Position numbers and translations under genes: made by a program. Under the pieces are notes generated by a model that worked only from the letters and a program-made list of their open reading frames with translations, was not told the origin of the DNA and did no database searches. Below are positions 1-64,000 of a stretch of 64,000 nt of DNA, piece by piece; position 1 is the first letter of the stretch; each line of letters starts with the position of its first letter. The stretch is from assembly GCA_025924315.1 (NCBI GenBank), contig JAICIO010000023.1, positions 1 to 64,000 of the forward strand, given 5' to 3'. Origin of the DNA: Phycisphaerae bacterium (GTDB lineage: Bacteria; Planctomycetota; Phycisphaerae; Tepidisphaerales; Tepidisphaeraceae).

Positions 1-25
1 GGCTCGGCAGGAGCCTCGCCCTCCC
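1..25. repeat. possible half of a hairpin repeat at the window edge
   Basis: The first 25 bases are GC-rich and partly self-complementary (GGCTCGG near the left, CCTCGCC near the right). They resemble one arm of the hairpin repeats found elsewhere in this window, read on the minus strand with a GGAG-like head. The partner arm would lie outside the window, so the assignment is weak. Confidence 0.3.
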
Positions 26-46
26 AAACAAGAATCGGAGCTCGAC

Positions 47-505
47 ATGCAATCGCTGCGGATGCTCAAGCTTAAGCCGGTCAGCTTTCAGTTCATTCAG
101 GAGATCGACATTAAGGCGTCGCCAGAGAAGACGTGGAAGGCACTGCTGAACATCGGCGGATGGTTCAACCTCATGCCGGGCGAAGGACGATCGCTCAAGC
201 TTGAGCCATGGGCGGGCGGACGATTCTTCGCGAAGAACGGCGACGTCGAGCACCTCTTCGCGACGGTCACGTACATCGAGTCGAATAAGCTGATCCGGTT
301 TTTAGGTCAGATGGGCATGAGCCATCTGCCGGCGATGAGCGCGTTCATCTTTGAATTGCAGCCGAAGGGCAAGGGCACGCTCCTGCGGCTCGGTCATCGT
401 TGCTACGGCCTGTGTGATTACGACGTTAAGAAGCGATACCAGGGCGGATGGAAGCAGTTGCTTGTGAAGCTGAAAGCGTTCGCGGAGACCGGGAAGCGAC
501 AATAG
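47..505 (+). CDS. SRPBCC (START/Bet v 1-fold) domain protein, AHSA1-like
   Basis: A 152-residue protein that is almost entirely one SRPBCC-type domain. The N-terminal strand EIDIKASPEKTWKALL is the usual opening, where a hydrophobic cavity fold begins and a helix carries the Trp. It continues through WAGGRFF and ends in a long helix (GGWKQLLVKLKAFAE). The family binds hydrophobic ligands or acts in aromatic or polyketide chemistry; no specific ligand can be read from this sequence. The start at 47 has a GGAG seven bases upstream; an internal ATG at 62 is possible. It converges on pyrH with about 30 bases between them. Confidence 0.8.
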   Translation: MQSLRMLKLKPVSFQFIQEIDIKASPEKTWKALLNIGGWFNLMPGEGRSLKLEPWAGGRFFAKNGDVEHLFATVTYIESNKLIRFLGQMGMSHLPAMSAFIFELQPKGKGTLLRLGHRCYGLCDYDVKKRYQGGWKQLLVKLKAFAETGKRQ

Positions 506-538
506 ATCGCTTGCACTCCGTGTGTGGCACAGCCGAGC

Positions 539-1258
539 CTACGGATGGATCTTGGTTCCCACCGCCTCGCCGCGCATGACGCGGGCGATATTGCCTTGCT
601 TTTTCAGGTTGAAGACGACCAGCGGAATTTTGCGCTCCATGCAAAGCGTGATCGCGGTCAGGTCCATCACGCGGAGCTGGTCGCGATGCACTTGTTCGTA
701 GCTGACTTCGGTGTAGCGCTTGGCGTTGGGATCTTTTTTCGGATCGGCGCTGTAGATGCCATCGACCTTCGTCGCCTTGAGTAGTACGTCGGCATGAATC
801 TCCGCGGCGCGGAGGGCGGCGGGGGTATCGGTGGTGAAATACGGATTGCCTGAGCCGGCAGCCAAGATAATCGCGCGACCCTTTTCCAGGTGCCTTACGG
901 CGCGGCGGCGGATGAACGGCTCGGCGACGTTGTAGATGCTGATGGCGCTCATCACGCGCGTCGGTTGGCCGAGACGCTCCATCGTTTCCTGAAGTGCGAT
1001 GGCGTTGAGCACGGTCGCCATCATGCCCATGTAGTCAGCGGTCGCGCGGGGGATATGCAGATCGTTCTCGAGCTTCGCCCCGCGGATGAAATTGCCCCCG
1101 CCGACGACCACCGCGAGCTGCACGCCCATCTTGCAGACATCGACGCATTCGCGCGCGATCTGCTCGAGCTCCGGCGCTTCGATCCCGAAACCGCCTTCGT
1201 GGCAAAAGCCTTCCCCGCTGATTTTCAGGAGCACGCGCTTGTAAACAGCTTCACCCAT
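539..1258 (-). CDS. pyrH: UMP kinase PyrH
   Basis: This is the 239-residue bacterial UMP kinase of the amino-acid-kinase fold. It phosphorylates UMP to UDP in the cytoplasm as the committed step to UTP and CTP. The N-terminal YKRVLLKISGE matches the phosphate-binding Lys/Gly segment of the family. VVVGGGNFIRG, YMGMMATVLNA, the GSGNPYFTTDTPAALRA loop and the ATKVDGIYSADP motif are all present in the normal order. The start chosen is the ATG at 1258 (MGEAVYKR), which matches family length; an in-frame ATG at 1270 adds only four residues. No tsf or frr neighbour is visible here, although these often accompany pyrH. Confidence 0.95.
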   Translation of the reverse strand: MGEAVYKRVLLKISGEGFCHEGGFGIEAPELEQIARECVDVCKMGVQLAVVVGGGNFIRGAKLENDLHIPRATADYMGMMATVLNAIALQETMERLGQPTRVMSAISIYNVAEPFIRRRAVRHLEKGRAIILAAGSGNPYFTTDTPAALRAAEIHADVLLKATKVDGIYSADPKKDPNAKRYTEVSYEQVHRDQLRVMDLTAITLCMERKIPLVVFNLKKQGNIARVMRGEAVGTKIHP

Positions 1259-1336
1259 GGTGGGCGGCATTATAGCGATGCGACGGATTCGGGCGAGGGG
1301 AGGATCTTCGATCCCACGATTGCTTGGCAGCGATCA

Positions 1337-1418
1337 ACCCGCGGAGCTGCGCTCCGCCGCTAACTGAGCAGAACAAGCTCTGTTCGATATTTAGCGGCGG
1401 AGCGCAGCTCCGCGGGTT
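1337..1418. repeat. perfect 28-bp inverted repeat (REP-doublet-like), GCGGAGC family
   Basis: Arms at 1337-1364 and 1391-1418 are exact reverse complements over 28 bases. Each arm is itself a small hairpin (GCGGAGC, loop GCA, GCTCCGC) preceded by TTAGCG when read inward from the right. The central 26 bases carry a further GAACA/TGTTC stem. It fills the divergent gap between pyrH and the shikimate kinase gene and has no coding content of its own. Confidence 0.9.
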
Positions 1419-1482
1419 TCGAAGGCGTTCGTCTGTTCGCTCTTGTGGATGGTTGCAATCGGCCGATAATTCCCCGACGAAC

Positions 1483-1998
1483 ATGAGTGTGATTTTGATC
1501 GGATATCGCGGCAGCGGCAAGACAACGACCGGCGAGAAACTCGCGGATCGCCTGTGGCTGAAGTTCGTGGATGTCGATGATCTGATCGTGAAGAAGGCGG
1601 GGAAGACGATCCGCGAGATTTTCGCGGATCAGGGTGAGCAGCATTTTCGCGATCTCGAGTCGGAAGCGCTGAAAGAGGCGCTGGCGAAGAAGGATCATGT
1701 GATCGCGCTTGGTGGTGGGTCGATTTTGCGGCCGGAGAATCGGGCGGCGATCAAGGCATCGGGGCGGAAGGTTGTTTACCTGCGATGTGAAGCGCAGACG
1801 CTGTTCGATCGAATTCAGGCGGACGCGAAGACCGCGGAGAATCGGCCGAGTCTCACGAATCTCGGCGGAAGTGTGGAAGAAATCAAAAAGCTTTTAGAAG
1901 AGCGCGAGCCGCTGTACCGGGAAGTGATGACGTCGGAACTGGACGTTACGAATCTTTCTACAGAGGAAGCGTGCGTGCATATCACGCGGATGATGTAA
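1483..1998 (+). CDS. aroK: shikimate kinase
   Basis: A 171-residue P-loop kinase that phosphorylates shikimate with ATP, the fifth step of chorismate synthesis. The Walker A segment GYRGSGKTTTGEKLA lies at residues 6-20. VDVDDLIVKKAGKTIREIF is the shikimate-binding Asp region, and the Walker B-like ALGGGSIL and the lid segment with RPSL follow. The ATG at 1483 gives the standard N-terminus MSVILIGYRGSGK; the longer open frame upstream runs into the palindromic repeat and is unlikely to be translated. The prepilin peptidase gene follows about 45 bases later on the same strand. Confidence 0.93.
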   Translation: MSVILIGYRGSGKTTTGEKLADRLWLKFVDVDDLIVKKAGKTIREIFADQGEQHFRDLESEALKEALAKKDHVIALGGGSILRPENRAAIKASGRKVVYLRCEAQTLFDRIQADAKTAENRPSLTNLGGSVEEIKKLLEEREPLYREVMTSELDVTNLSTEEACVHITRMM

Positions 1999-2042
1999 CG
2001 AATTTTCCCCTCTCCCTTCCAGGGAGACGGGGTAAGAGACTG

Positions 2043-3293
2043 ATGCATTTGATCTACATCATCTTCTTCTTCGCCCTTGGCGCGTGCGTGGGCAGCTTTC
2101 TCAATGTCGTGGTGTGGCGATTGCCCCGCGGCGAATCACTCGTCACTCCGCCGTCGCACTGCCCCAAATGCAATCACCGGCTCGCGTGGTTTGACAACAT
2201 TCCGGTCTTCGGCTGGATCGCGCTGGGCGGAAAGTGCCGCTACTGCCGCTCGCCGATCTCAGCGCGCTATCCGATCGTTGAAGCCATCACCGGATTCTTG
2301 TTCGTGCTCTACTACGTCGTGCTCTTCATCTGGCAGATGGGGCCGTGCGCGTCGCGCGATCTGACGATTCAGCAGGATTGGCCGCTTTATGGTTTGTATG
2401 TGTTCACGATCGCGTGCCTCCTTGGCGCGAGCTTGATCGACGCGGAACTGTTCATCATTCCGCAGCAGATTCCGATTCTGATGACGATTGTCGGACTGCT
2501 CGTGCACACGATCATCGATCGGCCCGCGCTTCCGGGATCGCTGAACGTTTCGGCGCGAGCGGCGGGGCTGTCGGCCGGTGCGGCGATTGGACTGCTGATC
2601 AGCTTGCTCGCGCGATGGCAGGGGTGGGTCAAGATTTCGTTTCCCGAAGGCGAACCTCTGCTCGAAATCGATCGGCAGATGATGCTCGAGGAGGAAGAGA
2701 AGGCGAAGCGCGAAGGGCGAGCGCCGGAATTCGACGGACCAATCCCGCCGCCGTATACGTCCGCGCAGATCCGCGCGGAGATGCGCCACGAAATGTATTT
2801 CCTCATGCCGCCGCTGCTCCTCGGCGGATTGTTCGTCATCGCACTGATGAAGGTTCCCGCGCTCGATCACACGTGGGCGCATTGGATGAGCTACGACTGG
2901 ATCAACGGATTGCTCGGCGCGCTGCTGGGCGGAATGATCGGTGGATTCGTCGTGTGGCTCACGCGCATCCTCGGCACGATCGGTTTCGGTCGCGTCGCGA
3001 TGGGGCTGGGCGATGTCGATCTAATGTTCGGCGTCGGCGCGATCCTCGGCGGCGCAACCGCGACGATCGCATTCTTCCTCGCGCCGTTCTTCGGCATCCT
3101 CATCGCCATTTACATGCTGATCACGGGAAAGCGCCGCGAATTGCCGTACGGGCCATACCTGAGTATGGCGACCGCGTTTGTCATGATATTCTATTGCCCG
3201 ATCGCGATGTACCTGAAGCCGGGAATGCTCGGGCTGGTCTCATTGATCAACCATTGGATCACCGGCAATGATGGTGGTCTGTCGGGACTTTGA
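2043..3293 (+). CDS. type IV prepilin peptidase / N-methyltransferase (A24 family)
   Basis: A 416-residue inner-membrane aspartyl protease that cleaves and N-methylates type IV pilin or type II secretion pseudopilins. The N-terminal methyltransferase domain has paired zinc-type motifs CPKC and CRYC around residues 40-70. The first catalytic Asp lies in SLIDAELFIIP and the second in the GLGDVDLMFG motif (GxGD type) near residue 325. Several hydrophobic helices are present. A roughly 100-residue acidic cytoplasmic insertion (EEEEKAKREG region, then a proline-rich stretch) makes it longer than the usual 250-290 residues. The start is the ATG at 2043, whose product opens with a transmembrane helix. 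No pilus genes are adjacent. Confidence 0.9.
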   Translation: MHLIYIIFFFALGACVGSFLNVVVWRLPRGESLVTPPSHCPKCNHRLAWFDNIPVFGWIALGGKCRYCRSPISARYPIVEAITGFLFVLYYVVLFIWQMGPCASRDLTIQQDWPLYGLYVFTIACLLGASLIDAELFIIPQQIPILMTIVGLLVHTIIDRPALPGSLNVSARAAGLSAGAAIGLLISLLARWQGWVKISFPEGEPLLEIDRQMMLEEEEKAKREGRAPEFDGPIPPPYTSAQIRAEMRHEMYFLMPPLLLGGLFVIALMKVPALDHTWAHWMSYDWINGLLGALLGGMIGGFVVWLTRILGTIGFGRVAMGLGDVDLMFGVGAILGGATATIAFFLAPFFGILIAIYMLITGKRRELPYGPYLSMATAFVMIFYCPIAMYLKPGMLGLVSLINHWITGNDGGLSGL

Positions 3294-3295
3294 AC

Positions 3296-3670
3296 ATGAA
3301 CAACCTCTGGCTCAAAATCAAAGTCTGGACGAAGGTCGCCATCGCGGCGTTCATCGTGATCTATCTCGTCACCTTCGTCGCCAAGAACAGCGCATTCGAA
3401 GCGAAGGTCTGGTTCTTCTTCTTCAAAGAGCCGTATACCGTTCCGCTGCTCTACCTGATCTTCTTTGTCTTCCTCGCAGGGGTGATTGGCACGATTCTCG
3501 TCCGCACGACGTTCAAGACCATCAACCAGGTGACGGAGCTTCGCACGCGCAATCGCCAGGAGCGCCTGGAGCGCGAGATGGCGGACATGAAGGCTAAGGC
3601 CGCGCGCCTGCAGACTCGACCCGCGACCGCGGTCGAAGATCAAATCGAAACGCCGCATGATGTTCTTTGA
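3296..3670 (+). CDS. LapA-domain (DUF1049-like) small membrane protein
   Basis: A 124-residue protein with two hydrophobic helices (about residues 11-30 and 48-70) followed by a charged coiled coil (LRTRNRQERLEREMADMKAK). This arrangement matches the lipopolysaccharide-assembly protein A domain family of inner-membrane proteins; the exact role here is unknown. The ATG at 3296 lies three bases after the prepilin peptidase stop, so the two are probably cotranscribed. A TTG two codons earlier is also in frame and would overlap that stop. The C-terminal tail is short and polar. Confidence 0.7.
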   Translation: MNNLWLKIKVWTKVAIAAFIVIYLVTFVAKNSAFEAKVWFFFFKEPYTVPLLYLIFFVFLAGVIGTILVRTTFKTINQVTELRTRNRQERLEREMADMKAKAARLQTRPATAVEDQIETPHDVL

Positions 3671-3714
3671 AAGCGTGCGTGAAGCGCTGAAGCTTCGTTG
3701 TCGAACACTCCGCG

Positions 3715-3795
3715 TGTCATTCTGAGCGCAGCGAAGAATCTCCACATCGAAAGCGATTTTCAATCCCGAGATCCTTCACTTCGTTCAGGATGACA
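3715..3795. repeat. inverted repeat of the TGTCATyCTGA family
   Basis: Arms at 3715-3741 and 3769-3795 are imperfect reverse complements over 27 bases (TGTCATTCTGAGCG versus the complement of the right arm, TGTCATCCTGAACG). The 230-base gap after the LapA-like gene holds this element and then the promoter region of the OmpA lipoprotein; no reading frame was seen there. A related CTGAGCGAAGCGAAG word recurs near 24610. Confidence 0.8.
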
Positions 3796-3830
3796 TTGCA
3801 CACACTGCGGGTTAATTTGACACATCGTCC

Positions 3831-3858
3831 TTGACGAATCTGTGATTTTCCCTAGGAT
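3831..3858 (+). promoter_or_regulatory. candidate sigma-70-type promoter for the OmpA lipoprotein gene
   Basis: TTGACG at 3831-3836 and TAGGAT at 3853-3858 are separated by 16 bases. The ATG at 3903 follows after about 40 bases and has AAAGGAG upstream of it. The boxes are close to consensus but the call rests on sequence alone. Confidence 0.45.
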
Positions 3859-3902
3859 TTCCCGCAGTTTCAGATCGGGCAAACACCGGAAAGGAGTCTG
3901 GG

Positions 3903-4577
3903 ATGAATCGTACTCGAATGGGCTTGCTGGGCGCGGCGATGATCAGTCTTGTGGCGGTCGGATGCCAAAACAAGATGCATGACGAGAACCTCGCTCTCCA
4001 CAAACAAAACCAGGAACTGCAGTCGCAGAACGATCAGCTCCGCGGAAATCAGGCGGATCCAAACCAGATCGCGCAGCTGCAAGGCCAGATCGCGGAGCGC
4101 GACGCGAAGATCAACGATCTGCAGAATCAACTGCGTCAACCCGCGCCCGCGGTGCCCGGACAGCCGGCCGAGACATCGAACGACCTCGCGGGAATCGAAG
4201 TGACGCGCGACGTTCGCGCCGGCACCGTCACTGTGAATCTTCCCGGCGACGTGCTATTCCCATCGGGACGCGCGGAGCTGAAAGACACCGCCCGCGTTAC
4301 GTTGAACAAAGTCGTGAACGCGATCCAGAAGGATTATCCCGGCAAGATGATCTACGTCGACGGCTACGCCGACACCGACCCCGTGAGCAAAACCAAGGAC
4401 AAGTGGAAGGACAACCTCGACCTGTCCGCCGCCCGCGCTCGCTCCGTCGCGACGTATCTCGAAACCAAGGGAATCCCGTCGTCGCGCGTCGTTCCGCGTG
4501 GGATGAACACGAGCAACCCGAAGAAGAGCAAGGACGCCAGCCGCCGCGTAGAAATCGTCGTCGCGACGCGGTCGTAG
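3903..4577 (+). CDS. OmpA-family peptidoglycan-associated lipoprotein
   Basis: A 224-residue lipoprotein. The signal peptide ends in the lipobox LVAVGC (Cys at residue 21), so it should be lipidated and held in the outer membrane. Residues 25-80 form a Gln/Asn-rich coiled coil with repeated LQxQNxQL patterns. Residues 100-224 are an OmpA/Pal-type peptidoglycan-binding domain (VLFPSGRAELKD, then YVDGYADTDPV, LSAARARSVATYL, SRRVEIVV). The architecture suggests a tether between outer membrane and wall, as in Pal or the OmpA-like lipoproteins common in planctomycetes. AAAGGAG lies seven bases before the ATG. It stands alone between two hairpin repeats. Confidence 0.9.
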   Translation: MNRTRMGLLGAAMISLVAVGCQNKMHDENLALHKQNQELQSQNDQLRGNQADPNQIAQLQGQIAERDAKINDLQNQLRQPAPAVPGQPAETSNDLAGIEVTRDVRAGTVTVNLPGDVLFPSGRAELKDTARVTLNKVVNAIQKDYPGKMIYVDGYADTDPVSKTKDKWKDNLDLSAARARSVATYLETKGIPSSRVVPRGMNTSNPKKSKDASRRVEIVVATRS

Positions 4578-4634
4578 AGCTTGCCATATTCGAGGCGCAG
4601 AAGCAGGGTGGCGTTCGCGTCACCCTTTTTCTTT

Positions 4635-4685
4635 GCCGCTTGCGGCTTAGGGAACTTTCAGATGCTCCGCTAAGCCGCAAGCGGC
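4635..4685. repeat. inverted repeat of the GCCGCTTGCGGC family
   Basis: Arms at 4635-4649 and 4671-4685 are perfect 15-base reverse complements; each arm is itself the small palindrome GCCGC-TT-GCGGC. The 18-mer CGCTAAGCCGCAAGCGGC at 4668-4685 recurs exactly at 58305-58322 and inside a coding region at 62929-62946. It sits between the OmpA lipoprotein gene and hisH. Confidence 0.85.
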
Positions 4686-4725
4686 ATCGTGGTTTTGAGT
4701 CGTATCCCGCCTACAATGTCCGCGT

Positions 4726-5340
4726 ATGTCGATCTGCATTCTCGATTACGGCATGGCCAACCTTCGCTCGGTTCAAAAGGCGTTTGAACACGTCGGGGCG
4801 AGCGCGCACATCATTTCCCGGCCCGAGCAGATCGATCGGGCGGAGAAGTTTGTGCTGCCGGGCGTCGGGGCGTTTCAGGATGCAGTTCGAACCTTACGCG
4901 ACAACAATCTCGTCGAACCAATCCTGCGCCATATCGAGAAGGGCAAACCGTTTCTCGGCATTTGTCTCGGCCTGCAGATGCTCTTCGACGTCGGCTACGA
5001 GGACGGCGAGCACAAAGGCCTCGGCGTCATCGCCGGCAAATGCATCCGCTTCGACGTCGATCAAACGATGGACCTGAAAGTGCCGCACATGGGCTGGAAT
5101 CAGCTCAACATCGAGAAGCGCTCACCGCTGATGAAGGACTTGGCGGACAACAGCAGCGTTTATTTTGTGCACGGTTATCACGTCGTGCCGAAGGACGATT
5201 CCGTCATCGCGACGACGACCGATTACGGCCGCCCCTTCGTCAGCAGCATCTGGCGCGACAACGTGATGGCGACGCAGTTTCACCCGGAGAAAAGCCAGAA
5301 GGTGGGCCTGCAAATCCTCGCGAACTTCGCGACGCTTTGA
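4726..5340 (+). CDS. hisH: imidazole glycerol phosphate synthase, glutaminase subunit HisH
   Basis: This 204-residue class I glutamine amidotransferase supplies ammonia to HisF for imidazole glycerol phosphate and AICAR formation in histidine synthesis. The nucleophile Cys is in [12 protein letters not shown] (about residue 83), the oxyanion-strand segment is [10 protein letters not shown], and the catalytic His-x-Glu is in QFHPEKSQ near the C-terminus. Length and order match the family. No hisF or other his gene is beside it, so the pathway genes are dispersed in this genome. Confidence 0.95.
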
Positions 5341-5375
5341 TATGCACAATCGTCACGCCGCTGCCTGGGGATCGA

Positions 5376-5711
5376 GTGTCACGAGATAAACCACAGTCGA
5401 GCGCAACGCCATCGAACCTCGATTATCAGAGCGCCGATCCGGAGTTCGAGTCTGACGAAGGGGCGGGATCAACTGGAATAGATGCCGTCACCACCTTGTT
5501 CGGCGGGTTTTTCTGCGTATTCGTTTTGCTCTTCGGATTACTTTTCCTGGTTGGCGGTGCGAGGGCGCTCTATCACGCGATCGAGCAGCGGCAGCTTACG
5601 AAGTTTTTACGATCAGACGACATTTACACCGCGTCCTTCGGTCTGCTCATCGGGATGACTTGTGTCGGCTTTTCGATCCGATGGATCATCTTGCTGATCA
5701 GGCGCCGCTAA
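5376..5711 (+). CDS. small two-helix membrane protein, function unknown
   Basis: A possible 111-residue protein. About 40 polar residues are followed by two hydrophobic segments (LFGGFFCVFVLLFGLLFLV and FGLLIGMTCVGFSIRWIILL) and an Arg-rich end. The frame stays open far upstream through hisH, but that part is a shadow. The GTG at 5376 is the best start after the hisH stop; no ATG is available before the first helix. No family was recognised. Start and existence are moderately uncertain. Confidence 0.55.
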   Translation: MSRDKPQSSATPSNLDYQSADPEFESDEGAGSTGIDAVTTLFGGFFCVFVLLFGLLFLVGGARALYHAIEQRQLTKFLRSDDIYTASFGLLIGMTCVGFSIRWIILLIRRR

Positions 5712-5724
5712 TCAGAGCGCTGTT

Positions 5725-5781
5725 GTAGGGTGTGCTTCACACACCACGGCGGTGCGAGTGGTGTGCTGAAGCACACCCTAC
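5725..5781. repeat. REPIN-like doublet, GTAG family type III (GT/AC stem), copy A
   Basis: The left arm at 5725-5745 and right arm at 5760-5781 are inverted copies of a GTAG-headed hairpin (GGTGTGC-TTCA-GCACACC in the intact arm). The left arm has lost one base in its loop. Unlike the longer members it lacks the CGGTTATT inner extension. It lies between convergent genes. See copies at 6119, 8289, 29120, 44998, 49634, 58144 and 63300. Confidence 0.85.
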
Positions 5782-5786
5782 GATCT

Positions 5787-6053
5787 TCATTCTTTCGGGG
5801 GTTCGATCGGGAATCCGCGGACGGAGACGTTCGTGCTGCTCACGCCTTTGTAGATGATGCCCGACACGATCCCGATCACGCTGAAGAGCGACACAAGCAT
5901 GATGTAAACGCTCGTATTGAACCCGCCAGGCAGTGAGCCGGCCTGGGCGGCGTCGCTCGAGGGGATCGAGTCTTTGCACATGGGGCAAGCGGAGACGATC
6001 GTGCAGAAGCAGATCGTGAAGAGAGCCGCGAGTAAAACATTGCGCCACTTCAT
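5787..6053 (-). CDS. small secreted or membrane-anchored CPMC-motif protein
   Basis: An 88-residue protein with an N-terminal signal or anchor helix (residues 5-22) followed at once by the motif ACPMCKDSI, whose paired Cys are placed like a CxxC metal or thiol site. A second hydrophobic helix spans residues 48-68, and a short tail ends in PPKE. It lies downstream of the SCO and DUF420 genes on the same strand, separated by repeat copy B. A role in cytochrome oxidase assembly or copper handling is an inference from this position and the CxxC. No named family was recognised. Confidence 0.65.
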   Translation of the reverse strand: MKWRNVLLAALFTICFCTIVSACPMCKDSIPSSDAAQAGSLPGGFNTSVYIMLVSLFSVIGIVSGIIYKGVSSTNVSVRGFPIEPPKE

Positions 6054-6115
6054 GCCAGTTATCCTAATTACTCAGCTCGGCTACATCCAGACGAATTCTT
6101 CGCAAATCGCCTGTA

Positions 6116-6198
6116 TTTGTAGGGTCCGCTTCAGCGGACCGGTTATTTGCTTTTTCGAACGGAAGAAGTAACCGGTCCGCTGAAGCGGACCCTACAAA
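6116..6198. repeat. REPIN-like doublet, GTAG family type I, copy B
   Basis: Arms at 6119-6145 and 6169-6195 are inverted copies of GTAG plus the hairpin GGTCCGC-TTCA-GCGGACC and an inner CGGTTA extension. The complementarity extends outward by three bases (TTT before the left arm, AAA after the right). Read on the minus strand, the right arm head TTTGTAGGG contains the TAG stop codon of the DUF420 gene (6192-6194). Confidence 0.93.
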
Positions 6199-6773
6199 GA
6201 CCAAAAACGCAGCATGACGTAGATCAGTGGACCCGTGACCGACACGTACAGCCACACTGGCAACGTCACACGCGAAACCTTGCGATGAATCGCGAGTTTC
6301 CCGGAGAGGGCAAGGTAAAGGCTCGTGAGAATCAGTGGAACCGCGATGGCGCTGAGGGTGATGTGGGAGATGAGGACGAAGAAGTAGATCGGGCGAATCG
6401 CGCCGTGGCCCTGAAAATGCGTGTCGCCGTGAAAGTAGTGGTAGATGACGTAACTGATGAAAAAGAGCGCACTCGTGCCGACCGCGCTGAAGATCAGGCG
6501 CATGTGTTTGACGAACTGTCGCCGGCGGACGGCGCGATACGCAAGGACCAGGAAAATGCTGCTGAGGGTGTTGAGAATCGCGTTGAGCGCGGGGAGCTTT
6601 GAGATCAGCGGATTCGTCTCGCCGGCGGCGCCTTTGAGATAGACGAGCCAGACGAGAAAGATGACGACAGCGGCGCTCAGCCCGACGATCACGCCGATTG
6701 CCTGCCGCGTGCCGAGCGAACGAAGGGCGTCGATCTGCACATCGCGAATGTCATCGAGCGCCGCCCGCGACAT
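6192..6773 (-). CDS. DUF420 (CtaM/YozB-like) membrane protein
   Basis: A 193-residue integral membrane protein with about five helices. It matches the DUF420 family linked to haem-copper oxidase assembly: the pattern LPALNAILNTLSSIFLVLAY, conserved His in KHMRLIFSA, YHYFHGDTHFQGHG, ISHITLSA and the C-terminal VTGPLIYVMLRFWSL are typical. The ATG at 6773 overlaps the SCO stop codon as TGATG, indicating translational coupling. Its own stop codon TAG falls inside the GTAG head of a repeat, so the extreme C-terminus (Ser-Leu) is set by the repeat boundary. Confidence 0.88.
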   Translation of the reverse strand: MSRAALDDIRDVQIDALRSLGTRQAIGVIVGLSAAVVIFLVWLVYLKGAAGETNPLISKLPALNAILNTLSSIFLVLAYRAVRRRQFVKHMRLIFSAVGTSALFFISYVIYHYFHGDTHFQGHGAIRPIYFFVLISHITLSAIAVPLILTSLYLALSGKLAIHRKVSRVTLPVWLYVSVTGPLIYVMLRFWSL

Positions 6774-7435
6774 CACGTGCCCCCAATGGGGACTTTTCCG
6801 CTTGAGAGATCGCTGGCGTCGGTGACGAGTTGTTTCATCTCGGCGTCATCCGTGCTGTTGTAATACCCGCGGATGTTTCCGGCGGCGTCCACCAGGACAA
6901 ACTTTTCGCTGTGAACAATCCCGCTATTCTCCGTCGCGGGTTGGGCGGCGACCTTCATCCCGCGCGCGATGTCGAAGATCTTGCTCGCATCGGCGGTGAG
7001 GAAATGCCAGCGCGATTGATCCGCCTTCCAATTCTTCGCGTACTGCATCAGCACCGCGGGCGTATCGTGCTCGGGATCGAGCGAGAACGAGACAAAATTG
7101 ATCTTGCTGTCGGGCAGCGATTTCGAAAGTCCCTTCATCTTCTCCGTCATCACGGGGCAGGCGCCGGGGCATGTCGTGAAGATAAAATCCGCGATCCAAA
7201 CGCGGCCCTTCAAATCATCGCGATTGATCGTCGCGTTGTTTTGATCCGTGAAGCTGAAGGCAGGGACTTGGAACAGCACGGGCAGCCGCTCTTCCGGTTG
7301 ATCGGGAAGGGCGACCTCCTGCTTGCGCTGTTCGCTGTAGCGCTTCGCGAGTACGCCGGTCGTGACGAGGCCGATCATGCAGAGAACCGCCAGCGCCCAA
7401 AGCGCGATCGTGAGATTTTTCTGTCCGCGTCCCAT
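6773..7435 (-). CDS. SCO1/SenC family copper chaperone or thioredoxin-like protein
   Basis: A 220-residue membrane-anchored thioredoxin-fold protein. One helix spans residues 9-29 and the soluble domain faces the periplasm. The copper-binding motif TCPGACPVM (CxxxC) and the distal His in SGIVHSEKF are both present, as is the Asp-Pro segment SLDPEHDTP. SCO proteins deliver copper to, or reduce, the CuA site of cytochrome c oxidase. The start is placed at 7435 because the product then opens with a short charged segment before the anchor. It lies 7 bases after the ABC-2 permease and overlaps the DUF420 gene by one base. Confidence 0.92.
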   Translation of the reverse strand: MGRGQKNLTIALWALAVLCMIGLVTTGVLAKRYSEQRKQEVALPDQPEERLPVLFQVPAFSFTDQNNATINRDDLKGRVWIADFIFTTCPGACPVMTEKMKGLSKSLPDSKINFVSFSLDPEHDTPAVLMQYAKNWKADQSRWHFLTADASKIFDIARGMKVAAQPATENSGIVHSEKFVLVDAAGNIRGYYNSTDDAEMKQLVTDASDLSSGKVPIGGT

Positions 7436-7442
7436 GATTGTT

Positions 7443-8276
7443 TTAGTGTAAATCCGCGGCGGTCCGTCCGCGGGCGATCCAGCTCGCGAGGAAGAACAAT
7501 ACGCCGGCAAATGCCACGCTGGTCAGTAAATCCACAGGCAACGTCGCCCACAAGCCCGCCTCATGCGATTGCATCAGCGCTTCCCGAATCCCCGCGAGCC
7601 CGTACGTCAGCGGGTTCAGCAGCATCACGATCTTGAGTCCCACCCATGCGCCCGAGATCGGAAAGAGCGCGCCGGAAAGAAACCACATCGGCATGAGAAA
7701 GAGGTTCATGATCGCATGAAACCCCTGCGATGACGTCATCCGCCAGGCGATGCAGAAGCCCAGGGCCGTCAGCGCGAACGATACGATCAGCATGAATCCG
7801 GCGGCTTCGAGAAATGAAATCAGCGTCAGATGGATGTGGACCGTCGGCGCCAGGAGCAAAAAGATCAAGCCTTGCCCAAACGCCAGTGTCGTTCCGCCGA
7901 GCACTTTGCCCAGGACGATCGACATGCGTGGAATCGGCGCGACGAGCACCGATTGCAGAAACCCTTCGCGGCGATCTTCGATGATCGAAATCGTCGAAAA
8001 AATCGCGGTGAAGAGCAGGATCATCAGGATCGTGCCGGGGAAGAAATAGTTCATGTACCCGGCGCCGGTCGATCCTTCCTGATGAAACGAGCTTCCCATC
8101 CCACCCCCGATGAGCAGCCAGAACACGATGGGCGTGAGAAAGGCGCCGATCACGCGGTGGCGCTGCCGGATGAAACGCACCAGCTCGCGCTGGCCAAGTG
8201 AAAGCGCCGGGAGCAGGAAGTTCGAACCCGCCTCCGCCTGCGTGACTGCCGAAATGGGTAAGGATGCAACGCTCAT
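7443..8276 (-). CDS. ABC-2 type transporter permease
   Basis: A 277-residue permease of the ABC-2 (DrrB/NodJ) family with six predicted helices. Characteristic features are GYMNYFFPGTILMILLF, the EDRREGFLQSVLVAP segment and the C-terminal NPLTYGLAGIREAL motif. The ATPase partner is not adjacent: the upstream gene is an unrelated endonuclease-like gene on the other side of repeat copy C. It heads the minus-strand group with SCO and DUF420, so a role in oxidase or haem/copper assembly is plausible but unproven. The substrate is unknown. Confidence 0.88.
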   Translation of the reverse strand: MSVASLPISAVTQAEAGSNFLLPALSLGQRELVRFIRQRHRVIGAFLTPIVFWLLIGGGMGSSFHQEGSTGAGYMNYFFPGTILMILLFTAIFSTISIIEDRREGFLQSVLVAPIPRMSIVLGKVLGGTTLAFGQGLIFLLLAPTVHIHLTLISFLEAAGFMLIVSFALTALGFCIAWRMTSSQGFHAIMNLFLMPMWFLSGALFPISGAWVGLKIVMLLNPLTYGLAGIREALMQSHEAGLWATLPVDLLTSVAFAGVLFFLASWIARGRTAADLH

Positions 8277-8288
8277 AGAGTTTGTATT

Positions 8289-8365
8289 GTAGGGTCCGCT
8301 TCAGCGGACCGGTTATTTTCTTTTGGGAACCCAATGAATAACCGGTCCGCTGAAGCGGACCCTAC
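8289..8365. repeat. REPIN-like doublet, GTAG family type I, copy C
   Basis: The left arm begins GTAGGGTCCGC at 8289 and the right arm ends CCCTAC at 8365, with inner GGTTATT/AATAACC pairing. Each arm contains the hairpin GGTCCGC-TTCA-GCGGACC. It lies between the stop of the endonuclease-like gene and the start of the ABC-2 permease, so it is in the permease leader region. Confidence 0.93.
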
Positions 8366-8378
8366 GAGATTCATTGGC

Positions 8379-9338
8379 TCATTTATCGATCTTCAGCTTG
8401 ATGTACACCGGATAGTGATCGCTCGCCACTGGCGTAAACTGACCTTTGAACACTTTTACTTCACCGATGCGGTCTTTCATCGATTGGCTCAGCAGGATTT
8501 GGTCAATGAAGCTGCGATGGTCGGGCCGCCAGTAGCCCCCGTACGAAATCTCACCCGCGTCAATCAGCGGTTTCGTCGCGAGGATTACGCCGTCCTCTTT
8601 CGGACCGACCAATGTCGTAATCGCATCTCCGCCGGCTTCGAGCTCAAATTCCTGATAGCCCAGTTCGTCGTTCATGTCGCCGAGGAGCAGCACATCGCTC
8701 GGACCGGCCTTCGACAGCTCCATCATGATCTGGTGCGTGCGTTTCGCCTCGCGGTTGCGCCATTTGGCGACATCGACATTGTTTCCGAACTTGCTCTTTT
8801 GATGGGTCACGCCAACCCAGAAGCGATATCCGTTCGGTGCCTCGACGAGACAGAACGCCGGCCCTCGCGCGAACAGTCGATCGCCGCGCTCGTTCTTCAC
8901 GCTGTCCGGTTCGCGGTAATACTGATCCTTCTTCTCGACGACCTTGAACCCGGGCTTGAGCATCATCGCGACGTTCTGATGTCGATCGCTGTTGCCGGGG
9001 AAAACCATCACGGTCTTGTACGCGTCTTTCAACCACGAATGGTTGAACTTCTCGAGCTGCTCCTGCTCGCAGCACTCTTCGATGCAGAGAATGTCCGGCG
9101 CAAACTGCGGATCGAGAATGACCATCGCCGTTTCCCAATTCTCCTTGTCGGCCATCTCGCGGATGTCGCGCATTGTGTCGGCGTCGAGCTTCTCGTTCGA
9201 CGGGCGCGTCGCCAGCTGCGATGGAAGGAAGTGCTTGTAAAAAAATTCGACGTTGTACGTCGCGCAGGTGATCGTCTCGCCGCGAGCGGTGAACGCGACG
9301 AACGACGTCAGGAGAAAAATGCAGACGCGAAGGCGCAT
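8379..9338 (-). CDS. secreted endonuclease/exonuclease/phosphatase family enzyme
   Basis: A 319-residue protein with a signal peptide (residues 1-17) and an EEP (DNase I-like) fold. Metal and catalytic motifs are visible in order: ATYNVEFF with the Asn, CIEECCEQ with the Glu, the GVTHQKSKFG loop, LLGDMNDELG (GDxN) and the terminal SDHYPVYIKL (SDH). The substrate could be nucleic acid, a phospholipid headgroup or a phosphoester; the sequence does not decide. The ATG at 9338 is chosen because it gives a clean signal peptide and is preceded by AGGA. It is probably a single-gene unit. Confidence 0.88.
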   Translation of the reverse strand: MRLRVCIFLLTSFVAFTARGETITCATYNVEFFYKHFLPSQLATRPSNEKLDADTMRDIREMADKENWETAMVILDPQFAPDILCIEECCEQEQLEKFNHSWLKDAYKTVMVFPGNSDRHQNVAMMLKPGFKVVEKKDQYYREPDSVKNERGDRLFARGPAFCLVEAPNGYRFWVGVTHQKSKFGNNVDVAKWRNREAKRTHQIMMELSKAGPSDVLLLGDMNDELGYQEFELEAGGDAITTLVGPKEDGVILATKPLIDAGEISYGGYWRPDHRSFIDQILLSQSMKDRIGEVKVFKGQFTPVASDHYPVYIKLKIDK

Positions 9339-9405
9339 GTAGTCCTTTCGTGTGGTCGGGAACGGCAAGGCCAAATGATACTCGCGCAATGATGGGCCGC
9401 CACCG

Positions 9406-9507
9406 GTGGCACAGACATTCCTGTCTGTGATGCGGCGGTGTAATCATCGACGCATATTTCGGTCGTGGAATACCACGCCCGATCGCCGACACGAATGTCG
9501 GCGCCAC
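9406..9507. repeat. GTGG-headed hairpin doublet
   Basis: The left arm is GTGG followed by a perfect 8-base stem with loop TTCC (CACAGACA/TGTCTGTG, 9406-9429). The right arm (9486-9507), read on the minus strand, is GTGGCG followed by CCGACA-TTCG-TGTCGG. Loops and heads are shared while stem bases differ, as in the GTAG family. It fills the gap between the endonuclease-like gene and the UspA remnant. Confidence 0.75.
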
Positions 9508-9539
9508 CGAAAGTTCACACGCGTTCCAGTGCGTTCGGG

Positions 9540-9920
9540 CTAGTATCGGGTGTGATGACCTGCACGGGCAAGCTCGGCGGCGTCTGGGCCGCTGTCGTAG
9601 ATGGGAAGAACGCGCACACCCATTTCACGGCCGATGTCGAGGAAACGGCTGAACGCTTTCAAGGCCATCAAGTCCGTCTCGATTGTCAGCTTGCTTTCGC
9701 TCTCGTATTTGTACGACACGTTCACCTGGCGGATGAAACAGACGACGAGCGTCGCGTCGTTTTCCTTCGCGAACTGAATCGCGGGTCGGGCGAGGGCGTC
9801 GGAGCCGTACGTGCCGAGGAGGATTTTCGGCTTCATCAGCGCGTCCGGCTGCCACTGTTGCATGACTAATCGGAAGTTGTTGTCGCCGCGTACTTTGTAG
9901 AACATCGTGATATTTTGCAC
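9540..9920 (-). pseudogene. remnant of a UspA-type domain (probably from a permease C-terminus)
   Basis: A 126-residue frame whose middle (KPKILLGTYGSDALARPA through VRVLPIYDSGPDAAEL) reads like the start of a universal-stress-protein domain of the kind fused to amino-acid permeases. The conserved C-terminal half of that domain, with its GSSRRG-type nucleotide loop, is absent: the frame ends abruptly in ARAGHHTRY close to a hairpin repeat. No transmembrane part exists upstream; the frame begins in the promoter region of the next gene. It is best seen as a decayed fragment, though a short expressed protein cannot be excluded. Confidence 0.5.
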
Positions 9921-9945
9921 GAAGTTGGGCCGCCTCGCCTATAAT
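9915..9945 (+). promoter_or_regulatory. candidate promoter of the efflux operon
   Basis: A perfect TATAAT box at 9940-9945 lies just ten bases before the ATG at 9955, with TTGCAC at 9915-9920 (19-base spacer). If used, transcription would begin at or next to the start codon, giving a leaderless or nearly leaderless message. Confidence 0.45.
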
Positions 9946-9954
9946 GAATTCAGA

Positions 9955-11217
9955 ATGAAATCACGCCGCGGCCAGAGCCCGGTGAGATGGGTGTTCACCG
10001 TCGCGCTTGTCCTCGCCCTCGTCCTTGGCGCAGGCATGCTCGTGCTGCGCTGGGTTCGGCCAACCGTTACCGTCACCGAAGTCGTCGAAGGGCCGGTCGT
10101 GCAGGCTTTTTACGCGACGGGCACCGTCCAGCCCGAGCGCGAATTTCCTATCAAGAGCGCAACCGCAGGTATTCTCACCAAGCGACTGGTCGATAAAGGC
10201 GATCACGTGAAGAAGGACCAGCCGCTGGTCGTGGTCTCCGATCCGTCGCTTCAATTCACCGCCGACAAAACCAAGGCCGAGCTTGCCGAGAAACTGAAAC
10301 GCGCCGCAGCGAAGACCTCGCCCGTGCTGATGGAGTTCGACGCCAAGCTTCAGATGCTCGACGATCAACTTTCGATCGCCAAGCGCGAGCAGGAGCGGTA
10401 TCAGCAGCTCGTGCCGACCAACGCCGCCTCGCAATCCGATCTCGACAAGGCAACCGATCGCGTGAAGGCGCTGTGCGGCGAGGCGGAGTCGGTGAAGGCG
10501 CAGCGCGCCGCTTCGCAACTCGAGCTCGAGCGCGAAGTGCAGGTGGCACAGTCGGCGGTCAACATCGCAAACTGGAACCTCGATCAGCAGACGCTTAAGA
10601 GCCCGATCGATGGCGTGGTGCTTGATCGGCCGACGTCGCAGGGCACGCGCGTGGCGATCAATGACCAGATCATGCGCATCGCGGATGTGTCGCCGGCGAA
10701 TCTCGTGATGCGCGCCGCCGTCGATGAAGAAGATATCGGCAAGGTGCGCGTCGGGCAGACGGTACGCATGACGCTCTATTCGTGGGCGGGCCAATCCTTC
10801 AGCGGAAAGGTTTCGAAGATCTACGACGAGGCCGATCGCGATCGGCGCACGTTCGAAGTGGACGTGCGGCTTGATCCGCACGATCAATTGCTCTCACCGG
10901 GAATGACCGGCGAGCTCGCATTCATCCTCGCGGAGAAACCGAGCGCGACCGTCGTTCCGAGCCAGGCGATCCAGAACGGGAAGCTATTCGTCGTTCGCGA
11001 CGGGCAGCTGCATCAAATAGATGGCGAGATCGGGCTGCGCAGCGTGCAACGAACGGAAGTCATCAGTGGCGTGAAACCGGGCGATCGCGTCGTCATCAGC
11101 CCGATCGGCTCGCTCAAACCCAGCCAGCACGTCGGCACGGATTATCTCGATCCCAAAACCGCCGCCGGTCTCAATAAAGAACCCGACCAAGTCGGTTCCT
11201 TCAAAGGTTTCAACTGA
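9955..11217 (+). CDS. periplasmic adaptor (membrane fusion protein) of a MacA/HlyD-type efflux system
   Basis: A 420-residue membrane fusion protein with one N-terminal anchor helix (about residues 11-31). The lipoyl-like half motif ATGTVQPEREFPIKS is followed by a coiled-coil hairpin (residues 100-200, rich in AxxxL heptads), the second lipoyl half TLKSPIDGVVLDRP, and a beta-barrel domain (VGQTVRMTLYSW, SGKVSKIYDEAD, SPGMTGELAFIL). Together with the following permease and ATPase it would form a tripartite ABC exporter reaching the outer membrane. The ATG at 9955 is preceded by a near-perfect TATAAT. Substrate unknown. Confidence 0.92.
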   Translation: MKSRRGQSPVRWVFTVALVLALVLGAGMLVLRWVRPTVTVTEVVEGPVVQAFYATGTVQPEREFPIKSATAGILTKRLVDKGDHVKKDQPLVVVSDPSLQFTADKTKAELAEKLKRAAAKTSPVLMEFDAKLQMLDDQLSIAKREQERYQQLVPTNAASQSDLDKATDRVKALCGEAESVKAQRAASQLELEREVQVAQSAVNIANWNLDQQTLKSPIDGVVLDRPTSQGTRVAINDQIMRIADVSPANLVMRAAVDEEDIGKVRVGQTVRMTLYSWAGQSFSGKVSKIYDEADRDRRTFEVDVRLDPHDQLLSPGMTGELAFILAEKPSATVVPSQAIQNGKLFVVRDGQLHQIDGEIGLRSVQRTEVISGVKPGDRVVISPIGSLKPSQHVGTDYLDPKTAAGLNKEPDQVGSFKGFN

Positions 11218-11244
11218 CAACTGTCAACTGATAACTGGCAACTA
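11213..11244. repeat. single arm of the CTGACAACTG repeat family
   Basis: The short spacer between the adaptor and permease genes consists of CTGACAACTGTCAACTG followed by a degenerate copy (ATAACTGGCAACT). The same words form complete inverted pairs at 56194-56264 and 56645-56714. Confidence 0.6.
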
Positions 11245-11249
11245 TCGCC

Positions 11250-12497
11250 ATGCGCTGGTTCATCTCCATCCGCTACCTGCTCGCCCACATGCGCCAGTCG
11301 CTGGTGTGCGTAGCGGGCGTCACCATCAGCGTGATGATGTTCATCGTGATGGACGCGATGATGCAGGGGTTTACCGACAAGTTCATCATTGAGACAGTCG
11401 AGTCGTCGGGTCACATCACGGTGCACGACGAACCGCGGGAAACGCGCACGCGGATTCTAGAGCAGGCGTATCGCGATCCGAACGCGGTGCTCGTCGTCGA
11501 AGGCGTGAAGCCACGCGACCAGGTGAAGAAGATCAAAAATCCGACGGGACTGGTCGCGACGATCCGGCGCATGCCCGGAATTGCGGCGGCGGCGCCTCAG
11601 GTCACCGGAGATGCGATCGCGACCTACGGCACGAAGACGATCAACCTGTCGATGTACGGCGTCGATCCGGACCAGATCACCGCGGTCACGACGATCGGCG
11701 ATCAGATGATCAGCGGGGATTTCAAGCGTCTGAAGACGGCCGCCGACGGTGTGATTCTCGGTCGCGGCGTGTCGGACGTGCTCGGCGCGCATCTCGGTGA
11801 CAACATCACCCTCGCCAGTTCCACCGGCGGACGCGCGGTGTGCAAAGTCGTCGGCATCTTTCAAACGGGTGTTACGCCCGTCGATTACTCGCGCGGATAC
11901 ATGCTGCTGCAGAATGCGCAGACGCTGCTCGACAAAAAGAACATCGTGAACGAAATCGTCATCCGCACCGACGACTACACAAAAGCCCGCGATCTCGCCG
12001 GACAGATCGAATCGATCTGCGGATACAAAACCGAAAGTTGGCAGGAGGCGAACGAGAACTTTCTCAAGATCTTCCGCATCCAGACGATCATCACGTACTT
12101 CATCACCGGCGCGCTGCTTGTCGTCGCGGCCTTCGGTGTGCTGAACATTCTGATTATGGCGGTGCTCGAACGCGTGAACGACATCGCGATCCTGAAAAGC
12201 TTTGGCTTTTCGCGGAATGACATCACGCAGATTTACGTGCTGCAGGGTTTGGTCATCGGGTTGATCGGCTCGGCCATCGGTCTTGGGATCGGCAAGCTCG
12301 CGGTCGAGGGGTTGCGACGACTGCCGATTCAGATGGAAGGGCTGGTGAAGGTCGAAGGGCTGCTGATGAGCGAGCACGCGAGCCAATATATTCAGGCATT
12401 CATCGGGGCGATGCTGGTGACGCTGCTGGCGTCAGTGTATCCGGCTAGGCGAGCTGCTAAGTACGATCCGGTTGAGGTGATTCGTGGCGCCCATTGA
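11250..12497 (+). CDS. MacB/LolC-type ABC transporter permease (FtsX fold)
   Basis: A 415-residue permease with the MacB_PCD/FtsX layout: an N-terminal helix (residues 20-42), a large periplasmic domain (about 45-280), then three helices. The FtsX core carries LNILIMAVLERVNDIAILKSFGFSRNDI, where the Glu-Arg and the Gly-Phe-Ser loop contact the ATPase, and the C-terminal [18 protein letters not shown] is the family signature. It acts in mechanotransmission-type export or lipoprotein release. Its stop codon overlaps the GTG start of the ATPase gene, showing tight coupling. A single CTGACAACTG-type repeat arm lies just upstream (11213-11244). Confidence 0.92.
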   Translation: MRWFISIRYLLAHMRQSLVCVAGVTISVMMFIVMDAMMQGFTDKFIIETVESSGHITVHDEPRETRTRILEQAYRDPNAVLVVEGVKPRDQVKKIKNPTGLVATIRRMPGIAAAAPQVTGDAIATYGTKTINLSMYGVDPDQITAVTTIGDQMISGDFKRLKTAADGVILGRGVSDVLGAHLGDNITLASSTGGRAVCKVVGIFQTGVTPVDYSRGYMLLQNAQTLLDKKNIVNEIVIRTDDYTKARDLAGQIESICGYKTESWQEANENFLKIFRIQTIITYFITGALLVVAAFGVLNILIMAVLERVNDIAILKSFGFSRNDITQIYVLQGLVIGLIGSAIGLGIGKLAVEGLRRLPIQMEGLVKVEGLLMSEHASQYIQAFIGAMLVTLLASVYPARRAAKYDPVEVIRGAH

Positions 12498-13323
12498 TAC
12501 CACAACTCGTCGCGGCGATCGGGAGCCCAGCGACTCTGTCGCGGGTTCTGTTTCTGTAGTCCCGAAACCCGCGGCAGAGCCGCTGGGCTCCCGCGCGCGA
12601 CGAGAGCCGCTGGTTCGCGCGCAGAACGTTCACCGGATCCTTGGCGCGGGTGAGATGGCGACGCACATTCTCAAGGGCGTGTCGTTGTCGATCGAGGCGC
12701 GAGAGTACGTGTCGATCGTCGGCGCGAGTGGGTCCGGGAAGAGCACGCTCTTGTACCTGCTTGGCGGGCTGGATCGGCCGACGCACCAGGATGAAGAGGG
12801 CACACGATTCGATCCCGCGAGCCGCGTGTTCATCGATGGTGAAGATACGACTGGTCTGAGTGACGGGCAGCTCGCCTACCTGCGGAATGAGAAGGTGGGA
12901 TTCGTCTTTCAGTTTCACTATCTGCTGAAGGAATTCACGGCTCAGGAAAATGTGGCGCTCCCGATGCTGAAGCTCGGGAAAATCGGCCACGACGAAGCGA
13001 TGGACCGCGCCGCGGAGCTGCTGAAGTCCCTGGGACTTGGGGACAAGATTCGCCGGCGCGCGAATCGCCTCAGCGGCGGCGAGCAGCAGCGCGTCGCGGT
13101 GGCGCGGGCGCTGGCGAATAAACCGGCGGTGCTTCTCGCGGATGAGCCGACCGGCAATCTCGACAAGCGCAATGCCGAGGTCGTCGCGGAGATCTTCAAT
13201 AACCTCGCCAGCCAGGGGCAGGCGCTGGTGATGGTGACGCACGATCAGGCGCTGGCGGCCCGCGCCCGGCGCATCATTCAGATGGAAGACGGCAACATCG
13301 TGAGCGACACCACGCAGGCGTGA
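12484..13323 (+). CDS. ABC transporter ATP-binding protein (LolD/MacB type)
   Basis: A 279-residue ATPase for the preceding permease. The core begins near residue 43 ([11 protein letters not shown]). Walker A is GASGSGKST, the Q-loop lies in [12 protein letters not shown], the signature is [16 protein letters not shown], Walker B is [13 protein letters not shown], and the H-loop is MVTHDQ. The first 40 or so residues are unlike the family and are encoded by a 27-base inverted repeat at 12521-12592, so this N-terminus may be an accretion. No ATG lies between the GTG at 12484 and the ATPase core, which supports the GTG start coupled to the permease stop. Confidence 0.92.
12521..12592. repeat. 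hairpin doublet inside the 5' end of the ATPase gene
   Basis: Arms at 12521-12547 and 12566-12592 are 27-base reverse complements with two mismatches, both of the kind that still pair as G-U in RNA. The element begins GGGAGCCCAGCG and each arm contains the palindrome GCGGC-TCT-GCCGC (one copy altered). It is translated as the low-complexity N-terminus of the ABC ATPase. Confidence 0.8.
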
Positions 13324-13380
13324 CGCGGCGGTTTGAGATTCCGTGGGGGATCGATACCATTCCGTCTTCTTCAGACGGTG

Positions 13381-14190
13381 ATGATGACGCAACCTGATGC
13401 AACGATGACTGAGCCGCAACCCAAGCCGCAGACGGCACAAGAGCGCCGGCGGTTCCCGCGCAGTGAATCTGCCGTGATCACCAAGGTTTCGATCGTGATT
13501 CCGGTCTACAACGAAGAGGCGACGGTGCAGCACCTGATTCGCCTGGTGGCCAATGCGCCGCTGCCTGAGGGGCTCACGCGCGAGATCATCTGCGTCAACG
13601 ATTGCTCCAAGGACAACACCCAGTCCAAGCTCGACGAGCTGCCCAAGCTCCATCCGGATATCGAGTTTAAGATCTTCCACAAGCCGGTGAATGAAGGAAA
13701 AGGTGCGGCGCTGCGCGACGGGTTCAAACACGCCGGCGGAGATGTGGTGCTGATCCAGGACGCGGACCTGGAATACGATCCCCAGGATTACGTCAAGCTG
13801 CTTCAGCCGATTGTCGAAGATAAAGCGGACGTTGTGTACGGCAGCCGGTTTATCGGCGAGCCGCATCGCGTGCTTTATTATTATCACACGTTGGGAAACA
13901 AGTTTCTGACGGCGTTTTCCAACATGTTTACGAACCTCAACCTCACCGACATGGAAGTCTGTTACAAGGTCTTCCGTAAATCGGTGCTCGATCGCATCAA
14001 TATCAAATGCAATCGATTCGGGTTTGAGCCGGAAGTGACCGCGAAGATCGCCAAGCTGCGTCCGCGGCTGCGGATTTATGAAGTGGGCGTCGCGTATTAC
14101 GGGCGCAGCTACGAAGAAGGCAAAAAGATCACCTGGAAAGACGGGATCAAGGCGGTCCTGACGATCATCCGGTTCCGATTTTTGGATTGA
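13381..14190 (+). CDS. family 2 glycosyltransferase (DPM1/polyprenyl-phosphate type)
   Basis: A 269-residue cytoplasmic or membrane-associated GT2 enzyme. The sugar-nucleotide fold opens with VSIVIPVYNEEATVQHL (about residue 40), then INCxNDCSKDNT-type spacing (CVNDCSKDNTQSKL), the NEGKGAALRDGF loop, and the metal-binding QDADLEYDP. No C-terminal transmembrane helices are seen. Such enzymes transfer a sugar to a polyprenyl phosphate or another lipid carrier. The ATG at 13381 is used because it is the first good start after the ATPase stop; a longer frame begins with TTG at 13333. It precedes a UDP-glucuronate decarboxylase gene, consistent with envelope glycan synthesis. Confidence 0.9.
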   Translation: MMTQPDATMTEPQPKPQTAQERRRFPRSESAVITKVSIVIPVYNEEATVQHLIRLVANAPLPEGLTREIICVNDCSKDNTQSKLDELPKLHPDIEFKIFHKPVNEGKGAALRDGFKHAGGDVVLIQDADLEYDPQDYVKLLQPIVEDKADVVYGSRFIGEPHRVLYYYHTLGNKFLTAFSNMFTNLNLTDMEVCYKVFRKSVLDRINIKCNRFGFEPEVTAKIAKLRPRLRIYEVGVAYYGRSYEEGKKITWKDGIKAVLTIIRFRFLD

Positions 14191-14226
14191 AGATCGCGCG
14201 ACACCGTCGGGTCGCGTATCACTTTT

Positions 14227-14279
14227 ACGTGACACGGCCTTTCCAGCCCGTGCGCATGGCCTAAAAGGCCATGTCACGT
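14227..14279. repeat. GTGACA-headed inverted repeat
   Basis: Arms at 14227-14242 and 14264-14279 (ACGTGACACGGCCTTT and its near-complement) pair over 16 bases with one mismatch. The right arm, read on the minus strand, contains the small stem CATGGCCT-TTT-AGGCCATG. It occupies the 100-base gap between the glycosyltransferase and UXS genes. Confidence 0.75.
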
Positions 14280-14289
14280 TGAATCAATT

Positions 14290-15267
14290 ATGCAGACCTC
14301 ATTCAAGCGCATTCTGGTGACGGGCGGGGCGGGCTTTCTCGGATCGCATCTGTGCGATCGGCTCGTCGAACAAGGCCACGACGTCGTCTGCCTCGATAAC
14401 TTCTACACGAGCCAAAAGAGCAACATCGCGCATCTGCTGGGCAAGTCGAATTTCGAGCTCGTCCGCCACGATGTGGTGCATCCGATTTTTCTTGAGGTGG
14501 ACGAGATCTACAACATGGCCTGCCCGGCCTCTCCGCCGCACTATCAATACAACCCGGTCAAGACGATGAAGACCAGCGTCGTCGGCGCGATCAACATCCT
14601 TGGCCTCGCCAAGCGCGTTCGTGCGAAGGTGCTGCAGGCGAGCACCAGCGAAGTTTACGGCGAGCCGCAGGAGCATCCGCAGACGGAAGCGTACTGGGGC
14701 AATGTGAATCCAATCGGCATTCGCAGCTGCTACGACGAAGGCAAGCGCGCCGCGGAGACGCTGTTCTTTGATTACTACCGTCAGAATAAGGTGAACGTCC
14801 GCGTCATCCGCATCTTCAACACGTACGGCCCGCGGATGCATCCGTACGACGGCCGCGTGGTGAGCAACTTCATCGTTCAGGCGCTCGGCGGCAAGGACAT
14901 CACGATCTACGGCGACGGTTCACAGACGCGAAGCTTCTGCTACGTGGATGACCTGATCAACGGCATCATGGGGATGATGAATGGCCCGGACGATTTCGTC
15001 GGGCCCGTGAACCTCGGCAACCCCGGCGAATTCACAATGCTCGAGCTCGCCCAGCTCGTGCTCGAGTTGACGAACAGCAAGAGCAAGATCGTTCACCTTC
15101 CACGACCCGCCGACGACCCGAGCCAGCGGCGTCCGAACATCGAGCTGGCCAAGTCGAAATTGAACTGGGAGCCAAAGGTTTCTCTGCGCGACGGATTGAA
15201 GAAAACGATCGAGTACTTCGCGAGCATCGATCTGCGGAATTACCGCAAGCCAACCGGCGGGAAGTAA
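14290..15267 (+). CDS. uxs: UDP-glucuronate decarboxylase (UDP-xylose synthase), extended SDR
   Basis: A 325-residue extended short-chain dehydrogenase that oxidises and decarboxylates UDP-glucuronate to UDP-xylose using bound NAD. The Rossmann motif [16 protein letters not shown] lies at residues 10-25. [34 protein letters not shown], the catalytic YDEGKRAAE (YxxxK), [17 protein letters not shown] and the [11 protein letters not shown] motif match UXS closely. UDP-xylose feeds envelope or extracellular polysaccharide, fitting the glycosyltransferases on both sides. A strong terminator follows immediately. Confidence 0.92.
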
Positions 15268-15285
15268 CACCATCGCATAACGAAA

Positions 15286-15320
15286 CGCCCGCGCGTGACC
15301 AGTCACGCGCGGGCGTTTTT
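15286..15320 (+). terminator. Rho-independent terminator after the UXS gene
   Basis: A perfect 14-base stem (CGCCCGCGCGTGAC at 15286-15299 and its complement at 15302-15315) with a two-base CA centre is followed by TTTTT at 15316-15320. It terminates the plus-strand efflux/sugar operon and faces the minus-strand Cys-rich gene. Confidence 0.88.
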
Positions 15321-15333
15321 CATTCAAACGAGC

Positions 15334-15534
15334 CTACTTCCCACACGAGCTATTGGCGCACTTCGTGCAGCACGACGGGCACCCGCTGCAGCAGGTGTCG
15401 CCGCAACAGTTGCTCTTGCAGCAACCATCGGTCTTGCAGCGCGAGGTACAGTTTGAGCTTGCGTGGGTCGTCGTCGAACCGACCGCGCCGAACGTGGCAA
15501 CGGTCATCATCAATCCAACTAAAAGGGTAGACAT
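15334..15534 (-). CDS. secreted cysteine-rich small protein (13 Cys in 66 residues)
   Basis: A 66-residue protein with a signal peptide (about residues 1-26, ending in THA). The mature part of about 40 residues contains 13 Cys arranged as repeated CC, CxxC and CCxxC groups (GCCKSNCCGDTCCSGCPSCC). This spacing is that of a metal-binding or heavily disulphide-bonded peptide and resembles metallothionein in density, although no named family was recognised. It lies downstream of another Cys/His-containing secreted peptide on the same strand, suggesting a joint role in metal handling. The ORF is short, but the composition is unlikely by chance. Confidence 0.7.
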   Translation of the reverse strand: MSTLLVGLMMTVATFGAVGSTTTHASSNCTSRCKTDGCCKSNCCGDTCCSGCPSCCTKCANSSCGK

Positions 15535-15590
15535 GATTTCACTCCAGTGAAAACTCTGTTGAACAAACGAAAATAGGACGGTGGTTGCAA

Positions 15591-15980
15591 TCAGCAGAGC
15601 AACTGGCAGTGAAGCGAGAGAAGCGTGTTCGGCGGAGCGGGCGGATCGCTCGCCTGAATCGATCGAGTCGAGAAGTCAGCGAAGACGATGGTCGCGACCG
15701 ATGGGGTGGCGATTGGCATCGCGACATGCCGTAAATCAACGTTTGTCGCAGTTGTGATCCTTGCGCCACTCCAGATCTTCAGTCCGCAAATGCGACAATC
15801 ATCGTGGCTGACGGGCGCCTGCCTGGAATCGGCTTTACCGTGATCGACGTCACAACAGGAGTGCGCCTTGTGCGAAGGTGCGATCGGTGCGGAGAGCGAA
15901 TCCGTGCAAACGCACATGCACGTCGCGGCGAAGACGACGAGGCTGACGAACATGGAAAGCTTTCTGCTATCCATACACAT
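15591..15980 (-). CDS. small secreted Cys/His-rich protein, probably metal-related
   Basis: A 129-residue protein with a hydrophobic N-terminal segment (residues 9-27) that looks like a signal peptide. It contains HKAHSCCDVDHGK and SHDDCRICG, groups able to bind metal, and ends in PPAPPNTLLSLHCQLLC, a tail type seen in small proteins encoded near cation or copper efflux genes. No efflux pump is visible here. It precedes the 66-residue Cys-rich peptide by 56 bases and may share its transcript. The start could be the ATG at 15980 or the one at 15974. Function is inferred from composition only. Confidence 0.6.
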   Translation of the reverse strand: MCMDSRKLSMFVSLVVFAATCMCVCTDSLSAPIAPSHKAHSCCDVDHGKADSRQAPVSHDDCRICGLKIWSGARITTATNVDLRHVAMPIATPSVATIVFADFSTRSIQASDPPAPPNTLLSLHCQLLC

Positions 15981-16037
15981 TGTTTAACATTCAGAACGGA
16001 AGAATGTTGCACCCACTTGCGTAGATTTGGATCGGTC

Positions 16038-16087
16038 CGCTTGCGGTTTCGCAGATCAAAGCCTGTTCCTCTGCGAAGCCGCAAGCG
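16038..16087. repeat. inverted repeat, CGCTTGCGG family
   Basis: Arms at 16038-16055 and 16070-16087 pair over 18 bases with one mismatch (CGCTTGCGGTTTCGCAGA and the complement of TCTGCGAAGCCGCAAGCG). It is related to the element at 4635-4685. It sits in the 190-base divergent gap upstream of the GbsR gene, which otherwise holds only the operator candidate. Confidence 0.75.
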
Positions 16088-16147
16088 TAACTTTCGAGCT
16101 TTCAAAATGGATGAAACTGGATTTCCGGACCATTGGTCTTAGGATAG

Positions 16148-16165
16148 TTTCAGTAATTACAGAAA
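16148..16165 (+). promoter_or_regulatory. candidate GbsR operator
   Basis: TTTCAGTAATTACAGAAA is an 18-base palindrome centred on GTAATTAC with one mismatched pair. It lies 8 bases before the GbsR start codon in otherwise GC-rich DNA. Its position suggests autorepression by the MarR-fold regulator encoded next to it. Confidence 0.5.
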
Positions 16166-16172
16166 GATCAAC

Positions 16173-16748
16173 ATGACCCTCGCGACCGCGCCCGCTGCCA
16201 CACCCGCATTTGCCGAACAGCTTCGTACCGCTCAGGACCTGTTCATCCGCCGGTGGGGCGAAATGGGACAGACCTGGGGGATCAACCGCACCATGGCGGA
16301 GATCCACGCGCTGCTTTACATCAATGGCCTTCCGCTCTGCACCGACGACGTGATGGAGCGGCTCAACATCTCCCGCGGAAATGCGAGCATGAGCTTGCGC
16401 GCGCTATGCGACTGGGGCATCATTCGCCGCCTTCACAAGCGCGGCGAGCGGCGCGAGTACTTTGAATCGCTCTCCGATGTGTGGGAGATGTTCTCGATCA
16501 TCGCGGCCGAGCGCAAGCGACGCGAGATGGACCCCGTCCTCGAAACCATCCGCCAATGCCAGCAGATGCTTGACGAAAGCTCGCTCGGGAAGAGCGCTGC
16601 GAAGCACGAATCGGTTCAACTCACTCGGCAGCGCCTGCAGGGCATGGAAGAGTTTATGGAGGTGACGAACAAGATCTTCCAGCAATTCATCGGCAACGCC
16701 AAGAGCGGCCTGACCCGGGTCGTCAAAGTGTTGCTCAAAGCATTTTAG
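16173..16748 (+). CDS. GbsR/MarR-family transcriptional regulator
   Basis: A 191-residue winged-helix regulator. The GbsR-type N-terminus FIRRWGEMGQTWGINRTMAEIHALLYI is followed by the recognition helix region DVMERLNISRGNASMSLRALCDWG and the wing with KRGERREYF. The C-terminal half is helical and likely dimerises. Members repress choline, osmolyte or exopolysaccharide genes. Here it reads divergently from the Cys-rich peptides and convergently with kdsB. An AT-rich palindrome just upstream is a likely autoregulatory site. The target genes cannot be told from the sequence. Confidence 0.9.
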   Translation: MTLATAPAATPAFAEQLRTAQDLFIRRWGEMGQTWGINRTMAEIHALLYINGLPLCTDDVMERLNISRGNASMSLRALCDWGIIRRLHKRGERREYFESLSDVWEMFSIIAAERKRREMDPVLETIRQCQQMLDESSLGKSAAKHESVQLTRQRLQGMEEFMEVTNKIFQQFIGNAKSGLTRVVKVLLKAF

Positions 16749-16754
16749 GAATAC

Positions 16755-16840
16755 TTGCCACCGATGGGGCACCGACAGACACCGATAAAAATCTCTTTCT
16801 ACTCTTCATCGGTGTCCATCGGTGCCCTATCGGTGGCTAA
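16755..16840. repeat. inverted repeat built from ACCGATGG/CACCGAT words
   Basis: The left half (16755-16786) has short near-tandem CACCGA words and the right half (16808-16840) is their complement (ATCGGTG repeated). The same word type recurs at 23431-23515 and, in diverged form, at 36551-36680. It lies between the convergent GbsR and kdsB genes. Confidence 0.75.
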
Positions 16841-16843
16841 GTT

Positions 16844-17656
16844 TTAATCCGCTCCGCAGGTTTCGACCACGCGCTTCAGTGCCTTGCTGCGATACTTTGG
16901 TAGAAGATCATCTTTCGCGAGCAGCGATTCCACCCACCGCCGATCTTCCTGCGTGTCGACGCTGTACACGTCGTAGCGCGTCGGAACCATTTTCACGCGA
17001 TAGCCGTGCTCAAGCACGCGGAGCATGTCCACCGATTCCGCGATCTCCAGCGGCGTGGGTTCAAGGTCGTTAAACTTCAGCAGAAAATCGCGGCGAAACG
17101 GGATGATGCAGACCTGCTTCAATCCCTTCACCTTCGGCCCGCCTTTTCGCGGCGACGGAATTGGCTCGCGCGAGAAGTAGAGCGCAAAACTGTTTCGATC
17201 GACGACGACCTTCACCTCGTTGATGTCATCGTGTTCTTCCGCATCTTTCAGCGGCGCCATCAGGTTTGTCACGAGCACCGAAGGATCGCCGAGCATGGGC
17301 ATCACCGCTTCGTCGATCATCTCCGGTCGCAGCATCGGCTCATCACCCTGGATCATCACGACGATGTCCACGCGCTTGCCGGTTTGCCGCTCGATGTGAC
17401 CAAGCGCCTCGGCGGTGCGGTCACTGGCGCGCGTGTGCGAATCGGAAGTCATCACCGCCTTGCCGCCGACGCTCTCGATGTACTCCGCGATCTCCTCATC
17501 GCACGTCGCGACATAAAGATCATCGAGCCGTCGGCTCGCCGCAGCGCGGAAGTAGCAATGGCCGATCATCGGCACGCCGGCGATCGGATACATCGGCTTG
17601 CCGGGAAAGCGACTCGAGCCCATGCGGGCGGGAATGATGCCAACGATGTTTGCCAT
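16844..17656 (-). CDS. kdsB: 3-deoxy-manno-octulosonate cytidylyltransferase family (KdsB-like)
   Basis: A 270-residue nucleotidyltransferase that activates Kdo (or a related acid sugar) as CMP-sugar for lipopolysaccharide. The N-terminal IIPARMGSSRFPGKP binds CTP. VATCDEEI, HTRASDRTAEA (the SGTxR-like segment), VVMIQGDEPMLRPEMI and the C-terminal DTQEDRRWVE match KdsB. It is slightly longer than the 245-residue E. coli enzyme and has an insertion around SPRKGGPKVKG. It closes a minus-strand group with a methyltransferase and a glycan transferase. KdsA and KdsD are not in the window, so the exact sugar is an inference. Confidence 0.87.
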   Translation of the reverse strand: MANIVGIIPARMGSSRFPGKPMYPIAGVPMIGHCYFRAAASRRLDDLYVATCDEEIAEYIESVGGKAVMTSDSHTRASDRTAEALGHIERQTGKRVDIVVMIQGDEPMLRPEMIDEAVMPMLGDPSVLVTNLMAPLKDAEEHDDINEVKVVVDRNSFALYFSREPIPSPRKGGPKVKGLKQVCIIPFRRDFLLKFNDLEPTPLEIAESVDMLRVLEHGYRVKMVPTRYDVYSVDTQEDRRWVESLLAKDDLLPKYRSKALKRVVETCGAD

Positions 17657-17671
17657 AACGACCTCGGACTT

Positions 17672-18622
17672 TTAAGCGAGCCGCTGAGCGATCAGCAGCC
17701 CTTGAACGGTTGAATCATCGAACAGAACGATGCGCCACTTCGGATCCGCCGCGATGGCGGCACAGACCATGAAATTCTTGATCGACTTCGGAAAGAAAAT
17801 GTCGTGAAATGCCGCGAGCCCACCGATCGCAATTCGATCCTTGAGGGTGAGCCATTCGACCGCCGAGCTCACCTCGCCGGAATCGAAGAAGATCAAGTCA
17901 AAAATCTGATTGGGATCGATCTGGGAATCGAAAACCGTCGCGCTGAACTGCTCGAGAAACGCGATGTCTTTCGCGAATCGCCCGGAGGGACTCAGCTTAT
18001 CGAGCAGTTTGCTCGGGAACACCAATCCGCCGCGGTCGAGAAACAACTGCGACATCGTCCACTGATCGGACCCGAAAGCTTTATTCACCTGCTCGACGCG
18101 CGCCTCCGGCATCGGCAGCACAAACGCGTCCAGCGCGCTGGCGACGTCTTTGGCGGGAATACCGCCAAAATCACTTCGCGGACCGGATTCAAAATGCTCG
18201 CGAAGCTGCGTCGCGGTAATCGACACGCCTTGCACGAGTTTCACATTCGCTTCGATCTTCGCGATGTCGGTCGGCGAGGGGATATACGACCGCATTGGCG
18301 CGAAGTCGGCATCGACGGTCGTGATGTTCGCCTTCGTTCGCTCCGCGTAGCTGGCCCACAGCGCGGTCGAGAGACCCGCGCCGAGCTCGAGGATATTTCG
18401 GCAGCCCTGATGCAGCGCGAGCTGCACCATCTTCATGTAAACCGGCAACGACTCGTAGTAATACTGATTGCGATAGTGCAGCTTGCCATAGCTCAGCTGT
18501 CGCGTGGCTTCTTCGGCGTTGCGCGGAACGCTCGCGAGGAACTTGCGGCGCGTGAACTGCGACCGCTGCACGCGGTCGATTTTCTCTGCGTTCTCACGCG
18601 AGGTTGCAGCCAGCGAGTACAT
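17672..18622 (-). CDS. class I SAM-dependent methyltransferase-like protein
   Basis: A 316-residue protein with a Rossmann-type methyltransferase core. NILELGAGLSTALWASYAE (about residue 77) is motif I, TTVDADF the acidic motif II region, and DLIFFDSGEV a motif IV-like strand. The N-terminal 70 residues are helical and basic. The ATG at 18622 overlaps the upstream stop as TGATG, so it is coupled to the glycan transferase gene. The context is surface polysaccharide, so methylation of a sugar or peptide substrate is plausible. The acceptor is not identifiable. Confidence 0.72.
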   Translation of the reverse strand: MYSLAATSRENAEKIDRVQRSQFTRRKFLASVPRNAEEATRQLSYGKLHYRNQYYYESLPVYMKMVQLALHQGCRNILELGAGLSTALWASYAERTKANITTVDADFAPMRSYIPSPTDIAKIEANVKLVQGVSITATQLREHFESGPRSDFGGIPAKDVASALDAFVLPMPEARVEQVNKAFGSDQWTMSQLFLDRGGLVFPSKLLDKLSPSGRFAKDIAFLEQFSATVFDSQIDPNQIFDLIFFDSGEVSSAVEWLTLKDRIAIGGLAAFHDIFFPKSIKNFMVCAAIAADPKWRIVLFDDSTVQGLLIAQRLA

Positions 18623-19917
18623 CACGCGGACCTCCTCGCGGGCTGCGCCGATTGATTGACGAGCTGTTCCAGGAATCGCACGTAGCGCGGAAGAACGTCA
18701 TCGTCGGGGCAATCGATCATTTCGCCGATGAATCGTTGGCGGTCGAAGGGTTGATAGAAATCCTCCGAACCCTTCGCCATGAGCGATCGCACGGTTTCCA
18801 GAACATCGTCACGGCAGCGCATCTCGGTAGAAGGGATGATCTTCGCAACGGTGGAATACCCCGCGTGCAGGTACTCCATCGACAACACCGGCTTGCCGAC
18901 TTTCACGGCTTCGAACGAAACGCTCGTCGCGACATCAAGCACCGCGTCGCACCAGCGAAGCAGCGAGCCGGAGTGAACGTCGTCGAATGCGAATTGAAGA
19001 TTGGCGATCGGTTTCTTCTGCAGCTCTTCGTAAAAAGGTCGGAGTGGATCGGAGCCGCTGGGGCGCGTGTGGTGTTTCACCACGAGGCGGATCTTCGGGT
19101 CAGCCGTCAGCATGCGAATCGTGCGGACGACTTCGTCCCAGAAGATTGGGTACTGCGGGCTGCGGAGGAAAAAGACGAGGTTGAGATTCTGTGGCGAGGG
19201 CGTCTCGCCCTCGCGAGGGCAGGATGCCCTCGCCACAAAATCAAAAGACGGCGTGAGCGATTCGAGTTCCCACAGCCATGCGGAGTTGTAGCGCGGCGAG
19301 CCGAGGACGCGAATGCGCTCCGGTTCCATGAAAGGGCGGTAGCGCTTGGCGCAAAGTTCGTTCGGCACGACGACCGAATCGAAGATCGTCGCGGCCTTAT
19401 AGATCTCGCGCCACGCGTAGTTCAGATCATCCGCGGCGATCATTTCGTTGCCGTGGGGGCTGTCGCCGTGCGGGAGTGAAACGATCGGCAGCCCGCGGCG
19501 GCGTGCGATCTCGGCCGCGCGCTGCGCCACGGGAAGCGCGGCCGCGGAGGTGCTCATGATCCAGTCGAAGCAGACCGGGCCGGTTTCGTTTGCGAAGACG
19601 TGATCGAAGGCGCGGTTCAGGACCTGGTAGTCGTAAACGTTCGAGATGCGAACGTCTTTCGGCGTGTCGCTCTTCGTGCTCGCAACGATCGCTTTCTTCT
19701 CGTCGAGCTGCGGTTTGCTTAGGAATTCATCGATGTAGTGCAGCGAGTAATTCTCGAACTTCCGCAGCATCTGCAGGCGGAAATCGTTCAGATATTCCGG
19801 CAGCGAGTACACGACCGCGGTCGCGCGATGTCCGGCGCTGAGCCATGCGTGCATCACGGGGACCATGTGGTCGATGTCGTTGTAGTGCCGGAGAAAAAAG
19901 AGTGCTGTTTGAGACAT
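18622..19917 (-). CDS. GT-B-like surface-glycan transferase (CDP-glycerol/Kdo-transferase-like fold)
   Basis: A 431-residue protein with two Rossmann-like halves. The N-terminal half starts at MSQTALFFLRHYNDIDHM and contains CFDWIMSTSAAALPVAQRA and SLPHGDSPHGNEM. The C-terminal half contains LVVKHHTRPSG and a donor-site-like stretch DAVLDVATSVSFEAVKVGKPVLSMEYL. This pattern resembles polysaccharide glycosyl/glycerophosphotransferases, but no exact family is certain. The start at 19917 is chosen from this natural N-terminus; the longer frame begins in the acetyltransferase region. A 46-base repeat (19191-19236) is translated within it. Confidence 0.65.
   Translation of the reverse strand: MSQTALFFLRHYNDIDHMVPVMHAWLSAGHRATAVVYSLPEYLNDFRLQMLRKFENYSLHYIDEFLSKPQLDEKKAIVASTKSDTPKDVRISNVYDYQVLNRAFDHVFANETGPVCFDWIMSTSAAALPVAQRAAEIARRRGLPIVSLPHGDSPHGNEMIAADDLNYAWREIYKAATIFDSVVVPNELCAKRYRPFMEPERIRVLGSPRYNSAWLWELESLTPSFDFVARASCPREGETPSPQNLNLVFFLRSPQYPIFWDEVVRTIRMLTADPKIRLVVKHHTRPSGSDPLRPFYEELQKKPIANLQFAFDDVHSGSLLRWCDAVLDVATSVSFEAVKVGKPVLSMEYLHAGYSTVAKIIPSTEMRCRDDVLETVRSLMAKGSEDFYQPFDRQRFIGEMIDCPDDDVLPRYVRFLEQLVNQSAQPARRSA
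19191..19236. repeat. GTGG-headed hairpin doublet located inside a coding sequence
   Basis: Two abutting 23-base arms (19191-19213 and 19214-19236), each GTGG plus a hairpin when read from its outer end: CGAGGGCG-TCT-CGCCCTCG and CGAGGGCA-TCC-TGCCCTCG. The closing pair changes from G-C to A-T between arms, preserving the stem. It is read through by the glycan transferase gene, encoding ARASCPREGETPSP. The same family occurs at 61377-61458. Confidence 0.88.
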
Positions 19918-19945
19918 CGTGTCGCTGAAAAAAAACGCTTGCCGC

Positions 19946-20401
19946 TTAAGCTGCAAGCCCGCTGTTGATTTGTAAAGTTCGAATCGTTTTTGCCGGTACG
20001 CCCGCGACAATTGATCGCGCTTCAACATCGCGCGTGACGACGCTTCCGGCGCTTACCACGGCTTCCGCCCCGATGCGCACGGGCCCGATGATCGTCACGT
20101 TGCTCGCGATCCACACGCCGTCTTCGATCACGATGTCGCGTCCCGCGTCTTCCAGCGTGCGACGCAGGCCGGCCGGTTGCTCGTAATCGTGCGCACCCGT
20201 CAGCACCGAAACGTTGTGGCCGACGATCACATCGTCGCCGATGCGGATCGTTCCGCTGCGCGTGTTGAAGAGCGTGTTCGCGAGGCGATTGTTCTTGCCC
20301 ATCGTGAGCCGCTCGCGCGGGCCATGCACGTAGTAAATGTTGTACAGCTCTTTCTGGAGCCGCAGCGCCGCGCGGCGCCACAGTCGATCAATCCATTTCA
20401 T
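19946..20401 (-). CDS. hexapeptide-repeat (left-handed beta-helix) acetyltransferase
   Basis: A 151-residue trimeric-type acyltransferase. Hexapeptide repeats are visible in IRIGDDVIVGHNVSVLTG, IVIEDGVWIASNVTIIGPVRIG and AVVSAGSVVTRDV, ending in the classic IVAGVPAKTIRTL. The catalytic His is probably that in the GAHDYE loop. The length and the N-terminal amphipathic helix (residues 1-25) fit sugar O-acetyltransferases of capsule or LPS clusters. It is the first gene of the minus-strand block and diverges from the DUF115 gene. Confidence 0.87.
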   Translation of the reverse strand: MKWIDRLWRRAALRLQKELYNIYYVHGPRERLTMGKNNRLANTLFNTRSGTIRIGDDVIVGHNVSVLTGAHDYEQPAGLRRTLEDAGRDIVIEDGVWIASNVTIIGPVRIGAEAVVSAGSVVTRDVEARSIVAGVPAKTIRTLQINSGLAA

Positions 20402-20491
20402 GGCTCGCTCAAATCAAGTTTTGCGGACGCAAGGACCGATAACGTCTCTATCGGCGTTGTGCCGAAGCGAACTTGAACTCGCGGAGATGTG

Positions 20492-21352
20492 ATGCGAACG
20501 ACGAAGGCAAGCCAGTGGCTCACGAAGTTTTCAGCCCCCATGGTGGGGAAAAAGCGCTCGCTCGCGCTTGGCCGGTGGATGGAGCATTGTGACTCGCGCT
20601 ACATCGAAAGCATGCGACGGCTTCGCGCCTGCCAGAATCGATACGCCGGCAAGCGATGCTTTGTCGTCGGCAACGGCCCGAGCCTCAAGAAGACGGACTT
20701 CTCGCTGCTCGAAAACGAAATCACCTTCGCGACCAATCGGATTTACCTCGCGTTCGATCAGCTCAAATGGCGGCCGAGCTATTATGTCTGCTCGAACGAT
20801 CTCATCGTCGAGCAGTGCGCCAAAGACATCGAGCAGCTGCCGATGCCGAAGTTCATCGGCTGGCACAATCGCGAGATGATCAAGTTCACGGATGACATGA
20901 CCTACCTCTGGACCCGCTGCGGGCTGCGCTCGTGGTTCTTCACGGATCTCACCGAAGGGTGCTGGGAAGGCAACACGGTGACGATGGTGGCTATCCAGCT
21001 GGCGTATTACATGGGCTTCCGCGAAGTGGTGCTGGTGGGCGTCGATCACTCGTACGACTTCAAAGGCACGCCGCACGCGCCGCAGATTTCGCAGGGCGAT
21101 GATCCGAATCACTTCGCACCCAACTATTTCGGCAAAGGCTTTAAGTGGCATCTGCCGGACCTTGAGGGCAGCGAGCTCTCGTACCGCATCGCGAAGCACA
21201 TGTTCGAGCTGGACGGCCGGCGGATCGTGGACGCGACGATCGGCGGAAAGCTCGAGGTGTTTCCGAAGGTCGACTATTACTCGCTCTTCGACGCCACGCG
21301 ACGTGAAGATTTGTACCGCACCATCAGCTTCCCCAACTCCGCCGCGGCGTGA
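20492..21352 (+). CDS. DUF115-like glycan-related protein (MptE/Maf-like fold)
   Basis: A 286-residue protein whose core starts with KRCFVVGNGPSLKKTDFSLLE, the GNGPSL motif of the DUF115 family (6-hydroxymethylpterin pyrophosphokinase MptE-like, including flagellin glycosylation factors and sialyltransferase-like enzymes). FATNRIYLAF, PSYYVCSND and VVLVGVDHSYDF follow, with a late DATIGGKLEVFPKV. Family members use nucleotide-activated sugars or pterins. Given its neighbours, transfer of a nucleotide sugar onto a surface glycan is likeliest. The ATG at 20492 is preferred over an in-frame GTG one codon upstream. Confidence 0.78.
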   Translation: MRTTKASQWLTKFSAPMVGKKRSLALGRWMEHCDSRYIESMRRLRACQNRYAGKRCFVVGNGPSLKKTDFSLLENEITFATNRIYLAFDQLKWRPSYYVCSNDLIVEQCAKDIEQLPMPKFIGWHNREMIKFTDDMTYLWTRCGLRSWFFTDLTEGCWEGNTVTMVAIQLAYYMGFREVVLVGVDHSYDFKGTPHAPQISQGDDPNHFAPNYFGKGFKWHLPDLEGSELSYRIAKHMFELDGRRIVDATIGGKLEVFPKVDYYSLFDATRREDLYRTISFPNSAAA

Positions 21353-21393
21353 GATTGGCGGATTGAATCGCCATCCGCATAATCGCGAGCTTC

Positions 21394-22932
21394 ATGACCG
21401 TTGAAGCACCGCCGCAAGAACTCGCGCTCCCGAAAAATGCGTCTTCCGCGTCGCTTCGCCCTCTCGCGATCGCGATGGGGGTTTTCGCGGTTCTTTCTGC
21501 TTACGGCGCGGTGAAGTCGCAGGGGTTTCTCGAGGCGGACGCCGTTACGCATTATCTCTTCGCGCGGTTTGCGCTCCATGAGCATCACTATCTCGTGAAC
21601 GTCTGGGGCCGCCCGTTGATTACGGGGCTTTATGCGATCCCTGCGATGCTCGGCGGGGTACTGGGCGTGCGGTTTCTTTCTCTTGCGCTCGCACTGCTGT
21701 GCGCGGGCATTACGTATATCGTCGCCGGGAAAGAGGGGTACCGGTGGCCGGCGCTGGCGGGGATTTTTCTGCTGGCGCAACCGCTGATGTACCTGCACTC
21801 GTTCAGCGAGCTGACCGAGCTTCCGTTTGCGACGCTGATCATCCTCGCCTTCGCCGCGTTTCAATCGCGGCGGTTCCTGTTGATGGCGATCGCGATTGCG
21901 CTCGCACCCCTCGGTCGGCCGGAAGGCTTCGGATTTATTTTGCTTGCTGCGATTGCGCTGGTTGTGTATCGCAAGTGGTGGTGGATCCCGATCCTGTTCA
22001 TTCCGCTGGCGATTTGGAGCTACGCCGGGTGGTGCATCTGGACGCCCGATCCGCACACGCACTGGTGGCAATGGCTGATCAAGGCGTGGCCGTATTCCGT
22101 GCGGAGCGCGTACGGCTCCGGGAATCCGTTTGCGTATCTCGCGCGCATGCCGGTCGTGGTCTCGCCGTTCATTTTCCCGGCGATGCCCATTGGGCTGTGG
22201 TTGACCTGTCGAGCGATATCGTTTCGTACGCACGAAGGCCGGTGCAATCTCGTGATCGCCGCGCTTCCGGTCGGCATCTTCTTCGTGCATAGCATCCTCT
22301 GGTGGAAAGGCTTGATGGCCAGCAGTGGTGAGCTGCGATATCTGCTGATCGTCGGCCCATTCTGGGCGTTGCTGGCGGCGCGCGGGTGGGAGTGGATCTG
22401 GATGCGGTTCAATTGGCGCGCACCGCACATTTGGGCGGGGGTGGCGGCGCTGTTGCCGATCAGCGCGAATTTTTATTACAACGTCGTCCCGTTCCATCTC
22501 TACGCATCCGACATCGTCGCGCGCGACGCGGCGGAATGGTACAAATCCGATCTGAAGCTTCAACAAGCGTTTCCGCGGCTCATGTCCTCTCCGCCGATGG
22601 TCTATTACTTCCTCGATCGCAGCAGCAGCGACACGAAACGCGCGCTCGACTGGGGACGGCCAAACGTGATGAGCGCTCCACCCGGCACGCTTCTGATCTG
22701 GGATCCCATTTACGGCCAGATCAACGCCGACCGCTCGATGTGCGTGACGCAGGAAGACCTGCGCGCCGCAGGCTGGCTCTTCGTGCGGCGCTTCGACATC
22801 GATTACGCGGACGAATACAAATACTGCGACGTGTACGTCAGTCCAAAGACGGCCGCGGGGGCACCGGCGTCGAGCGTGGTCGCAACCATGCCAGGACCTC
22901 TGTATTCCCCTTGGCTCCCCGGATCGGACTGA
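21394..22932 (+). CDS. multi-pass membrane glycosyltransferase of the GT-C (GT39/ArnT-like) type
   Basis: A 512-residue membrane protein with about ten helices. The first periplasmic loop GFLEADAVTHYLFARFALHEH carries the acidic Glu-Ala-Asp motif typical of polyprenol-dependent GT-C enzymes. A soluble periplasmic domain follows the last helix (from about residue 365). Such proteins transfer a sugar from a polyprenyl phosphate donor, which the GT2 at 13381 could supply. Its last 95 bases overlap the TlyA gene on the opposite strand. The exact acceptor is unknown. Confidence 0.78.
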   Translation: MTVEAPPQELALPKNASSASLRPLAIAMGVFAVLSAYGAVKSQGFLEADAVTHYLFARFALHEHHYLVNVWGRPLITGLYAIPAMLGGVLGVRFLSLALALLCAGITYIVAGKEGYRWPALAGIFLLAQPLMYLHSFSELTELPFATLIILAFAAFQSRRFLLMAIAIALAPLGRPEGFGFILLAAIALVVYRKWWWIPILFIPLAIWSYAGWCIWTPDPHTHWWQWLIKAWPYSVRSAYGSGNPFAYLARMPVVVSPFIFPAMPIGLWLTCRAISFRTHEGRCNLVIAALPVGIFFVHSILWWKGLMASSGELRYLLIVGPFWALLAARGWEWIWMRFNWRAPHIWAGVAALLPISANFYYNVVPFHLYASDIVARDAAEWYKSDLKLQQAFPRLMSSPPMVYYFLDRSSSDTKRALDWGRPNVMSAPPGTLLIWDPIYGQINADRSMCVTQEDLRAAGWLFVRRFDIDYADEYKYCDVYVSPKTAAGAPASSVVATMPGPLYSPWLPGSD

Positions 22933-23419
22933 CGGTCGTCTGCACGAGATCGAAGCCGGTCGCAATGATGTCCTTCTCAACAACGTTCATCACTTCGGGC
23001 AACTTCTCATCCGGAAGAATTCCTTTGCGCAGCTGCGACGCGTGCGATTCGTAGTGCGGCTTGATGAGGCTGATGACAAGCCCGTCGTCGCGCATGATGC
23101 GACGCGCGGACGGCAAGATATTCCGTTGCCGCGTCCAGGCGACGTCGATCGTGACGATGTCCACTTTCACCGGCAGCTCGACGTGCATCGCGTTCGTTCG
23201 CTCCATCACGACGACGCGCGGATCGTTACGCAGTTTCCAATCGAGTACGCCATAACCGGTATCGACCGCGAAGACTTGCCTAGCGCCGTGTTGCAGCAGG
23301 CAATCGGTAAACCCGCCGGTGCTGCAGCCGAGGTCGGCGCAGATCTTGTCCTTCACGTCGATCGCGAATCCTTTCAGAGCGTGCTCGAGTTTTTGTCCGG
23401 CGCGTGAAACGAAATTCAT
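22838..23419 (-). CDS. TlyA/FtsJ-type rRNA 2'-O-methyltransferase without an S4 domain
   Basis: A 193-residue FtsJ-fold methyltransferase. NFVSRAGQKLEHALKGF opens the core as in TlyA. The SAM motif is CADLGCSTGGFTDCLLQHGA; the K-D-K-E type residues are spread across RAGQK, VDIVTIDVAW, ISLIKPHYE and KGNTEVLAWL. TlyA proteins usually carry an N-terminal S4 RNA-binding domain (total about 250-270 residues), which is missing here. The C-terminal tail RSTPVPPRPSLD extends into the end of the convergent GT-C gene, giving a 95-base antisense overlap. Target rRNA is inferred from the family. Confidence 0.87.
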   Translation of the reverse strand: MNFVSRAGQKLEHALKGFAIDVKDKICADLGCSTGGFTDCLLQHGARQVFAVDTGYGVLDWKLRNDPRVVVMERTNAMHVELPVKVDIVTIDVAWTRQRNILPSARRIMRDDGLVISLIKPHYESHASQLRKGILPDEKLPEVMNVVEKDIIATGFDLVQTTVSPIRGAKGNTEVLAWLRPRSTPVPPRPSLD

Positions 23420-23430
23420 ACGGAATTATT

Positions 23431-23515
23431 TTGCCACCGATGGGCACCGATGGACACGGATGAGAGAGACCAAGGCTGCTTTGATCGGTGTGCATCGGTG
23501 TTCATCGGTGGCAAA
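23431..23515. repeat. inverted repeat of the ACCGATGG word family
   Basis: The left half (from 23431) is TTGCCACCGATGGGCACCGA plus a further ACACGGAT word; the right half (about 23483-23515) is the complement with ATCGGTG repeated three times. It is close in sequence to 16755-16840 and fills the gap between tlyA and the acyl-CoA dehydrogenase homologue. Confidence 0.8.
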
Positions 23516-23521
23516 CCTTTC

Positions 23522-24571
23522 CTAGCCCGCGCTAAGGAGGTCGACGGTGCAATCGATTACTGGATTCGGGCACGACCAGACGAGGAGAAACAGCGCCTCT
23601 CGTGCGAGACGCTGCGCGGGATGGCCCGCCAGCAGGCCTGTGCCTTTGTAGAGCGCGACGGCGGAGTGGGCGATCCGCAGCGCCAGCTCGTTGCAGGCTC
23701 CGCGGAGGCGCGGGCCATCTTCGGGACGATTCGACTTCGAGGGATCGCAGAAGTTGAGGACTTCGGCGCGAAGGGTGCGCAGTTGATCTTCGAATCGCGC
23801 TTGCGTGGATCGAGCGAGGGACGAATCATGTTCGGCGACGAGATCGAGCGCGCCGCGGGCGAGGCCGAGGGCGAGGAAGGATTGGCCGATCGGTAGCGAT
23901 TTCTTCCGCCCGGCGAGAACATTGTCTGCCGGGCCCGCGAGCAGCAGGTGATCTTCGATCAGCACATCGTCGCAGCGAATCGCGCCGGTGTGACTCGCGG
24001 CCAGCGCGACGAGCGGCAGGGGCGGGTCGATGGTGACGCCTTCGCGATCGGTTGGAACGGCGAACAGGATCTGCTGCGGACCGACGGCGGCGCCGGCGAC
24101 CACGTATTGCGAGTGATCCGCGCCGGACGACCACGGAATCACGCCGTTGATTCGATATCCGCCATCCACTTTTGACGCGATGAGCGCGGGCTCGCCGTGT
24201 TGCCGGCTGGTCGTGAGCTGAGCGATGCCGACCGTTGCGAAGATCGCATTGCGCGCCAGCAGCGGCAGCAGTTCTTCCTGCAGCGTGGTGTTCTGCGACG
24301 CCGCGATAAACCCGACCGCGGAATCGCGCTGCGTGAGGACGAGCGCCGTTGCGAGTGAGGCCGCGGCGATGGCTTCGTAGCGGAAGTGCAGTTCGATCGG
24401 CGAGAGATCTTTACCACCGCACCACGCGGGAATCGCCCATCGCATCGCGCCCGCGTGGGGCAGCACTTCGAGGTCTTGTGCCGGCCATTGGCCGTTGAGG
24501 TCGAACTCGGCCGCTCGTGCGCGAATGCCGGGCAGCAGCTCTCTCAGATTGGTCTCTTGAATCTCGTCCAC
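23522..24571 (-). CDS. acyl-CoA dehydrogenase family protein (diverged)
   Basis: A protein of about 349 residues with the acyl-CoA dehydrogenase layout: an all-helical start, then a beta domain (FATVGIAQLTTSRQ, KVDGGYRINGVIPWSSGADHSQYVV, AIRCDDVLIEDHLLLAGPAD) and a helical C-terminus (RLRGACNELALRIAHSAVALYKGTGL). The flavin-binding and WxxS-type segments are recognisable, but the catalytic Glu is not obvious, so it may act on an unusual substrate or be a related flavoprotein. The start is uncertain. The GTG at 24571 avoids translating a hairpin repeat upstream; frames continue to 24715. Confidence 0.68.
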   Translation of the reverse strand: MDEIQETNLRELLPGIRARAAEFDLNGQWPAQDLEVLPHAGAMRWAIPAWCGGKDLSPIELHFRYEAIAAASLATALVLTQRDSAVGFIAASQNTTLQEELLPLLARNAIFATVGIAQLTTSRQHGEPALIASKVDGGYRINGVIPWSSGADHSQYVVAGAAVGPQQILFAVPTDREGVTIDPPLPLVALAASHTGAIRCDDVLIEDHLLLAGPADNVLAGRKKSLPIGQSFLALGLARGALDLVAEHDSSLARSTQARFEDQLRTLRAEVLNFCDPSKSNRPEDGPRLRGACNELALRIAHSAVALYKGTGLLAGHPAQRLAREALFLLVWSCPNPVIDCTVDLLSAG

Positions 24572-24609
24572 GGCGAGATGGTAACACGGGAGGGAAGGAT
24601 CGGGGGAGG

Positions 24610-24701
24610 GCAGACGCCGGCTCTGAGCGAAGCGAAGACGCGGATCCTCGCACCGAGCTGCAGACATCCGCCTCTTCGCTTCGCTCAGAAGCGGCGTTTG
24701 C
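24610..24701. repeat. inverted repeat of the CTGAGCGAAGCGAAG family
   Basis: Arms at 24610-24644 and 24667-24701 pair over about 35 bases with a few mismatches, with the shared core CTGAGCGAAGCGAAG. It separates the acyl-CoA dehydrogenase homologue from the NRAMP gene and overlaps the 3' region next to the NRAMP stop. No other feature was seen in this gap. Confidence 0.8.
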
Positions 24702-24711
24702 GCGCCTCTGG

Positions 24712-26640
24712 TCACGCTTCCGGTTGCTTGCGAACCGCGAGGATCGGAATGTTCAACTTGTGGCGCAAGCCTTCGATCGTCGTGCCACGCAGGAGGTCGC
24801 CCAAGGCACGATGCCCGTGTCCACCAACGACGAGGAGGTCGAGTTTTTCGGCCTTTGCGATGCGCACGATCTCGCGTCGCACGTCGCCATAGCCGAGGAC
24901 GGCGCGGACAGGGATGCCCGCGTCGCGAAGATTGTCGCTCAGGCGATAGGCCAGCGCGTAGGTGTACTCTTCGTCGTGGCGGCGCTCGCGGTCGTCGGCG
25001 TTGGGGCCGTGATACTGTCCGCCGACGCCTTCGACGACGTGAATGAGAAGCAATTCAGCGCCGTCGACTCTGGCGTGCTTGATCGCCTCGGCAATCATCG
25101 GGGCATCGTCTTCGTGCGCGTCGAGCGCGACGCCCACGCGGCGGATGCGCCGATCGATGGCTCCGGCGGCGGAAACCACGCGCTCCATGACGTCCTGTCC
25201 CGGCTTTGCGACTTCGCGGGCCCGTTCGCGTCGGAAGGTCATCCATATGAGCAAGATGCCGAGCGCAACCGAGATGGGCACCGCCGTGACAAGCACGATC
25301 CACCGGTAGTCGCCTGCGGCGTGCGCCCACTCGGCGATCTTTTCGATTACGAGCTGCACGTTCAGGTAGATGATGACAGCGGCGACGAGCCACGCAATCG
25401 CGGTCACGATGATCGGCGACGCGAACTTCTGCATCTTCGCGCGGCTGCTGGTGAACTTCACCAGCGGCACCACCGCGAACGGGAGCTGCAGGCTGAGAAT
25501 CACCTGGCTAAGCACGAGCAAGCGCGTCGTGCCGCGCTCGCCGGTCAAATAGATCACGATCACCGCGGGGATGATCGCCATCGCACGCGTGATAAGGCGC
25601 CTGAGCCACGGGCGCATGCGAAATTCGAGAAAGCCTTCCATCGTGATCTGGCCGGCGAGCGTGCCGGTGATCGTCGAGCTTTGCCCGGCGCAGATCAGCG
25701 CGATTGCGAAAACCGCCGGCGCGAGCTTGCTGCCGAGGAGGTCCTTCAGCATTCGGTGCGCTTCCTGGATTTCCGCCACGACCTGCCCGCGGGCATGAAA
25801 GGTCGCCGCCGCGACGATCAGGATGGCAGCGTTGACGAAGAACGCGCAGTTCAGCGCGATGGCGGAATCAAGCAAGTTAAAGCGGCACGCCTGTCGCAAT
25901 CCTTCTTCGGTCTGTGCGACCTTTCGGCTCTGCACGAGCGCCGAATGCAGATACAAATTGTGCGGCATCACCGTCGCGCCCAGGATTCCAATCGCGACGA
26001 GGAGCATGTCTCCGCGAAGGATGTTCGGGACAAATCCTTTGGCGATCTCGGTCGGGTGCGGCTTGGAGAGAAAGATTTCGACGATGAAGCAGAGCCCGAT
26101 GATCGACACGAGCATCACGATGAACGCTTCCATCTTGCGGATGCCGAAGCGCTGAATCGCCAGCAGAAGGAACACATCGCACGCGGTGATGAGGATCGCG
26201 AATTCGAGCGGGATCGGCCGCGGAAGGAACATGCCCGAAAGCAGATTGATGCCGATCGCAGTGCCGAGCACTTCCGCGAGATCGCATGCGGCGATCGCAA
26301 TTTCGCAGAGCAAAAACAAAACCCACCGGACGAAATGCCCATACGAATCGCGGCACGATTGTGCCAGATCACGGCCAGTGACCAGGCCGAGGCGCGCGCT
26401 GAGCGTCTGCAGCAGAATCGCCATCAGGTTGCTCATCAGGAGCACCCAGATGAGCCGGTAGCCGAACTTCGCTCCGCCTTCCAGATCCGTCGCCCAGTTG
26501 CCCGGATCCATGTAGCCAACCGACACCATGTACGCCGGCCCCGCGAAGGCGAAGAGCCGCCGCCACCAGCTGCCCTCCGGAATCGCCACCGTCTGGTGGA
26601 CGTCTTCCATCGAGCGTGTTCGTGTCAGTTGCGTGGTCAC
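24712..26640 (-). CDS. NRAMP-family Mn2+/Fe2+ transporter fused to a UspA domain
   Basis: A 642-residue fusion. Residues 30-440 are a proton-coupled divalent metal transporter of the NRAMP (MntH) family, with the metal-site motif DPGNWATDLEGG in helix 1 and GATVMPHNLYLHSALVQ in helix 6. About residues 490-642 form a universal-stress-protein domain (VGVALDAHEDDAPMI, VVGGHGHRALGDLLRGTTIEG) on the cytoplasmic side. The UspA part may sense nucleotide and modulate uptake. It is preceded by a beta-barrel gene and diverges from a DtxR regulator, so manganese is the likeliest metal. The start is the GTG at 26640; an ATG at 26610 is an alternative. Confidence 0.92.
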   Translation of the reverse strand: MTTQLTRTRSMEDVHQTVAIPEGSWWRRLFAFAGPAYMVSVGYMDPGNWATDLEGGAKFGYRLIWVLLMSNLMAILLQTLSARLGLVTGRDLAQSCRDSYGHFVRWVLFLLCEIAIAACDLAEVLGTAIGINLLSGMFLPRPIPLEFAILITACDVFLLLAIQRFGIRKMEAFIVMLVSIIGLCFIVEIFLSKPHPTEIAKGFVPNILRGDMLLVAIGILGATVMPHNLYLHSALVQSRKVAQTEEGLRQACRFNLLDSAIALNCAFFVNAAILIVAAATFHARGQVVAEIQEAHRMLKDLLGSKLAPAVFAIALICAGQSSTITGTLAGQITMEGFLEFRMRPWLRRLITRAMAIIPAVIVIYLTGERGTTRLLVLSQVILSLQLPFAVVPLVKFTSSRAKMQKFASPIIVTAIAWLVAAVIIYLNVQLVIEKIAEWAHAAGDYRWIVLVTAVPISVALGILLIWMTFRRERAREVAKPGQDVMERVVSAAGAIDRRIRRVGVALDAHEDDAPMIAEAIKHARVDGAELLLIHVVEGVGGQYHGPNADDRERRHDEEYTYALAYRLSDNLRDAGIPVRAVLGYGDVRREIVRIAKAEKLDLLVVGGHGHRALGDLLRGTTIEGLRHKLNIPILAVRKQPEA

Positions 26641-26667
26641 GGTTGTGCTTTCGTTACATCGTCCGAA

Positions 26668-27501
26668 TCAGAAGCGCATCGAGAGGCCGATGAACGGGTT
26701 CACGTCCTCGGCGGAGTCCGTCAGGCCGATGTTTACGCCCGCGTCGAGCTGAATGTTGTCGGTCAGCTTGTACATCAACCCGGTGTCGAACGTCGCGATC
26801 GGGTCGCTCTTCTCTTCCCAGTTCATCGCGCCGTACAGCTCGACGTAGACGGTAAATTTGTCTGTGAGTTCCTGTTGAAGCACGGAGCTGAGGACTTGCT
26901 CGAAGTGGTAACCGCTTCCACCGGCGTCTTCGAGATAGTTTTCCTCCGCCATGATGCCGAGATTCGTCTTGTCGGAGATCTGCCACTGAAACGGGATGAT
27001 CAATCCGCCCTGAACTTTGTCGTTGCCCAGGTCATCCTGGCTGGTCGGAAGCGAGATGAATGGGAAGAGCGCGAGCGCCGTTTTTCCGCCGTCGTTTCCC
27101 CACAGGTTTTGGCGAATACCGATGGTGGTGATTCCGAATCCTTCGTGCCTTGTTTCGTCGCCATCGGATTTGGATCGTTCCCATTTGAACGGCTGAACGG
27201 TCAGGCTGAGCTCGGTGTTGCTAAGCAAGCCGAGCCTAAACTGCGTCGACATGAACGACCATGCGTCGGTGCGCGTGCCGTTGGTGTCGTCGTATACGTA
27301 GCCGACCACTTCGGATTCGAGTTGCAGGTGACCGGCGTCGATCGTGTGCGGCGTGTCGGTTTTGCTCGGCCGATCGGTCTCGAATTTCCGCATGAGGTTC
27401 GGCGGGGTTGGAGAGAGCAGCGTATAGGAATCCTTGTCGGACGCCGAAGTGGTGAGCGCAATCGCGCACGTGACGACGATAAATGACAACCGCGGCCTCA
27501 T
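26668..27501 (-). CDS. outer-membrane beta-barrel protein (MetA-pathway-like transporter family)
   Basis: A 277-residue protein with a signal peptide (about residues 1-20) followed by alternating beta strands ending in the C-terminal signature NPFIGLSMRF with a terminal Phe. The strand DAGHLQLESEVVGYVYDD and the later LGLLSNTELSLTVQPFKW are of the type found in the phenol MetA-like outer-membrane family. GAGGAG lies before the ATG. It is 27 bases upstream of the NRAMP gene on the same strand, so it could serve as an outer-membrane route for metal, though that is inference. Its promoter region is shared with the DtxR gene. Confidence 0.78.
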   Translation of the reverse strand: MRPRLSFIVVTCAIALTTSASDKDSYTLLSPTPPNLMRKFETDRPSKTDTPHTIDAGHLQLESEVVGYVYDDTNGTRTDAWSFMSTQFRLGLLSNTELSLTVQPFKWERSKSDGDETRHEGFGITTIGIRQNLWGNDGGKTALALFPFISLPTSQDDLGNDKVQGGLIIPFQWQISDKTNLGIMAEENYLEDAGGSGYHFEQVLSSVLQQELTDKFTVYVELYGAMNWEEKSDPIATFDTGLMYKLTDNIQLDAGVNIGLTDSAEDVNPFIGLSMRF

Positions 27502-27523
27502 TTTGACTCCTCAAAATAAAATA

Positions 27524-27537
27524 GTTGACCGATCAAC
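27524..27537. promoter_or_regulatory. candidate metal-regulator operator between the barrel and DtxR genes
   Basis: GTTGACCGATCAAC is an inverted repeat (GTTGA/TCAAC around a CCGA centre) in the AT-rich 73-base divergent spacer. Position and symmetry fit a DtxR/MntR-type operator controlling both directions. No biochemical evidence is available. Confidence 0.5.
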
Positions 27538-27574
27538 ATTTGTCAAACGACCGGCCGAATAATAGAGTGAAGTG

Positions 27575-28234
27575 ATGCCCAGCAGCACCGTCGAAAATTA
27601 CCTGAAGCAGATTTACCTGATGCAGCAGGGCGACGAAGCGCTGATTTCCATGGGCCACATCGCGATAGCCATGGGCGTCGTGCCGGGGACCGCGACGAGC
27701 ATGATCAAAACGCTCGCGGATTCGGGACTGGTGGAATACGAGCCGCGCGGCGGCGTGCGACTGACGACGGGCGGACGGAAGCTCGCGCTGCACGTGCTCC
27801 GTCGGCATCGATTGGTTGAGCTGTTCCTCGTCAAGGTGCTGGGACTCGATTGGTCGGAAGTGCATGCCGAGGCGGAGGAGTTGGAGCATTCGATCTCGGA
27901 CAAAGTGATCGATCGGATCGACGATGTCCTCGGGCACCCCAGCGTCGATCCGCATGGGGATCCGATCCCCAGCGCCAAAGGCCACGTGAACGATCGCCCC
28001 ACGATGAGCCTGGCAAATTGTGAAACCGAAACGTCGCTCCGCGTCGCGCGCGTCATCGATCAGGATCCGGCGTTTCTGCAATTCGCGAGTCGAAGCGGGC
28101 TGACGCCGGGCGTGTCGGTAAAGGTTGAATCGCGCGAAGCGGTCGCGGGGGCAGTTTCGGTCAAGCCGCAGGGGGCAAAAGCGGTAACACTGGGGACCGC
28201 GGCGGCGCAGAAAATACTGGTCGAGCCGTACTAA
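27575..28234 (+). CDS. DtxR/MntR-family metal-dependent regulator
   Basis: A 219-residue regulator. The N-terminal winged helix (SSTVENYLKQIYLMQQGDEALISMGHIA, then GTATSMIKTLADSGLVEYEP) binds DNA. The central dimerisation and metal domain has HRLVELFLVKVLGL, EVHAEAEELEHSISD and GHPSVDPHGDPIP, supplying the Cys/His/Glu-type ligands of the family. Residues 150-219 form the SH3-like FeoA domain (TPGVSVKVESREAV). It would repress metal import when Mn2+ or Fe2+ is bound; the divergent NRAMP and barrel genes are the obvious targets. The ATG at 27575 is used; a GTG lies one codon before. Confidence 0.93.
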   Translation: MPSSTVENYLKQIYLMQQGDEALISMGHIAIAMGVVPGTATSMIKTLADSGLVEYEPRGGVRLTTGGRKLALHVLRRHRLVELFLVKVLGLDWSEVHAEAEELEHSISDKVIDRIDDVLGHPSVDPHGDPIPSAKGHVNDRPTMSLANCETETSLRVARVIDQDPAFLQFASRSGLTPGVSVKVESREAVAGAVSVKPQGAKAVTLGTAAAQKILVEPY

Positions 28235-28301
28235 CAAAGCTCGTGCTCGCGCGTATCTTAAGGGGTGACGCCTCGAGTGAATTCGGCGATTATCTCCACC
28301 T

Positions 28302-29111
28302 ATGACCACCGCGAACCAATCATTGCCGGACACGGATTACGACCTCACACAGGAGCAGATCGACGCCTACCGCCGCGACGGCTTCATTCAACTGAATGAC
28401 GTCATCACTGGACCGGATCTGCAGGAGCTTCGCGACTCGGTCGCCCGCGCCGTTGAGAGCGAGTCGGGCGGACAGATCGATCCGAATCGCAAACGCGGGG
28501 GGTACGAAGAAATCTTCATCCAGAAGGTGAACCTCTGGCAGCGGCATCCGGATGTGAAGCGATTCGTGATGTGCCGGCGGTTTGCCAACCTGGCCGCGCG
28601 ATTGTCGGGTCGATCCATTCGCGTGTGGCATGATCAAGCACTCTTCAAAGAACCACGAACAGGCGCGAAGACGCCGTGGCACCAGGACACGCACTATTGG
28701 CCGCACCAGCAGAAGGACGATCAGCTGACGATCTGGATCGCGCTGAAGGACGCGACGATTCACAACGGCTGCATGTCGTTCATTCCCGGCACGCACAAGA
28801 TCAAAACCATCGAACCGATCAACCTCGCCAACCCACAGGACATCTTCCAGCTCGCGCCGCAGTTCAAAGGCATCAAGCCGAAGACCTGCGAGCTGAAGGC
28901 GGGCTCGGTCACGTTTCACAACGGCCTGACGTTCCACTACGCCGGCCCGAACAAAAGCGACGGCATGCGTGAGGCCTTCGCGATTTTGTATATCCCAGAT
29001 GGAACAACCTATTCCGGAACCGCTCACTGCGTGACCGATCCGCTGCTGCCGGGATTGAAGGTGGGCGACAAGCTCGACGGTGACATGTTCCCCCTCGTCT
29101 CAGACGTTTGA
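28302..29111 (+). CDS. phytanoyl-CoA dioxygenase (PhyH) family protein, first copy
   Basis: A 269-residue Fe(II)/2-oxoglutarate-dependent oxygenase. The iron ligands are visible as HQD in KTPWHQDTHYWPHQ and the distal His in FHNGLTFHYAGPN; the 2-oxoglutarate Arg is likely that in MREAFAILY. The family hydroxylates small organic acids, lipids or ectoine-type solutes. A paralogue lies 0.3 kb away on the other strand (29397-30209). The N-terminus MTTANQSLPDTDYDLTQEQI is typical. The substrate is unknown. Repeat copy D lies just after the stop. Confidence 0.88.
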   Translation: MTTANQSLPDTDYDLTQEQIDAYRRDGFIQLNDVITGPDLQELRDSVARAVESESGGQIDPNRKRGGYEEIFIQKVNLWQRHPDVKRFVMCRRFANLAARLSGRSIRVWHDQALFKEPRTGAKTPWHQDTHYWPHQQKDDQLTIWIALKDATIHNGCMSFIPGTHKIKTIEPINLANPQDIFQLAPQFKGIKPKTCELKAGSVTFHNGLTFHYAGPNKSDGMREAFAILYIPDGTTYSGTAHCVTDPLLPGLKVGDKLDGDMFPLVSDV

Positions 29112-29119
29112 ACGATCTT

Positions 29120-29195
29120 GTAGGGTGCGCTTCAGCGCACCGGTTATTGTTTTTCGAGCTGGAAGGAATAACCGGTGCGCTGAAGCGCACCCTAC
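29120..29195. repeat. REPIN-like doublet, GTAG family type II (GC/GC stem), copy D
   Basis: Same layout as copies B, C, E, F and G but with the stem GGTGCGC-TTCA-GCGCACC: the variable stem pair has changed on both sides and both arms agree. The left arm starts GTAGGG at 29120 and the right ends CCCTAC at 29195. The inner CGGTTATT extension is conserved. It lies between the convergent first PhyH gene and the small membrane protein. Confidence 0.93.
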
Positions 29196-29199
29196 GCGC

Positions 29200-29400
29200 T
29201 CATTCGAGTGGTGTCCGATCGTCCTTCCGCTTCGTGATCAACTCGTATCCCGCGATCAGGATCATCGTGACCGCGATCGCAAGCCAGAAGATCGACACGT
29301 CGTTGTCGTTGCGATAGTGGATCCACTCGATCGCAATGAGGACGATTCCTGCGATGATGCACAACACAGCGCCGAATTTTCGAAACAGTTCTCCGATCAT
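29200..29400 (-). CDS. small two-helix membrane protein coupled to the second PhyH gene
   Basis: A 66-residue protein with two hydrophobic helices (about residues 8-25 and 36-55) separated by the charged loop IHYRNDNDVS, and a basic tail (TKRKDDRTPLE). Its ATG overlaps the stop codon of the second PhyH gene by four bases (ATGA type), which supports it as a real coupled gene. No family was recognised. Confidence 0.65.
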   Translation of the reverse strand: MIGELFRKFGAVLCIIAGIVLIAIEWIHYRNDNDVSIFWLAIAVTMILIAGYELITKRKDDRTPLE

Positions 29401-30209
29401 GATTCTCTGTAAAGCACGGGGTTGAGGTGAGTCGCAACTTCATCATCGACCTTTGAACCCGGCATCCAAGTGCGCATGTCTGCAGGATGCGCTCGATTCG
29501 TATGTGGCGCGATGCGGATTCCGTCTTCGACGTAAATGATCGTCATCACGGCGCGGGGCTTTTCGGTGGTGTTCGGGCCGGCGCGGTGATAGGTCCACCC
29601 GTAGTGATAACTGACCTCGCCGAGGTCGAAGCGGTCGTCGTCCATCGGCAGATTCCGCTCGCTCAGCATCTGCTGAATCTTCTTCTCGCTTTCGTCGCTG
29701 ATCTCCAGATCGCGGCCGGCTTCGACGCGGTGACTTCCGACGGAAAACGCCAGCGGGCCCATTTCTTTCGGCGTTTCCTGCAGCGGCACCCACACTGTGC
29801 AGGAATTCGAATTGCTGAATGGCCAGTAGTACTGGTCCGCGTGCCACGGCGTGAATCCGCCGCCGGGTTCTTTGTAGAGTGCCTGATCGTGATACATCCG
29901 CACGCCTTTCACGCCCATGAGCTGCGCCGCGATGCGCGCGAGCTTTTTACTGAACGCGAACTCTTTCACGACATCGCTCTGCCTCCAGATATTCATTACC
30001 TGCAGAAACGCCCGCTGATAAGTGTTCCGCTGGCTCATCGGCAGCGTCTGCTGGTTCAGCCGCTTCACCTCTTCGGTGATCGCCTTCCCGTAATGTTCGA
30101 TCGTCTCCGGCGAGAGAACGTGCTTCAGTTTCACGTACCCGCGCTCGCGGAACGATTGGATCTGCTGCTCGGTCAATGGATACGGCGAATCGAGATCGAT
30201 CTGGCCCAA
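29397..30209 (-). CDS. phytanoyl-CoA dioxygenase (PhyH) family protein, second copy
   Basis: A 270-residue Fe(II)/2-oxoglutarate oxygenase paralogous to the gene at 28302. The iron motif is HAD in FTPWHADQYYWPF and the distal His lies in YGWTYHRAGPN. RMYHDQALYKEPGGG is shared with the first copy (VWHDQALFKEPRTG). The TTG at 30209 is the likeliest start because AGGAG sits five bases before it and the product then opens MGQIDLDSPYPLTEQQ; upstream frames lack a good site. Sequence identity between the two copies looks moderate, so they are old paralogues, not a recent duplication. Confidence 0.85.
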   Translation of the reverse strand: MGQIDLDSPYPLTEQQIQSFRERGYVKLKHVLSPETIEHYGKAITEEVKRLNQQTLPMSQRNTYQRAFLQVMNIWRQSDVVKEFAFSKKLARIAAQLMGVKGVRMYHDQALYKEPGGGFTPWHADQYYWPFSNSNSCTVWVPLQETPKEMGPLAFSVGSHRVEAGRDLEISDESEKKIQQMLSERNLPMDDDRFDLGEVSYHYGWTYHRAGPNTTEKPRAVMTIIYVEDGIRIAPHTNRAHPADMRTWMPGSKVDDEVATHLNPVLYRES

Positions 30210-30252
30210 GTCTACTCCTGAAAAGAAACGACCCGCGAAGTATAAGGGAGAG

Positions 30253-30474
30253 ATGATCGTTCCGCATGACCAGCTGCAACCGGACACGCTCCGCGCGCTG
30301 ATCGAAGAGTTCATCACGCGAAACGGCGCCGTTCAAGGGCATGAGGATGTGCCGATGGATCGCATGATTCAGCAGGTGATGGCGCAGCTGAAGAGCGGGA
30401 AAGTCATCATCCTGTTCGACGAAGAAGACGAGAGTTGCACGATCGTGCCGCGAGACACGTTGCGACCACAATAA
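30253..30474 (+). CDS. YheU family (UPF0270) protein
   Basis: A 73-residue protein matching the YheU/UPF0270 family along its length: IVPHDQLQPDTLRALIEEFITRNG at the start, a central LKSGKVIILFDEEDE, and the end TIVPRDTLRPQ. The E. coli protein is of similar length. Its function is not known. The ATG is preceded by GGGAGAG. It diverges from the second PhyH gene with a 43-base gap. Confidence 0.83.
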   Translation: MIVPHDQLQPDTLRALIEEFITRNGAVQGHEDVPMDRMIQQVMAQLKSGKVIILFDEEDESCTIVPRDTLRPQ

Positions 30475-30547
30475 AGCGTGGATTTCATTGCGGCCAGTGG
30501 GTTGTTTCGAGGATGATGCATGCGCCGTAATTCCTTCGGGGACATCC

Positions 30548-33500
30548 ATGACGCAATCCGACAATCGAATTCTCAAAAAGCTGCTTGATCGTCTTTTCGC
30601 TTCGCTGATCAATGGGCCGAGTCTGAACTGCCGCCCGCATTCGAGCCGCCAGCGGATCGATCTGCTTCAACTCGCGAAGTTGAAAGATCAGTCGCCGGAG
30701 GATGTGCTGCGCGCGCTGCTTGGTCCGGACCGTGAAACAAAAGTCAGCGCGAAAGTGCCGGTCGCGAAATCGCGGAACCATTCGAAGGGCGCGGTTCATA
30801 AAGATGAGGTCGAATCGGACGACACGCTGACACCGGAGGAAAGAGCGGCGCGGCAGGCGTACAGCGAACAGCAGTCCGTCTTCAGCAAGCTCAGAACGAT
30901 CGCGGAGGATGCGCGAACCTACGAAAACGACACGGGCGTCCACGTGTTGCAGATCGGATTTCCCTTGCTCAGCCTCCCACCTGGCGCGAGCGGGCGGTTT
31001 GGGTTGTCGCGGCGAATTCTCGCGCCGCTGGCGTTCATCTCGCTCTCGATGAGCGTGAAGGCGGGCCCGACGCCCGCCGTGGTTCTTGAATGCCGCAATG
31101 AAGGCGCGGATCTGGTCGTGCCCAACATTGCCTTGCTGTCCTGGCTCGAGCAGCAAACTGGTCAGCCGGTCGGTGAACTATTCAACGACGAGACGGGCGA
31201 AAAGCCGTGGGCAGAGATCGGAGGAATTGCGAAGCGCGTGTGCGAGTTGGTGCAGGTTGAGATGCCCGCGGCGTTCGGCACCGCGGAAATGCCGGCCGAT
31301 TTTAAACTCTCCGCGTCACCTCGTTCGGACGATGACGAAGCGCCGAAAGCATCTGTGATCTTCGCTGCGGTCGTGGGGCTGTATCCGATGGCGAACCAGG
31401 GGCTGCTTCGCGATATGCAGGCGCTGGTCGCTGGCGAACCCACGACCGCCCCGATCGAAAGTTTCATCAAGGTCGACGCATCGCTGGAGCCGGCGCGGTC
31501 GCCGGAAGAAGCCACGGCTTCGCCTGTCGAAAAGCATACGCGCACGTTCGCCGAAGAGAGGCTCGTCACTACCGCCGACCCATGCCAGGCACGCGCCGTG
31601 CGGCTGGCGCGGACGACCCGCGGGCTTGTCATTCACGGTCCACCTGGCACGGGCAAGAGCCAGACGATCGCGAATGTCATCGGCGATCACCTCGCTCGCG
31701 GCGAGCGCGTGCTTTTCGTGTGCGATAAACGAACCGCGCTCGATGTTGTCATGAATCGTCTACAGGGAATGGGCCTCGGGGCGCTCTGCGCGATCGTGCA
31801 CGATCCGCAGCGCGATCAACGCGAGCTATACAAATCGATTCGCGAGCAGCTCGATGGGCTCGCGGACCTTCGATCGGATGCGTCCGCGGACGGAAGCATC
31901 TCCAAGATCGACGCCGAGCTTCAGCGCCTGCACACCGAGTTGACGGAGTATCACGCCGCATTAATGCGACGGCCGGATGCGAACGCGCTTTCGTTTCACG
32001 AGTTGATGGGCCGGTGGCTGGAGCTGCCCATTTTCAACGTCGAGTTTGACGCCAAGCTTTTGGAGGCCGCGGGTCATCACGTCGTCGAAGAACATGCGCA
32101 AGCGCTTTCAGACTTGTGCGAACGGGCGGCGAAAGTTGGATACGTCTCCAATCCGTGGTCTGCGGCGGCAGGACTCACGCTCGAGACCTATCTGACGAAT
32201 CCGGTCGAGGTATTTCGAGAGGAAGTTGCCAGCTTTCGGGCTCCGTGCGAGTCCGCGGATGCGGCGATTGATCCTGCGACCCCGCCCATTCCATCGAAAG
32301 CGGATCTTACAGCGGTCGCCGCGGCGCGAGCTCGCCTCGCCGATGAACTGGAGCGTGTACGCGCGGAGGTGCCGGGCGATCTGCGCAAGACTTGGGCCCC
32401 GTTGGACCCGAAAACGCTCACCAAAGCGGCGCAGACATTCACCGATGCGCCGGAGCTCGCCGCGAAGGTGGAATCGTCGCCGCTGGATCGCGAGTTGTTG
32501 ATGATCGTGCGCGATGCGATTCCAAACGTGCCTCAAATCGCTGAGCAAATCGGCATTCTCGACGCGTATATCGAAACGACGAAGAAGTTTCTGGGATTCC
32601 TCGCGTTCGGTAAGAAGTTCGCGGCTGCGAAGGTTCTCACGAAGTTTGGGCTGCAACCCAGCGGCGAGAACGCGATGCGCGTGCGGACGTTTCTACTCGC
32701 CCTGAAATCTCGCCTCGTCCTTAAGGAAGTTGTCTCGCAAGTCGCCTCAAAGGTGTTCGATCAACCGCTGCCGGATGACGAAGCGATGCTCTCCGCGGTG
32801 AAGGAACATCGCACGCTGTTCGGGTTTCTCGCGACATTGCAAAACGAACCGAACCTAGCCGACGTCCGCGCTCTCGCAGCGCAAGCCCTCGCGCAACCCG
32901 ACGATCCCGCCGATTTGATGCGCGGGTTGCGTGCGACCGCTGTTCGCGTGGAGAAGGTGCACGCGCTTGAAGCAGCATTGTCGTCGGCGATGTTCAGTCC
33001 TGCCTCCAAACAGAAATGGTTGACCGATGCGCGTGCCGGCCACCCATTGCTTGCGACGGCCGACGCGCTTCAGCAGCGGTTTGATTCACTTGAGAACGTT
33101 TTGCGCGTGCGCGAAGGACTTGATGCACTGCCGCCGTCATTGAGACCGGCGGCGGCGAAACTGGTTACGCAGAACATCAACGGCGAGATCGGCCTCCTCA
33201 TCGTGCGCCGAGCATCGGATTCCAATGAAATCGTTCGACGGCTGAAGGTGAATCGCATGCTGATGACGGCGGATAGTCAGAAGCTCCAAAGCAGTTTTTC
33301 GCGTTATGAGCAACACGATCAAACGAAAAAGCAACTCACTCGTCAGGCGGTGATTCACCGATGGGCGCGGAAGCAGCGAGAGCGATTGCTTGCGACGACC
33401 GGCTCGCGTCTGAATGGCTTGGGTGCAGACCTGCGCCGGCGGCTGACGATTCGCGGCGAGCGCGCCATGCGCTTGCGGCAGGTCGTGCATGTCGGCCAGA

Positions 33501-34954
33501 ACATCGAAGGCGGCGATCCACTTTACGATCTCCGCCCCGTCTGGATGGCCAGCCCGGAAACCGTTGCGCAGCTCTTTCCGCGCAGCGCCTTGTTCGACGT
33601 CGTTATCTTTGACGAAGCCTCGCAGTGCCGGCTCGAAGAAGCATTGCCGGTGTTGCTGCGCGCCAAGCGTGTCGTGATCGCCGGCGACCCCAAGCAGCTT
33701 CCGCCGACGCGGTTCTTCGAATCCGCCGTCGCGGTGAGCGAGGACGAGGAAATCGAAACCGATCAACAGCTTTTCGAAACGCAGCAGGGCGAGATCGAAG
33801 ATCTGTTAGCGGCGGCGCTGAACATCGAAATCGAGGAGTGCTATCTCGATGTGCACTACCGCTCGAGGAATTCCGATTTGATCGAGTTCTCGAATGACAA
33901 GTTTTACAACTCGCGCCTGCAGGCGATTCCGGGTCATCCCGCGAATCGCACGCGCTTCGCGCCGCTGTCGGTGTACAAGGTCAACGGCACGTACGAAAAG
34001 CGTGCCAACCCCGCGGAGGCGGAAAAGGTCTGCCAGATCGTTCGCGATCTACTGAAGCGCGCCGAGCCGCCGAGCATCGGCATCGCGTGCTTCAACATCA
34101 CGCAGCGAGACGAGATCATCGAGAAGCTGGAAGAGCTCGCTGCGGCGGACAGTGAGTTCGCCAAATCGCTCGCGGCGGCGCGCGAGCGCCGCAGCGCCAG
34201 CTCGTTCGAAGGCCTGTTCGTGAAGAACCTGGAGAACGTGCAGGGCGACGAGCGCGATCACATGATCATCAGCACCACGTATGGCCCCGATCCGAAGGGG
34301 CGGTTCTATCGCCGATTCGGACCGCTTGGCAGCGCGGGCGGCGGACGACGCCTTAATGTTCTTGTCACACGGGCGCGCGACGAGGTTCATCTCGTCACGT
34401 CGATTCCCGAAACCGTCTATCGCAACCTTCCGCCGATCCCACCCGGCGAAACGCCCGGCGGCGCTTGGCTCCTCTTTTCGTATCTCGTCTATGCCGAGCG
34501 CCTCGCGGAGATATATGAGGAAAACAACCGCATCCTCGATCAAGCTCAGGCTGCAAGCGAGCCGGTGGTCAATGTGCGTGCGACGCGTTTTCCCTCAAAG
34601 TTTTCGGATCAGCTGGCGCTTCGCCTTCATCGCAAGCACAAAATCGGCTCGGACGTGCACTGGGGCAATGATGGATTTTGCGTCGATGTCGCGCTGCATC
34701 ATCCCGAGCGCGCGGAGGACGTGACGATCGGCGTGCTGTGCGACATGAACCGATTCGAGCAGGCATCCGACCCTGTCGAATGGGAAGTCTTCCGAACCGC
34801 GATCCTCAAAGGCCAGGGCTGGAAGTTTAACCGCGTGTGGACTCCGCATTTCTTCCGCGACCGTGAGACGGTCACGCAAAACATCGTGAAAGATGCGGAA
34901 ACCATCGCGTCCGAGACAGACGATCCGGATGCGATTCGCACGACGCCTTCGTAA
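30548..34954 (+). CDS. giant SF1 helicase with DUF4011-like N-terminus and predicted C-terminal nuclease
   Basis: A 1468-residue protein. Residues 1-330 resemble a DUF4011-type region (NRILKKLLDRLF, then LQIGFPLLSLPPG and LAPLAFISLSM). Helicase motifs follow: Walker A GPPGTGKSQT near 364, Walker B VVIFDEASQCRLEEALP near 1020, GDPKQLPPTRFF, LDVHYRSRNSDLIEFSN, and VQGDERDHMIISTTYGP with VLVTRARDEV. A long coiled or helical insertion separates motifs Ia and II. The last 130 residues (SDVHWGNDGFCVDVALHHPE) look like a REase-MTES-1575-type PD-(D/E)xK fold. Such proteins are suspected DNA-processing or anti-phage enzymes. It stands alone between yheU and guaA. Confidence 0.83.
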   Translation: MTQSDNRILKKLLDRLFASLINGPSLNCRPHSSRQRIDLLQLAKLKDQSPEDVLRALLGPDRETKVSAKVPVAKSRNHSKGAVHKDEVESDDTLTPEERAARQAYSEQQSVFSKLRTIAEDARTYENDTGVHVLQIGFPLLSLPPGASGRFGLSRRILAPLAFISLSMSVKAGPTPAVVLECRNEGADLVVPNIALLSWLEQQTGQPVGELFNDETGEKPWAEIGGIAKRVCELVQVEMPAAFGTAEMPADFKLSASPRSDDDEAPKASVIFAAVVGLYPMANQGLLRDMQALVAGEPTTAPIESFIKVDASLEPARSPEEATASPVEKHTRTFAEERLVTTADPCQARAVRLARTTRGLVIHGPPGTGKSQTIANVIGDHLARGERVLFVCDKRTALDVVMNRLQGMGLGALCAIVHDPQRDQRELYKSIREQLDGLADLRSDASADGSISKIDAELQRLHTELTEYHAALMRRPDANALSFHELMGRWLELPIFNVEFDAKLLEAAGHHVVEEHAQALSDLCERAAKVGYVSNPWSAAAGLTLETYLTNPVEVFREEVASFRAPCESADAAIDPATPPIPSKADLTAVAAARARLADELERVRAEVPGDLRKTWAPLDPKTLTKAAQTFTDAPELAAKVESSPLDRELLMIVRDAIPNVPQIAEQIGILDAYIETTKKFLGFLAFGKKFAAAKVLTKFGLQPSGENAMRVRTFLLALKSRLVLKEVVSQVASKVFDQPLPDDEAMLSAVKEHRTLFGFLATLQNEPNLADVRALAAQALAQPDDPADLMRGLRATAVRVEKVHALEAALSSAMFSPASKQKWLTDARAGHPLLATADALQQRFDSLENVLRVREGLDALPPSLRPAAAKLVTQNINGEIGLLIVRRASDSNEIVRRLKVNRMLMTADSQKLQSSFSRYEQHDQTKKQLTRQAVIHRWARKQRERLLATTGSRLNGLGADLRRRLTIRGERAMRLRQVVHVGQNIEGGDPLYDLRPVWMASPETVAQLFPRSALFDVVIFDEASQCRLEEALPVLLRAKRVVIAGDPKQLPPTRFFESAVAVSEDEEIETDQQLFETQQGEIEDLLAAALNIEIEECYLDVHYRSRNSDLIEFSNDKFYNSRLQAIPGHPANRTRFAPLSVYKVNGTYEKRANPAEAEKVCQIVRDLLKRAEPPSIGIACFNITQRDEIIEKLEELAAADSEFAKSLAAARERRSASSFEGLFVKNLENVQGDERDHMIISTTYGPDPKGRFYRRFGPLGSAGGGRRLNVLVTRARDEVHLVTSIPETVYRNLPPIPPGETPGGAWLLFSYLVYAERLAEIYEENNRILDQAQAASEPVVNVRATRFPSKFSDQLALRLHRKHKIGSDVHWGNDGFCVDVALHHPERAEDVTIGVLCDMNRFEQASDPVEWEVFRTAILKGQGWKFNRVWTPHFFRDRETVTQNIVKDAETIASETDDPDAIRTTPS

Positions 34955-34966
34955 CCTGTGGTGACT

Positions 34967-36511
34967 CTACTCCCACTCGATGGTCGCCGGAGGTTTGCTG
35001 CTGATGTCGTAGACGACGCGATTCACGCCTCGGACTTCGTTGATAATTCGGTTGCTCATCGTCGCGAGCAAATCGAACGGGATCCGCGCCCAATCGGCGG
35101 TCATGAAATCTTTACTCTCGACCGCGCGAATTGCGATCACGCTGTCGTAGCTTCTCGCATCGCCCATCACGCCGACCGTGCCGATCGGGAGCAGCACCGC
35201 AAACACCTGGGCGGTTTTGCGATATAAGTTCGCGGCGATCAGCTCCTCGAGGACGATCTCGTCCGCGTCGCGAAGCACGCGAAGGCGCTCTTCAGTCACT
35301 TCGCCCATCACGCGAACTGCCAGCCCCGGACCCGGGAACGGATGTCGCCAGACGATGTTCTCCGGCAACCCCAGAACTTCACCCAGCTGTCGCACTTCGT
35401 CTTTGAACAATTCGCGCAACGGCTCGACGAGCTCGAAGCCGAGTTGTTCCGGCAGCCCGCCGACGTTGTGGTGCAGCTTGATGTTGGCCGCGGTGCCCGC
35501 GTAGCCGTGACCCGATTCGATCACATCGGGATACAGCGTGCCTTGGGCGAGGAATTTCGCGTCGGCGATCGTCTCGGCCTCGCGCTTGAACGCTTCGATG
35601 AATTCCTTCCCGATAATCTTCCGCTTCTGTTGCGGATCGGTCACGCCTTTCAGCTCGGTCAAGAACTGCTTCGACGCGTCCGACACGTGCAGTTCGATCT
35701 TGAAGTGGTGGCGGAAAGTGGACTCGACCAGCTCGCGCTCATTTTTTCGCAGCAAGCCATTGTCGACGAAAATGCAGACAAGCTGGTTGCCGATCGCCTT
35801 GTGAAGCAAGGCCACGACGACGGATGAATCGACTCCGCCGGACAATCCGCAGATCACTTTCGCTTTGCCCACTTGCTTGCGAACGCGCTCGGCGGCCTGC
35901 TCGACGAAATTGCCCATCGTCCACGAGCCGGCGCATTTGCAGATCTCGTACAAAAAGTTGTGGAAGATCTGCTCGCCGCGGGGCGTGTGCGTGACCTCGG
36001 GGTGGAACTGCACGCCGTAGAACGGAATCGTTCGATGTTTCGCCGCCGCGTACGGGCACGTCGGCGTCGTCGCGAGCGGGAGAAAATCTTTCGGCAGATC
36101 GTGCACCTGATCGCCGTGGCTCATCCACACGCTCATGTCCGCGGGCAAACCTTTGAGAAACGGATCGTTCTGCGTGACATGCAATTTCGCCCGACCGTAT
36201 TCTCGCGCCTTCGCGGGCTTCACCTGTCCACCGAGCAATTGCGACGCGAGCTGCATTCCGTAACAGATCCCCAGAACCGGCACGCCGAGTTCAAAAATCC
36301 GCGGATCGCTCTTGGGCGCATTGGGCTCATAGACGCTGCTCGGCCCGCCGCTCAGGATCAACCCCTTCGGCGACATCTTCTTCAGTTCTTCGAGTGGAAT
36401 ATCCGGCCGGACAAGCTCGCTATACACGCCCGCTTCGCGCACCCGCCGCGCGATCAGCTGCGCATATTGCGACCCAAAATCCAGAATCGGAATGACTTCG
36501 TCGTGGAGCAT
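34967..36511 (-). CDS. guaA: GMP synthase (glutamine-hydrolysing)
   Basis: A 514-residue bifunctional enzyme making GMP from XMP with ATP and glutamine. The glutaminase half has the nucleophile in [12 protein letters not shown] and His/Glu in [12 protein letters not shown]. The ATP-pyrophosphatase half has the P-loop [17 protein letters not shown], and the C-terminal dimerisation domain ends in the standard PPATIEWE. The order, length and motifs are those of a normal GuaA. It converges with the helicase gene (12-base gap). No guaB is adjacent. Confidence 0.97.
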
Positions 36512-36550
36512 CTGGACGTACTACACGAAGTGTCGGCGGATTGCAAAATA

Positions 36551-36680
36551 TGGAAACACACATGGACACAGATGGACACAGATGAGAAAGGAGAGATGAG
36601 AAAAGCGACGCAATGCCTTTCTCTCATCTCTTATCTCTCACGTCGTTCCTATCCGTGTTCATCCGTGTTCATCGGTTGTT
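36551..36680. repeat. long inverted repeat built from CACAGATGGACACAGATG words
   Basis: The left part (from about 36551) has near-tandem ACACAGATGG words, the right part (to 36680) has complementary TCCGTGTTCATCCGTGTTCA, and the centre pairs AGAGATGAG with CTCATCTCT. It is a diverged relative of the elements at 16755 and 23431. Together with the following terminator it accounts for the 250-base gap between guaA and the anchor-protein gene. Confidence 0.75.
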
Positions 36681-36730
36681 AAAAAAACAGCGACCGCGGC
36701 GTACATCCAATTTTTTCGCCGCAGTCGCTG
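36681..36730 (-). terminator. Rho-independent terminator after the anchor-protein gene
   Basis: On the minus strand, the stem CAGCGACTGCGGCG and CGCCGCGGTCGCTG (36717-36730 and 36688-36701) encloses a 15-base loop and is followed by TTTTTTT (36687-36681). Confidence 0.8.
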
Positions 36731-36762
36731 CGTCTGAAAGTTTATCTTGCGCCGATCGTTCG

Positions 36763-37511
36763 TTAGATCAGCTTGCGGCGACGAAGGAAGCCGAAGCTGC
36801 CGATCGCGCCGAGCATCGCGAAGCCGGCGTAGGCCGGGTTCGGAAGCGGGACGGAAACCGCGCCGCCGCCGGTGCTAGCGCCGTTGTAGCTCACCTGCAC
36901 GACGAGATCGTTGTAATTCGTCGCGGCCTTGCCGGGCATTTGATTGCGGCCGGCATTGAGGTCTTCCCAGAAGAGCAGATACGTGTCGTCCTTCTGGCCG
37001 GCAAGTCCCGTGATCTTGTACGAGATCAGGTGATCGCGCAGATCAAAGTTGTCCGAGTTCTGCGACGTCTGCGTGCCGGTGCTGCCGGTGCGGGCGAAGC
37101 GCAGCGTGTCGCCAGGCACGTTCACGTTGTTCGCGCTGCCGGTCGCGCCGTAACCTTTCCGCTCACGTCGATGAGATTGGTGTACGAGCCGCCGCTCGAG
37201 CCGGTGAGATAGCCGAAATGTTGATCCGCGACGCCGAAGCTCGCGACGGTTTGCACATCAAAATTCCCGGCTTTGAAGAGCTGATCGTTCGACGTCCCGG
37301 TATCCGCGACGCGCTCGGCGTTAATGGTACCGTTGCTGAAGCTCAAACCATTTGCTGTGAAATCTCCGCCATAAAAATGTTCGATGATCCCTTCGTGTCC
37401 TTTGTTGTGCGCGGCTCCCGTCGTGAAGCTCGTGAAACCGGCTTGTGCGCTGGGAGCAACGACAAGCGCAGTAACCCCCAAACCACAAACGACAACAGAT
37501 GAAAAACGCAT
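36763..37511 (-). pseudogene. frameshifted PEP-CTERM-like (VPLPNPA) exported protein
   Basis: Two frames, 37511-37122 and 37125-36763, together encode one secreted protein. The first has a signal peptide (residues 1-24, ending AQA). The second ends in the sorting signal VPLPNPAYAGFAMLGAIGSF followed by RRRKLI, a PEP-CTERM-type anchor (motif, helix, basic end). Reading across, one G is missing at about 37154-37155: adding it gives SGKGYGATGSANNVNVPG with no break. The protein is then about 249 residues. It may be a true mutation or an assembly indel. Role unknown; such proteins are exported surface or matrix proteins processed by an exosortase-type enzyme. Confidence 0.75.
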
Positions 37512-37747
37512 AGGTGCACTTCCCTTACAAAAACAATTACTACAGAACTACCCACTGCGGGGCCGGGCAACCGACACATACCGTGCCACGGCCGTTGCAA
37601 TTTATTTTTAATCGAACTCGCGCGTTCGATCAGACAAGAGAGCGACGCCGAAAGCCGTGAATTTCATTTTTTCGCCGAAAACTTGAGCTTTTTTCCGCGG
37701 ATCTCAGCAGAACATTCTGGCGTGCTGTCGCGACAGTATCTCATCAT
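37512..37747. other. AT-richer divergent intergenic region with a short palindrome
   Basis: About 235 bases between the anchor-protein start and the sigma-factor gene. It is clearly more AT-rich than its surroundings. TAAGGGAAG, the likely ribosome site of the anchor-protein gene, lies at its left end. A perfect palindrome CTGTCGCGACAG occurs at 37725-37736 and could be an operator for the sigma operon. No reading frame was supported. Confidence 0.5.
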
Positions 37748-37819
37748 ATGGCACCAGCCCTGGTTACAATTGCAGCGGGGCGTTTTTCGCAAACCATTGA
37801 AAATGCGTTTGTAAGAACG

Positions 37820-38428
37820 ATGCGGCTGGATGCTCTAACCATTTCGGTGAAGGCGAATTGCTTCGACGAGCCGCCCGTGTCGCCGGAAGCGCGCGGCGCG
37901 ATGTTCTGCGAAGCGCGTCTCGTCGAAAACGCGATCGCCGGCAATCGCGAGGCATTTCGGCAATTAATCGAAATGCATGAGTCGCGCGTGACGCGGCTGG
38001 CACGGCGACTGATCGGCTATCGCGGCGAAGTCGAGGACATCGTGCAGGACGTTTTCGTTGTGGCACTTGAGAGTCTGAAAAGGTTTCGAAGTGAAAGTAA
38101 TTTTGCGACGTGGCTGATGAAGCTGACGATCAGCCGATGCCGTCGTAATCGATTGCGAAATGTGTTGCAGCTCAAGTTTCTGAAGAGAAACGAGCGCGCC
38201 GCTGATGAAGGAGTCTGGGATGCGACGACGGACCAGCGCGAATCGCATCAGCAAATTCGAAATGCAGTCGCGTCGCTGCCACAGAAACTTCGCGAGGTGA
38301 TCGTGCTGCGATATCTCGAAGAGCTGGAGGTGGAGGACATTTGCTCGATGCTCTCGATCTCGCGCAGCGCCTTCGACGTGCGACTGCATCGCGGCCGGGA
38401 GAAGCTGCGTGAGATGCTCGAATCATGA
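37820..38428 (+). CDS. ECF-type RNA polymerase sigma factor
   Basis: A sigma-70 family factor (202 residues from ATG 37820, or 226 from ATG 37748). Region 2 reads IAGNREAFRQLIEMHESRVTRLARRL with EDIVQDVFVVALESLKRF and the ATWLMKLTISRCRR -10 recognition helix. Region 4 reads ASLPQKLREVIVLRYLEELEVEDICSML with the helix-turn-helix SRSAFDVRLHRGREKLREML. There is no region 3, as in ECF factors. The stop overlaps the next gene as ATGA, so it is coupled to a small membrane protein that may act as its regulator. Its regulon is unknown; the anchor-protein gene upstream diverges. Confidence 0.88.
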   Translation: MRLDALTISVKANCFDEPPVSPEARGAMFCEARLVENAIAGNREAFRQLIEMHESRVTRLARRLIGYRGEVEDIVQDVFVVALESLKRFRSESNFATWLMKLTISRCRRNRLRNVLQLKFLKRNERAADEGVWDATTDQRESHQQIRNAVASLPQKLREVIVLRYLEELEVEDICSMLSISRSAFDVRLHRGREKLREMLES

Positions 38429-38979
38429 ACGAACCGCTCGAACAATTCCTTCGCGACGCCGATCGGACGGCGCGAGCGACGACAAGAGACTTAAACGTCG
38501 ATGCGATCTACGAGCGCGTGCATCGGCGGAGAGTTCGTCGCGTCGCAATTCGATCACTTGCGGTGGTCGTCGTCGCGAGCGCAGCGCTCTTGGGGATGCT
38601 GGCGAAGGATCAACGGGCGACGGTGGTTCGGTCCGCTCCGCGCATCGAGTATTCGGGGCACTCGGTCGCTGCGATTGAAGCAGAATTAAAATCGATCGAC
38701 GCAGAGATCGATCGTCGCGAATCGCTCGTGAACAAACTGGTGAAGGTCGAAGACCAGACGCGTCGTGAGATCGCACTGCGTCGGCGCGGGGCGTTGCCCG
38801 ATCCCACTGACGAAGCCAATCAGCAGCTCGAAAACGCCGCGTTCGCGATGGTCTACCAGGCGAACCGCATTGCCCAAACCGCGGGTAACGAGCCGGCGCA
38901 GAACGTCTACCGTGAAGTGGTCGCTTATTTTCCGGATACGCCGTCGGCAGAGGTCGCTCGACAACGCCTCACCCGATGA
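38425..38979 (+). CDS. single-helix membrane protein coupled to the sigma factor (possible anti-sigma)
   Basis: A 184-residue protein. The first 43 residues are cytoplasmic and charged, one helix follows (VAIRSLAVVVVASAALLGML, about residues 40-60), then a coiled coil (IEAELKSIDAEIDRRESLVNKL) and a C-terminal helical pair (NVYREVVAYFPDTPSAEVAR, TPR-like). It begins inside the sigma stop codon. By position and topology it is a candidate anti-sigma factor, although no ZAS zinc motif (HxxxCxxC) is present. No named family was recognised. Confidence 0.72.
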   Translation: MNEPLEQFLRDADRTARATTRDLNVDAIYERVHRRRVRRVAIRSLAVVVVASAALLGMLAKDQRATVVRSAPRIEYSGHSVAAIEAELKSIDAEIDRRESLVNKLVKVEDQTRREIALRRRGALPDPTDEANQQLENAAFAMVYQANRIAQTAGNEPAQNVYREVVAYFPDTPSAEVARQRLTR

Positions 38980-38994
38980 ACAGGGAGCACGAAG

Positions 38995-40176
38995 ATGAAG
39001 ACACCTGTGATCCTGCTCGCATCAATTGTGATTGTATTTAATACCATTGCGCAGCCCCGTGGCGGAGTCACCAGGTCCGGGGTTCCTACGACCACCGCTA
39101 TTCCAGGCGATATGGCGGGTGCTGAGGGAATGTCGGCACAGCCAGAACTGGTCGAGCTGATTCTCGTGCCATTTCAGAAGCTCTCTCCGGAAGCGCAGCC
39201 GACCTTCGGTCAGCCCGCGGACAACAATGACACACTCGCGGTGGAAACGCTTCTACAACGTGCATGGAACGAGGCGGTCAGCAAAATCCCTCCAACCGCC
39301 CCGGGATTTTACGGCGGTGTGCGCGCCATCCGATTGGGCGATCATTGGCTCGCCGAGGTCGACAAGGACCGTGCGGCGGTGGTGGCTGAGACATTGAAGA
39401 AGGAGTTTGCGCCGTCGCTAAAGCTGCCAGAAACGGAGCGGAAAGCCAAGCTCGATGATCTCGCGAAGCAGTTCACGAAGGTTAACAGTGAGATGTTGCT
39501 TCTGAATTCGCTTGCGGCGAGCGAAGAGAAACTCGGCCGCGAGCTCATGAGCGAAAAGATGAAAGCGCTAGAGCTCGAGCGTCAGCGGATCGATATGGAA
39601 CTTTACGCGAAGCAGGAGCGTCGTAAGGCACTCGCGGCGCAGATGGATGAAATCAAAACGACGTTGTCCGACAAAGTTCAGCAGGACGAGGTGCTGGACC
39701 AGCTGAATAAAATCGTGGATGCACGGCTCGCCGGAGTGAAGCGCGTGGAGGAATTGATAAAGAACAAAGCTGCATCGAATTCGGAAGTCGAAGAGGCCGA
39801 AGGGAAAGTCGCGGAAGCGAAGGCTCGCGTCGCGGAGCGAAAGGAGTTGCTTCGCCAGAGCAACGGCTCGGACATTCTCGCGCGATTTACCGAGGACATG
39901 TCTACGGTGATGGTCGATGTCGCGGAGTTGGAAGGGCGGAAGAGATATATCGCCAGCCAACTTCCGGATGTCGCGACAATCACGGAGCCGCAACTCGAAT
40001 CGTTACTGCAACACACGCAGTATTTGAACGCGTCGAACGCACCGCCCCCGATGAAGGCGCAACTGATGAAGAAGTACGAGGACACCCTGTATCAGCGGGG
40101 GGCGCTGCTGCTGAAAGACGTTCGGATCGTTGCACGGAACGATCCCGCGACGACGCAGCCGGCGCTTCCTGAATGA
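38995..40176 (+). CDS. secreted coiled-coil protein of unknown function
   Basis: A 393-residue protein with a signal peptide (about residues 1-19, ending IAQ). Residues 130-320 are rich in Lys/Glu/Ala heptads typical of coiled coils (ELMSEKMKALELERQRIDME and similar). Two Pro/Thr-rich stretches flank it. It follows the membrane protein by 15 bases, so the three genes from 37820 are one operon; a periplasmic stress or envelope-sensing role is possible. No recognisable enzyme motif. Confidence 0.7.
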   Translation: MKTPVILLASIVIVFNTIAQPRGGVTRSGVPTTTAIPGDMAGAEGMSAQPELVELILVPFQKLSPEAQPTFGQPADNNDTLAVETLLQRAWNEAVSKIPPTAPGFYGGVRAIRLGDHWLAEVDKDRAAVVAETLKKEFAPSLKLPETERKAKLDDLAKQFTKVNSEMLLLNSLAASEEKLGRELMSEKMKALELERQRIDMELYAKQERRKALAAQMDEIKTTLSDKVQQDEVLDQLNKIVDARLAGVKRVEELIKNKAASNSEVEEAEGKVAEAKARVAERKELLRQSNGSDILARFTEDMSTVMVDVAELEGRKRYIASQLPDVATITEPQLESLLQHTQYLNASNAPPPMKAQLMKKYEDTLYQRGALLLKDVRIVARNDPATTQPALPE

Positions 40177-40213
40177 CGTGAGACGCCATATAAAAATTTT
40201 TCTAAATTTTAGG

Positions 40214-40241
40214 TTGCAGTTAGGTCGATTGAGTCTACAAT
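40214..40241 (+). promoter_or_regulatory. candidate recA promoter
   Basis: TTGCAG at 40214-40219 and TACAAT at 40236-40241 are separated by 16 bases. The recA GTG lies about 305 bases downstream, implying a long leader. The leader (40242-40546) carries one imperfect palindrome (GACTTCGACGAGCTCAGTCG at 40346-40365) and no clear reading frame. No LexA box could be assigned with confidence. Confidence 0.4.
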
Positions 40242-40546
40242 TCGTGTCCAAACAAACACTGAACAGGGACGGTGAGGTGACTTCCGTCGAGTTCAGTGTG
40301 GGTTGAGATTAGTGCGGATGTTCCCATCGAGGCCCGGCCGCTTCAGACTTCGACGAGCTCAGTCGAGTCGCGGCAGGGGATTCTCGACAAGAACAAACGC
40401 ATCCTCAACCAGAAGCGGACGTCGGGAAATGGATTCCTGGCCCGCACCCAAGTCACCGCTCGTGCGAGGCACGGATCCCTATCCGACTGCGTCGCACACC
40501 GCCGGCTGACAAACATACCCGGCGAATATCTGAAAGGAGCCACACC

Positions 40547-41680
40547 GTGGCTAGATTCCCCGAAAAGGCGAAGGAAAAGTCCGCGCCCGTCCGTAACGAG
40601 CCCCGCAATCCCAATGAATCCCGAGATCCGGACGGCCCGCGTGACCCCGCGCGCGAATCGGCACTGTCTCGTGCCGTTCAGCAGATCGAAAAGCAATTCG
40701 GCAAAGGGTCCGTGATGAAGCTGGACGGCGAGAAGCCGGCCAACATCGACGGCATCCCAACCGGCTCGCTCTCGCTCGATATCGCGCTCGGCGGATGTGG
40801 CGTGCCGCGCGGCCGCGTGCTCGAAATCTTCGGGCCGGAGTCCAGTGGTAAAACCACGCTCTGCTTGCACATCGTCGCCAGCACGCAAAAGCTCGGTGGC
40901 GTGGCCGCGTTCATCGACGCCGAACACGCCCTCGATCCTTCATGGGCCAAGCGCCTCGGTGTGAAGCTCGAAGACCTGCTCGTCTCGCAGCCGGACACCG
41001 GCGAACAGGCGCTGGAAATCTGCGAGCTGCTCGTGCGCTCGAACGCGGTGGACGTGATTGTCGTCGACTCCGTCGCGGCCCTGATTCCGCGGGCGGAAAT
41101 CGAAGGCGAAATGGGCGATTCGCACGTCGGCCTGCAGGCTCGCCTCATGAGCCAGGCTTTGCGAAAGCTCACCGGCGCCATCGCCAAGAGCAAGTGCACG
41201 GTCATCTTCATCAATCAGATCCGCGAAAAGATCGGCGTGATGTTCGGCAATCCGGAAACGACACCGGGCGGCCGCGCGCTGAAGTTCTACGCGTCGATCC
41301 GTATCGACGTGCGCCGCACGCAGACGATCAAGGAAGCGGAAACCTCGATCGGTTCCCGTACCCGCGCTCGCGTGGTGAAGAATAAGATCGCTCCGCCGTT
41401 CCGTGATGCCGAATTCGACATCATGTACGACCGCGGAATCAGCTACGAAGGGGACCTGCTGGATCTTGCCGCATTGGCCAATGTCGTCGAAAAAAGCGGG
41501 GCCTGGTACAACTACAAGACCACCCGCCTCGGCCAGGGCCGAGAAAATGCGAAGCAGTTTCTATCGGACAATAAGGATCTTGCCGATGAAATTCGGACGG
41601 CCGTGCTCGAGAGCAAGGGCCTGCTGAATAATAAGAAGGAATTGGAAGCTGCGGATTCGACCGCGGAAGCCGGTGCCTAG
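40547..41680 (+). CDS. recA: recombinase RecA
   Basis: A 377-residue RecA. It polymerises on single-stranded DNA, pairs homologous DNA and stimulates LexA-type cleavage. The N-terminus is extended and basic (about 37 residues before [16 protein letters not shown]). Walker A is [16 protein letters not shown], followed by [46 protein letters not shown], the L2 loop [22 protein letters not shown] and the C-terminal domain. The GTG start has AAAGGAG eight bases upstream. An imperfect hairpin follows the stop. Confidence 0.97.
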
Positions 41681-41688
41681 TCTTTAAG

Positions 41689-41745
41689 CACCCGTCCCTC
41701 CGACGCGTTCGGCTCAAGCAGCGGACGCGTCGGAGGCGACGGGTG
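41689..41745. repeat. hairpin doublet, CACCCGTC family
   Basis: Arms at 41689-41708 and 41725-41745 are reverse complements apart from a one-base deletion in the left arm. The right arm, read on the minus strand, contains the stem CGTCG-CCTC-CGACG. It directly follows recA; no T-run follows, so it is not an obvious terminator. The rest of the 240-base gap up to the protease holds a TATAAG-like box near 41857. Confidence 0.75.
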
Positions 41746-41925
41746 ATTCACCTCACCTCTATCGCGAAAAAACCCCGATTCCTGCCTATTATTCAACAGG
41801 TTCCCGCGATATCGGACGACTCCCTTTCGCGGCGGCCCCTGGCTTGCTATAAGGCTCGCCAACGCCGGTCTGTTGGGCAACACACCGGCGCTCTGTGTTC
41901 GGTCGTTTAGAACACGGTCAGTGCT

Positions 41926-43449
41926 ATGGGCTATTTGTTCGGGGTCCGAATGGTTGTACGCGGGGCACGCGCAAACTCCATTTGGGGGCAGTGCGCTCGA
42001 TTCGCGCTCGTCGGCGCGATCAGTCTCGCTCCCTCCACTTTTTCGCAAGCCGTCGCCCAGGAAAACTCCACCGTCTCCAGCACCAAAGTCGATCTCGTCG
42101 ATTCCTCCGAAACGATCGAACTCGCGGGCCTTGAAGACCAGTTCGCCGCCATCACTAAACGGGTTGCGCCGTCCGTCGTTGCGATCTCCGCATCCGTCTC
42201 CGCGGCCGATTCTGAAGACTCGGTGCACGCCGATTCGCTCAACGGCGAGAAGCTCGAAAACATTCTCGATCGCACCACGCGGACGGTCGGCACCGGTTTC
42301 GTTATCGATCGCGCTGGCTACATCCTCACCAACGAACACGTGATCGGCGACGCGGAACAGATCTGGGTCACCACCGATCAGAAGAAAGTTCTCCCCGCGA
42401 TTGTGATCGGCTCCGACCCGCGGGCGGACCTGGCTGTGCTGAAAGTCCCCGCGACGAACATGACGCCTGTCACTTTCGCGAAACCGGAAACGCTCCGCCG
42501 CGGACAGTGGAACATCGCGGTCGGGAATCCGTACGGCCTCTCCGGTGAAGGCGAGATGTGCATGAGCGTCGGCGTGATCAGCGCGCTCGATCGCGCTCTG
42601 CCGAAACTCGCGAGCAAAGAAAATCGCCTCTACACCGGTCTCATCCAGACAACGGCAGAGATAAACCCCGGCAACTCCGGCGGGCCGCTCTTTAACCTCA
42701 AGGGCGAAGTGATCGGCATCAACACCGCCGTCATCCTTCCGCAAAAGCAGACGAACGGCATCGGCTTCGCCATGCCAATGACGCCTGCGATTCTGCAGAA
42801 GGTGCAGATGATCAAGGAAGGCCGCGAAGTGGTGTACGGCTATCTCGGCGTCGTCGTCAGCACGCCCAGCGAGCGCGAGCGGCACGAGATTGGAATCACC
42901 GGCGATCTCGGCGTGATGATCGATTCCATCGAATCGAATTCGCCATCGTCGCAGGCTTTGAAGATTGACGACGTCGTTCTCTCGGTCAACGGCCGGTCGG
43001 TCCACACGAGCGACGAGTTCATCGACATGGTGGGCATGGCTTCGATCGAAGCGCCGACAAAACTCGAATTGCTGCGAAGTGGGAAGCGCCTGACCGTCGA
43101 AGTCTCGGTTCGCAAGCGCTCGCTGCCGAATATCGCGGTGACGCGCGAAAACCAGCGCTTCCGCTGGCGCGGGATGCTCATCGGTCCGGTTCCCGCGAAT
43201 TGGACGAACGGCAACACGCAGCCCGCGAAAGCCAAGCCGACCGGCGGACTCATTGTCCTCGCGGTCGAAAAGAACAGCCCCGCGGTCAAGGAAGGCATCA
43301 CGACCGGCACGATCATCACCGCCGTCGCGGGCAAGGCAGTCAGCGCGATCAAGGATCTGCAGACGATCGTGAACGACACGCCGGCCGAGAAATGTTCGAT
43401 CGAGCAAGCCGCATCGGTCGGCGCGCTGGCAAACGTCGATACGCACTAA
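41926..43449 (+). CDS. HtrA/DegP-type periplasmic serine protease with two PDZ domains
   Basis: A 507-residue S1C protease. A membrane-targeting N-terminus (cleavage likely near AVAQE, residue 46) is followed by the trypsin-like domain with His in TNEHVIG, Asp in RADLAVLKV and Ser in NPGNSGGPLFN. PDZ1 begins near residue 305 (YGYLGVVVSTPS) and PDZ2 near 400 (RGMLIGPVPAN, VLAVEKNSPAVKEG). It would degrade misfolded envelope proteins. The ATG at 41926 is used; an ATG at 41950 is also possible. It is not obviously in an operon. Confidence 0.92.
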   Translation: MGYLFGVRMVVRGARANSIWGQCARFALVGAISLAPSTFSQAVAQENSTVSSTKVDLVDSSETIELAGLEDQFAAITKRVAPSVVAISASVSAADSEDSVHADSLNGEKLENILDRTTRTVGTGFVIDRAGYILTNEHVIGDAEQIWVTTDQKKVLPAIVIGSDPRADLAVLKVPATNMTPVTFAKPETLRRGQWNIAVGNPYGLSGEGEMCMSVGVISALDRALPKLASKENRLYTGLIQTTAEINPGNSGGPLFNLKGEVIGINTAVILPQKQTNGIGFAMPMTPAILQKVQMIKEGREVVYGYLGVVVSTPSERERHEIGITGDLGVMIDSIESNSPSSQALKIDDVVLSVNGRSVHTSDEFIDMVGMASIEAPTKLELLRSGKRLTVEVSVRKRSLPNIAVTRENQRFRWRGMLIGPVPANWTNGNTQPAKAKPTGGLIVLAVEKNSPAVKEGITTGTIITAVAGKAVSAIKDLQTIVNDTPAEKCSIEQAASVGALANVDTH

Positions 43450-43451
43450 AC

Positions 43452-43481
43452 TGGCGGTGGGACTTAAGTGCCACTGCCGGA
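43452..43481. repeat. imperfect short palindrome after the protease gene
   Basis: GGCGGTGGGACTTAAGTGCC and the bases after it form an imperfect palindrome (GGC-GTGG against CCAC-GCC with an ACTTAAGT centre) in the 60-base gap between the protease and esterase genes. It may be another degenerate repeat arm. Confidence 0.4.
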
Positions 43482-43510
43482 TCATCTTCACGCAATCAAC
43501 GCACCGTAGA

Positions 43511-45001
43511 ATGCATGCCTCTATGGCGCATCGCATCGCTCATTCATTCGTGCTATCGCTCGTCCTCCTGCCGCTCCACGTTTTCGCAATTCAGTTTCGT
43601 GTGACATCCGAGGGCGATACGCCGGTCGGTCGCTTAATCGTTTTCCTCATCAAAGACGGAAGCGGAATCGACGGGAAAGTGCCACCCATCAGCGGACCAT
43701 TCTGGTCCAAGCCGCAGCCGATGTATGGCATCGATCTCGATCATGCCGCGACAAACGGTTCGTTCACCATCGATGATCGCGCGACGGCATTTCCCGATGC
43801 GCCGAGCAAATTGCTCGCGGGGACATACCGCGCGCAGGCGGCGCTGATCGCGCACCACGAGACTGGCTCGTGGCACAACGAAGCGGGCAATCAGTATTCG
43901 GATCCGGTTGCATTCACCGCGAGCGATGATCCGAAGCAAGTCGTCAAACTATCGCTCACTCACGAAACAAGTCCGCGAGAGATCAAACCCTCGCCGGCGG
44001 TGACGCTCTTTCGTCTGCGCTCGGCGTTGCTCTCGAAATTCCACCATCGCGATGTGTTTCTGACGGCCGGTGTCGTGCAGCCGCTCGATTTCGATCCGAA
44101 CGTTCATTACCCGGCGGTCTATGAAGTGCCCGGTTTCGGTGGCACCGCGCTGGCCGCGTACGAGCGTCACAACTCGCGGGCGAATTCAAAGGATGCCGAT
44201 GCACTGGAGCTTTCGCGAAAGGCGTATTGGATCGTCATCGATCCCGAATTCGTTCACGGCCACACGCTACTCGCGAATTCGGACGTCAACGGCCCCTGGG
44301 GCGATGCGGTGATCAACGAATTGATTCCCGCGCTCGAAGCGAAATTCAACCTGATCTCCTCGCCGCGCAGTCGCGTCATTCGCGGGCATTCTTCGGGTGG
44401 TTGGGCGGCGCTGTGGCTGGCGACGCAGTATCCAGAAACGTTCGCCGGCTGCTGGGCTCTCTCGCCGGACCCGGTTGATTTTCATCACGTTTTGCGGCTC
44501 AACATCTACGACTTCGACAACGCGTACGTGCAGAATGGCGGCGAGGTTTCGACCGTTCGCAACGGAAAGGCGACCGTTCGCGAGGAGAACCGGATCGAAG
44601 AAGTGCTCGGCCCGGACAACGCATCCGATCAGCAATGGGATTCATGGCAGGCAGTGTGGGGCCATCGCGATTCGAGAGGGAATGCGAACGTGCTCTTCGA
44701 CCCGATCACCGGCGCCATCAATCGCGCCGAGGCCGATTCGTATCGCCGATATGACATCGTCGATCTCGTGAAGCGCGATCCGAAGCATTATGCGCCGATG
44801 TTCCGAGATCGGATTCATGTCATCGTCGGTGATGCGGACACGTATTACCTGAACGAGGCCGTCGTCGCGTTGAAGGAAGAACTCGATTCGCTCAATGCGG
44901 GCGGAAATGTTCAGATCCTCCCAGGCTTCACGCACGGGTCGATCGTCGGCTCGCCACAAGCCAAACAAATCTCGCGGGCGATGATCGAGGCGCTCAAGTA
45001 G
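43511..45001 (+). CDS. secreted alpha/beta-hydrolase esterase-like protein
   Basis: A protein of about 496 residues with a signal peptide (SFVLSLVLLPLHVFA). An N-terminal beta-rich domain (residues 30-190) precedes an alpha/beta hydrolase of the putative-esterase (Fes/esterase D-like) type. The strand HYPAVYEVPGFGG, the nucleophile elbow RVIRGHSSGGWAALWLA, a candidate acid in VIVGDADTYYL and a His in PGFTHGSIVG complete the triad. Substrates could be carbohydrate or siderophore esters. The stop codon TAG at 44999-45001 belongs to the head of repeat copy E. An ATG at 43523 is an alternative start. Confidence 0.82.
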   Translation: MHASMAHRIAHSFVLSLVLLPLHVFAIQFRVTSEGDTPVGRLIVFLIKDGSGIDGKVPPISGPFWSKPQPMYGIDLDHAATNGSFTIDDRATAFPDAPSKLLAGTYRAQAALIAHHETGSWHNEAGNQYSDPVAFTASDDPKQVVKLSLTHETSPREIKPSPAVTLFRLRSALLSKFHHRDVFLTAGVVQPLDFDPNVHYPAVYEVPGFGGTALAAYERHNSRANSKDADALELSRKAYWIVIDPEFVHGHTLLANSDVNGPWGDAVINELIPALEAKFNLISSPRSRVIRGHSSGGWAALWLATQYPETFAGCWALSPDPVDFHHVLRLNIYDFDNAYVQNGGEVSTVRNGKATVREENRIEEVLGPDNASDQQWDSWQAVWGHRDSRGNANVLFDPITGAINRAEADSYRRYDIVDLVKRDPKHYAPMFRDRIHVIVGDADTYYLNEAVVALKEELDSLNAGGNVQILPGFTHGSIVGSPQAKQISRAMIEALK

Positions 45002-45076
45002 GGTCCGCTTCAGCGGACCGGTTACTTGTATTGTTTTGAAACGAAAAAATAACCGGTCCGCTGAAGCGGACCCTAC
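44998..45076. repeat. REPIN-like doublet, GTAG family type I, copy E (ends two convergent genes)
   Basis: The left arm (from 44998) and right arm (to 45076) are inverted GTAG-headed hairpins with the stem GGTCCGC-TTCA-GCGGACC and the CGGTTA inner extension. The left head GTAGGG supplies the TAG of the plus-strand esterase (44999-45001) and the right head supplies the TAG of the minus-strand methyltransferase (45073-45075). Both neighbouring genes therefore end within the element. Confidence 0.95.
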
Positions 45077-45693
45077 AAATCAGGAGAGGGGAGCAGACGC
45101 CGGCGGGCAATGCCGTGCGTCCATTGTTGATCTTCAGAGCCGGGGCGCGTGTCACCTTGCTGCGAGGTTTCGATTCCTTCGAGCAGAGGTTGGCGGGCGA
45201 GCGTTTCGCGAAGGCGCTTCGGCGTGTAATCGTTAAAGAGTCGGCCGTCGATGTTGATGCGCTCACCATCGCCGAATTTTACCGTCATGTACAGTGCGCC
45301 GCCTGGCTTGAGCGCACGCGCGAGTCGGCTCAGCACATCGTCGATTTCGCGATCGGGCACGTGCAGCAGCGACGCCGATGCCCAGATTCCGTCGTATGTT
45401 TCGCGATCATTCACGTCGGCAAATCGCATGACGCGAACCGGATGGCCGGTGTATTTCTCCGCAAGCTTCGCCATTTCCTTTGAGGCATCGAAGGCAGTCA
45501 CTTTATAGCCGAGATCGAGAAAAGCCTTCGTGTCGCGGCCGGAACCACAACCGGCGTCGAGAATGTGCGCGCCCGGCTTCAGCATGGCGAGAAACCGCGG
45601 ATAGGTCTCGTCCAGCGTTCGCGACATGGTTCGCGCGGAGAATGCGTCCGCGTGCTCGTCGTAATAGCGCTCGGTCGGATCTTGCTCGCTCAT
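45073..45693 (-). CDS. class I SAM-dependent methyltransferase
   Basis: A 206-residue methyltransferase of the Methyltransf_11/25 type. Motif I is ILDAGCGSGRDTKAFLDLGY and motif II the TAFDAS strand. YDGIWASASLLHVP is motif IV, and the ALKPGGALYMTVKFG post-motif is present. The C-terminal end (RRRLLPSPDL) is short and irregular, and its stop TAG lies in repeat copy E, so the last codons may have been altered by the element. The substrate is unknown. It diverges from alaS with a 74-base gap. Confidence 0.87.
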   Translation of the reverse strand: MSEQDPTERYYDEHADAFSARTMSRTLDETYPRFLAMLKPGAHILDAGCGSGRDTKAFLDLGYKVTAFDASKEMAKLAEKYTGHPVRVMRFADVNDRETYDGIWASASLLHVPDREIDDVLSRLARALKPGGALYMTVKFGDGERINIDGRLFNDYTPKRLRETLARQPLLEGIETSQQGDTRPGSEDQQWTHGIARRRLLPSPDL

Positions 45694-45767
45694 TTGAATC
45701 GCTCGCTTGAGTGTGGTTCGCGTCTCGTGAATAATCCCCGCTTCGATCCCATGTGAGCGTGATCTTT

Positions 45768-48700
45768 ATGACATCGAAAGAAATTCGCCAGCAGTACATC
45801 GACTTTTTCGTGCAGAAGCACGGCCACACGTTCGTGCCGAGCTCGCCAGTCGTTCCACACGATGACCCGACGCTGCTCTTCACCAACGCGGGGATGAATC
45901 AGTTCAAGCCGTATTTCCTCGGCACGCAAAAGGCGCCGTGGAAACGCGCCGCGAACACGCAGAAGTGCATCCGCGCCGGGGGAAAGCACAATGATCTGGA
46001 TGACGTCGGTCGTTCGCGGCGGCATCACACGTTCTTCGAGATGCTCGGCAACTGGAGCTTCGGCGACTATTTCAAGCGCGGCGCGATTGAGATGTCGTGG
46101 GAATTGCTGACTAAGGTGTGGAAGATCGATCCGACGCGCTTGCATGTTTCGGTGCATGCGGGCGATCCCGATTCGGGCGTGCCGCGCGATGAAGAGGCTG
46201 CGCAGATCTGGCGCGAAGTCGCGGGGATTTCCGACGACCGCATTCATTACGGCGGGAAGGACAACTTCTGGGAAATGGGCGACACGGGTCCGTGTGGCCC
46301 GTGCACCGAAATTTTCATCGATCGCACGCCGGATAAGACCGGCGGACCGACCGTCTTGAGCGGCGAAGATCCGCGGGTAATGGAGATCTGGAATAACGTT
46401 TTCATTCAATACAACCGGAATCCTGATCGATCGCTGACGACGCTGCCGGAACAGCACGTCGACACCGGGATGGGTTTCGAGCGCATCACGCAGGTGCTGC
46501 AGGGCGTGGACGACAATTACGCGATCGACCTCTTTCATCCGTTCTGGGATGCGCTCAAGCAATTGAGCGGGCGCACGTACACCGGAAAATATCCGAAGAC
46601 CAACGCCGCCGATCCGGTGGCGGAAGCTGCCGATGCGCAGCTGCGAAGCGACATCGCCTTTCGCGTGATCGCCGATCACATTCGCTGTCTCACGTTCGCG
46701 ATGACAGACGGCGCCGATCCGAGCAATGAGGGACGGGGATACGTGCTGCGGCGAATTCTTCGTCGTGCGGTGCGATTCGGTCGGCAGCAGCTTGAGCTGC
46801 GCGAGCCGTTTCTTCATACGCTTGTGCCGGTTGTTGTCGATGCGATGGGCGATGCATTTCCGGAACTGAAGAAAAATCCGCAGCGCGTGGCGGAGGTGAT
46901 CAAGGACGAAGAAGTGAGCTTCGGGCGGACCCTGGACCGTGGTATTGCTAGAGCTCAGATAGCGCAGGAAGCCGCAATTCTCGACGCAATCATGCGGCAT
47001 CATCCAGACTGCAGCGTACGACAAACGGTAGTGAGTCAATCGCCTTTCAAAGTTGACACCTCGGTGACGGATCGTCGGAGCGGCCAAAACTGGGTATTCG
47101 AGATCAAGGATGGACAGGTAATTGGGGCACCTGGACTCAAGTGGGCGCATCCCGTGATCCGGGCACAAGATGCTTTCATGCTCCATGATACCTATGGGTT
47201 TCCGATAGATCTTACGCGAATCATGGCCGAAGAGCGGGGCATGACAGTCGACATCGACGGCTATGAAAAGCTGATGGAGGAAGCGAAAGAGCGCGCTCGC
47301 GCAGGTGGCAAAGAAGGTGCGTCGCGATTGTTCGAACTTCCGCCGGATGTGTTGGCGAAGTTGAAGGATGGCGGCCTCGAGGCGACGGATGATTCCGCGA
47401 AGTTCAATGCTCAGCCGATTGGCGCAACTGTTCGCGGGATCTGGGATGGCAGTCAGCTGATCGAATCGACGCACGGCGCCGAGGCGGCGGGGCAGGGCGT
47501 CGCGGTGATTCTCGATCGGACGAACTTCTACGCCGAGATGGGTGGCCAGGTTGGCGATACGGGGGAATTGCGCAGCAGCAGCGGCGCGGTGATGGATGTT
47601 TCGACCGCGAAAAACGTGGGCGGGTTTGTGTTGCACGTGGGGAACATGATCGAAGGCCATCTGAAGGTCGGCGATCATGTGACCGCGACGCTTGCGGGAG
47701 TGCGTCCGCGGACGGAGAAAAATCATACCGCCACGCATCTTGCGAATTGGGCGCTGCGTGAAGTGCTCGGTGAAGGTGTGCAGCAGAAGGGATCGCTTGT
47801 CGATCCGGAGAAGTTGCGGTTCGATTTCTCGCAGCCGAAGGCGCTGAGTGAAGACGAACTGGCGAAGGTCGAGATGCTCGTGAACGAAGGCATCGCGAAG
47901 AAGATGCCGGTGTACGCAGAGGAAGCGCCGCAGGAGCAGGCGCTGAAGATCAACGGCCTGCGCGCCGTGTTCGGCGAGAAGTATCCGCCGATGGTTCGCG
48001 TGGTTTCAATCGGGCAGCCGGTGAAGGATTTGCTCGCGGATCCATCGAAAGCGGATTGGCGAGGATATTCCGTCGAGTTCTGCGGCGGAACACACCTGAA
48101 AAACACCGGCGATATCGAGCGATTCGTCATCGCAAGCGAAGAATCGGTGAGCAAAGGGATTCGCCGACTTGTGGCGCTCACCGGTGATCATGCGGTCGCC
48201 GCCCAGAAGCAGGCCGACGAGGCGATGAAGCTCGTCGAATCAATTGCGAGCGTGACGGAAGAAGATTCGTCATCGCTTTCGGAAAAACTGCAGACGCTCT
48301 CGAGCAGCGACACGCTTCCGCTGCTTGTGAAGCGGAAGGTGCAGAAGGGATTGCTCGATCTGCAGGCGAAGCGCAAGGCGTGGGACAAGGCGAAGAAGAG
48401 CGCGGCGGGGTCGATCGACATCGGCAGCGCGACGAGCGAACTGCTTTCGAAGTCGTCCGCAATCGGAGAGGGCAAATTGATTGTTGGAGAAATAATGGGC
48501 GCCACCGACGAGCAGCTTCGCAACGGCATGGATGCGCTGCGCAAACGCGCGCCGAGCCATGCGATCCTGCTTGCATCGGCGGCGGACGAGAAGGTCAGCA
48601 TTGTCGCGTCGGTGAGCGAGGATCTGATTAGGAAAGGCTTGAAGGCCGGCGATTGGGTGCGTGAGACCGCGAAGATTGTCGGCGGCGGGGGTGGTGGGCG

Positions 48701-48794
48701 CCCGCAGATGGCGCAGGCGGGCGGAAAGGATCCTTCGAAAATACGGGAGGCGCTCGATTGGGCCCGGTCGTTTGCAACGGCGACGGTTCCGTAG
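45768..48794 (+). CDS. alaS: alanine-tRNA ligase with an unusual central segment
   Basis: A 1008-residue AlaRS (family usually 860-950). It charges tRNA-Ala. The catalytic domain (HGHTFVPSSPVVPHDDPTLL, NAGMNQFKPYFLG, then WEMGDTGPCGPCTEIF) is intact. The editing domain zinc ligands are in NHTATHLANWAL (about residue 653) and CGGTHLKNTGDI (about 770). The C-Ala region ends with GGGGGGRPQMAQAGG. Between FGRTLDRGI (about residue 385) and AFMLHDTYGFPIDLT, about 50 additional residues (SPFKVDTSVTDRRSGQNW region) have lower GC and different codon use, which suggests a recombined or inserted segment. The ATG at 45768 is preferred over a GTG at 45753. Confidence 0.95.
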   Translation: MTSKEIRQQYIDFFVQKHGHTFVPSSPVVPHDDPTLLFTNAGMNQFKPYFLGTQKAPWKRAANTQKCIRAGGKHNDLDDVGRSRRHHTFFEMLGNWSFGDYFKRGAIEMSWELLTKVWKIDPTRLHVSVHAGDPDSGVPRDEEAAQIWREVAGISDDRIHYGGKDNFWEMGDTGPCGPCTEIFIDRTPDKTGGPTVLSGEDPRVMEIWNNVFIQYNRNPDRSLTTLPEQHVDTGMGFERITQVLQGVDDNYAIDLFHPFWDALKQLSGRTYTGKYPKTNAADPVAEAADAQLRSDIAFRVIADHIRCLTFAMTDGADPSNEGRGYVLRRILRRAVRFGRQQLELREPFLHTLVPVVVDAMGDAFPELKKNPQRVAEVIKDEEVSFGRTLDRGIARAQIAQEAAILDAIMRHHPDCSVRQTVVSQSPFKVDTSVTDRRSGQNWVFEIKDGQVIGAPGLKWAHPVIRAQDAFMLHDTYGFPIDLTRIMAEERGMTVDIDGYEKLMEEAKERARAGGKEGASRLFELPPDVLAKLKDGGLEATDDSAKFNAQPIGATVRGIWDGSQLIESTHGAEAAGQGVAVILDRTNFYAEMGGQVGDTGELRSSSGAVMDVSTAKNVGGFVLHVGNMIEGHLKVGDHVTATLAGVRPRTEKNHTATHLANWALREVLGEGVQQKGSLVDPEKLRFDFSQPKALSEDELAKVEMLVNEGIAKKMPVYAEEAPQEQALKINGLRAVFGEKYPPMVRVVSIGQPVKDLLADPSKADWRGYSVEFCGGTHLKNTGDIERFVIASEESVSKGIRRLVALTGDHAVAAQKQADEAMKLVESIASVTEEDSSSLSEKLQTLSSSDTLPLLVKRKVQKGLLDLQAKRKAWDKAKKSAAGSIDIGSATSELLSKSSAIGEGKLIVGEIMGATDEQLRNGMDALRKRAPSHAILLASAADEKVSIVASVSEDLIRKGLKAGDWVRETAKIVGGGGGGRPQMAQAGGKDPSKIREALDWARSFATATVP

Positions 48795-48806
48795 CGTATT
48801 TTTCTC

Positions 48807-49613
48807 GTGCGAACAACCCTTCTCATCGTGATGTGTTTCATGTGCGCTGTTGCGCACGCGCAGAACCCGACGACTAAACCGGTTCTTGTCGGGCAGCAGA
48901 TCCTCGACCGGGAATCGACCGGCGCGCCCGGCCAGGTTGAACTATGGATCTGCGCCAAGGGTGCGCAACCGAACGGCGACGACGTCGAGACCGCCGGGCC
49001 GTGCGTCGTCCGCTGCGACGAACGCGGGTTTATGCTCGAAGGGGATCTGGGGCTGAAGATCCACATTCGCGATCAGGACACGATCACCGTCGACGGCCAG
49101 TTCACATCCGTCGCCGGCGCGAGCGAGGATTTCATGCCGCCGCTCATGCGCGCCACCCATGCGAGCTACCTCTTTCAACTCGTGATTCCACGACTCGTCA
49201 CACCGGCGGACATCGTAAATGTGAAACAGGAAGTAGATGACGCGAAGATGGCGAGCGGCGATCCGCAGGCGCTGATGAACTACCTCCACCACGAAACGCT
49301 GCGGGGAAACCTGCTGCCGATGGTGCGCTACATGAGCCAGGGTGAAGATTTTCAAGCGACACCCGCGGATCAAACGCGCGAGCAGTTCATAAGCCAGCTT
49401 CACCTCACACCTGAGCAGGCAAAGAACCTGAGCACGGACGACCTTTTCGTCCGCGTGCTGCGGAACACCTTCTGGTTTGAGTGGACGAAGGTGCTGAAGG
49501 TGAAGGTCGTGAAGATCGATGACGATCATGCGAAGGTGAATCGGATTCGATTGGATGGCGCGGCGTCGTCGGACATGAAGCGCGTGAAGGGGAAGTGGGT
49601 GCCGGGGTCGTAA
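48807..49613 (+). CDS. secreted protein of unknown function
   Basis: A 268-residue protein with a signal peptide (about residues 1-19, ending AHA) and no recognised domain. A beta-rich N-terminal part (QVELWICAKG, GFMLEGDLGLKIHIRDQDTITVDG) precedes a helical middle with TPEQAKNLSTDDLFVRVL. The GTG at 48807, 12 bases after the alaS stop, is the only plausible start for a signal peptide, so it is probably cotranscribed with alaS. No function assigned. Confidence 0.75.
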   Translation: MRTTLLIVMCFMCAVAHAQNPTTKPVLVGQQILDRESTGAPGQVELWICAKGAQPNGDDVETAGPCVVRCDERGFMLEGDLGLKIHIRDQDTITVDGQFTSVAGASEDFMPPLMRATHASYLFQLVIPRLVTPADIVNVKQEVDDAKMASGDPQALMNYLHHETLRGNLLPMVRYMSQGEDFQATPADQTREQFISQLHLTPEQAKNLSTDDLFVRVLRNTFWFEWTKVLKVKVVKIDDDHAKVNRIRLDGAASSDMKRVKGKWVPGS

Positions 49614-49633
49614 CGTTCGTTCTCCGCACTCTT

Positions 49634-49709
49634 GTAGGGTCCGCTTCAGCGGACCGGTTATTCTCCGGTGCCAGCACATGAGTAACCGGTCCGCTGAAGC
49701 GGACCCTAC
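49634..49709. repeat. REPIN-like doublet, GTAG family type I, copy F (ends the GH88 gene)
   Basis: Inverted GTAG-headed hairpins with stem GGTCCGC-TTCA-GCGGACC; the left head begins at 49634 and the right ends at 49709. On the minus strand the right head provides the TAG stop (49706-49708) of the GH88-like gene. The plus-strand gene on the left ends independently at 49613. Confidence 0.95.
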
Positions 49710-51856
49710 GTGGTTGGTTTTGATCCGATTGCGATGTTCGTGACGGTCTGGCCTGACGTCAGGTTCACATCTGCGAGGGCGGTGCTGTAGGTGTAGCCCG
49801 ACGGAAACACGCGGCGGACATGGTATGTACCGGCCGTGAGTCCGGTGAACGAGAAGGTCCCGCTTGAATTGGTGACCTGCGATTTCTCGCCGCTGTCGAG
49901 CTTGCCGTTGTTGTTGGAGTCGAGGAAGACGGTTTTCCCACCGGTCTTTGTCTCATTGCTGTCGAACACGCCGTCCTTGTCCGTGTCATTGAAACAAAAT
50001 CCGCTGATCGTGCCTGTTTGCGGCGGTGGAGGAGGAGGCGGCGAAGACGTCGGTTCCGATCCGATCGTCAGGCCCGCGATCGCTTGTCCGTCCGCGAGCG
50101 TCACGTCGATCAGTTGCGTGCTATACGTGTAGCCCGACGGGAAGACGCGACGCACGTGATATGTGCCGGCGGCGAGTTTTGTGAAACTGAAGTTTCCATT
50201 CGCGTCGGTTTTGACTGACTTTTCCCCGCTGTCGAGTTTGCCGTTGTTGTTCGTGTCGAGGAAGACGGTTTTGCCGCTGGTCTTCTTCTCGCCGGTGTCG
50301 AACTGGCCGTTTTGATTCGTGTCGTCGAACGTGAAGCCCGAGAGCGACGCGGTCGCCGTGGCGGTGAAAGGTTTGGAACCGATGGCGAGATTGTTCACCA
50401 ACTGCCCGTCTGCGAGCGTGAGGTCTATCGGCGCGGTGCTGTAGGTGTAGCCGGCCGGAAAAACCCTGCGCACGTGGTACGTGCCGGCCGGGAGATTGAA
50501 GAAGCTGTAATAGCCGCTGGCGTCGGTAACGGTCGAAGTCTCCCCGGAATCGAGAACGCCATTGTTGTTGGTGTCCAGGAAGATCGTCTTCCCACTCGTG
50601 CGCGTTTCGCCGGCGTCGTAAATGCCATTCTTGTTTGCATCATCGAAGGAGAATCCGGAAAGCCGGCCGGTGGGCTGCGAGAGTGCCCGATAGCGGTTGA
50701 TCGCTTCGAGGAAATAGTAATCGCCAAAGATGAGCGAGACGTCGTCACCGTATTTGTTCGGATCGTTCGGCACGTTCTGCGCGCCGTGGAGCAGGATGCC
50801 GCGACTGGTTGAACCTTCTGCGAGATAGTTTGGGCTTGAGAGCGACGTGATAATGTGCTCCGCGGCGGTGAGATATTTCGCGGAGGCCGTTGGATCGGTC
50901 ACGAGCTGGCTGAGCTGGATGAACCCGCTCGCCGCGATCGCCGCGGCGGAGCTGTCGCGATACGTGTTCGGGATCGATGGATCGTTGAAATCCCAATAAG
51001 GAACGTAGTCGCTTGGCAGGTTATTGATGAAGTAATCGCTGACCTTCTCCGCGGCGGCGAGGATGTCGGGCGAGTTAAGCTCTTTCGCCAGCTCAGTAAA
51101 ACTATAAATCGCCCACGCCTGTCCGCGCGACCATGTGCTGTCGTTCGAATAGCCCTGGTACGATTCGCCGTCGATGAAATCGCCTGTGTTGCGATCGAAG
51201 AATCCCCAACCAAACGTCCCGCCGTCGGGACGCACCATGTACTGGATCACATTTTGCACGTGGCGCGTCACGCGATCGATATAGGTCTGGCTGTTCGTCT
51301 GCTTCGCGGCCCAGAGCAGCAGCTGCATGTCGGTGGTCTGATCCATGATCACGCCGAAGTTCGCGCGTGGGTCGCCCGACGTCGATTGGTGCCACGTGGT
51401 TTCGAACGCGCCGACGGTTTCGTTCCACATCGCGTTCTTCGACGCCGCCGCATCGAGCAGCACCTGGCGATAGGCCGGGTCACTCGTTAACTCATACAAC
51501 GGCTCGTCCGTCGTCATAAAGCGGAAAGCGAGATCGCCTTCCTGCGAGGTCTGGCCCGCCAGCGGCACGGTCCACGCTTTCGCCTGCGTGCTCCAGAACG
51601 AATCGCCCGTCGCCTGGTACATTTCCCACATCGCGCCCGGCAGGAATCCGCTAGTCCAGTCGCTTGGCGTCACCGTTTTCCAGTGACCGGTGGCGTCGGT
51701 CCGGTTGACTTCCAAGCTGGTCGAATTGTTCAGATCGGCCATCGTCTGCTTGAGCTGCGACGAGGCGAAGGTCAGATCGTGATCGAGCACGGGTGTCGCG
51801 ATCGCGAAAAGGGTCCGACCTTCAAGCGGTTCAACGATGATAAAGCGGTTGCACAT
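49706..51856 (-). CDS. GH88/GH105-like glycoside hydrolase with LEPR-type sorting motif and three SdrD-type repeats
   Basis: A 716-residue extracellular enzyme. Residues 9-17 (EPLEGRTLF) are the planctomycete LEPxxLL-like export or sorting signal. Residues 30-395 are an (alpha/alpha)6 toroid of the unsaturated glucuronyl/galacturonyl hydrolase type: catalytic Asp candidates in FGVIMDQTTDMQLLLWAAK and the TWSRGQAWAIYSF motif. Residues 400-716 are three repeats of about 100 residues, each with calcium-loop motifs (DANKNGIYDAGE, DTNNNGVLDSGE) and ending TYHVRRVFPSGYTYST; a Pro-rich linker precedes the last. It likely degrades uronic-acid polysaccharides at the cell surface. The stop codon lies in repeat copy F. 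Confidence 0.85.
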   Translation of the reverse strand: MCNRFIIVEPLEGRTLFAIATPVLDHDLTFASSQLKQTMADLNNSTSLEVNRTDATGHWKTVTPSDWTSGFLPGAMWEMYQATGDSFWSTQAKAWTVPLAGQTSQEGDLAFRFMTTDEPLYELTSDPAYRQVLLDAAASKNAMWNETVGAFETTWHQSTSGDPRANFGVIMDQTTDMQLLLWAAKQTNSQTYIDRVTRHVQNVIQYMVRPDGGTFGWGFFDRNTGDFIDGESYQGYSNDSTWSRGQAWAIYSFTELAKELNSPDILAAAEKVSDYFINNLPSDYVPYWDFNDPSIPNTYRDSSAAAIAASGFIQLSQLVTDPTASAKYLTAAEHIITSLSSPNYLAEGSTSRGILLHGAQNVPNDPNKYGDDVSLIFGDYYFLEAINRYRALSQPTGRLSGFSFDDANKNGIYDAGETRTSGKTIFLDTNNNGVLDSGETSTVTDASGYYSFFNLPAGTYHVRRVFPAGYTYSTAPIDLTLADGQLVNNLAIGSKPFTATATASLSGFTFDDTNQNGQFDTGEKKTSGKTVFLDTNNNGKLDSGEKSVKTDANGNFSFTKLAAGTYHVRRVFPSGYTYSTQLIDVTLADGQAIAGLTIGSEPTSSPPPPPPPQTGTISGFCFNDTDKDGVFDSNETKTGGKTVFLDSNNNGKLDSGEKSQVTNSSGTFSFTGLTAGTYHVRRVFPSGYTYSTALADVNLTSGQTVTNIAIGSKPTT

Positions 51857-51982
51857 CGGAAAGGCCCCTCAGACGGCACCGTATCAAATTGGGCGTTGAA
51901 TGAAAACACGACGATCTGGCTCGGGTCCATGGTTCGCTTGACAGAACCGGGGATCGCCCATAACGTACCAACCCCATTGGAG

Positions 51983-52010
51983 CGGCGGGTTTAGCCCGCC
52001 GTTGCTTTTT
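51983..52010 (+). terminator. terminator-like hairpin in the rpmF leader
   Basis: CGGCGGG-TTTAG-CCCGCCG (51983-52001) is followed by TTGCTTTTT. Nothing is transcribed into it from the left on the plus strand except a possible rpmF leader, so it could be an attenuator of the ribosomal/fatty-acid operon or a repeat arm. The remaining bases between the divergent GH88 and rpmF genes (51857-52085) hold no clear feature. Confidence 0.4.
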
Positions 52011-52085
52011 ATATCGAGTGAAGTCGTTGTCTGAGAGGTGCGAAACTTTCCCGCGTCTGTGGGATAAATCGCACAGGAGTCTGTC

Positions 52086-52271
52086 ATGCAGCCGGTCCAA
52101 CGGATCAGCAAATCGCGCAAGCGCAAGCGTCGCTCGCATCACGCGTTGAAGCCCATTCATTACGTGCGTTGTCCCCAGTGCGGCAATGCGAAGCTGCCGC
52201 ATTGTGCTTGTGACAACTGTGGTTACGTGAACCCGAAGCTTGCCCTGCAGGTCGAAACGGAACAAGCTTAG
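52086..52271 (+). CDS. rpmF: ribosomal protein L32 (zinc-ribbon form)
   Basis: This 61-residue L32 opens with a basic N-terminus (RISKSRKRKRRSHHALKPIHY), after which a four-Cys zinc ribbon follows (VRCPQCGNAKLPHCACDNCGY). It stands directly upstream of plsX, the usual rpmF-plsX-fab order, and is probably the first gene of the operon. Confidence 0.95.
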   Translation: MQPVQRISKSRKRKRRSHHALKPIHYVRCPQCGNAKLPHCACDNCGYVNPKLALQVETEQA

Positions 52272-52310
52272 TTGTTTGTGCAATAACCTTCAGGGACTCG
52301 GAGGATAGCG

Positions 52311-53327
52311 GTGCGAGCTGCGGTGGATGTCATGGGCGGCGATAAGGCGCCGACCGCGATTCTCAAGGGGTGCTTTCAAGCTGCGCCACTCCTCGAGGGC
52401 GGGGACATCATCTACCTCGTCGGCGACGAGAAGATCATCAACGACGCGCTCACCCAGAGCGAACTTCCCCCCGATCAAAAACAGCATTACCAGGTCGTCG
52501 CGACGACGCAGGTCGTCGAGATGGACGACTCTCCCGTCGAAGCGATCCGCAATAAGCCCGACAGCTCCATCTCGGTGATGTGCAAGCTGGTCGCGAAGGG
52601 CGACGCGGAAGTTGCGATCTCCGCCGGCAACACCGGTGCGTGCGTCGCGGCCGCTCAATTGCGCATGCGAACATTGCCAGGTGTGAGTCGTCCCGGCATC
52701 GCGGTGGTGCTTCCGACGTTTCACGGGCCAGTGACAATCTGCGACGTCGGCGCGAACATCGCGCCCCAGCCGCGTCACCTTCAGCAGTATGCGATCATGG
52801 CCGGCGCGTATTGCCACGCCGTCTGCGGAATCGATAATCCGCGCGTGGGCCTGTTGAGCATCGGCGAGGAAGACGCCAAGGGCACCACGATGGTCAAAGA
52901 GGCTCGCCAGCTGATGCGCGACGAGCCGCTGATCAATTTCGTCGGCAACGTCGAAGGCCGTGACCTGTTCAAGGGCACGGTCGACGTCGTCGTCTGCGAC
53001 GGCTTCGTCGGAAACATCGTGCTGAAGTTCATCGAAGGGATGAGCGAAGGCCTTTTCCAGACGATTCTCGCGGAGCTGCAGGAGATTTCGCCGGAGCTGA
53101 TCGATCAGTTCAAGCCGGTGATGAAGAAGATTTACGCCAAGCACGACTGGCAGGAGTACGGCGGTGCTCCATTGCTCGGCGTCGGTGGATACTGCATCAT
53201 CTGTCACGGCAAAAGCGAAGCCCGCGCGATCATGAACGCGATCCGGGTGGGTAAACAGCTGGTGAACAGCGAAGTAAACCCGAAGATCGTCCACTGGATC
53301 GAGCAGAGCATTCCAGGCGAACAGTAG
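52311..53327 (+). CDS. plsX: phosphate acyltransferase PlsX
   Basis: A 338-residue enzyme converting acyl-ACP to acyl-phosphate for phospholipid synthesis. It opens AAVDVMGGDKAPTAILKG (family signature MGGD), then ISAGNTGACVAAAQL, VCDGFVGNIVLKFIEG and the C-terminal GAPLLGVGGYCIICHG. The start is the GTG at 52311 with GGAGG seven bases upstream. It lies 39 bases after rpmF. A GC hairpin separates it from fabH. Confidence 0.97.
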   Translation: MRAAVDVMGGDKAPTAILKGCFQAAPLLEGGDIIYLVGDEKIINDALTQSELPPDQKQHYQVVATTQVVEMDDSPVEAIRNKPDSSISVMCKLVAKGDAEVAISAGNTGACVAAAQLRMRTLPGVSRPGIAVVLPTFHGPVTICDVGANIAPQPRHLQQYAIMAGAYCHAVCGIDNPRVGLLSIGEEDAKGTTMVKEARQLMRDEPLINFVGNVEGRDLFKGTVDVVVCDGFVGNIVLKFIEGMSEGLFQTILAELQEISPELIDQFKPVMKKIYAKHDWQEYGGAPLLGVGGYCIICHGKSEARAIMNAIRVGKQLVNSEVNPKIVHWIEQSIPGEQ

Positions 53328-53336
53328 CCATTTAGC

Positions 53337-53354
53337 CGCGGCGTTGACGCCGCG
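53337..53354. repeat. single GC hairpin between plsX and fabH
   Basis: CGCGGCG-TTGA-CGCCGCG forms a perfect seven-base stem with a four-base loop; TTTAGC precedes it, as in the heads of other repeats here. It is a lone arm. Confidence 0.6.
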
Positions 53355-53369
53355 CGAGCCGTCAGTCTC

Positions 53370-54356
53370 ATGAGTACCTACGGAGCCATCATCGTCGGAA
53401 CGGGAAGCGAGCTTCCCGAGAAGCGTCTGACCAACGACGACCTCTCGAAGATGGTCGACACCAACGACGAGTGGATCACCCAGCGCACGGGCATCAAGGA
53501 ACGTCGCATCGCAAGTGAAGGCGAATCGACCGCGACGCTCGCGACCGCGGCGGCGCGGAAGGCGCTGGAGGCCGCGAATCTTCAACCGCAGGACCTCGAC
53601 CTCATCATCTGCGCGACCGTCACGCCAGAGATGATCTTCCCCTCGACCGCCTGCTTCGTCGGCGCGCAGCTTGGTGTGAGCGGCGTGGCGGCGTTTGATC
53701 TGTCCGCAGCGTGCAGCGGGTTTATTTACGCGATCGTCACCGGCTCGAACTTCATCAAGTCTGGCCAGTACAAAAACGTGCTTGTGATCGGCGCCGAGAC
53801 GCTCAGCCGAATTACGGATTACAAGGATCGCGGCAGCTGCATTCTGTTTGGCGACGGCGCGGGCGCGGTTGTGCTTCAGCGCACCAGCGATGCGAAGCGC
53901 GGGCTGATTTATAGTTCGCTGCATGCGGACGGCAACGGCGCCGAAGTGATGAAGTGCATGCCCGGCAGCCGCCATCCGATCAGCGAATCGCTCGTGCGCG
54001 AAGGCAAGCAGTTCATGCAGATCAAAGGCCGCGAAGTCTACAAGTTCGCGGTGCAGAAGTTTGAAGAGCTGATCGAAAGCGCGATGCGCACGTGCGAGCT
54101 GACCGTCGATGACGTGAAGCTGATCGTCCCGCACCAGGTCAATCAGCGGATCATCGATTCCGCAATGGAAAAGCTGAACATGGCGCCGGAGAAGGCGCAC
54201 GTCAACATCAACAAGTACGGCAACACCTCCGCGGCGTCGATCCCCATCGCGCTCGATGAAGCGTGGCGGATGGGCAAGCTGCATCCCGGCGACGCGGTGA
54301 TTTTCGTCGCCTTCGGCGCCGGGCTCACGTGGGCCAATGCCGTTTTCCGGATCTAG
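53370..54356 (+). CDS. fabH: beta-ketoacyl-ACP synthase III
   Basis: A 328-residue condensing enzyme that starts each fatty acid from acetyl-CoA and malonyl-ACP. Motifs: MVDTNDEWITQRTGIKERRI, the active Cys in DLSAACSGFIYAIVTG, His in LIVPHQVNQRI and Asn in KYGNTSAASIPIAL. GDGAGAVVLQR is present, with the usual family length. It lies between plsX and fabD in the fatty-acid operon. Confidence 0.97.
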   Translation: MSTYGAIIVGTGSELPEKRLTNDDLSKMVDTNDEWITQRTGIKERRIASEGESTATLATAAARKALEAANLQPQDLDLIICATVTPEMIFPSTACFVGAQLGVSGVAAFDLSAACSGFIYAIVTGSNFIKSGQYKNVLVIGAETLSRITDYKDRGSCILFGDGAGAVVLQRTSDAKRGLIYSSLHADGNGAEVMKCMPGSRHPISESLVREGKQFMQIKGREVYKFAVQKFEELIESAMRTCELTVDDVKLIVPHQVNQRIIDSAMEKLNMAPEKAHVNINKYGNTSAASIPIALDEAWRMGKLHPGDAVIFVAFGAGLTWANAVFRI

Positions 54357-54362
54357 CTTTTT

Positions 54363-54421
54363 GTAGCACGGGCTACCAGCCCGTGCATTTGCGTGCAGCA
54401 CGGGCTGGTCGCCCGTGCTAC
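54363..54421. repeat. GTAG-headed hairpin doublet between fabH and fabD
   Basis: Arms at 54363-54386 and 54398-54421 are 24-base reverse complements with one difference, which falls in the loop. Each arm is GTAG followed by CACGGGC, a short loop, and GCCCGTG. It is a separate family from the TTCA-loop elements but shares the GTAG head. Confidence 0.88.
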
Positions 54422-54427
54422 GGGAAA

Positions 54428-55363
54428 ATGTCTCAGAAGACGTACATCCTCTGTCCCGGCCAAGGCGCACAAGTCGTCGGCATGGGCAAAGACTTCTACG
54501 ATGCCTCGCCGGCGGCGCGCGAGGTGTTCGATCGCGCGAACGGTGTGATCGGTTTCGATCTGAAGGCGCTGTGCTTCACCGGCCCCGAAGATCGCTTGAA
54601 CCAGACGGACATCAGTCAGCCCGCGATCTACGTGGCGAGCGTTGCTTGCTTCGCGGCGGCGAAGGAGAAGGGCGTCGTCAATCCCGAAGAGGTGACTGCG
54701 TACGCAGGCCTGAGCCTCGGCGAATACACCGCGCTGCATCTCGGCGGGGTGTTCTCCTTCGAAGAAGGATTGAAGCTCGTCGCGGCGCGAGGTCGGTATA
54801 TGCAGGAAGCAGCGGTCGCGACGCCCAGCAGCATGGTTGCGGTGATGGGGGCTGATGAAGCCGCGATCAACAACCTCTGCGAACAATCTGCGAAGGGCGA
54901 AGTGCTCGTGCCGGCGAACTTCAACGCTCCCGGGCAGATCGTCGCGAGCGGATCGAAAGATGCGTGCGCGCGGCTCGTCGAAGTTGCGAGCGCCGCGGGT
55001 TTCAAAGCGATTCCACTGGTCGTCGCGGGCGCGTTCCACAGCCCATTGATGCAGCCGGCCGCCGACCGCATGGCCGCCGAGCTCGAGAAGGTGCCATTCA
55101 ACGCTCCGAAGAAGACGGTTTACGCGAACGTCACCGCGCAGCCGCACACCGATCCCGCGTCGATCAAGAAGCTGTTGATCGATCAGATCTTGAAGCCGGT
55201 TCGCTGGGAGCAGACGATGCAGACGCTCGTCGCACAAGACGAAGCGCGTTACGTCGAGCTCGCGCCGGGTCGCGTGCTGACGGGACTCTTGAAGAAGATC
55301 AACCGGCGTTTGCCCGTCGAGACGATTTCGACCGCGGATGCGTTGAACGCCAAGCCGACTTAA
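54428..55363 (+). CDS. fabD: malonyl-CoA:ACP transacylase FabD
   Basis: A 311-residue transacylase that loads malonyl onto ACP. It opens KTYILCPGQGAQVVGMGKDFY. The nucleophile is in YAGLSLGEYTAL (GxSxG; Ser about residue 96), followed by the Arg-containing GRYMQEAA and the His of AGAFHSPLMQPA. The ATG at 54428 gives the standard N-terminus and lies directly after the repeat. Confidence 0.96.
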   Translation: MSQKTYILCPGQGAQVVGMGKDFYDASPAAREVFDRANGVIGFDLKALCFTGPEDRLNQTDISQPAIYVASVACFAAAKEKGVVNPEEVTAYAGLSLGEYTALHLGGVFSFEEGLKLVAARGRYMQEAAVATPSSMVAVMGADEAAINNLCEQSAKGEVLVPANFNAPGQIVASGSKDACARLVEVASAAGFKAIPLVVAGAFHSPLMQPAADRMAAELEKVPFNAPKKTVYANVTAQPHTDPASIKKLLIDQILKPVRWEQTMQTLVAQDEARYVELAPGRVLTGLLKKINRRLPVETISTADALNAKPT

Positions 55364-55365
55364 AT

Positions 55366-55430
55366 GTTTAGCCCCCGCGGCCACGCGGGGATTCGCTCGG
55401 AAAAACCCCGCGTGGCCGCGGGGGCTAAAC
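55366..55430. repeat. perfect 25-bp inverted repeat between fabD and fabG
   Basis: Arms at 55366-55390 and 55406-55430 are exact reverse complements; each contains the small hairpin CCCCGCG-GCCA-CGCGGGG behind a GTTTAGCC head. It begins three bases after the fabD stop. Confidence 0.9.
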
Positions 55431-55441
55431 GGGACTGAGAG

Positions 55442-56179
55442 ATGACTGAAAAACGTGTCGCATTTGTCACCGGCGGATCGCGCGGGATTGGTGAGGCGAT
55501 CGTGAAGCGCCTGGCGAAGGACGGCCTGCACGTCGTCGCCTGCGCACGCAACGTTGACAAGCTGAATGAAGTCGTGAGCGCCGTGGAGAGTGAAGGCGGA
55601 TCCGCCGAGGCAGTGACGTGCGACATCGCCGATTCAAAAGGTCTGACCGAAGTGCTCGAGAAAGTCGCGGAGGCGCACGGTCGGCTCGACGTGCTGGTGA
55701 ACAACGCCGGCATTACGCGCGACGGCTTGTTCCTCCGCATGGACGACAAGGACTTCGATGACGTCATCCAGACGAACCTCAAGAGCGCGTTCGTCGCGAC
55801 GCGAACGGCGGCGCGCTCGATCATGCGAAGCAAGAGCGGCCGGATCATCAACATCAGCTCGGTTGCGGGCGTGATGGGCAACGCTGGCCAGGCGAATTAC
55901 GCCGCGAGCAAGGCCGGCTTGATCGGCTTGAGCAAGACCGTCGCACGCGAGCTCGCGGGCAAAGGCGTGACGTGCAATGTCATTGCGCCCGGATTCATCA
56001 CGACCGATATGACCGACGTGCTGAACGACAAAATCAAAGAAGGTGTGAAGCAGATCATTCCGCTGAAGCGCTTCGGTATCCCCGGCGAGATCGCCGCCGC
56101 GGTCGCATTCCTCGCTTCCGAAGAAGCGAGCTACATCACCGGCCAAGTGATCTGCGTGGATGGCGGAATGGTGATGTGA
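55442..56179 (+). CDS. fabG: 3-oxoacyl-ACP reductase FabG
   Basis: A 245-residue classical SDR that reduces 3-ketoacyl-ACP with NADPH. The Rossmann motif FVTGGSRGIGEAIVKRL is at residues 6-22. Other motifs are VLVNNAGITRDGLFLRM, catalytic Ser in IINISSVAGVMGNAGQ and YxxxK in YAASKAGLIGLSKT. PGFITTDMTDVL, IPLKRFGIPGEIA and the end TGQVICVDGGMVM are also standard. Fourth in the operon. Confidence 0.97.
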   Translation: MTEKRVAFVTGGSRGIGEAIVKRLAKDGLHVVACARNVDKLNEVVSAVESEGGSAEAVTCDIADSKGLTEVLEKVAEAHGRLDVLVNNAGITRDGLFLRMDDKDFDDVIQTNLKSAFVATRTAARSIMRSKSGRIINISSVAGVMGNAGQANYAASKAGLIGLSKTVARELAGKGVTCNVIAPGFITTDMTDVLNDKIKEGVKQIIPLKRFGIPGEIAAAVAFLASEEASYITGQVICVDGGMVM

Positions 56180-56193
56180 GAGAAGAAAGTTGT

Positions 56194-56264
56194 CAGTTGT
56201 CAGTTGCCAGTTGTCAGTAAGAGCAGCCGCGTTTTTCTTACTGACAACTGGCAACTGACAACTG
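56194..56264. repeat. perfect 28-bp inverted repeat, CTGACAACTG family
   Basis: Arms at 56194-56221 and 56237-56264 are exact reverse complements composed of near-tandem CAGTTGTCAGTTG words. The same family lies at 56645-56714 and as a single arm at 11213-11244. Confidence 0.9.
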
Positions 56265-56277
56265 CTAACTAGCGAAT

Positions 56278-56299
56278 GGTGTGCTGAAGCACACCCTAC
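56278..56299. repeat. solitary half element, GTAG family type III
   Basis: A single 22-base arm, the exact right arm of copies A and H (GGTGTGC-TGAA-GCACACC then CTAC). No partner arm is seen nearby. It lies upstream of the acpP promoter. Confidence 0.85.
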
Positions 56300-56317
56300 C
56301 GCGGGCCGAGGCGCAGT

Positions 56318-56345
56318 TTGCAAAAGGTGCCCGCACCGATATAGT
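56318..56345 (+). promoter_or_regulatory. candidate acpP promoter and leader hairpin
   Basis: TTGCAA at 56318-56323 and TATAGT at 56340-56345, spacer 16 bases. The leader (to the ATG at 56407) contains a perfect eight-base hairpin CTCGAACC-GCG-GGTTCGAG at 56357-56375. A separate promoter would let acpP be made in excess of the other fab genes. Confidence 0.5.
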
Positions 56346-56406
56346 TTCCCAACGCGCTCGAACCGCGGGTTCGAGGCACAGACTCTGTCAGGGGTTAGGT
56401 GGATTT

Positions 56407-56646
56407 ATGGACGACATCGAGCAGAAGGTCATTGAAATCGTCAGCGAGCAAATGGGCGTGGATAAGAGCGAAATCACTCGTGAGACGCACTTCATCAACG
56501 ACCTGAACGCCGACTCACTGGACACCGTAGAATTGGTCATGGAGTTCGAGGACGAGTTCGAGCTCTCGATCCCTGACGAAGAAGCGGAAAAGATCCAAAC
56601 CGTCGGCCAGGCGATCGATTACATCAAGGAACACTCCAGCAAATAG
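56407..56646 (+). CDS. acpP: acyl carrier protein
   Basis: A 79-residue ACP. The phosphopantetheine attachment Ser is in [12 protein letters not shown], and the helix-rich acidic profile is typical ([21 protein letters not shown]). The ATG at 56407 gives the normal length; the longer frame upstream is not coding. It lies between fabG and fabF. Confidence 0.97.
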
Positions 56647-56714
56647 TTGGCAGTTGTCAGTTGGCAGTTGTCAGTGGGATTGCTGTCAACTGACAACTGA
56701 AAACTGACAACTGT
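56645..56714. repeat. inverted repeat, CTGACAACTG family, between acpP and fabF
   Basis: The left part (AGTTGGCAGTTGTCAGTTGG) and right part (CAACTGACAACTGAAAACTG and on) are imperfect complements. It starts at the acpP stop and fills the whole spacer up to ten bases before fabF. Confidence 0.85.
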
Positions 56715-56723
56715 CTTTCAACG

Positions 56724-57962
<1,239 letters not shown>

Positions 57963-58000
57963 GCGGACACCTCACTGATTTTAAAGCGCGAGTGAAGGAA

Positions 58001-58031
58001 GTAGCACGGGTTTTCCAACCCGCGCTTTTTT
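58001..58031 (+). terminator. terminator of the fatty-acid operon, with a GTAG-type head
   Basis: GTAG at 58001 is followed by the stem GCACGGGTT/AACCCGCGC (58004-58012 and 58017-58025, one mismatch) and a six-T run at 58026-58031. It has the form of a REP half with a T-tract attached. Beyond it lie about 110 bases with no recognised feature before repeat copy H. Confidence 0.75.
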
Positions 58032-58143
58032 GTAGAACCACAAAGTTACAGAGCACACGAAGCGGTTGTTGAGCTGTTTCGTGTCTCCCTCGTTCACTTA
58101 AACAGATGCATGGGTTGCAATGAAGTTCTGAAGTCTGCTTTCC

Positions 58144-58207
58144 GTAGGGTGTGCTTCAGCACACCGCTTTCGATTCGAGCGAATCGGTGTGCTGAAGCAC
58201 ACCCTAC
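58144..58207. repeat. REPIN-like doublet, GTAG family type III, copy H
   Basis: Arms start GTAGGGTGTGC at 58144 and end CACCCTAC at 58207; stem GGTGTGC-TTCA-GCACACC in both arms. A third stem (CGATTCG/CGAATCG) forms the centre. It lies between the fab terminator and the minus-strand gene downstream. Confidence 0.93.
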
Positions 58208-58450
58208 AGCAACGAGAACCGAAACCCAAAACCCGTGCTACTTTTGACTCGCACGCTGCCTCCTATGGAACCGCGTTGCGCGAACGAAAGGTTGTTGCCA
58301 TTCCCGCTAAGCCGCAAGCGGCTTGCTGTCGGGACGGAAGACAAGTTCGAAAAACAAGACGATCGGTCCCGGCCCTGCGCCGATCGTCTCGCTACGCCAA
58401 AAACTGTCGGGCATCTTGGGGCATTTTGGGCATGCCCTCCAACATGCCTC
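58208..58450. other. non-coding region with one repeat half site and a minus-strand terminator
   Basis: No gene was seen here. It contains the 18-mer CGCTAAGCCGCAAGCGGC at 58305-58322 (also at 4668 and 62929) and the terminator described at 58349-58389. Confidence 0.6.
58349..58389 (-). terminator. terminator of the minus-strand toroid-fold gene
   Basis: Read on the minus strand, AGACGATCGG and CCGATCGTCT (58380-58389 and 58357-58366) form a ten-base stem followed by TGTTTTTCG. It lies about 60 bases after the stop at 58451. Confidence 0.7.
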
Positions 58451-59050
58451 CTACGACCAGATATTCGGTTGCACGCTCGCCAGGGTGCGCTCGATCTGAC
58501 AACGGATCGAGGCATGGTCCCATAGGCGGCGCGTTTCGCCATCCAGTTTGGCTTCGTTTGATTCGAACCAGTTCAGGGCGTCGAAGAAGCGGACGGTCGA
58601 GCGGAACTGCTCGCTGTGGCCAAGCTGGTGCAGAATGAAGGCGGACACGAACGGGTCGGATTCCATTCGGCGGAAGGGCACCTTCGGCCAGATGCCTTCT
58701 TCCTTCTGCAGGTTCGCGAGGTAAACCAGCCCTCGATCGATGGCGGGGCCGTGGCCTTTCCCGCTCAGCAGGGCACGCAGGCACAGGGCGGTGGTCATCG
58801 GGTCAGCCCATCCGCCGTCGGCTTCCTGCTTCGCGAGGACGCGGTGCAGCAGCTTCTGATAAAACGCGACGTGGGACTGGCTGAGCTCGTCCAGCCGGAT
58901 CATCGCCATTGCCGCGGCCGTCACGGGGGTGATGGGAAGCTCAGCTTCGAGCCGGATCGAGCCTTCGGGACGCTGGGCGAGCAGGCCTCGCAGGAGGCGT
59001 CCGTAGGACTCATCTTTCCACAGTTTTTCGATTTGCCTGACGGTGACCAT
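58451..59050 (-). CDS. terpenoid-cyclase-like (alpha/alpha toroid) domain protein, function unknown
   Basis: A 199-residue, mostly helical protein. KQEADGGWADPMTTALCLRALL is a QW-type repeat (QxxDGGW) as in prenyltransferase or squalene-cyclase-like toroids, and LANLQKEEGIWPKVPF is a second, weaker repeat. The protein is too short to be a full cyclase and no catalytic Asp motif is visible, so it may be a scaffold or partial-barrel protein. It diverges from resB. Confidence 0.62.
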   Translation of the reverse strand: MVTVRQIEKLWKDESYGRLLRGLLAQRPEGSIRLEAELPITPVTAAAMAMIRLDELSQSHVAFYQKLLHRVLAKQEADGGWADPMTTALCLRALLSGKGHGPAIDRGLVYLANLQKEEGIWPKVPFRRMESDPFVSAFILHQLGHSEQFRSTVRFFDALNWFESNEAKLDGETRRLWDHASIRCQIERTLASVQPNIWS

Positions 59051-59263
59051 AACGACATCCTTGCCATCTGGCGATTGGGTTTTGTTAGGTCTCTATCATC
59101 GCCAAACAGATACCTTACGTCAATAGGTAAATTTGGATTTTGTTTGGGTTCGTTCGGGTAGCACGTCCGGCGTATGCGGCACGATGCCACAGGCTTGAGA
59201 TTTGGTTGAACGAGCGGGGGCTTAGTACAGTAACACATTCGGGTTCTGCGCATACTAAGCCGT

Positions 59264-61372
59264 ATGAGCCCGCGGCGTAGCCGCGTCGCTTCGTATTGGC
59301 TGGGAAACGCTCTTTCAGCATCGATAGGATTGGTCTCTCATCTGAGTAGGACGTTGGTTAACTTCATCAAACTGATCTTCCGCAACACGTTTGGCAGCGT
59401 CATTTTCGGCATCACGATCATGGCGCTGACGGCGGCTTACATCGCCATCGGGTCAGGGATGCCGTCGATCCGCGCGTACTTCGAAATGAGCGATCTGCAG
59501 TTCTTCAACGCCTGGCCGCTGAAGACGCTGATGTTCCTGCTCATCGTGAATTTGATCACGGTGACGTGGCAACGCATTCCCTTTACGCCACCGCGCTACG
59601 GAGTCTGGTGCGTGCACGCGGGAATCATTGTGCTGATCATCGGGACGGCCTCGTACTACGCGAAGAAGGTCGAAGGTCTCGCTCGCATTCCGGTTGGACA
59701 AACCGTCGATCATTACTATGACTCCACCGAACGCGCCCTCTACGCAAAGGTTGGTCATCAGATCGGCCAAGCCTGGCCCCTGCCGTCGCTTCCGCGGTTT
59801 GCGACGTACGACGAAGCGCACGGCAACGCGAGCAAGCTTCGCGGAAGCGATCTGACCGAGATCGGCCCGGGGATGAAACTGCAGCAGGCGCTGGGCCTCG
59901 ACAAGCCCGTCGAAACGAGGATCACCGCCTTCTATCCGTACGCCGACATCGTCACCGATTACGCCGACGCCCCCGACGGCACTGAGCACGGGGTCGAGTG
60001 CAGCCTCGTCGATGCCCATGGCGAAGGCACTGGTGGCGTTTCGTTCTGGCTGGTGGGCTCCGATCCGCGAACGGTTCGCAACATGCTCGGCATCGACTTC
60101 GAGCATCGCCATCTTCCGCACAGCTTCGAGCCGTCGCTGCTCCAGGAAGCGGTCGACAACATCCACAAGCTCGACGTCAAGCTGAAGGACTTCTCGCAGA
60201 CTCTTTCGGTCGAAGTCGGCAAGGATTATCCGCTTGGCAACACGGGCTACACGCTTTCGATCACGCAGTTCGATCCGTCCTTCCCGACGATGGCGGGGAA
60301 GATCGTTCCGCTGCTCACCATGATGGTGAAGACGCCGACGCAGCAGTTTCGCCGGCAGGTGATTCCGGATGGTCCGACGACGGATTGGAAGCTGAACGTC
60401 GAAGGCGCCGGCCCATTCGGCAAGCGTCAAACCGCGCCGCTCGATCCGGATCTGAAGATCAGCTACTCAATGAGCGATCCATTCCATCTGCTCCCTGGGC
60501 AGGGGATGGAAAAGCACACGTACATCACCTCGGAAAAGCCGGGCATTTACGAGATCATCACGCGGCTCGATGGGCCGTCGGAAGTGAAGAGCTACGACAC
60601 GAATCAGGTTGATGTGCAGATCGCGGAGAACGAGCCGCGCGGGCCGTTCCAGCCGCCGCCGGATCCGAACGAGCCGAAGCATCTGCACGCGATGCGCGTC
60701 GAGCGATTCGATCACATCAAGCGCACCGATAGCGTGCGCGAAACCCCGGCGGTGAAACGCGATCGCGACGCGGCCTCGGTGGGGATGTTCCAGATCGTGA
60801 ACGTGCATCTCAGTTGCGGCGACTGGTCGCGCGATCTGCTCGTTCCCTACACGCAGTGGACGATGGAAGATCCGTGGGGCGGGGCGACGGTGTCGATTCC
60901 GGGCGCGAAATCGGATCTGCAGCTGCAGCTTGGGAATACCGCGCTAGTCATGCCCGCGAAGGTCACGCTGCAGAAGTTTGATCTAATTCCTTACCCTGGC
61001 GGACGCGCCGCCGCGGGTAGCATGATGCGCGATTTCCGCTCGACGCTGATTTTTGAGGACAACAACACCGGCGAGAAAACGACAGGCGTTGCGAAGATGA
61101 ACAGCCCCGTTTACTACGACGGCGGAGACTGGACTTTCTTCCAGGCGCAGTGGGATCCGAACGGCCAGAAGTGGACGGTGCTCGGCGTGGGCAATCGTCC
61201 GTTCGTCGACACGATGATCCTCGGTTGCGGGATGATCTTCGTCGGATTGATGTACGCGTTCTACCTCAAGCCGATCATCATTCGACGGATGAAGCAGAAC
61301 GCGATTGAAAAGGCGAAACAGAACGCATCGGCAAAGAAGTCGCCGAAGTCGAAAGAGCTGGTCGCCAGTTAA
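59264..61372 (+). CDS. resB: ResB-like cytochrome c biogenesis protein (system II)
   Basis: A 702-residue inner-membrane protein. Helices near residues 45-62 and 88-108 (LKTLMFLLIVNLITVTW) plus one at about 118-135 precede a long periplasmic domain (residues 140-650), and a final helix (FVDTMILGCGMIFVGLMYAFYL) ends it. That layout fits ResB/Ccs1, which with CcsA/ResC delivers haem to apocytochrome c in the periplasm. The downstream CcsA-type gene supports the call. The start is uncertain by up to 40 residues because an ATG at about 59420 is also in frame; the ATG at 59264 is used. Confidence 0.85.
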   Translation: MSPRRSRVASYWLGNALSASIGLVSHLSRTLVNFIKLIFRNTFGSVIFGITIMALTAAYIAIGSGMPSIRAYFEMSDLQFFNAWPLKTLMFLLIVNLITVTWQRIPFTPPRYGVWCVHAGIIVLIIGTASYYAKKVEGLARIPVGQTVDHYYDSTERALYAKVGHQIGQAWPLPSLPRFATYDEAHGNASKLRGSDLTEIGPGMKLQQALGLDKPVETRITAFYPYADIVTDYADAPDGTEHGVECSLVDAHGEGTGGVSFWLVGSDPRTVRNMLGIDFEHRHLPHSFEPSLLQEAVDNIHKLDVKLKDFSQTLSVEVGKDYPLGNTGYTLSITQFDPSFPTMAGKIVPLLTMMVKTPTQQFRRQVIPDGPTTDWKLNVEGAGPFGKRQTAPLDPDLKISYSMSDPFHLLPGQGMEKHTYITSEKPGIYEIITRLDGPSEVKSYDTNQVDVQIAENEPRGPFQPPPDPNEPKHLHAMRVERFDHIKRTDSVRETPAVKRDRDAASVGMFQIVNVHLSCGDWSRDLLVPYTQWTMEDPWGGATVSIPGAKSDLQLQLGNTALVMPAKVTLQKFDLIPYPGGRAAAGSMMRDFRSTLIFEDNNTGEKTTGVAKMNSPVYYDGGDWTFFQAQWDPNGQKWTVLGVGNRPFVDTMILGCGMIFVGLMYAFYLKPIIIRRMKQNAIEKAKQNASAKKSPKSKELVAS

Positions 61373-61376
61373 GAAT

Positions 61377-61458
61377 GTCGCGAGAGCATCGTGCCCTCGC
61401 ATTTGCGGCTTGAGCCGCACCAGCGTGAATAATGCCGAGGGCGAGACGCCCTCGCCAC
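61377..61458. repeat. GTGG-headed hairpin doublet, same family as 19191
   Basis: The right arm (61436-61458) is the exact complement of the GTGGCGAGGGCGTCTCGCCC arm of the element at 19191; the left arm (61377-61399) is a mutated copy. A further stem GCGGCT-TG-AGCCGC lies between them (61405-61418). It fills the gap between resB and the next gene. Confidence 0.83.
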
Positions 61459-61463
61459 GAATC

Positions 61464-62183
61464 ATGAAGAAACTTAGTCTTATCGTTGCAGTGTTGTTGA
61501 CGGCCCTCGTTGCCCGCGCGGATGACTTCGCAGACAAAGTCGACGTTACGCCGCTTGAGAAGATCACGGTTCAGTATCGCCAGACGCTCAAGACACTCGA
61601 CAGCTTCTCGCGAGAAGTGCTTGGGCAGATCACCGGCCGTTCGACCTTTCAAGGTCAGAGGCCGACGTTCACCGTTCTCGACATGGCCTTTCGGCCGGAG
61701 AATTACACGAAGCTCAACATGGTGAAGATCCGCCACGTCCCGCTGCGGCAGGATCTTCGCCAGCTCGATTCGCTTTCGCCGGACGAAGCCGATCGCATCG
61801 TGAAGCAGGGGACAGTGTCCTACCAGTTTCTCTACAGCGAGCCGACCCGCGCGCTGATGGAGAAGATTATGTCGTCGGCGGTCACGAAATCGAACGCGAT
61901 CGAAGAAGTGTACGGCTCGGTCAACACGATGGACGCGCTGTTCGCGCCGAACTCGCCGATCCTGCGCCTGATTCCGCCGGCGACCAACGCGAGCGACGAT
62001 CAGATCTGGCACAACCTCGACGAGATCGGCGGATGGATCGAAAAGCTCAAGCAATCGAAAGATGACCCCGGCGCGAAACCTCTGCTCGCCTATGGTGAAA
62101 ATCGCATTCCGCTGCTCGGTGATGCGTGTGCCGACCTGCTGCATCTTCGCGATGCGTGGGAGAGGGCGACGCGAGCGAGGTGA
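61464..62183 (+). CDS. N-terminal part of a ResC-like protein (frame broken before the CcsA domain)
   Basis: A 239-residue secreted or periplasmic protein with a signal peptide (about residues 1-20). Its end, KPLLAYGENRIPLLGD then LLHLRDAWERATRAR, is abnormal; in the +1 frame the sequence goes on as GDASEVNKNIVALADSLPK and the CcsA helices. The likeliest reading is one protein of about 608 residues (61464-63289) with a single base missing near 62163. If instead this is a separate gene, its stop overlaps a GTG of the next gene. The N-terminal region is a soluble domain often found before the ResC core in planctomycetes. Confidence 0.75.
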   Translation: MKKLSLIVAVLLTALVARADDFADKVDVTPLEKITVQYRQTLKTLDSFSREVLGQITGRSTFQGQRPTFTVLDMAFRPENYTKLNMVKIRHVPLRQDLRQLDSLSPDEADRIVKQGTVSYQFLYSEPTRALMEKIMSSAVTKSNAIEEVYGSVNTMDALFAPNSPILRLIPPATNASDDQIWHNLDEIGGWIEKLKQSKDDPGAKPLLAYGENRIPLLGDACADLLHLRDAWERATRAR

Positions 62184-63289
62184 ACAAGAATATCGTGGCG
62201 CTCGCGGATTCGCTGCCCAAGATCAATCCGGAGCGTTATCCATCTGAAGCGAAGCGCAGCGTCGAAGTGACCTACAACAAGCTCGCGAAGCTGACGATTC
62301 CGGGGGCGGCGTTTTACTTCATCGCGTTCGTGTTGTTCCTCATGACCGCGATCGCAAATACTTCGCATCTGCGGATCTGGGCGCTGCGCGTGTTCGCGAT
62401 TGGGCTGTTCGTGCACACGCTGGGCATCGGCATTCGCTGGTGGCTGGTGCAGACGCAGGCGGGGAATTGGTTTGAAGGAATTCCGATCAAGAACCAGTTC
62501 GAAAGCGTGATGTTCAGCGCGTGGTTCGGCTGCGTGGTCGGATTAATTCTGGAGCTGCGCAAGCCACGAGGATTTTTCGGCGCGGCAGCTTCGTTCGTTG
62601 GTTGGATGGCGCTGGTGGCGCTCTTCGCGGCGCCGTACATCGCAGGGCGCGACATCGGTGGAAACATCGAACAGGTGCAGGGCGTGCTGATGAGCTACTG
62701 GCTCTACATCCACGTCGTGCTGGTGACCGCGAGCTACGCGCTGATCACGATGGGATTCCTGCTCAGTGCGTGGTGGCTGTTCAAATATTACAAGGAATAT
62801 GGCACGCTTTCGCGCGAGAGCGGATATCGCGTGTCGTCCGACAATGCGAGTTTCGATGGGGCGGTTGAAGGCGGCGCGATGGCGCTCACCGTCGGGCAGT
62901 CGCTTGCTCGCATGCTTTTCATCCCGATCGCTAAGCCGCAAGCGGCGGTGGCGAAGAAGGTCGTGAAGGAACAGACGACGCAGTTTCTCGCGATGCTGGA
63001 TCTGTGCAATCTGGTGGTGTTGCAGCTGGCGTTCTGGGTGCTGGGCTGCGGGATCATCATGGGCGCGATCTGGGCGGATCAGTCCTGGGGCCGGCCGTGG
63101 GGATGGGATCCGAAGGAAACGTTCGCGCTGGTGACCTGGATCGTTTACCTGATCGTCGTGCACGTTCGCGTCGCGACGGAACATAAGGCGTGGTGGACAG
63201 CGGTTCTCAGCATCATCGGGTTTTTCATCATGCTGTTCAATTGGATCGGCGTGAACTTCTTCCTCGTCGGTCTGCACAGTTACGCATGA
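62180..63289 (+). CDS. ccsA: CcsA/ResC-type cytochrome c maturation protein (haem delivery)
   Basis: A protein of about 369 residues from the GTG at 62180, although the open frame starts at 62126. It has eight or so helices and the haem-handling WWD motif WADQSWGRPWGWDPKETFAL. It includes the segments IPIKNQFESVMFSAWF and VATEHKAWWTAVLSIIGF, with the conserved His. It partners with ResB to move haem and ligate it to cytochrome c. The 18-mer CGCTAAGCCGCAAGCGGC (62929-62946) is part of its coding sequence (AKPQAA). It is probably the C-terminal half of a fused ResC. Repeat copy G follows the stop. Confidence 0.88.
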   Translation: MNKNIVALADSLPKINPERYPSEAKRSVEVTYNKLAKLTIPGAAFYFIAFVLFLMTAIANTSHLRIWALRVFAIGLFVHTLGIGIRWWLVQTQAGNWFEGIPIKNQFESVMFSAWFGCVVGLILELRKPRGFFGAAASFVGWMALVALFAAPYIAGRDIGGNIEQVQGVLMSYWLYIHVVLVTASYALITMGFLLSAWWLFKYYKEYGTLSRESGYRVSSDNASFDGAVEGGAMALTVGQSLARMLFIPIAKPQAAVAKKVVKEQTTQFLAMLDLCNLVVLQLAFWVLGCGIIMGAIWADQSWGRPWGWDPKETFALVTWIVYLIVVHVRVATEHKAWWTAVLSIIGFFIMLFNWIGVNFFLVGLHSYA

Positions 63290-63299
63290 TCGCGGCATT

Positions 63300-63375
63300 G
63301 TAGGGTCCGCTTCAGCGGACCGGTTATTCCTTGGCTCGAAAAGGTGAATAACCGGTCCGCTGAAGCGGACCCTAC
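63300..63375. repeat. REPIN-like doublet, GTAG family type I, copy G
   Basis: The left head GTAG at 63300 and right end CTAC at 63375 bound an inverted pair with stem GGTCCGC-TTCA-GCGGACC and inner CGGTTATT/AATAACCG. It begins ten bases after the ccsA stop. Confidence 0.95.
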
Positions 63376-63448
63376 AGGGCCGACAATTCTTCGCGCTCCC
63401 GCATTTTCCATGGAAACCTAAGCTCTCCTATACATCTTGGGAGAGCAT

Positions 63449-64000
63449 ATGCGTTTCAAAGACAAGGTCTGTCTCGTCACCGGCGGGGGATCGGGAATCG
63501 GCAAGGCGACGTGTTTGCAATTCGCGCGCGAAGGCGGGCGCGTCGCGGTTGTGGATCTCAACCCAGTGCACGGCGAGCAAACGGTTGCTGAGATCAAAAA
63601 GGCCGGCGGGGATGCGATCTTCTGCAAAACCGACGTCGGCAATCCAGATCAAATTCGTCAGGCAATCGACGGCACGCTGAAGCAGTGGAACCGCATCGAT
63701 GTCCTCGTGAATGACGCGGCGATGATGACCTTCAAGCCGGTCGTCGAGCTTTCCGAAGACGAATGGGACAAGGTGCAGGCCGTCAACATGCGGTCCGTGT
63801 TTCTCCTCTGCAAACTCGCGATCCCGCACATGCCTGCCGGCGGGGCCATCGTGAATGTCAGCTCCGTTCATGCCCATGAAACCACTGCGAATGTTTCACC
63901 CTACGTCGCGAGCAAAGGGGCGATGGAAGCGTTTGCCCGGGCGCTGGCGATCGAGTGCGAAGACAAAAAGATCCGCGTGAACTGCGTGGCGCCGGGGGCG
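63449..64000 (+). CDS. short-chain dehydrogenase/reductase (SDR), truncated at the window edge
   Basis: The first 184 residues of a classical SDR. The NAD(P) motif VTGGGSGIGKATCLQFAREG is at about residues 10-29. VLVNDAAMMTF, catalytic Ser in IVNVSSVHAHE and YxxxK in YVASKGAMEAFARAL are present, as is the start of the VNCVAPGA loop. The catalytic tetrad residues are in place, so it is likely an active alcohol/ketone oxidoreductase; the substrate cannot be read. The ATG is preceded by GGGAGAG. The gene runs past base 64000. Confidence 0.9.
   Translation, partial: MRFKDKVCLVTGGGSGIGKATCLQFAREGGRVAVVDLNPVHGEQTVAEIKKAGGDAIFCKTDVGNPDQIRQAIDGTLKQWNRIDVLVNDAAMMTFKPVVELSEDEWDKVQAVNMRSVFLLCKLAIPHMPAGGAIVNVSSVHAHETTANVSPYVASKGAMEAFARALAIECEDKKIRVNCVAPGA

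Follow-up and report, generated by a model that had tools for sequence, protein, structure and literature searches.

A 46-nt palindrome within a glycan-transferase-like gene of the 64,000-nt stretch of DNA analysed here (the window) is very probably a REPIN of a private GTGGCGAGGGC family that was inserted frame-neutrally into linker-coding sequence, and the peptide that it would contribute most likely has no function. REPINs are inverted REP doublets that form hairpins and are thought to be mobilised by RAYTs (Bertels and Rainey, 2011, PMC3116915). Positions 19191-19213 of the window read GTGGCGAGGGCGTCTCGCCCTCG and are directly abutted by CGAGGGCAGGATGCCCTCGCCAC at 19214-19236. Each half is a complete REP, in which a GTGG tag is followed by a 7-bp stem (CGAGGGC/GCCCTCG) enclosing a 5-nt loop, so that both arms carry the terminal GTAG/GTRG and the 5-9 bp hairpin that define GTRG-type REPs. 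The features concerned are as follows.

18622..19917, minus strand: host gene, encoding a 431-aa GT-B-fold transferase-like protein in a surface-glycan gene cluster, with peptide V228-P242 derived from the element
19191..19236, no strand assigned: REP doublet (short REPIN) of 46 nt, made of two 23-nt REPs that face each other and abut directly, defined by sequence reading, arm search and folding
19191..19213, plus strand: REP arm 1, GTGG tag and CGAGGGC-GTCTC-GCCCTCG hairpin, the exact family consensus
19214..19236, minus strand: REP arm 2, GTGG tag and CGAGGGC-ATCCT-GCCCTCG hairpin, a variant also present in three other copies
19190..19237, no strand assigned: element including the outermost T:A base pair, 48 nt or 16 codons, probably the true frame-neutral unit

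Because the arms are inverted, the doublet can also fold as a single long hairpin. Single-strand folding of the window element yields -24.6 kcal/mol, compared with -9.4 +/- 2.2 kcal/mol in shuffled sequences (z = -6.85), and none of 200 shuffles is as stable. Within 19184-19243 the flanks prolong the stem imperfectly (GATTTT / AGAATC, 5 of 6 pairs), possibly by chance. A sequence-only reading of this DNA had described a GTGG doublet of two abutting 23-base arms in an open frame; its coordinates and anatomy are exact, and the minus-strand frame is open throughout.

The element belongs to a large family in its genome (G000; a 6.57-Mb draft in 262 contigs with 97% completeness). The 23-nt arm matches this genome 133 times (64 + 69, allowing up to three mismatches), versus no match for a control pattern read backwards, and the family is therefore not a product of chance. 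Inverted doublets predominate, as expected of REPINs: the 68 sites that we read comprise 47 pairs and 21 singles, and 39 of the pairs are exactly 70 nt long. This 70-nt form consists of two REPs and a 24-nt middle segment, usually a third small hairpin, GCGGCtNNaGCCGC, and four of its six reading frames are mostly open. The window copy, which does without the middle segment, is the sole 46-nt abutting form among the 68 sites; the segment may have been lost by this copy or by its source copy. Three copies in the genome lie clearly within genes, namely those for the transferase, DnaE and UvrA. The copy outside genes that the sequence-only reading had placed at 61377 is real, occupying the intergenic space between a stop codon at 61370-61372 and an ATG at 61465. 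Many REPIN copies (L005, L007, L010, L012, L018, L024 and others) sit inside a larger palindrome, gagcgtgtgatcttttcagc ... gcaaaaaatcacagactctc; a search for an empty form of this composite palindrome (TGTGATYTTTT...AAARATCACA) found none. The window also holds six copies of a second REPIN family, GTAGGGTCCGCTTCAGCGGACC...GGTCCGCTGAAGCGGACCCTAC, of about 78 nt.

61377..61458, no strand assigned: second window copy of the first family, intergenic, 82 nt, its 5' arm degenerate and its 3' arm of exact consensus sequence
6117-6195, 8287-8365, 29118-29195, 44998-45078, 49632-49709 and 63298-63376: second-family REPIN copies

Beyond this genome the family is nearly absent. The pattern GTGGCGAGGGC-N5-GCCCTCG occurs 123 times in G000 and in none of 391 other genomes of the phylum, a single near-match to the REP was found in one other genome of the bacterial family, and the 70-nt element had no match on plasmids. 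Its restriction to one of 392 phylum genomes indicates a recent origin. Sister REPs (GTRG-CAYGGGY...) are abundant in other family members, where arm matches number as many as 820 in G014, 403 in G004 and 363 in G020, and give no match in half of the family genomes. As to a cognate transposase, GTGGCGAGGGC is absent within about 1.5 kb of ten genes with a Y1_Tnp domain in this 262-contig, 97%-complete draft, in which a gene may have been missed, and none of these ten loci shows the arrangement expected of a REPIN system, a RAYT flanked by the same REP. We take the strongest Y1_Tnp match, at locus L031, to resemble IS200 TnpA more than a RAYT. At another locus (L038, on contig C20), a RAYT-like Y1 transposase ORF at 1033-1914 has GTGGCACAG-type REPs on both sides, at 438-537 and 1943-2024; this locus is a REPtron of a different REP family.

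The host gene adjoins genes for a cytidylyltransferase, a methyltransferase and a hexapeptide acyltransferase, which place it in a surface-glycan cluster. Pfam returned only sub-threshold hints for its product, to capsule synthesis and GT4 families, and a search of solved structures with the host sequence found nothing. Five orthologues from Nitrosomonas and Nitrosovibrio, at 38-41% identity, align end to end with the protein and share conserved motifs with it on either side of the element. The element codes for VARASCPREGETPSP (V228-P242) and the first base of Q243; the peptide proposed earlier, ARASCPREGETPSP, lacks the leading V. All five orthologues have an 11-residue gap falling exactly within VARASCPREGETPSP. 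The case thus conforms to the definition of an intragenic REP, which lies within an ORF of more than 120 aa (here 431 aa) with homology on both sides. It had also been claimed that the insert is a mobile repeat and not a conserved protein feature, with distant orthologues sharing the peptide as the counter-case. The claim is borne out by the dispersed repeat family and by the orthologues, every one of which lacks the peptide. Since the net gain relative to these distant proteins is 11 residues and not 16, the length of the linker must have been altered by other changes as well.

An AlphaFold model of the protein (mean pLDDT 64.5) shows residues 222-242 as the coil of lowest confidence, bounded by the helix that ends the first half (212-221) and the strand that opens the second (245-251). 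Structural comparison ranks GT-B-type proteins highest, namely UDP-GlcNAc 2-epimerases and glycosyltransferases, with a TM of about 0.5, so that the resemblance holds at the level of the fold only. The element peptide is thus predicted to occupy the linker between two domains of a GT-B-like fold. No orthologue of the host protein was found in 25 other genomes of the family or in 391 other genomes of the phylum, a distribution that suggests horizontal acquisition of the gene; accordingly, close relatives offer no empty site for comparison, and the nearest orthologues are only about 40% identical.

How an insert of 46 nt, which leaves a remainder of one on division by three, can preserve a reading frame is addressed by the other in-gene copies. 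From GTRG to CYAC, all nine clean in-gene doublets of this genome and its relatives are 1 mod 3 in length (46, 70, 70, 82, 85, 100, 103, 115 and 133 nt). Doublets sampled from G004 are mostly 135 or 134 nt long, whereas the in-gene copy measures 133 nt. In that genome, a C precedes 66 of 66 arms, giving a palindrome of the form C-GTRG...CYAC-G, so that the repeat there includes the base pair just beyond the tags. G000 shows this outer pair less clearly, with a pyrimidine at 37 of 48 flank positions and complementarity in 11 of 24 cases. One added base pair turns all nine clean in-gene elements into multiples of three. With its outermost pair counted in, the window element becomes T-46-A, 48 nt or 16 codons, and the frame puzzle probably disappears. 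The assertion in the sequence-only reading that the frame must have been restored by flanking changes or duplicated target bases is therefore unnecessary, as the probable 48-nt unit would be frame-neutral already. No direct target duplication is visible in the flanks of the window element (TTTT / AGAA). A 2-bp target duplication was likewise rejected as the cause: of the nine clean in-gene doublets, only the UvrA copy of G011 is flanked by directly repeated dinucleotides (GA...GA), and for this reason we prefer the explanation based on the outer base pair. A common contribution of +2 by the insertion reaction would give the same pattern, and 70 nt is the default length in G000 anyway.

Two further in-gene copies of G000 lie in genes for DnaE and UvrA. 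A full 70-nt REPIN is found in frame in dnaE (L004, contig C2), with the PHP, DNA_pol3_alpha and finger domains distributed over its two sides, and is read as GGEGVSPSNSPREGQERGQDALAT; uvrA (L055, contig C13) carries one intact REP and a decayed partner, again in frame, and Pfam domains flank both copies on both sides. Orthologues of the two proteins were aligned across the family and the linker DNA was then read. The DnaE linker holds strict GTRG doublets in G004, G014 and G000 and decayed ones in G011 and G006, and the UvrA linker holds strict doublets in G011, G014 and G025 and altered ones in G023 and G000. The sequences of the doublets at these shared linkers differ between genera. A scan of all DnaE and UvrA loci (216 kb, in which two entries represent one and the same G004 gene) detected strict doublets only at the two linkers, and none in the reversed control. 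On a DnaE tree computed with the linker left out, the trait requires five changes, at least three of which are forced by well-supported branches.

These sites also accommodate other inserts. In two more genera (L124 in G005 and L120 in G007) the DnaE linker contains a long non-REP palindrome that is read in frame, and where the UvrA linker has no REP (L143 in G021 and L147 in G005) it includes translated low-complexity repeats such as TCAGTCCTCAGTCCTCAGTCC. In many other genera, the linkers at these positions are short and plain. The DnaE and UvrA linkers thus accept repeat-derived inserts repeatedly, an outcome compatible with insertion preference, retention or mere permissiveness. We tentatively entertain the narrower possibility that they are recurrent landing sites for REPINs in this family of bacteria, where genome-specific doublets of frame-keeping length (1 mod 3), different from genus to genus, arrive by repeated independent insertion or as the current REP type continually replaces an old insert.

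We propose that the window element is a non-autonomous palindromic element of the GTRG (GTAG/GTGG-tagged) REP superfamily that would be mobilised as a single strand, presumably in trans by a RAYT (TnpA-REP) transposase. TnpA-REP cuts single-stranded REPs adjacent to the structure, and where the tag is GTGG the cleavage position can move to CC (PMC8266576). A member of the GTGGCGAGGGC family would have entered the sequence for the disordered inter-domain linker of the transferase-like gene. Because most core frames contain few stop codons and the unit with its outer pair measures 48 nt, the insertion would be frame-neutral and the gene would stay open, the linker gaining about 16 residues if the message is translated as predicted. 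The peptide would be tolerated because linkers are permissive, and is presumably neutral. Across the bacterial family, the linkers of DnaE and UvrA appear to have been struck repeatedly by similar events.

A less favourable view of the host gene is that it is a decaying pseudogene or a weakly used ORF, in which a REPIN is tolerated as the protein no longer matters. The lack of an orthologue in the family and phylum samples would fit a dispensable, probably transferred glycan gene, and high GC favours long chance ORFs, the plus strand being open for 291 codons too. We nevertheless consider this view unlikely, given that 431 codons are open with codon-position GC of the coding type on both sides of the element, that the motifs shared with the five proteobacterial orthologues are conserved on both sides, and that the same element resides in DnaE and UvrA, proteins that must work. 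The plus-strand ORF was itself rejected as the gene, since orthologues exist for the minus frame only. Local duplication or slippage, or a protein-coding repeat, could in principle have produced the palindrome without any mobile element, and the 46-nt abutting form is indeed unique in the genome, with flanks that extend its stem imperfectly. Both arms match a genome-wide family, however, one of them exactly, and these copies effectively refute a local origin, which we regard as extremely improbable.

The doublet might instead be retained by selection, either because its hairpin has a regulatory role in mRNA or in single-stranded DNA or because its peptide tunes the host linker. Such a role would account for the way in which several genera hold REP doublets of differing sequence at shared positions in DnaE and UvrA, and for the single reading frame common to all ten 5' arms at these linkers. 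Yet the non-REP palindromes, low-complexity stretches and short plain forms of these linkers are what sites that are simply permissive would be expected to show, most carriers of the doublets are REP-rich genomes, and the choice of frame may reflect avoidance of stops (the TAG in GTAG) and of bulky peptides; selection on the in-gene copy therefore seems to us improbable. An inserted REPIN with a functionless peptide is the reading that we retain.

The family resembles the REPINs of Bertels and Rainey (PMC3116915) in its two inverted, tagged short hairpins, its high copy number and its excess of doublets over singlets, and its modal length of 70 nt in G000 is close to that of the 71-bp GI doublets. 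Unlike those elements, the window copy is tagged GTGG rather than GTAG, lies in a coding frame rather than extragenically and has no spacer, and no cognate RAYT was found adjoining this REP. Intragenic GTAG/CGTC REPs have been described as dimers that add 20-30 residues to ORFs including uvrA, dnaE2 and dnaE; Opitutus terrae is among the organisms in which uvrA and dnaE2 are hit, and GTGG tag variants occur in O. terrae GTAG-20 (Di Nocera et al., 2013, PMC3733652). Since in-gene REPs, including those in uvrA and dnaE2, were thus published in 2013, the window copy belongs to a known kind, with which its family shares in-ORF REP dimers, copies in uvrA and DNA polymerase III alpha-type genes, and GTGG tags. 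In that study, genes of one category were mostly hit at different sites, except for recB in two Xanthomonas species, whereas here different REP sequences share the same DnaE and UvrA linkers in several genera; the REP sequence and the host gene are also different. The classical in-gene case is that of the Rickettsia palindromic elements (RPEs; Ogata et al., reviewed in PMC10969869), which are likewise palindromic mobile elements in frame in unrelated protein genes. RPEs are about 150 bp long, encode a conserved peptide and are in part CGTC-tagged; the window element, a GTGG-tagged doublet of 46 nt whose sequence is private to G000 within the sampled phylum, falls outside that group.

Two points add to what was known: the probable frame-neutral unit of 48 or 72 nt, and the repeated occupation of the DnaE and UvrA linkers, which is the most interesting extension. 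A REPIN effectively behaves as a coding cassette that leaves the frame unchanged and is open to exaptation into proteins, and insertions of peptides such as GEGVSPS...GQDALAT are to be expected when REP-rich genomes are annotated. The DnaE and UvrA linkers, repeatedly filled in some genomes and empty in others, form a natural series from which rules of insertion (element ends, target choice and frame constraint) might be derived. If these linkers are recurrent landing sites, REPINs may preferentially enter, or be retained in, DNA replication and repair genes.
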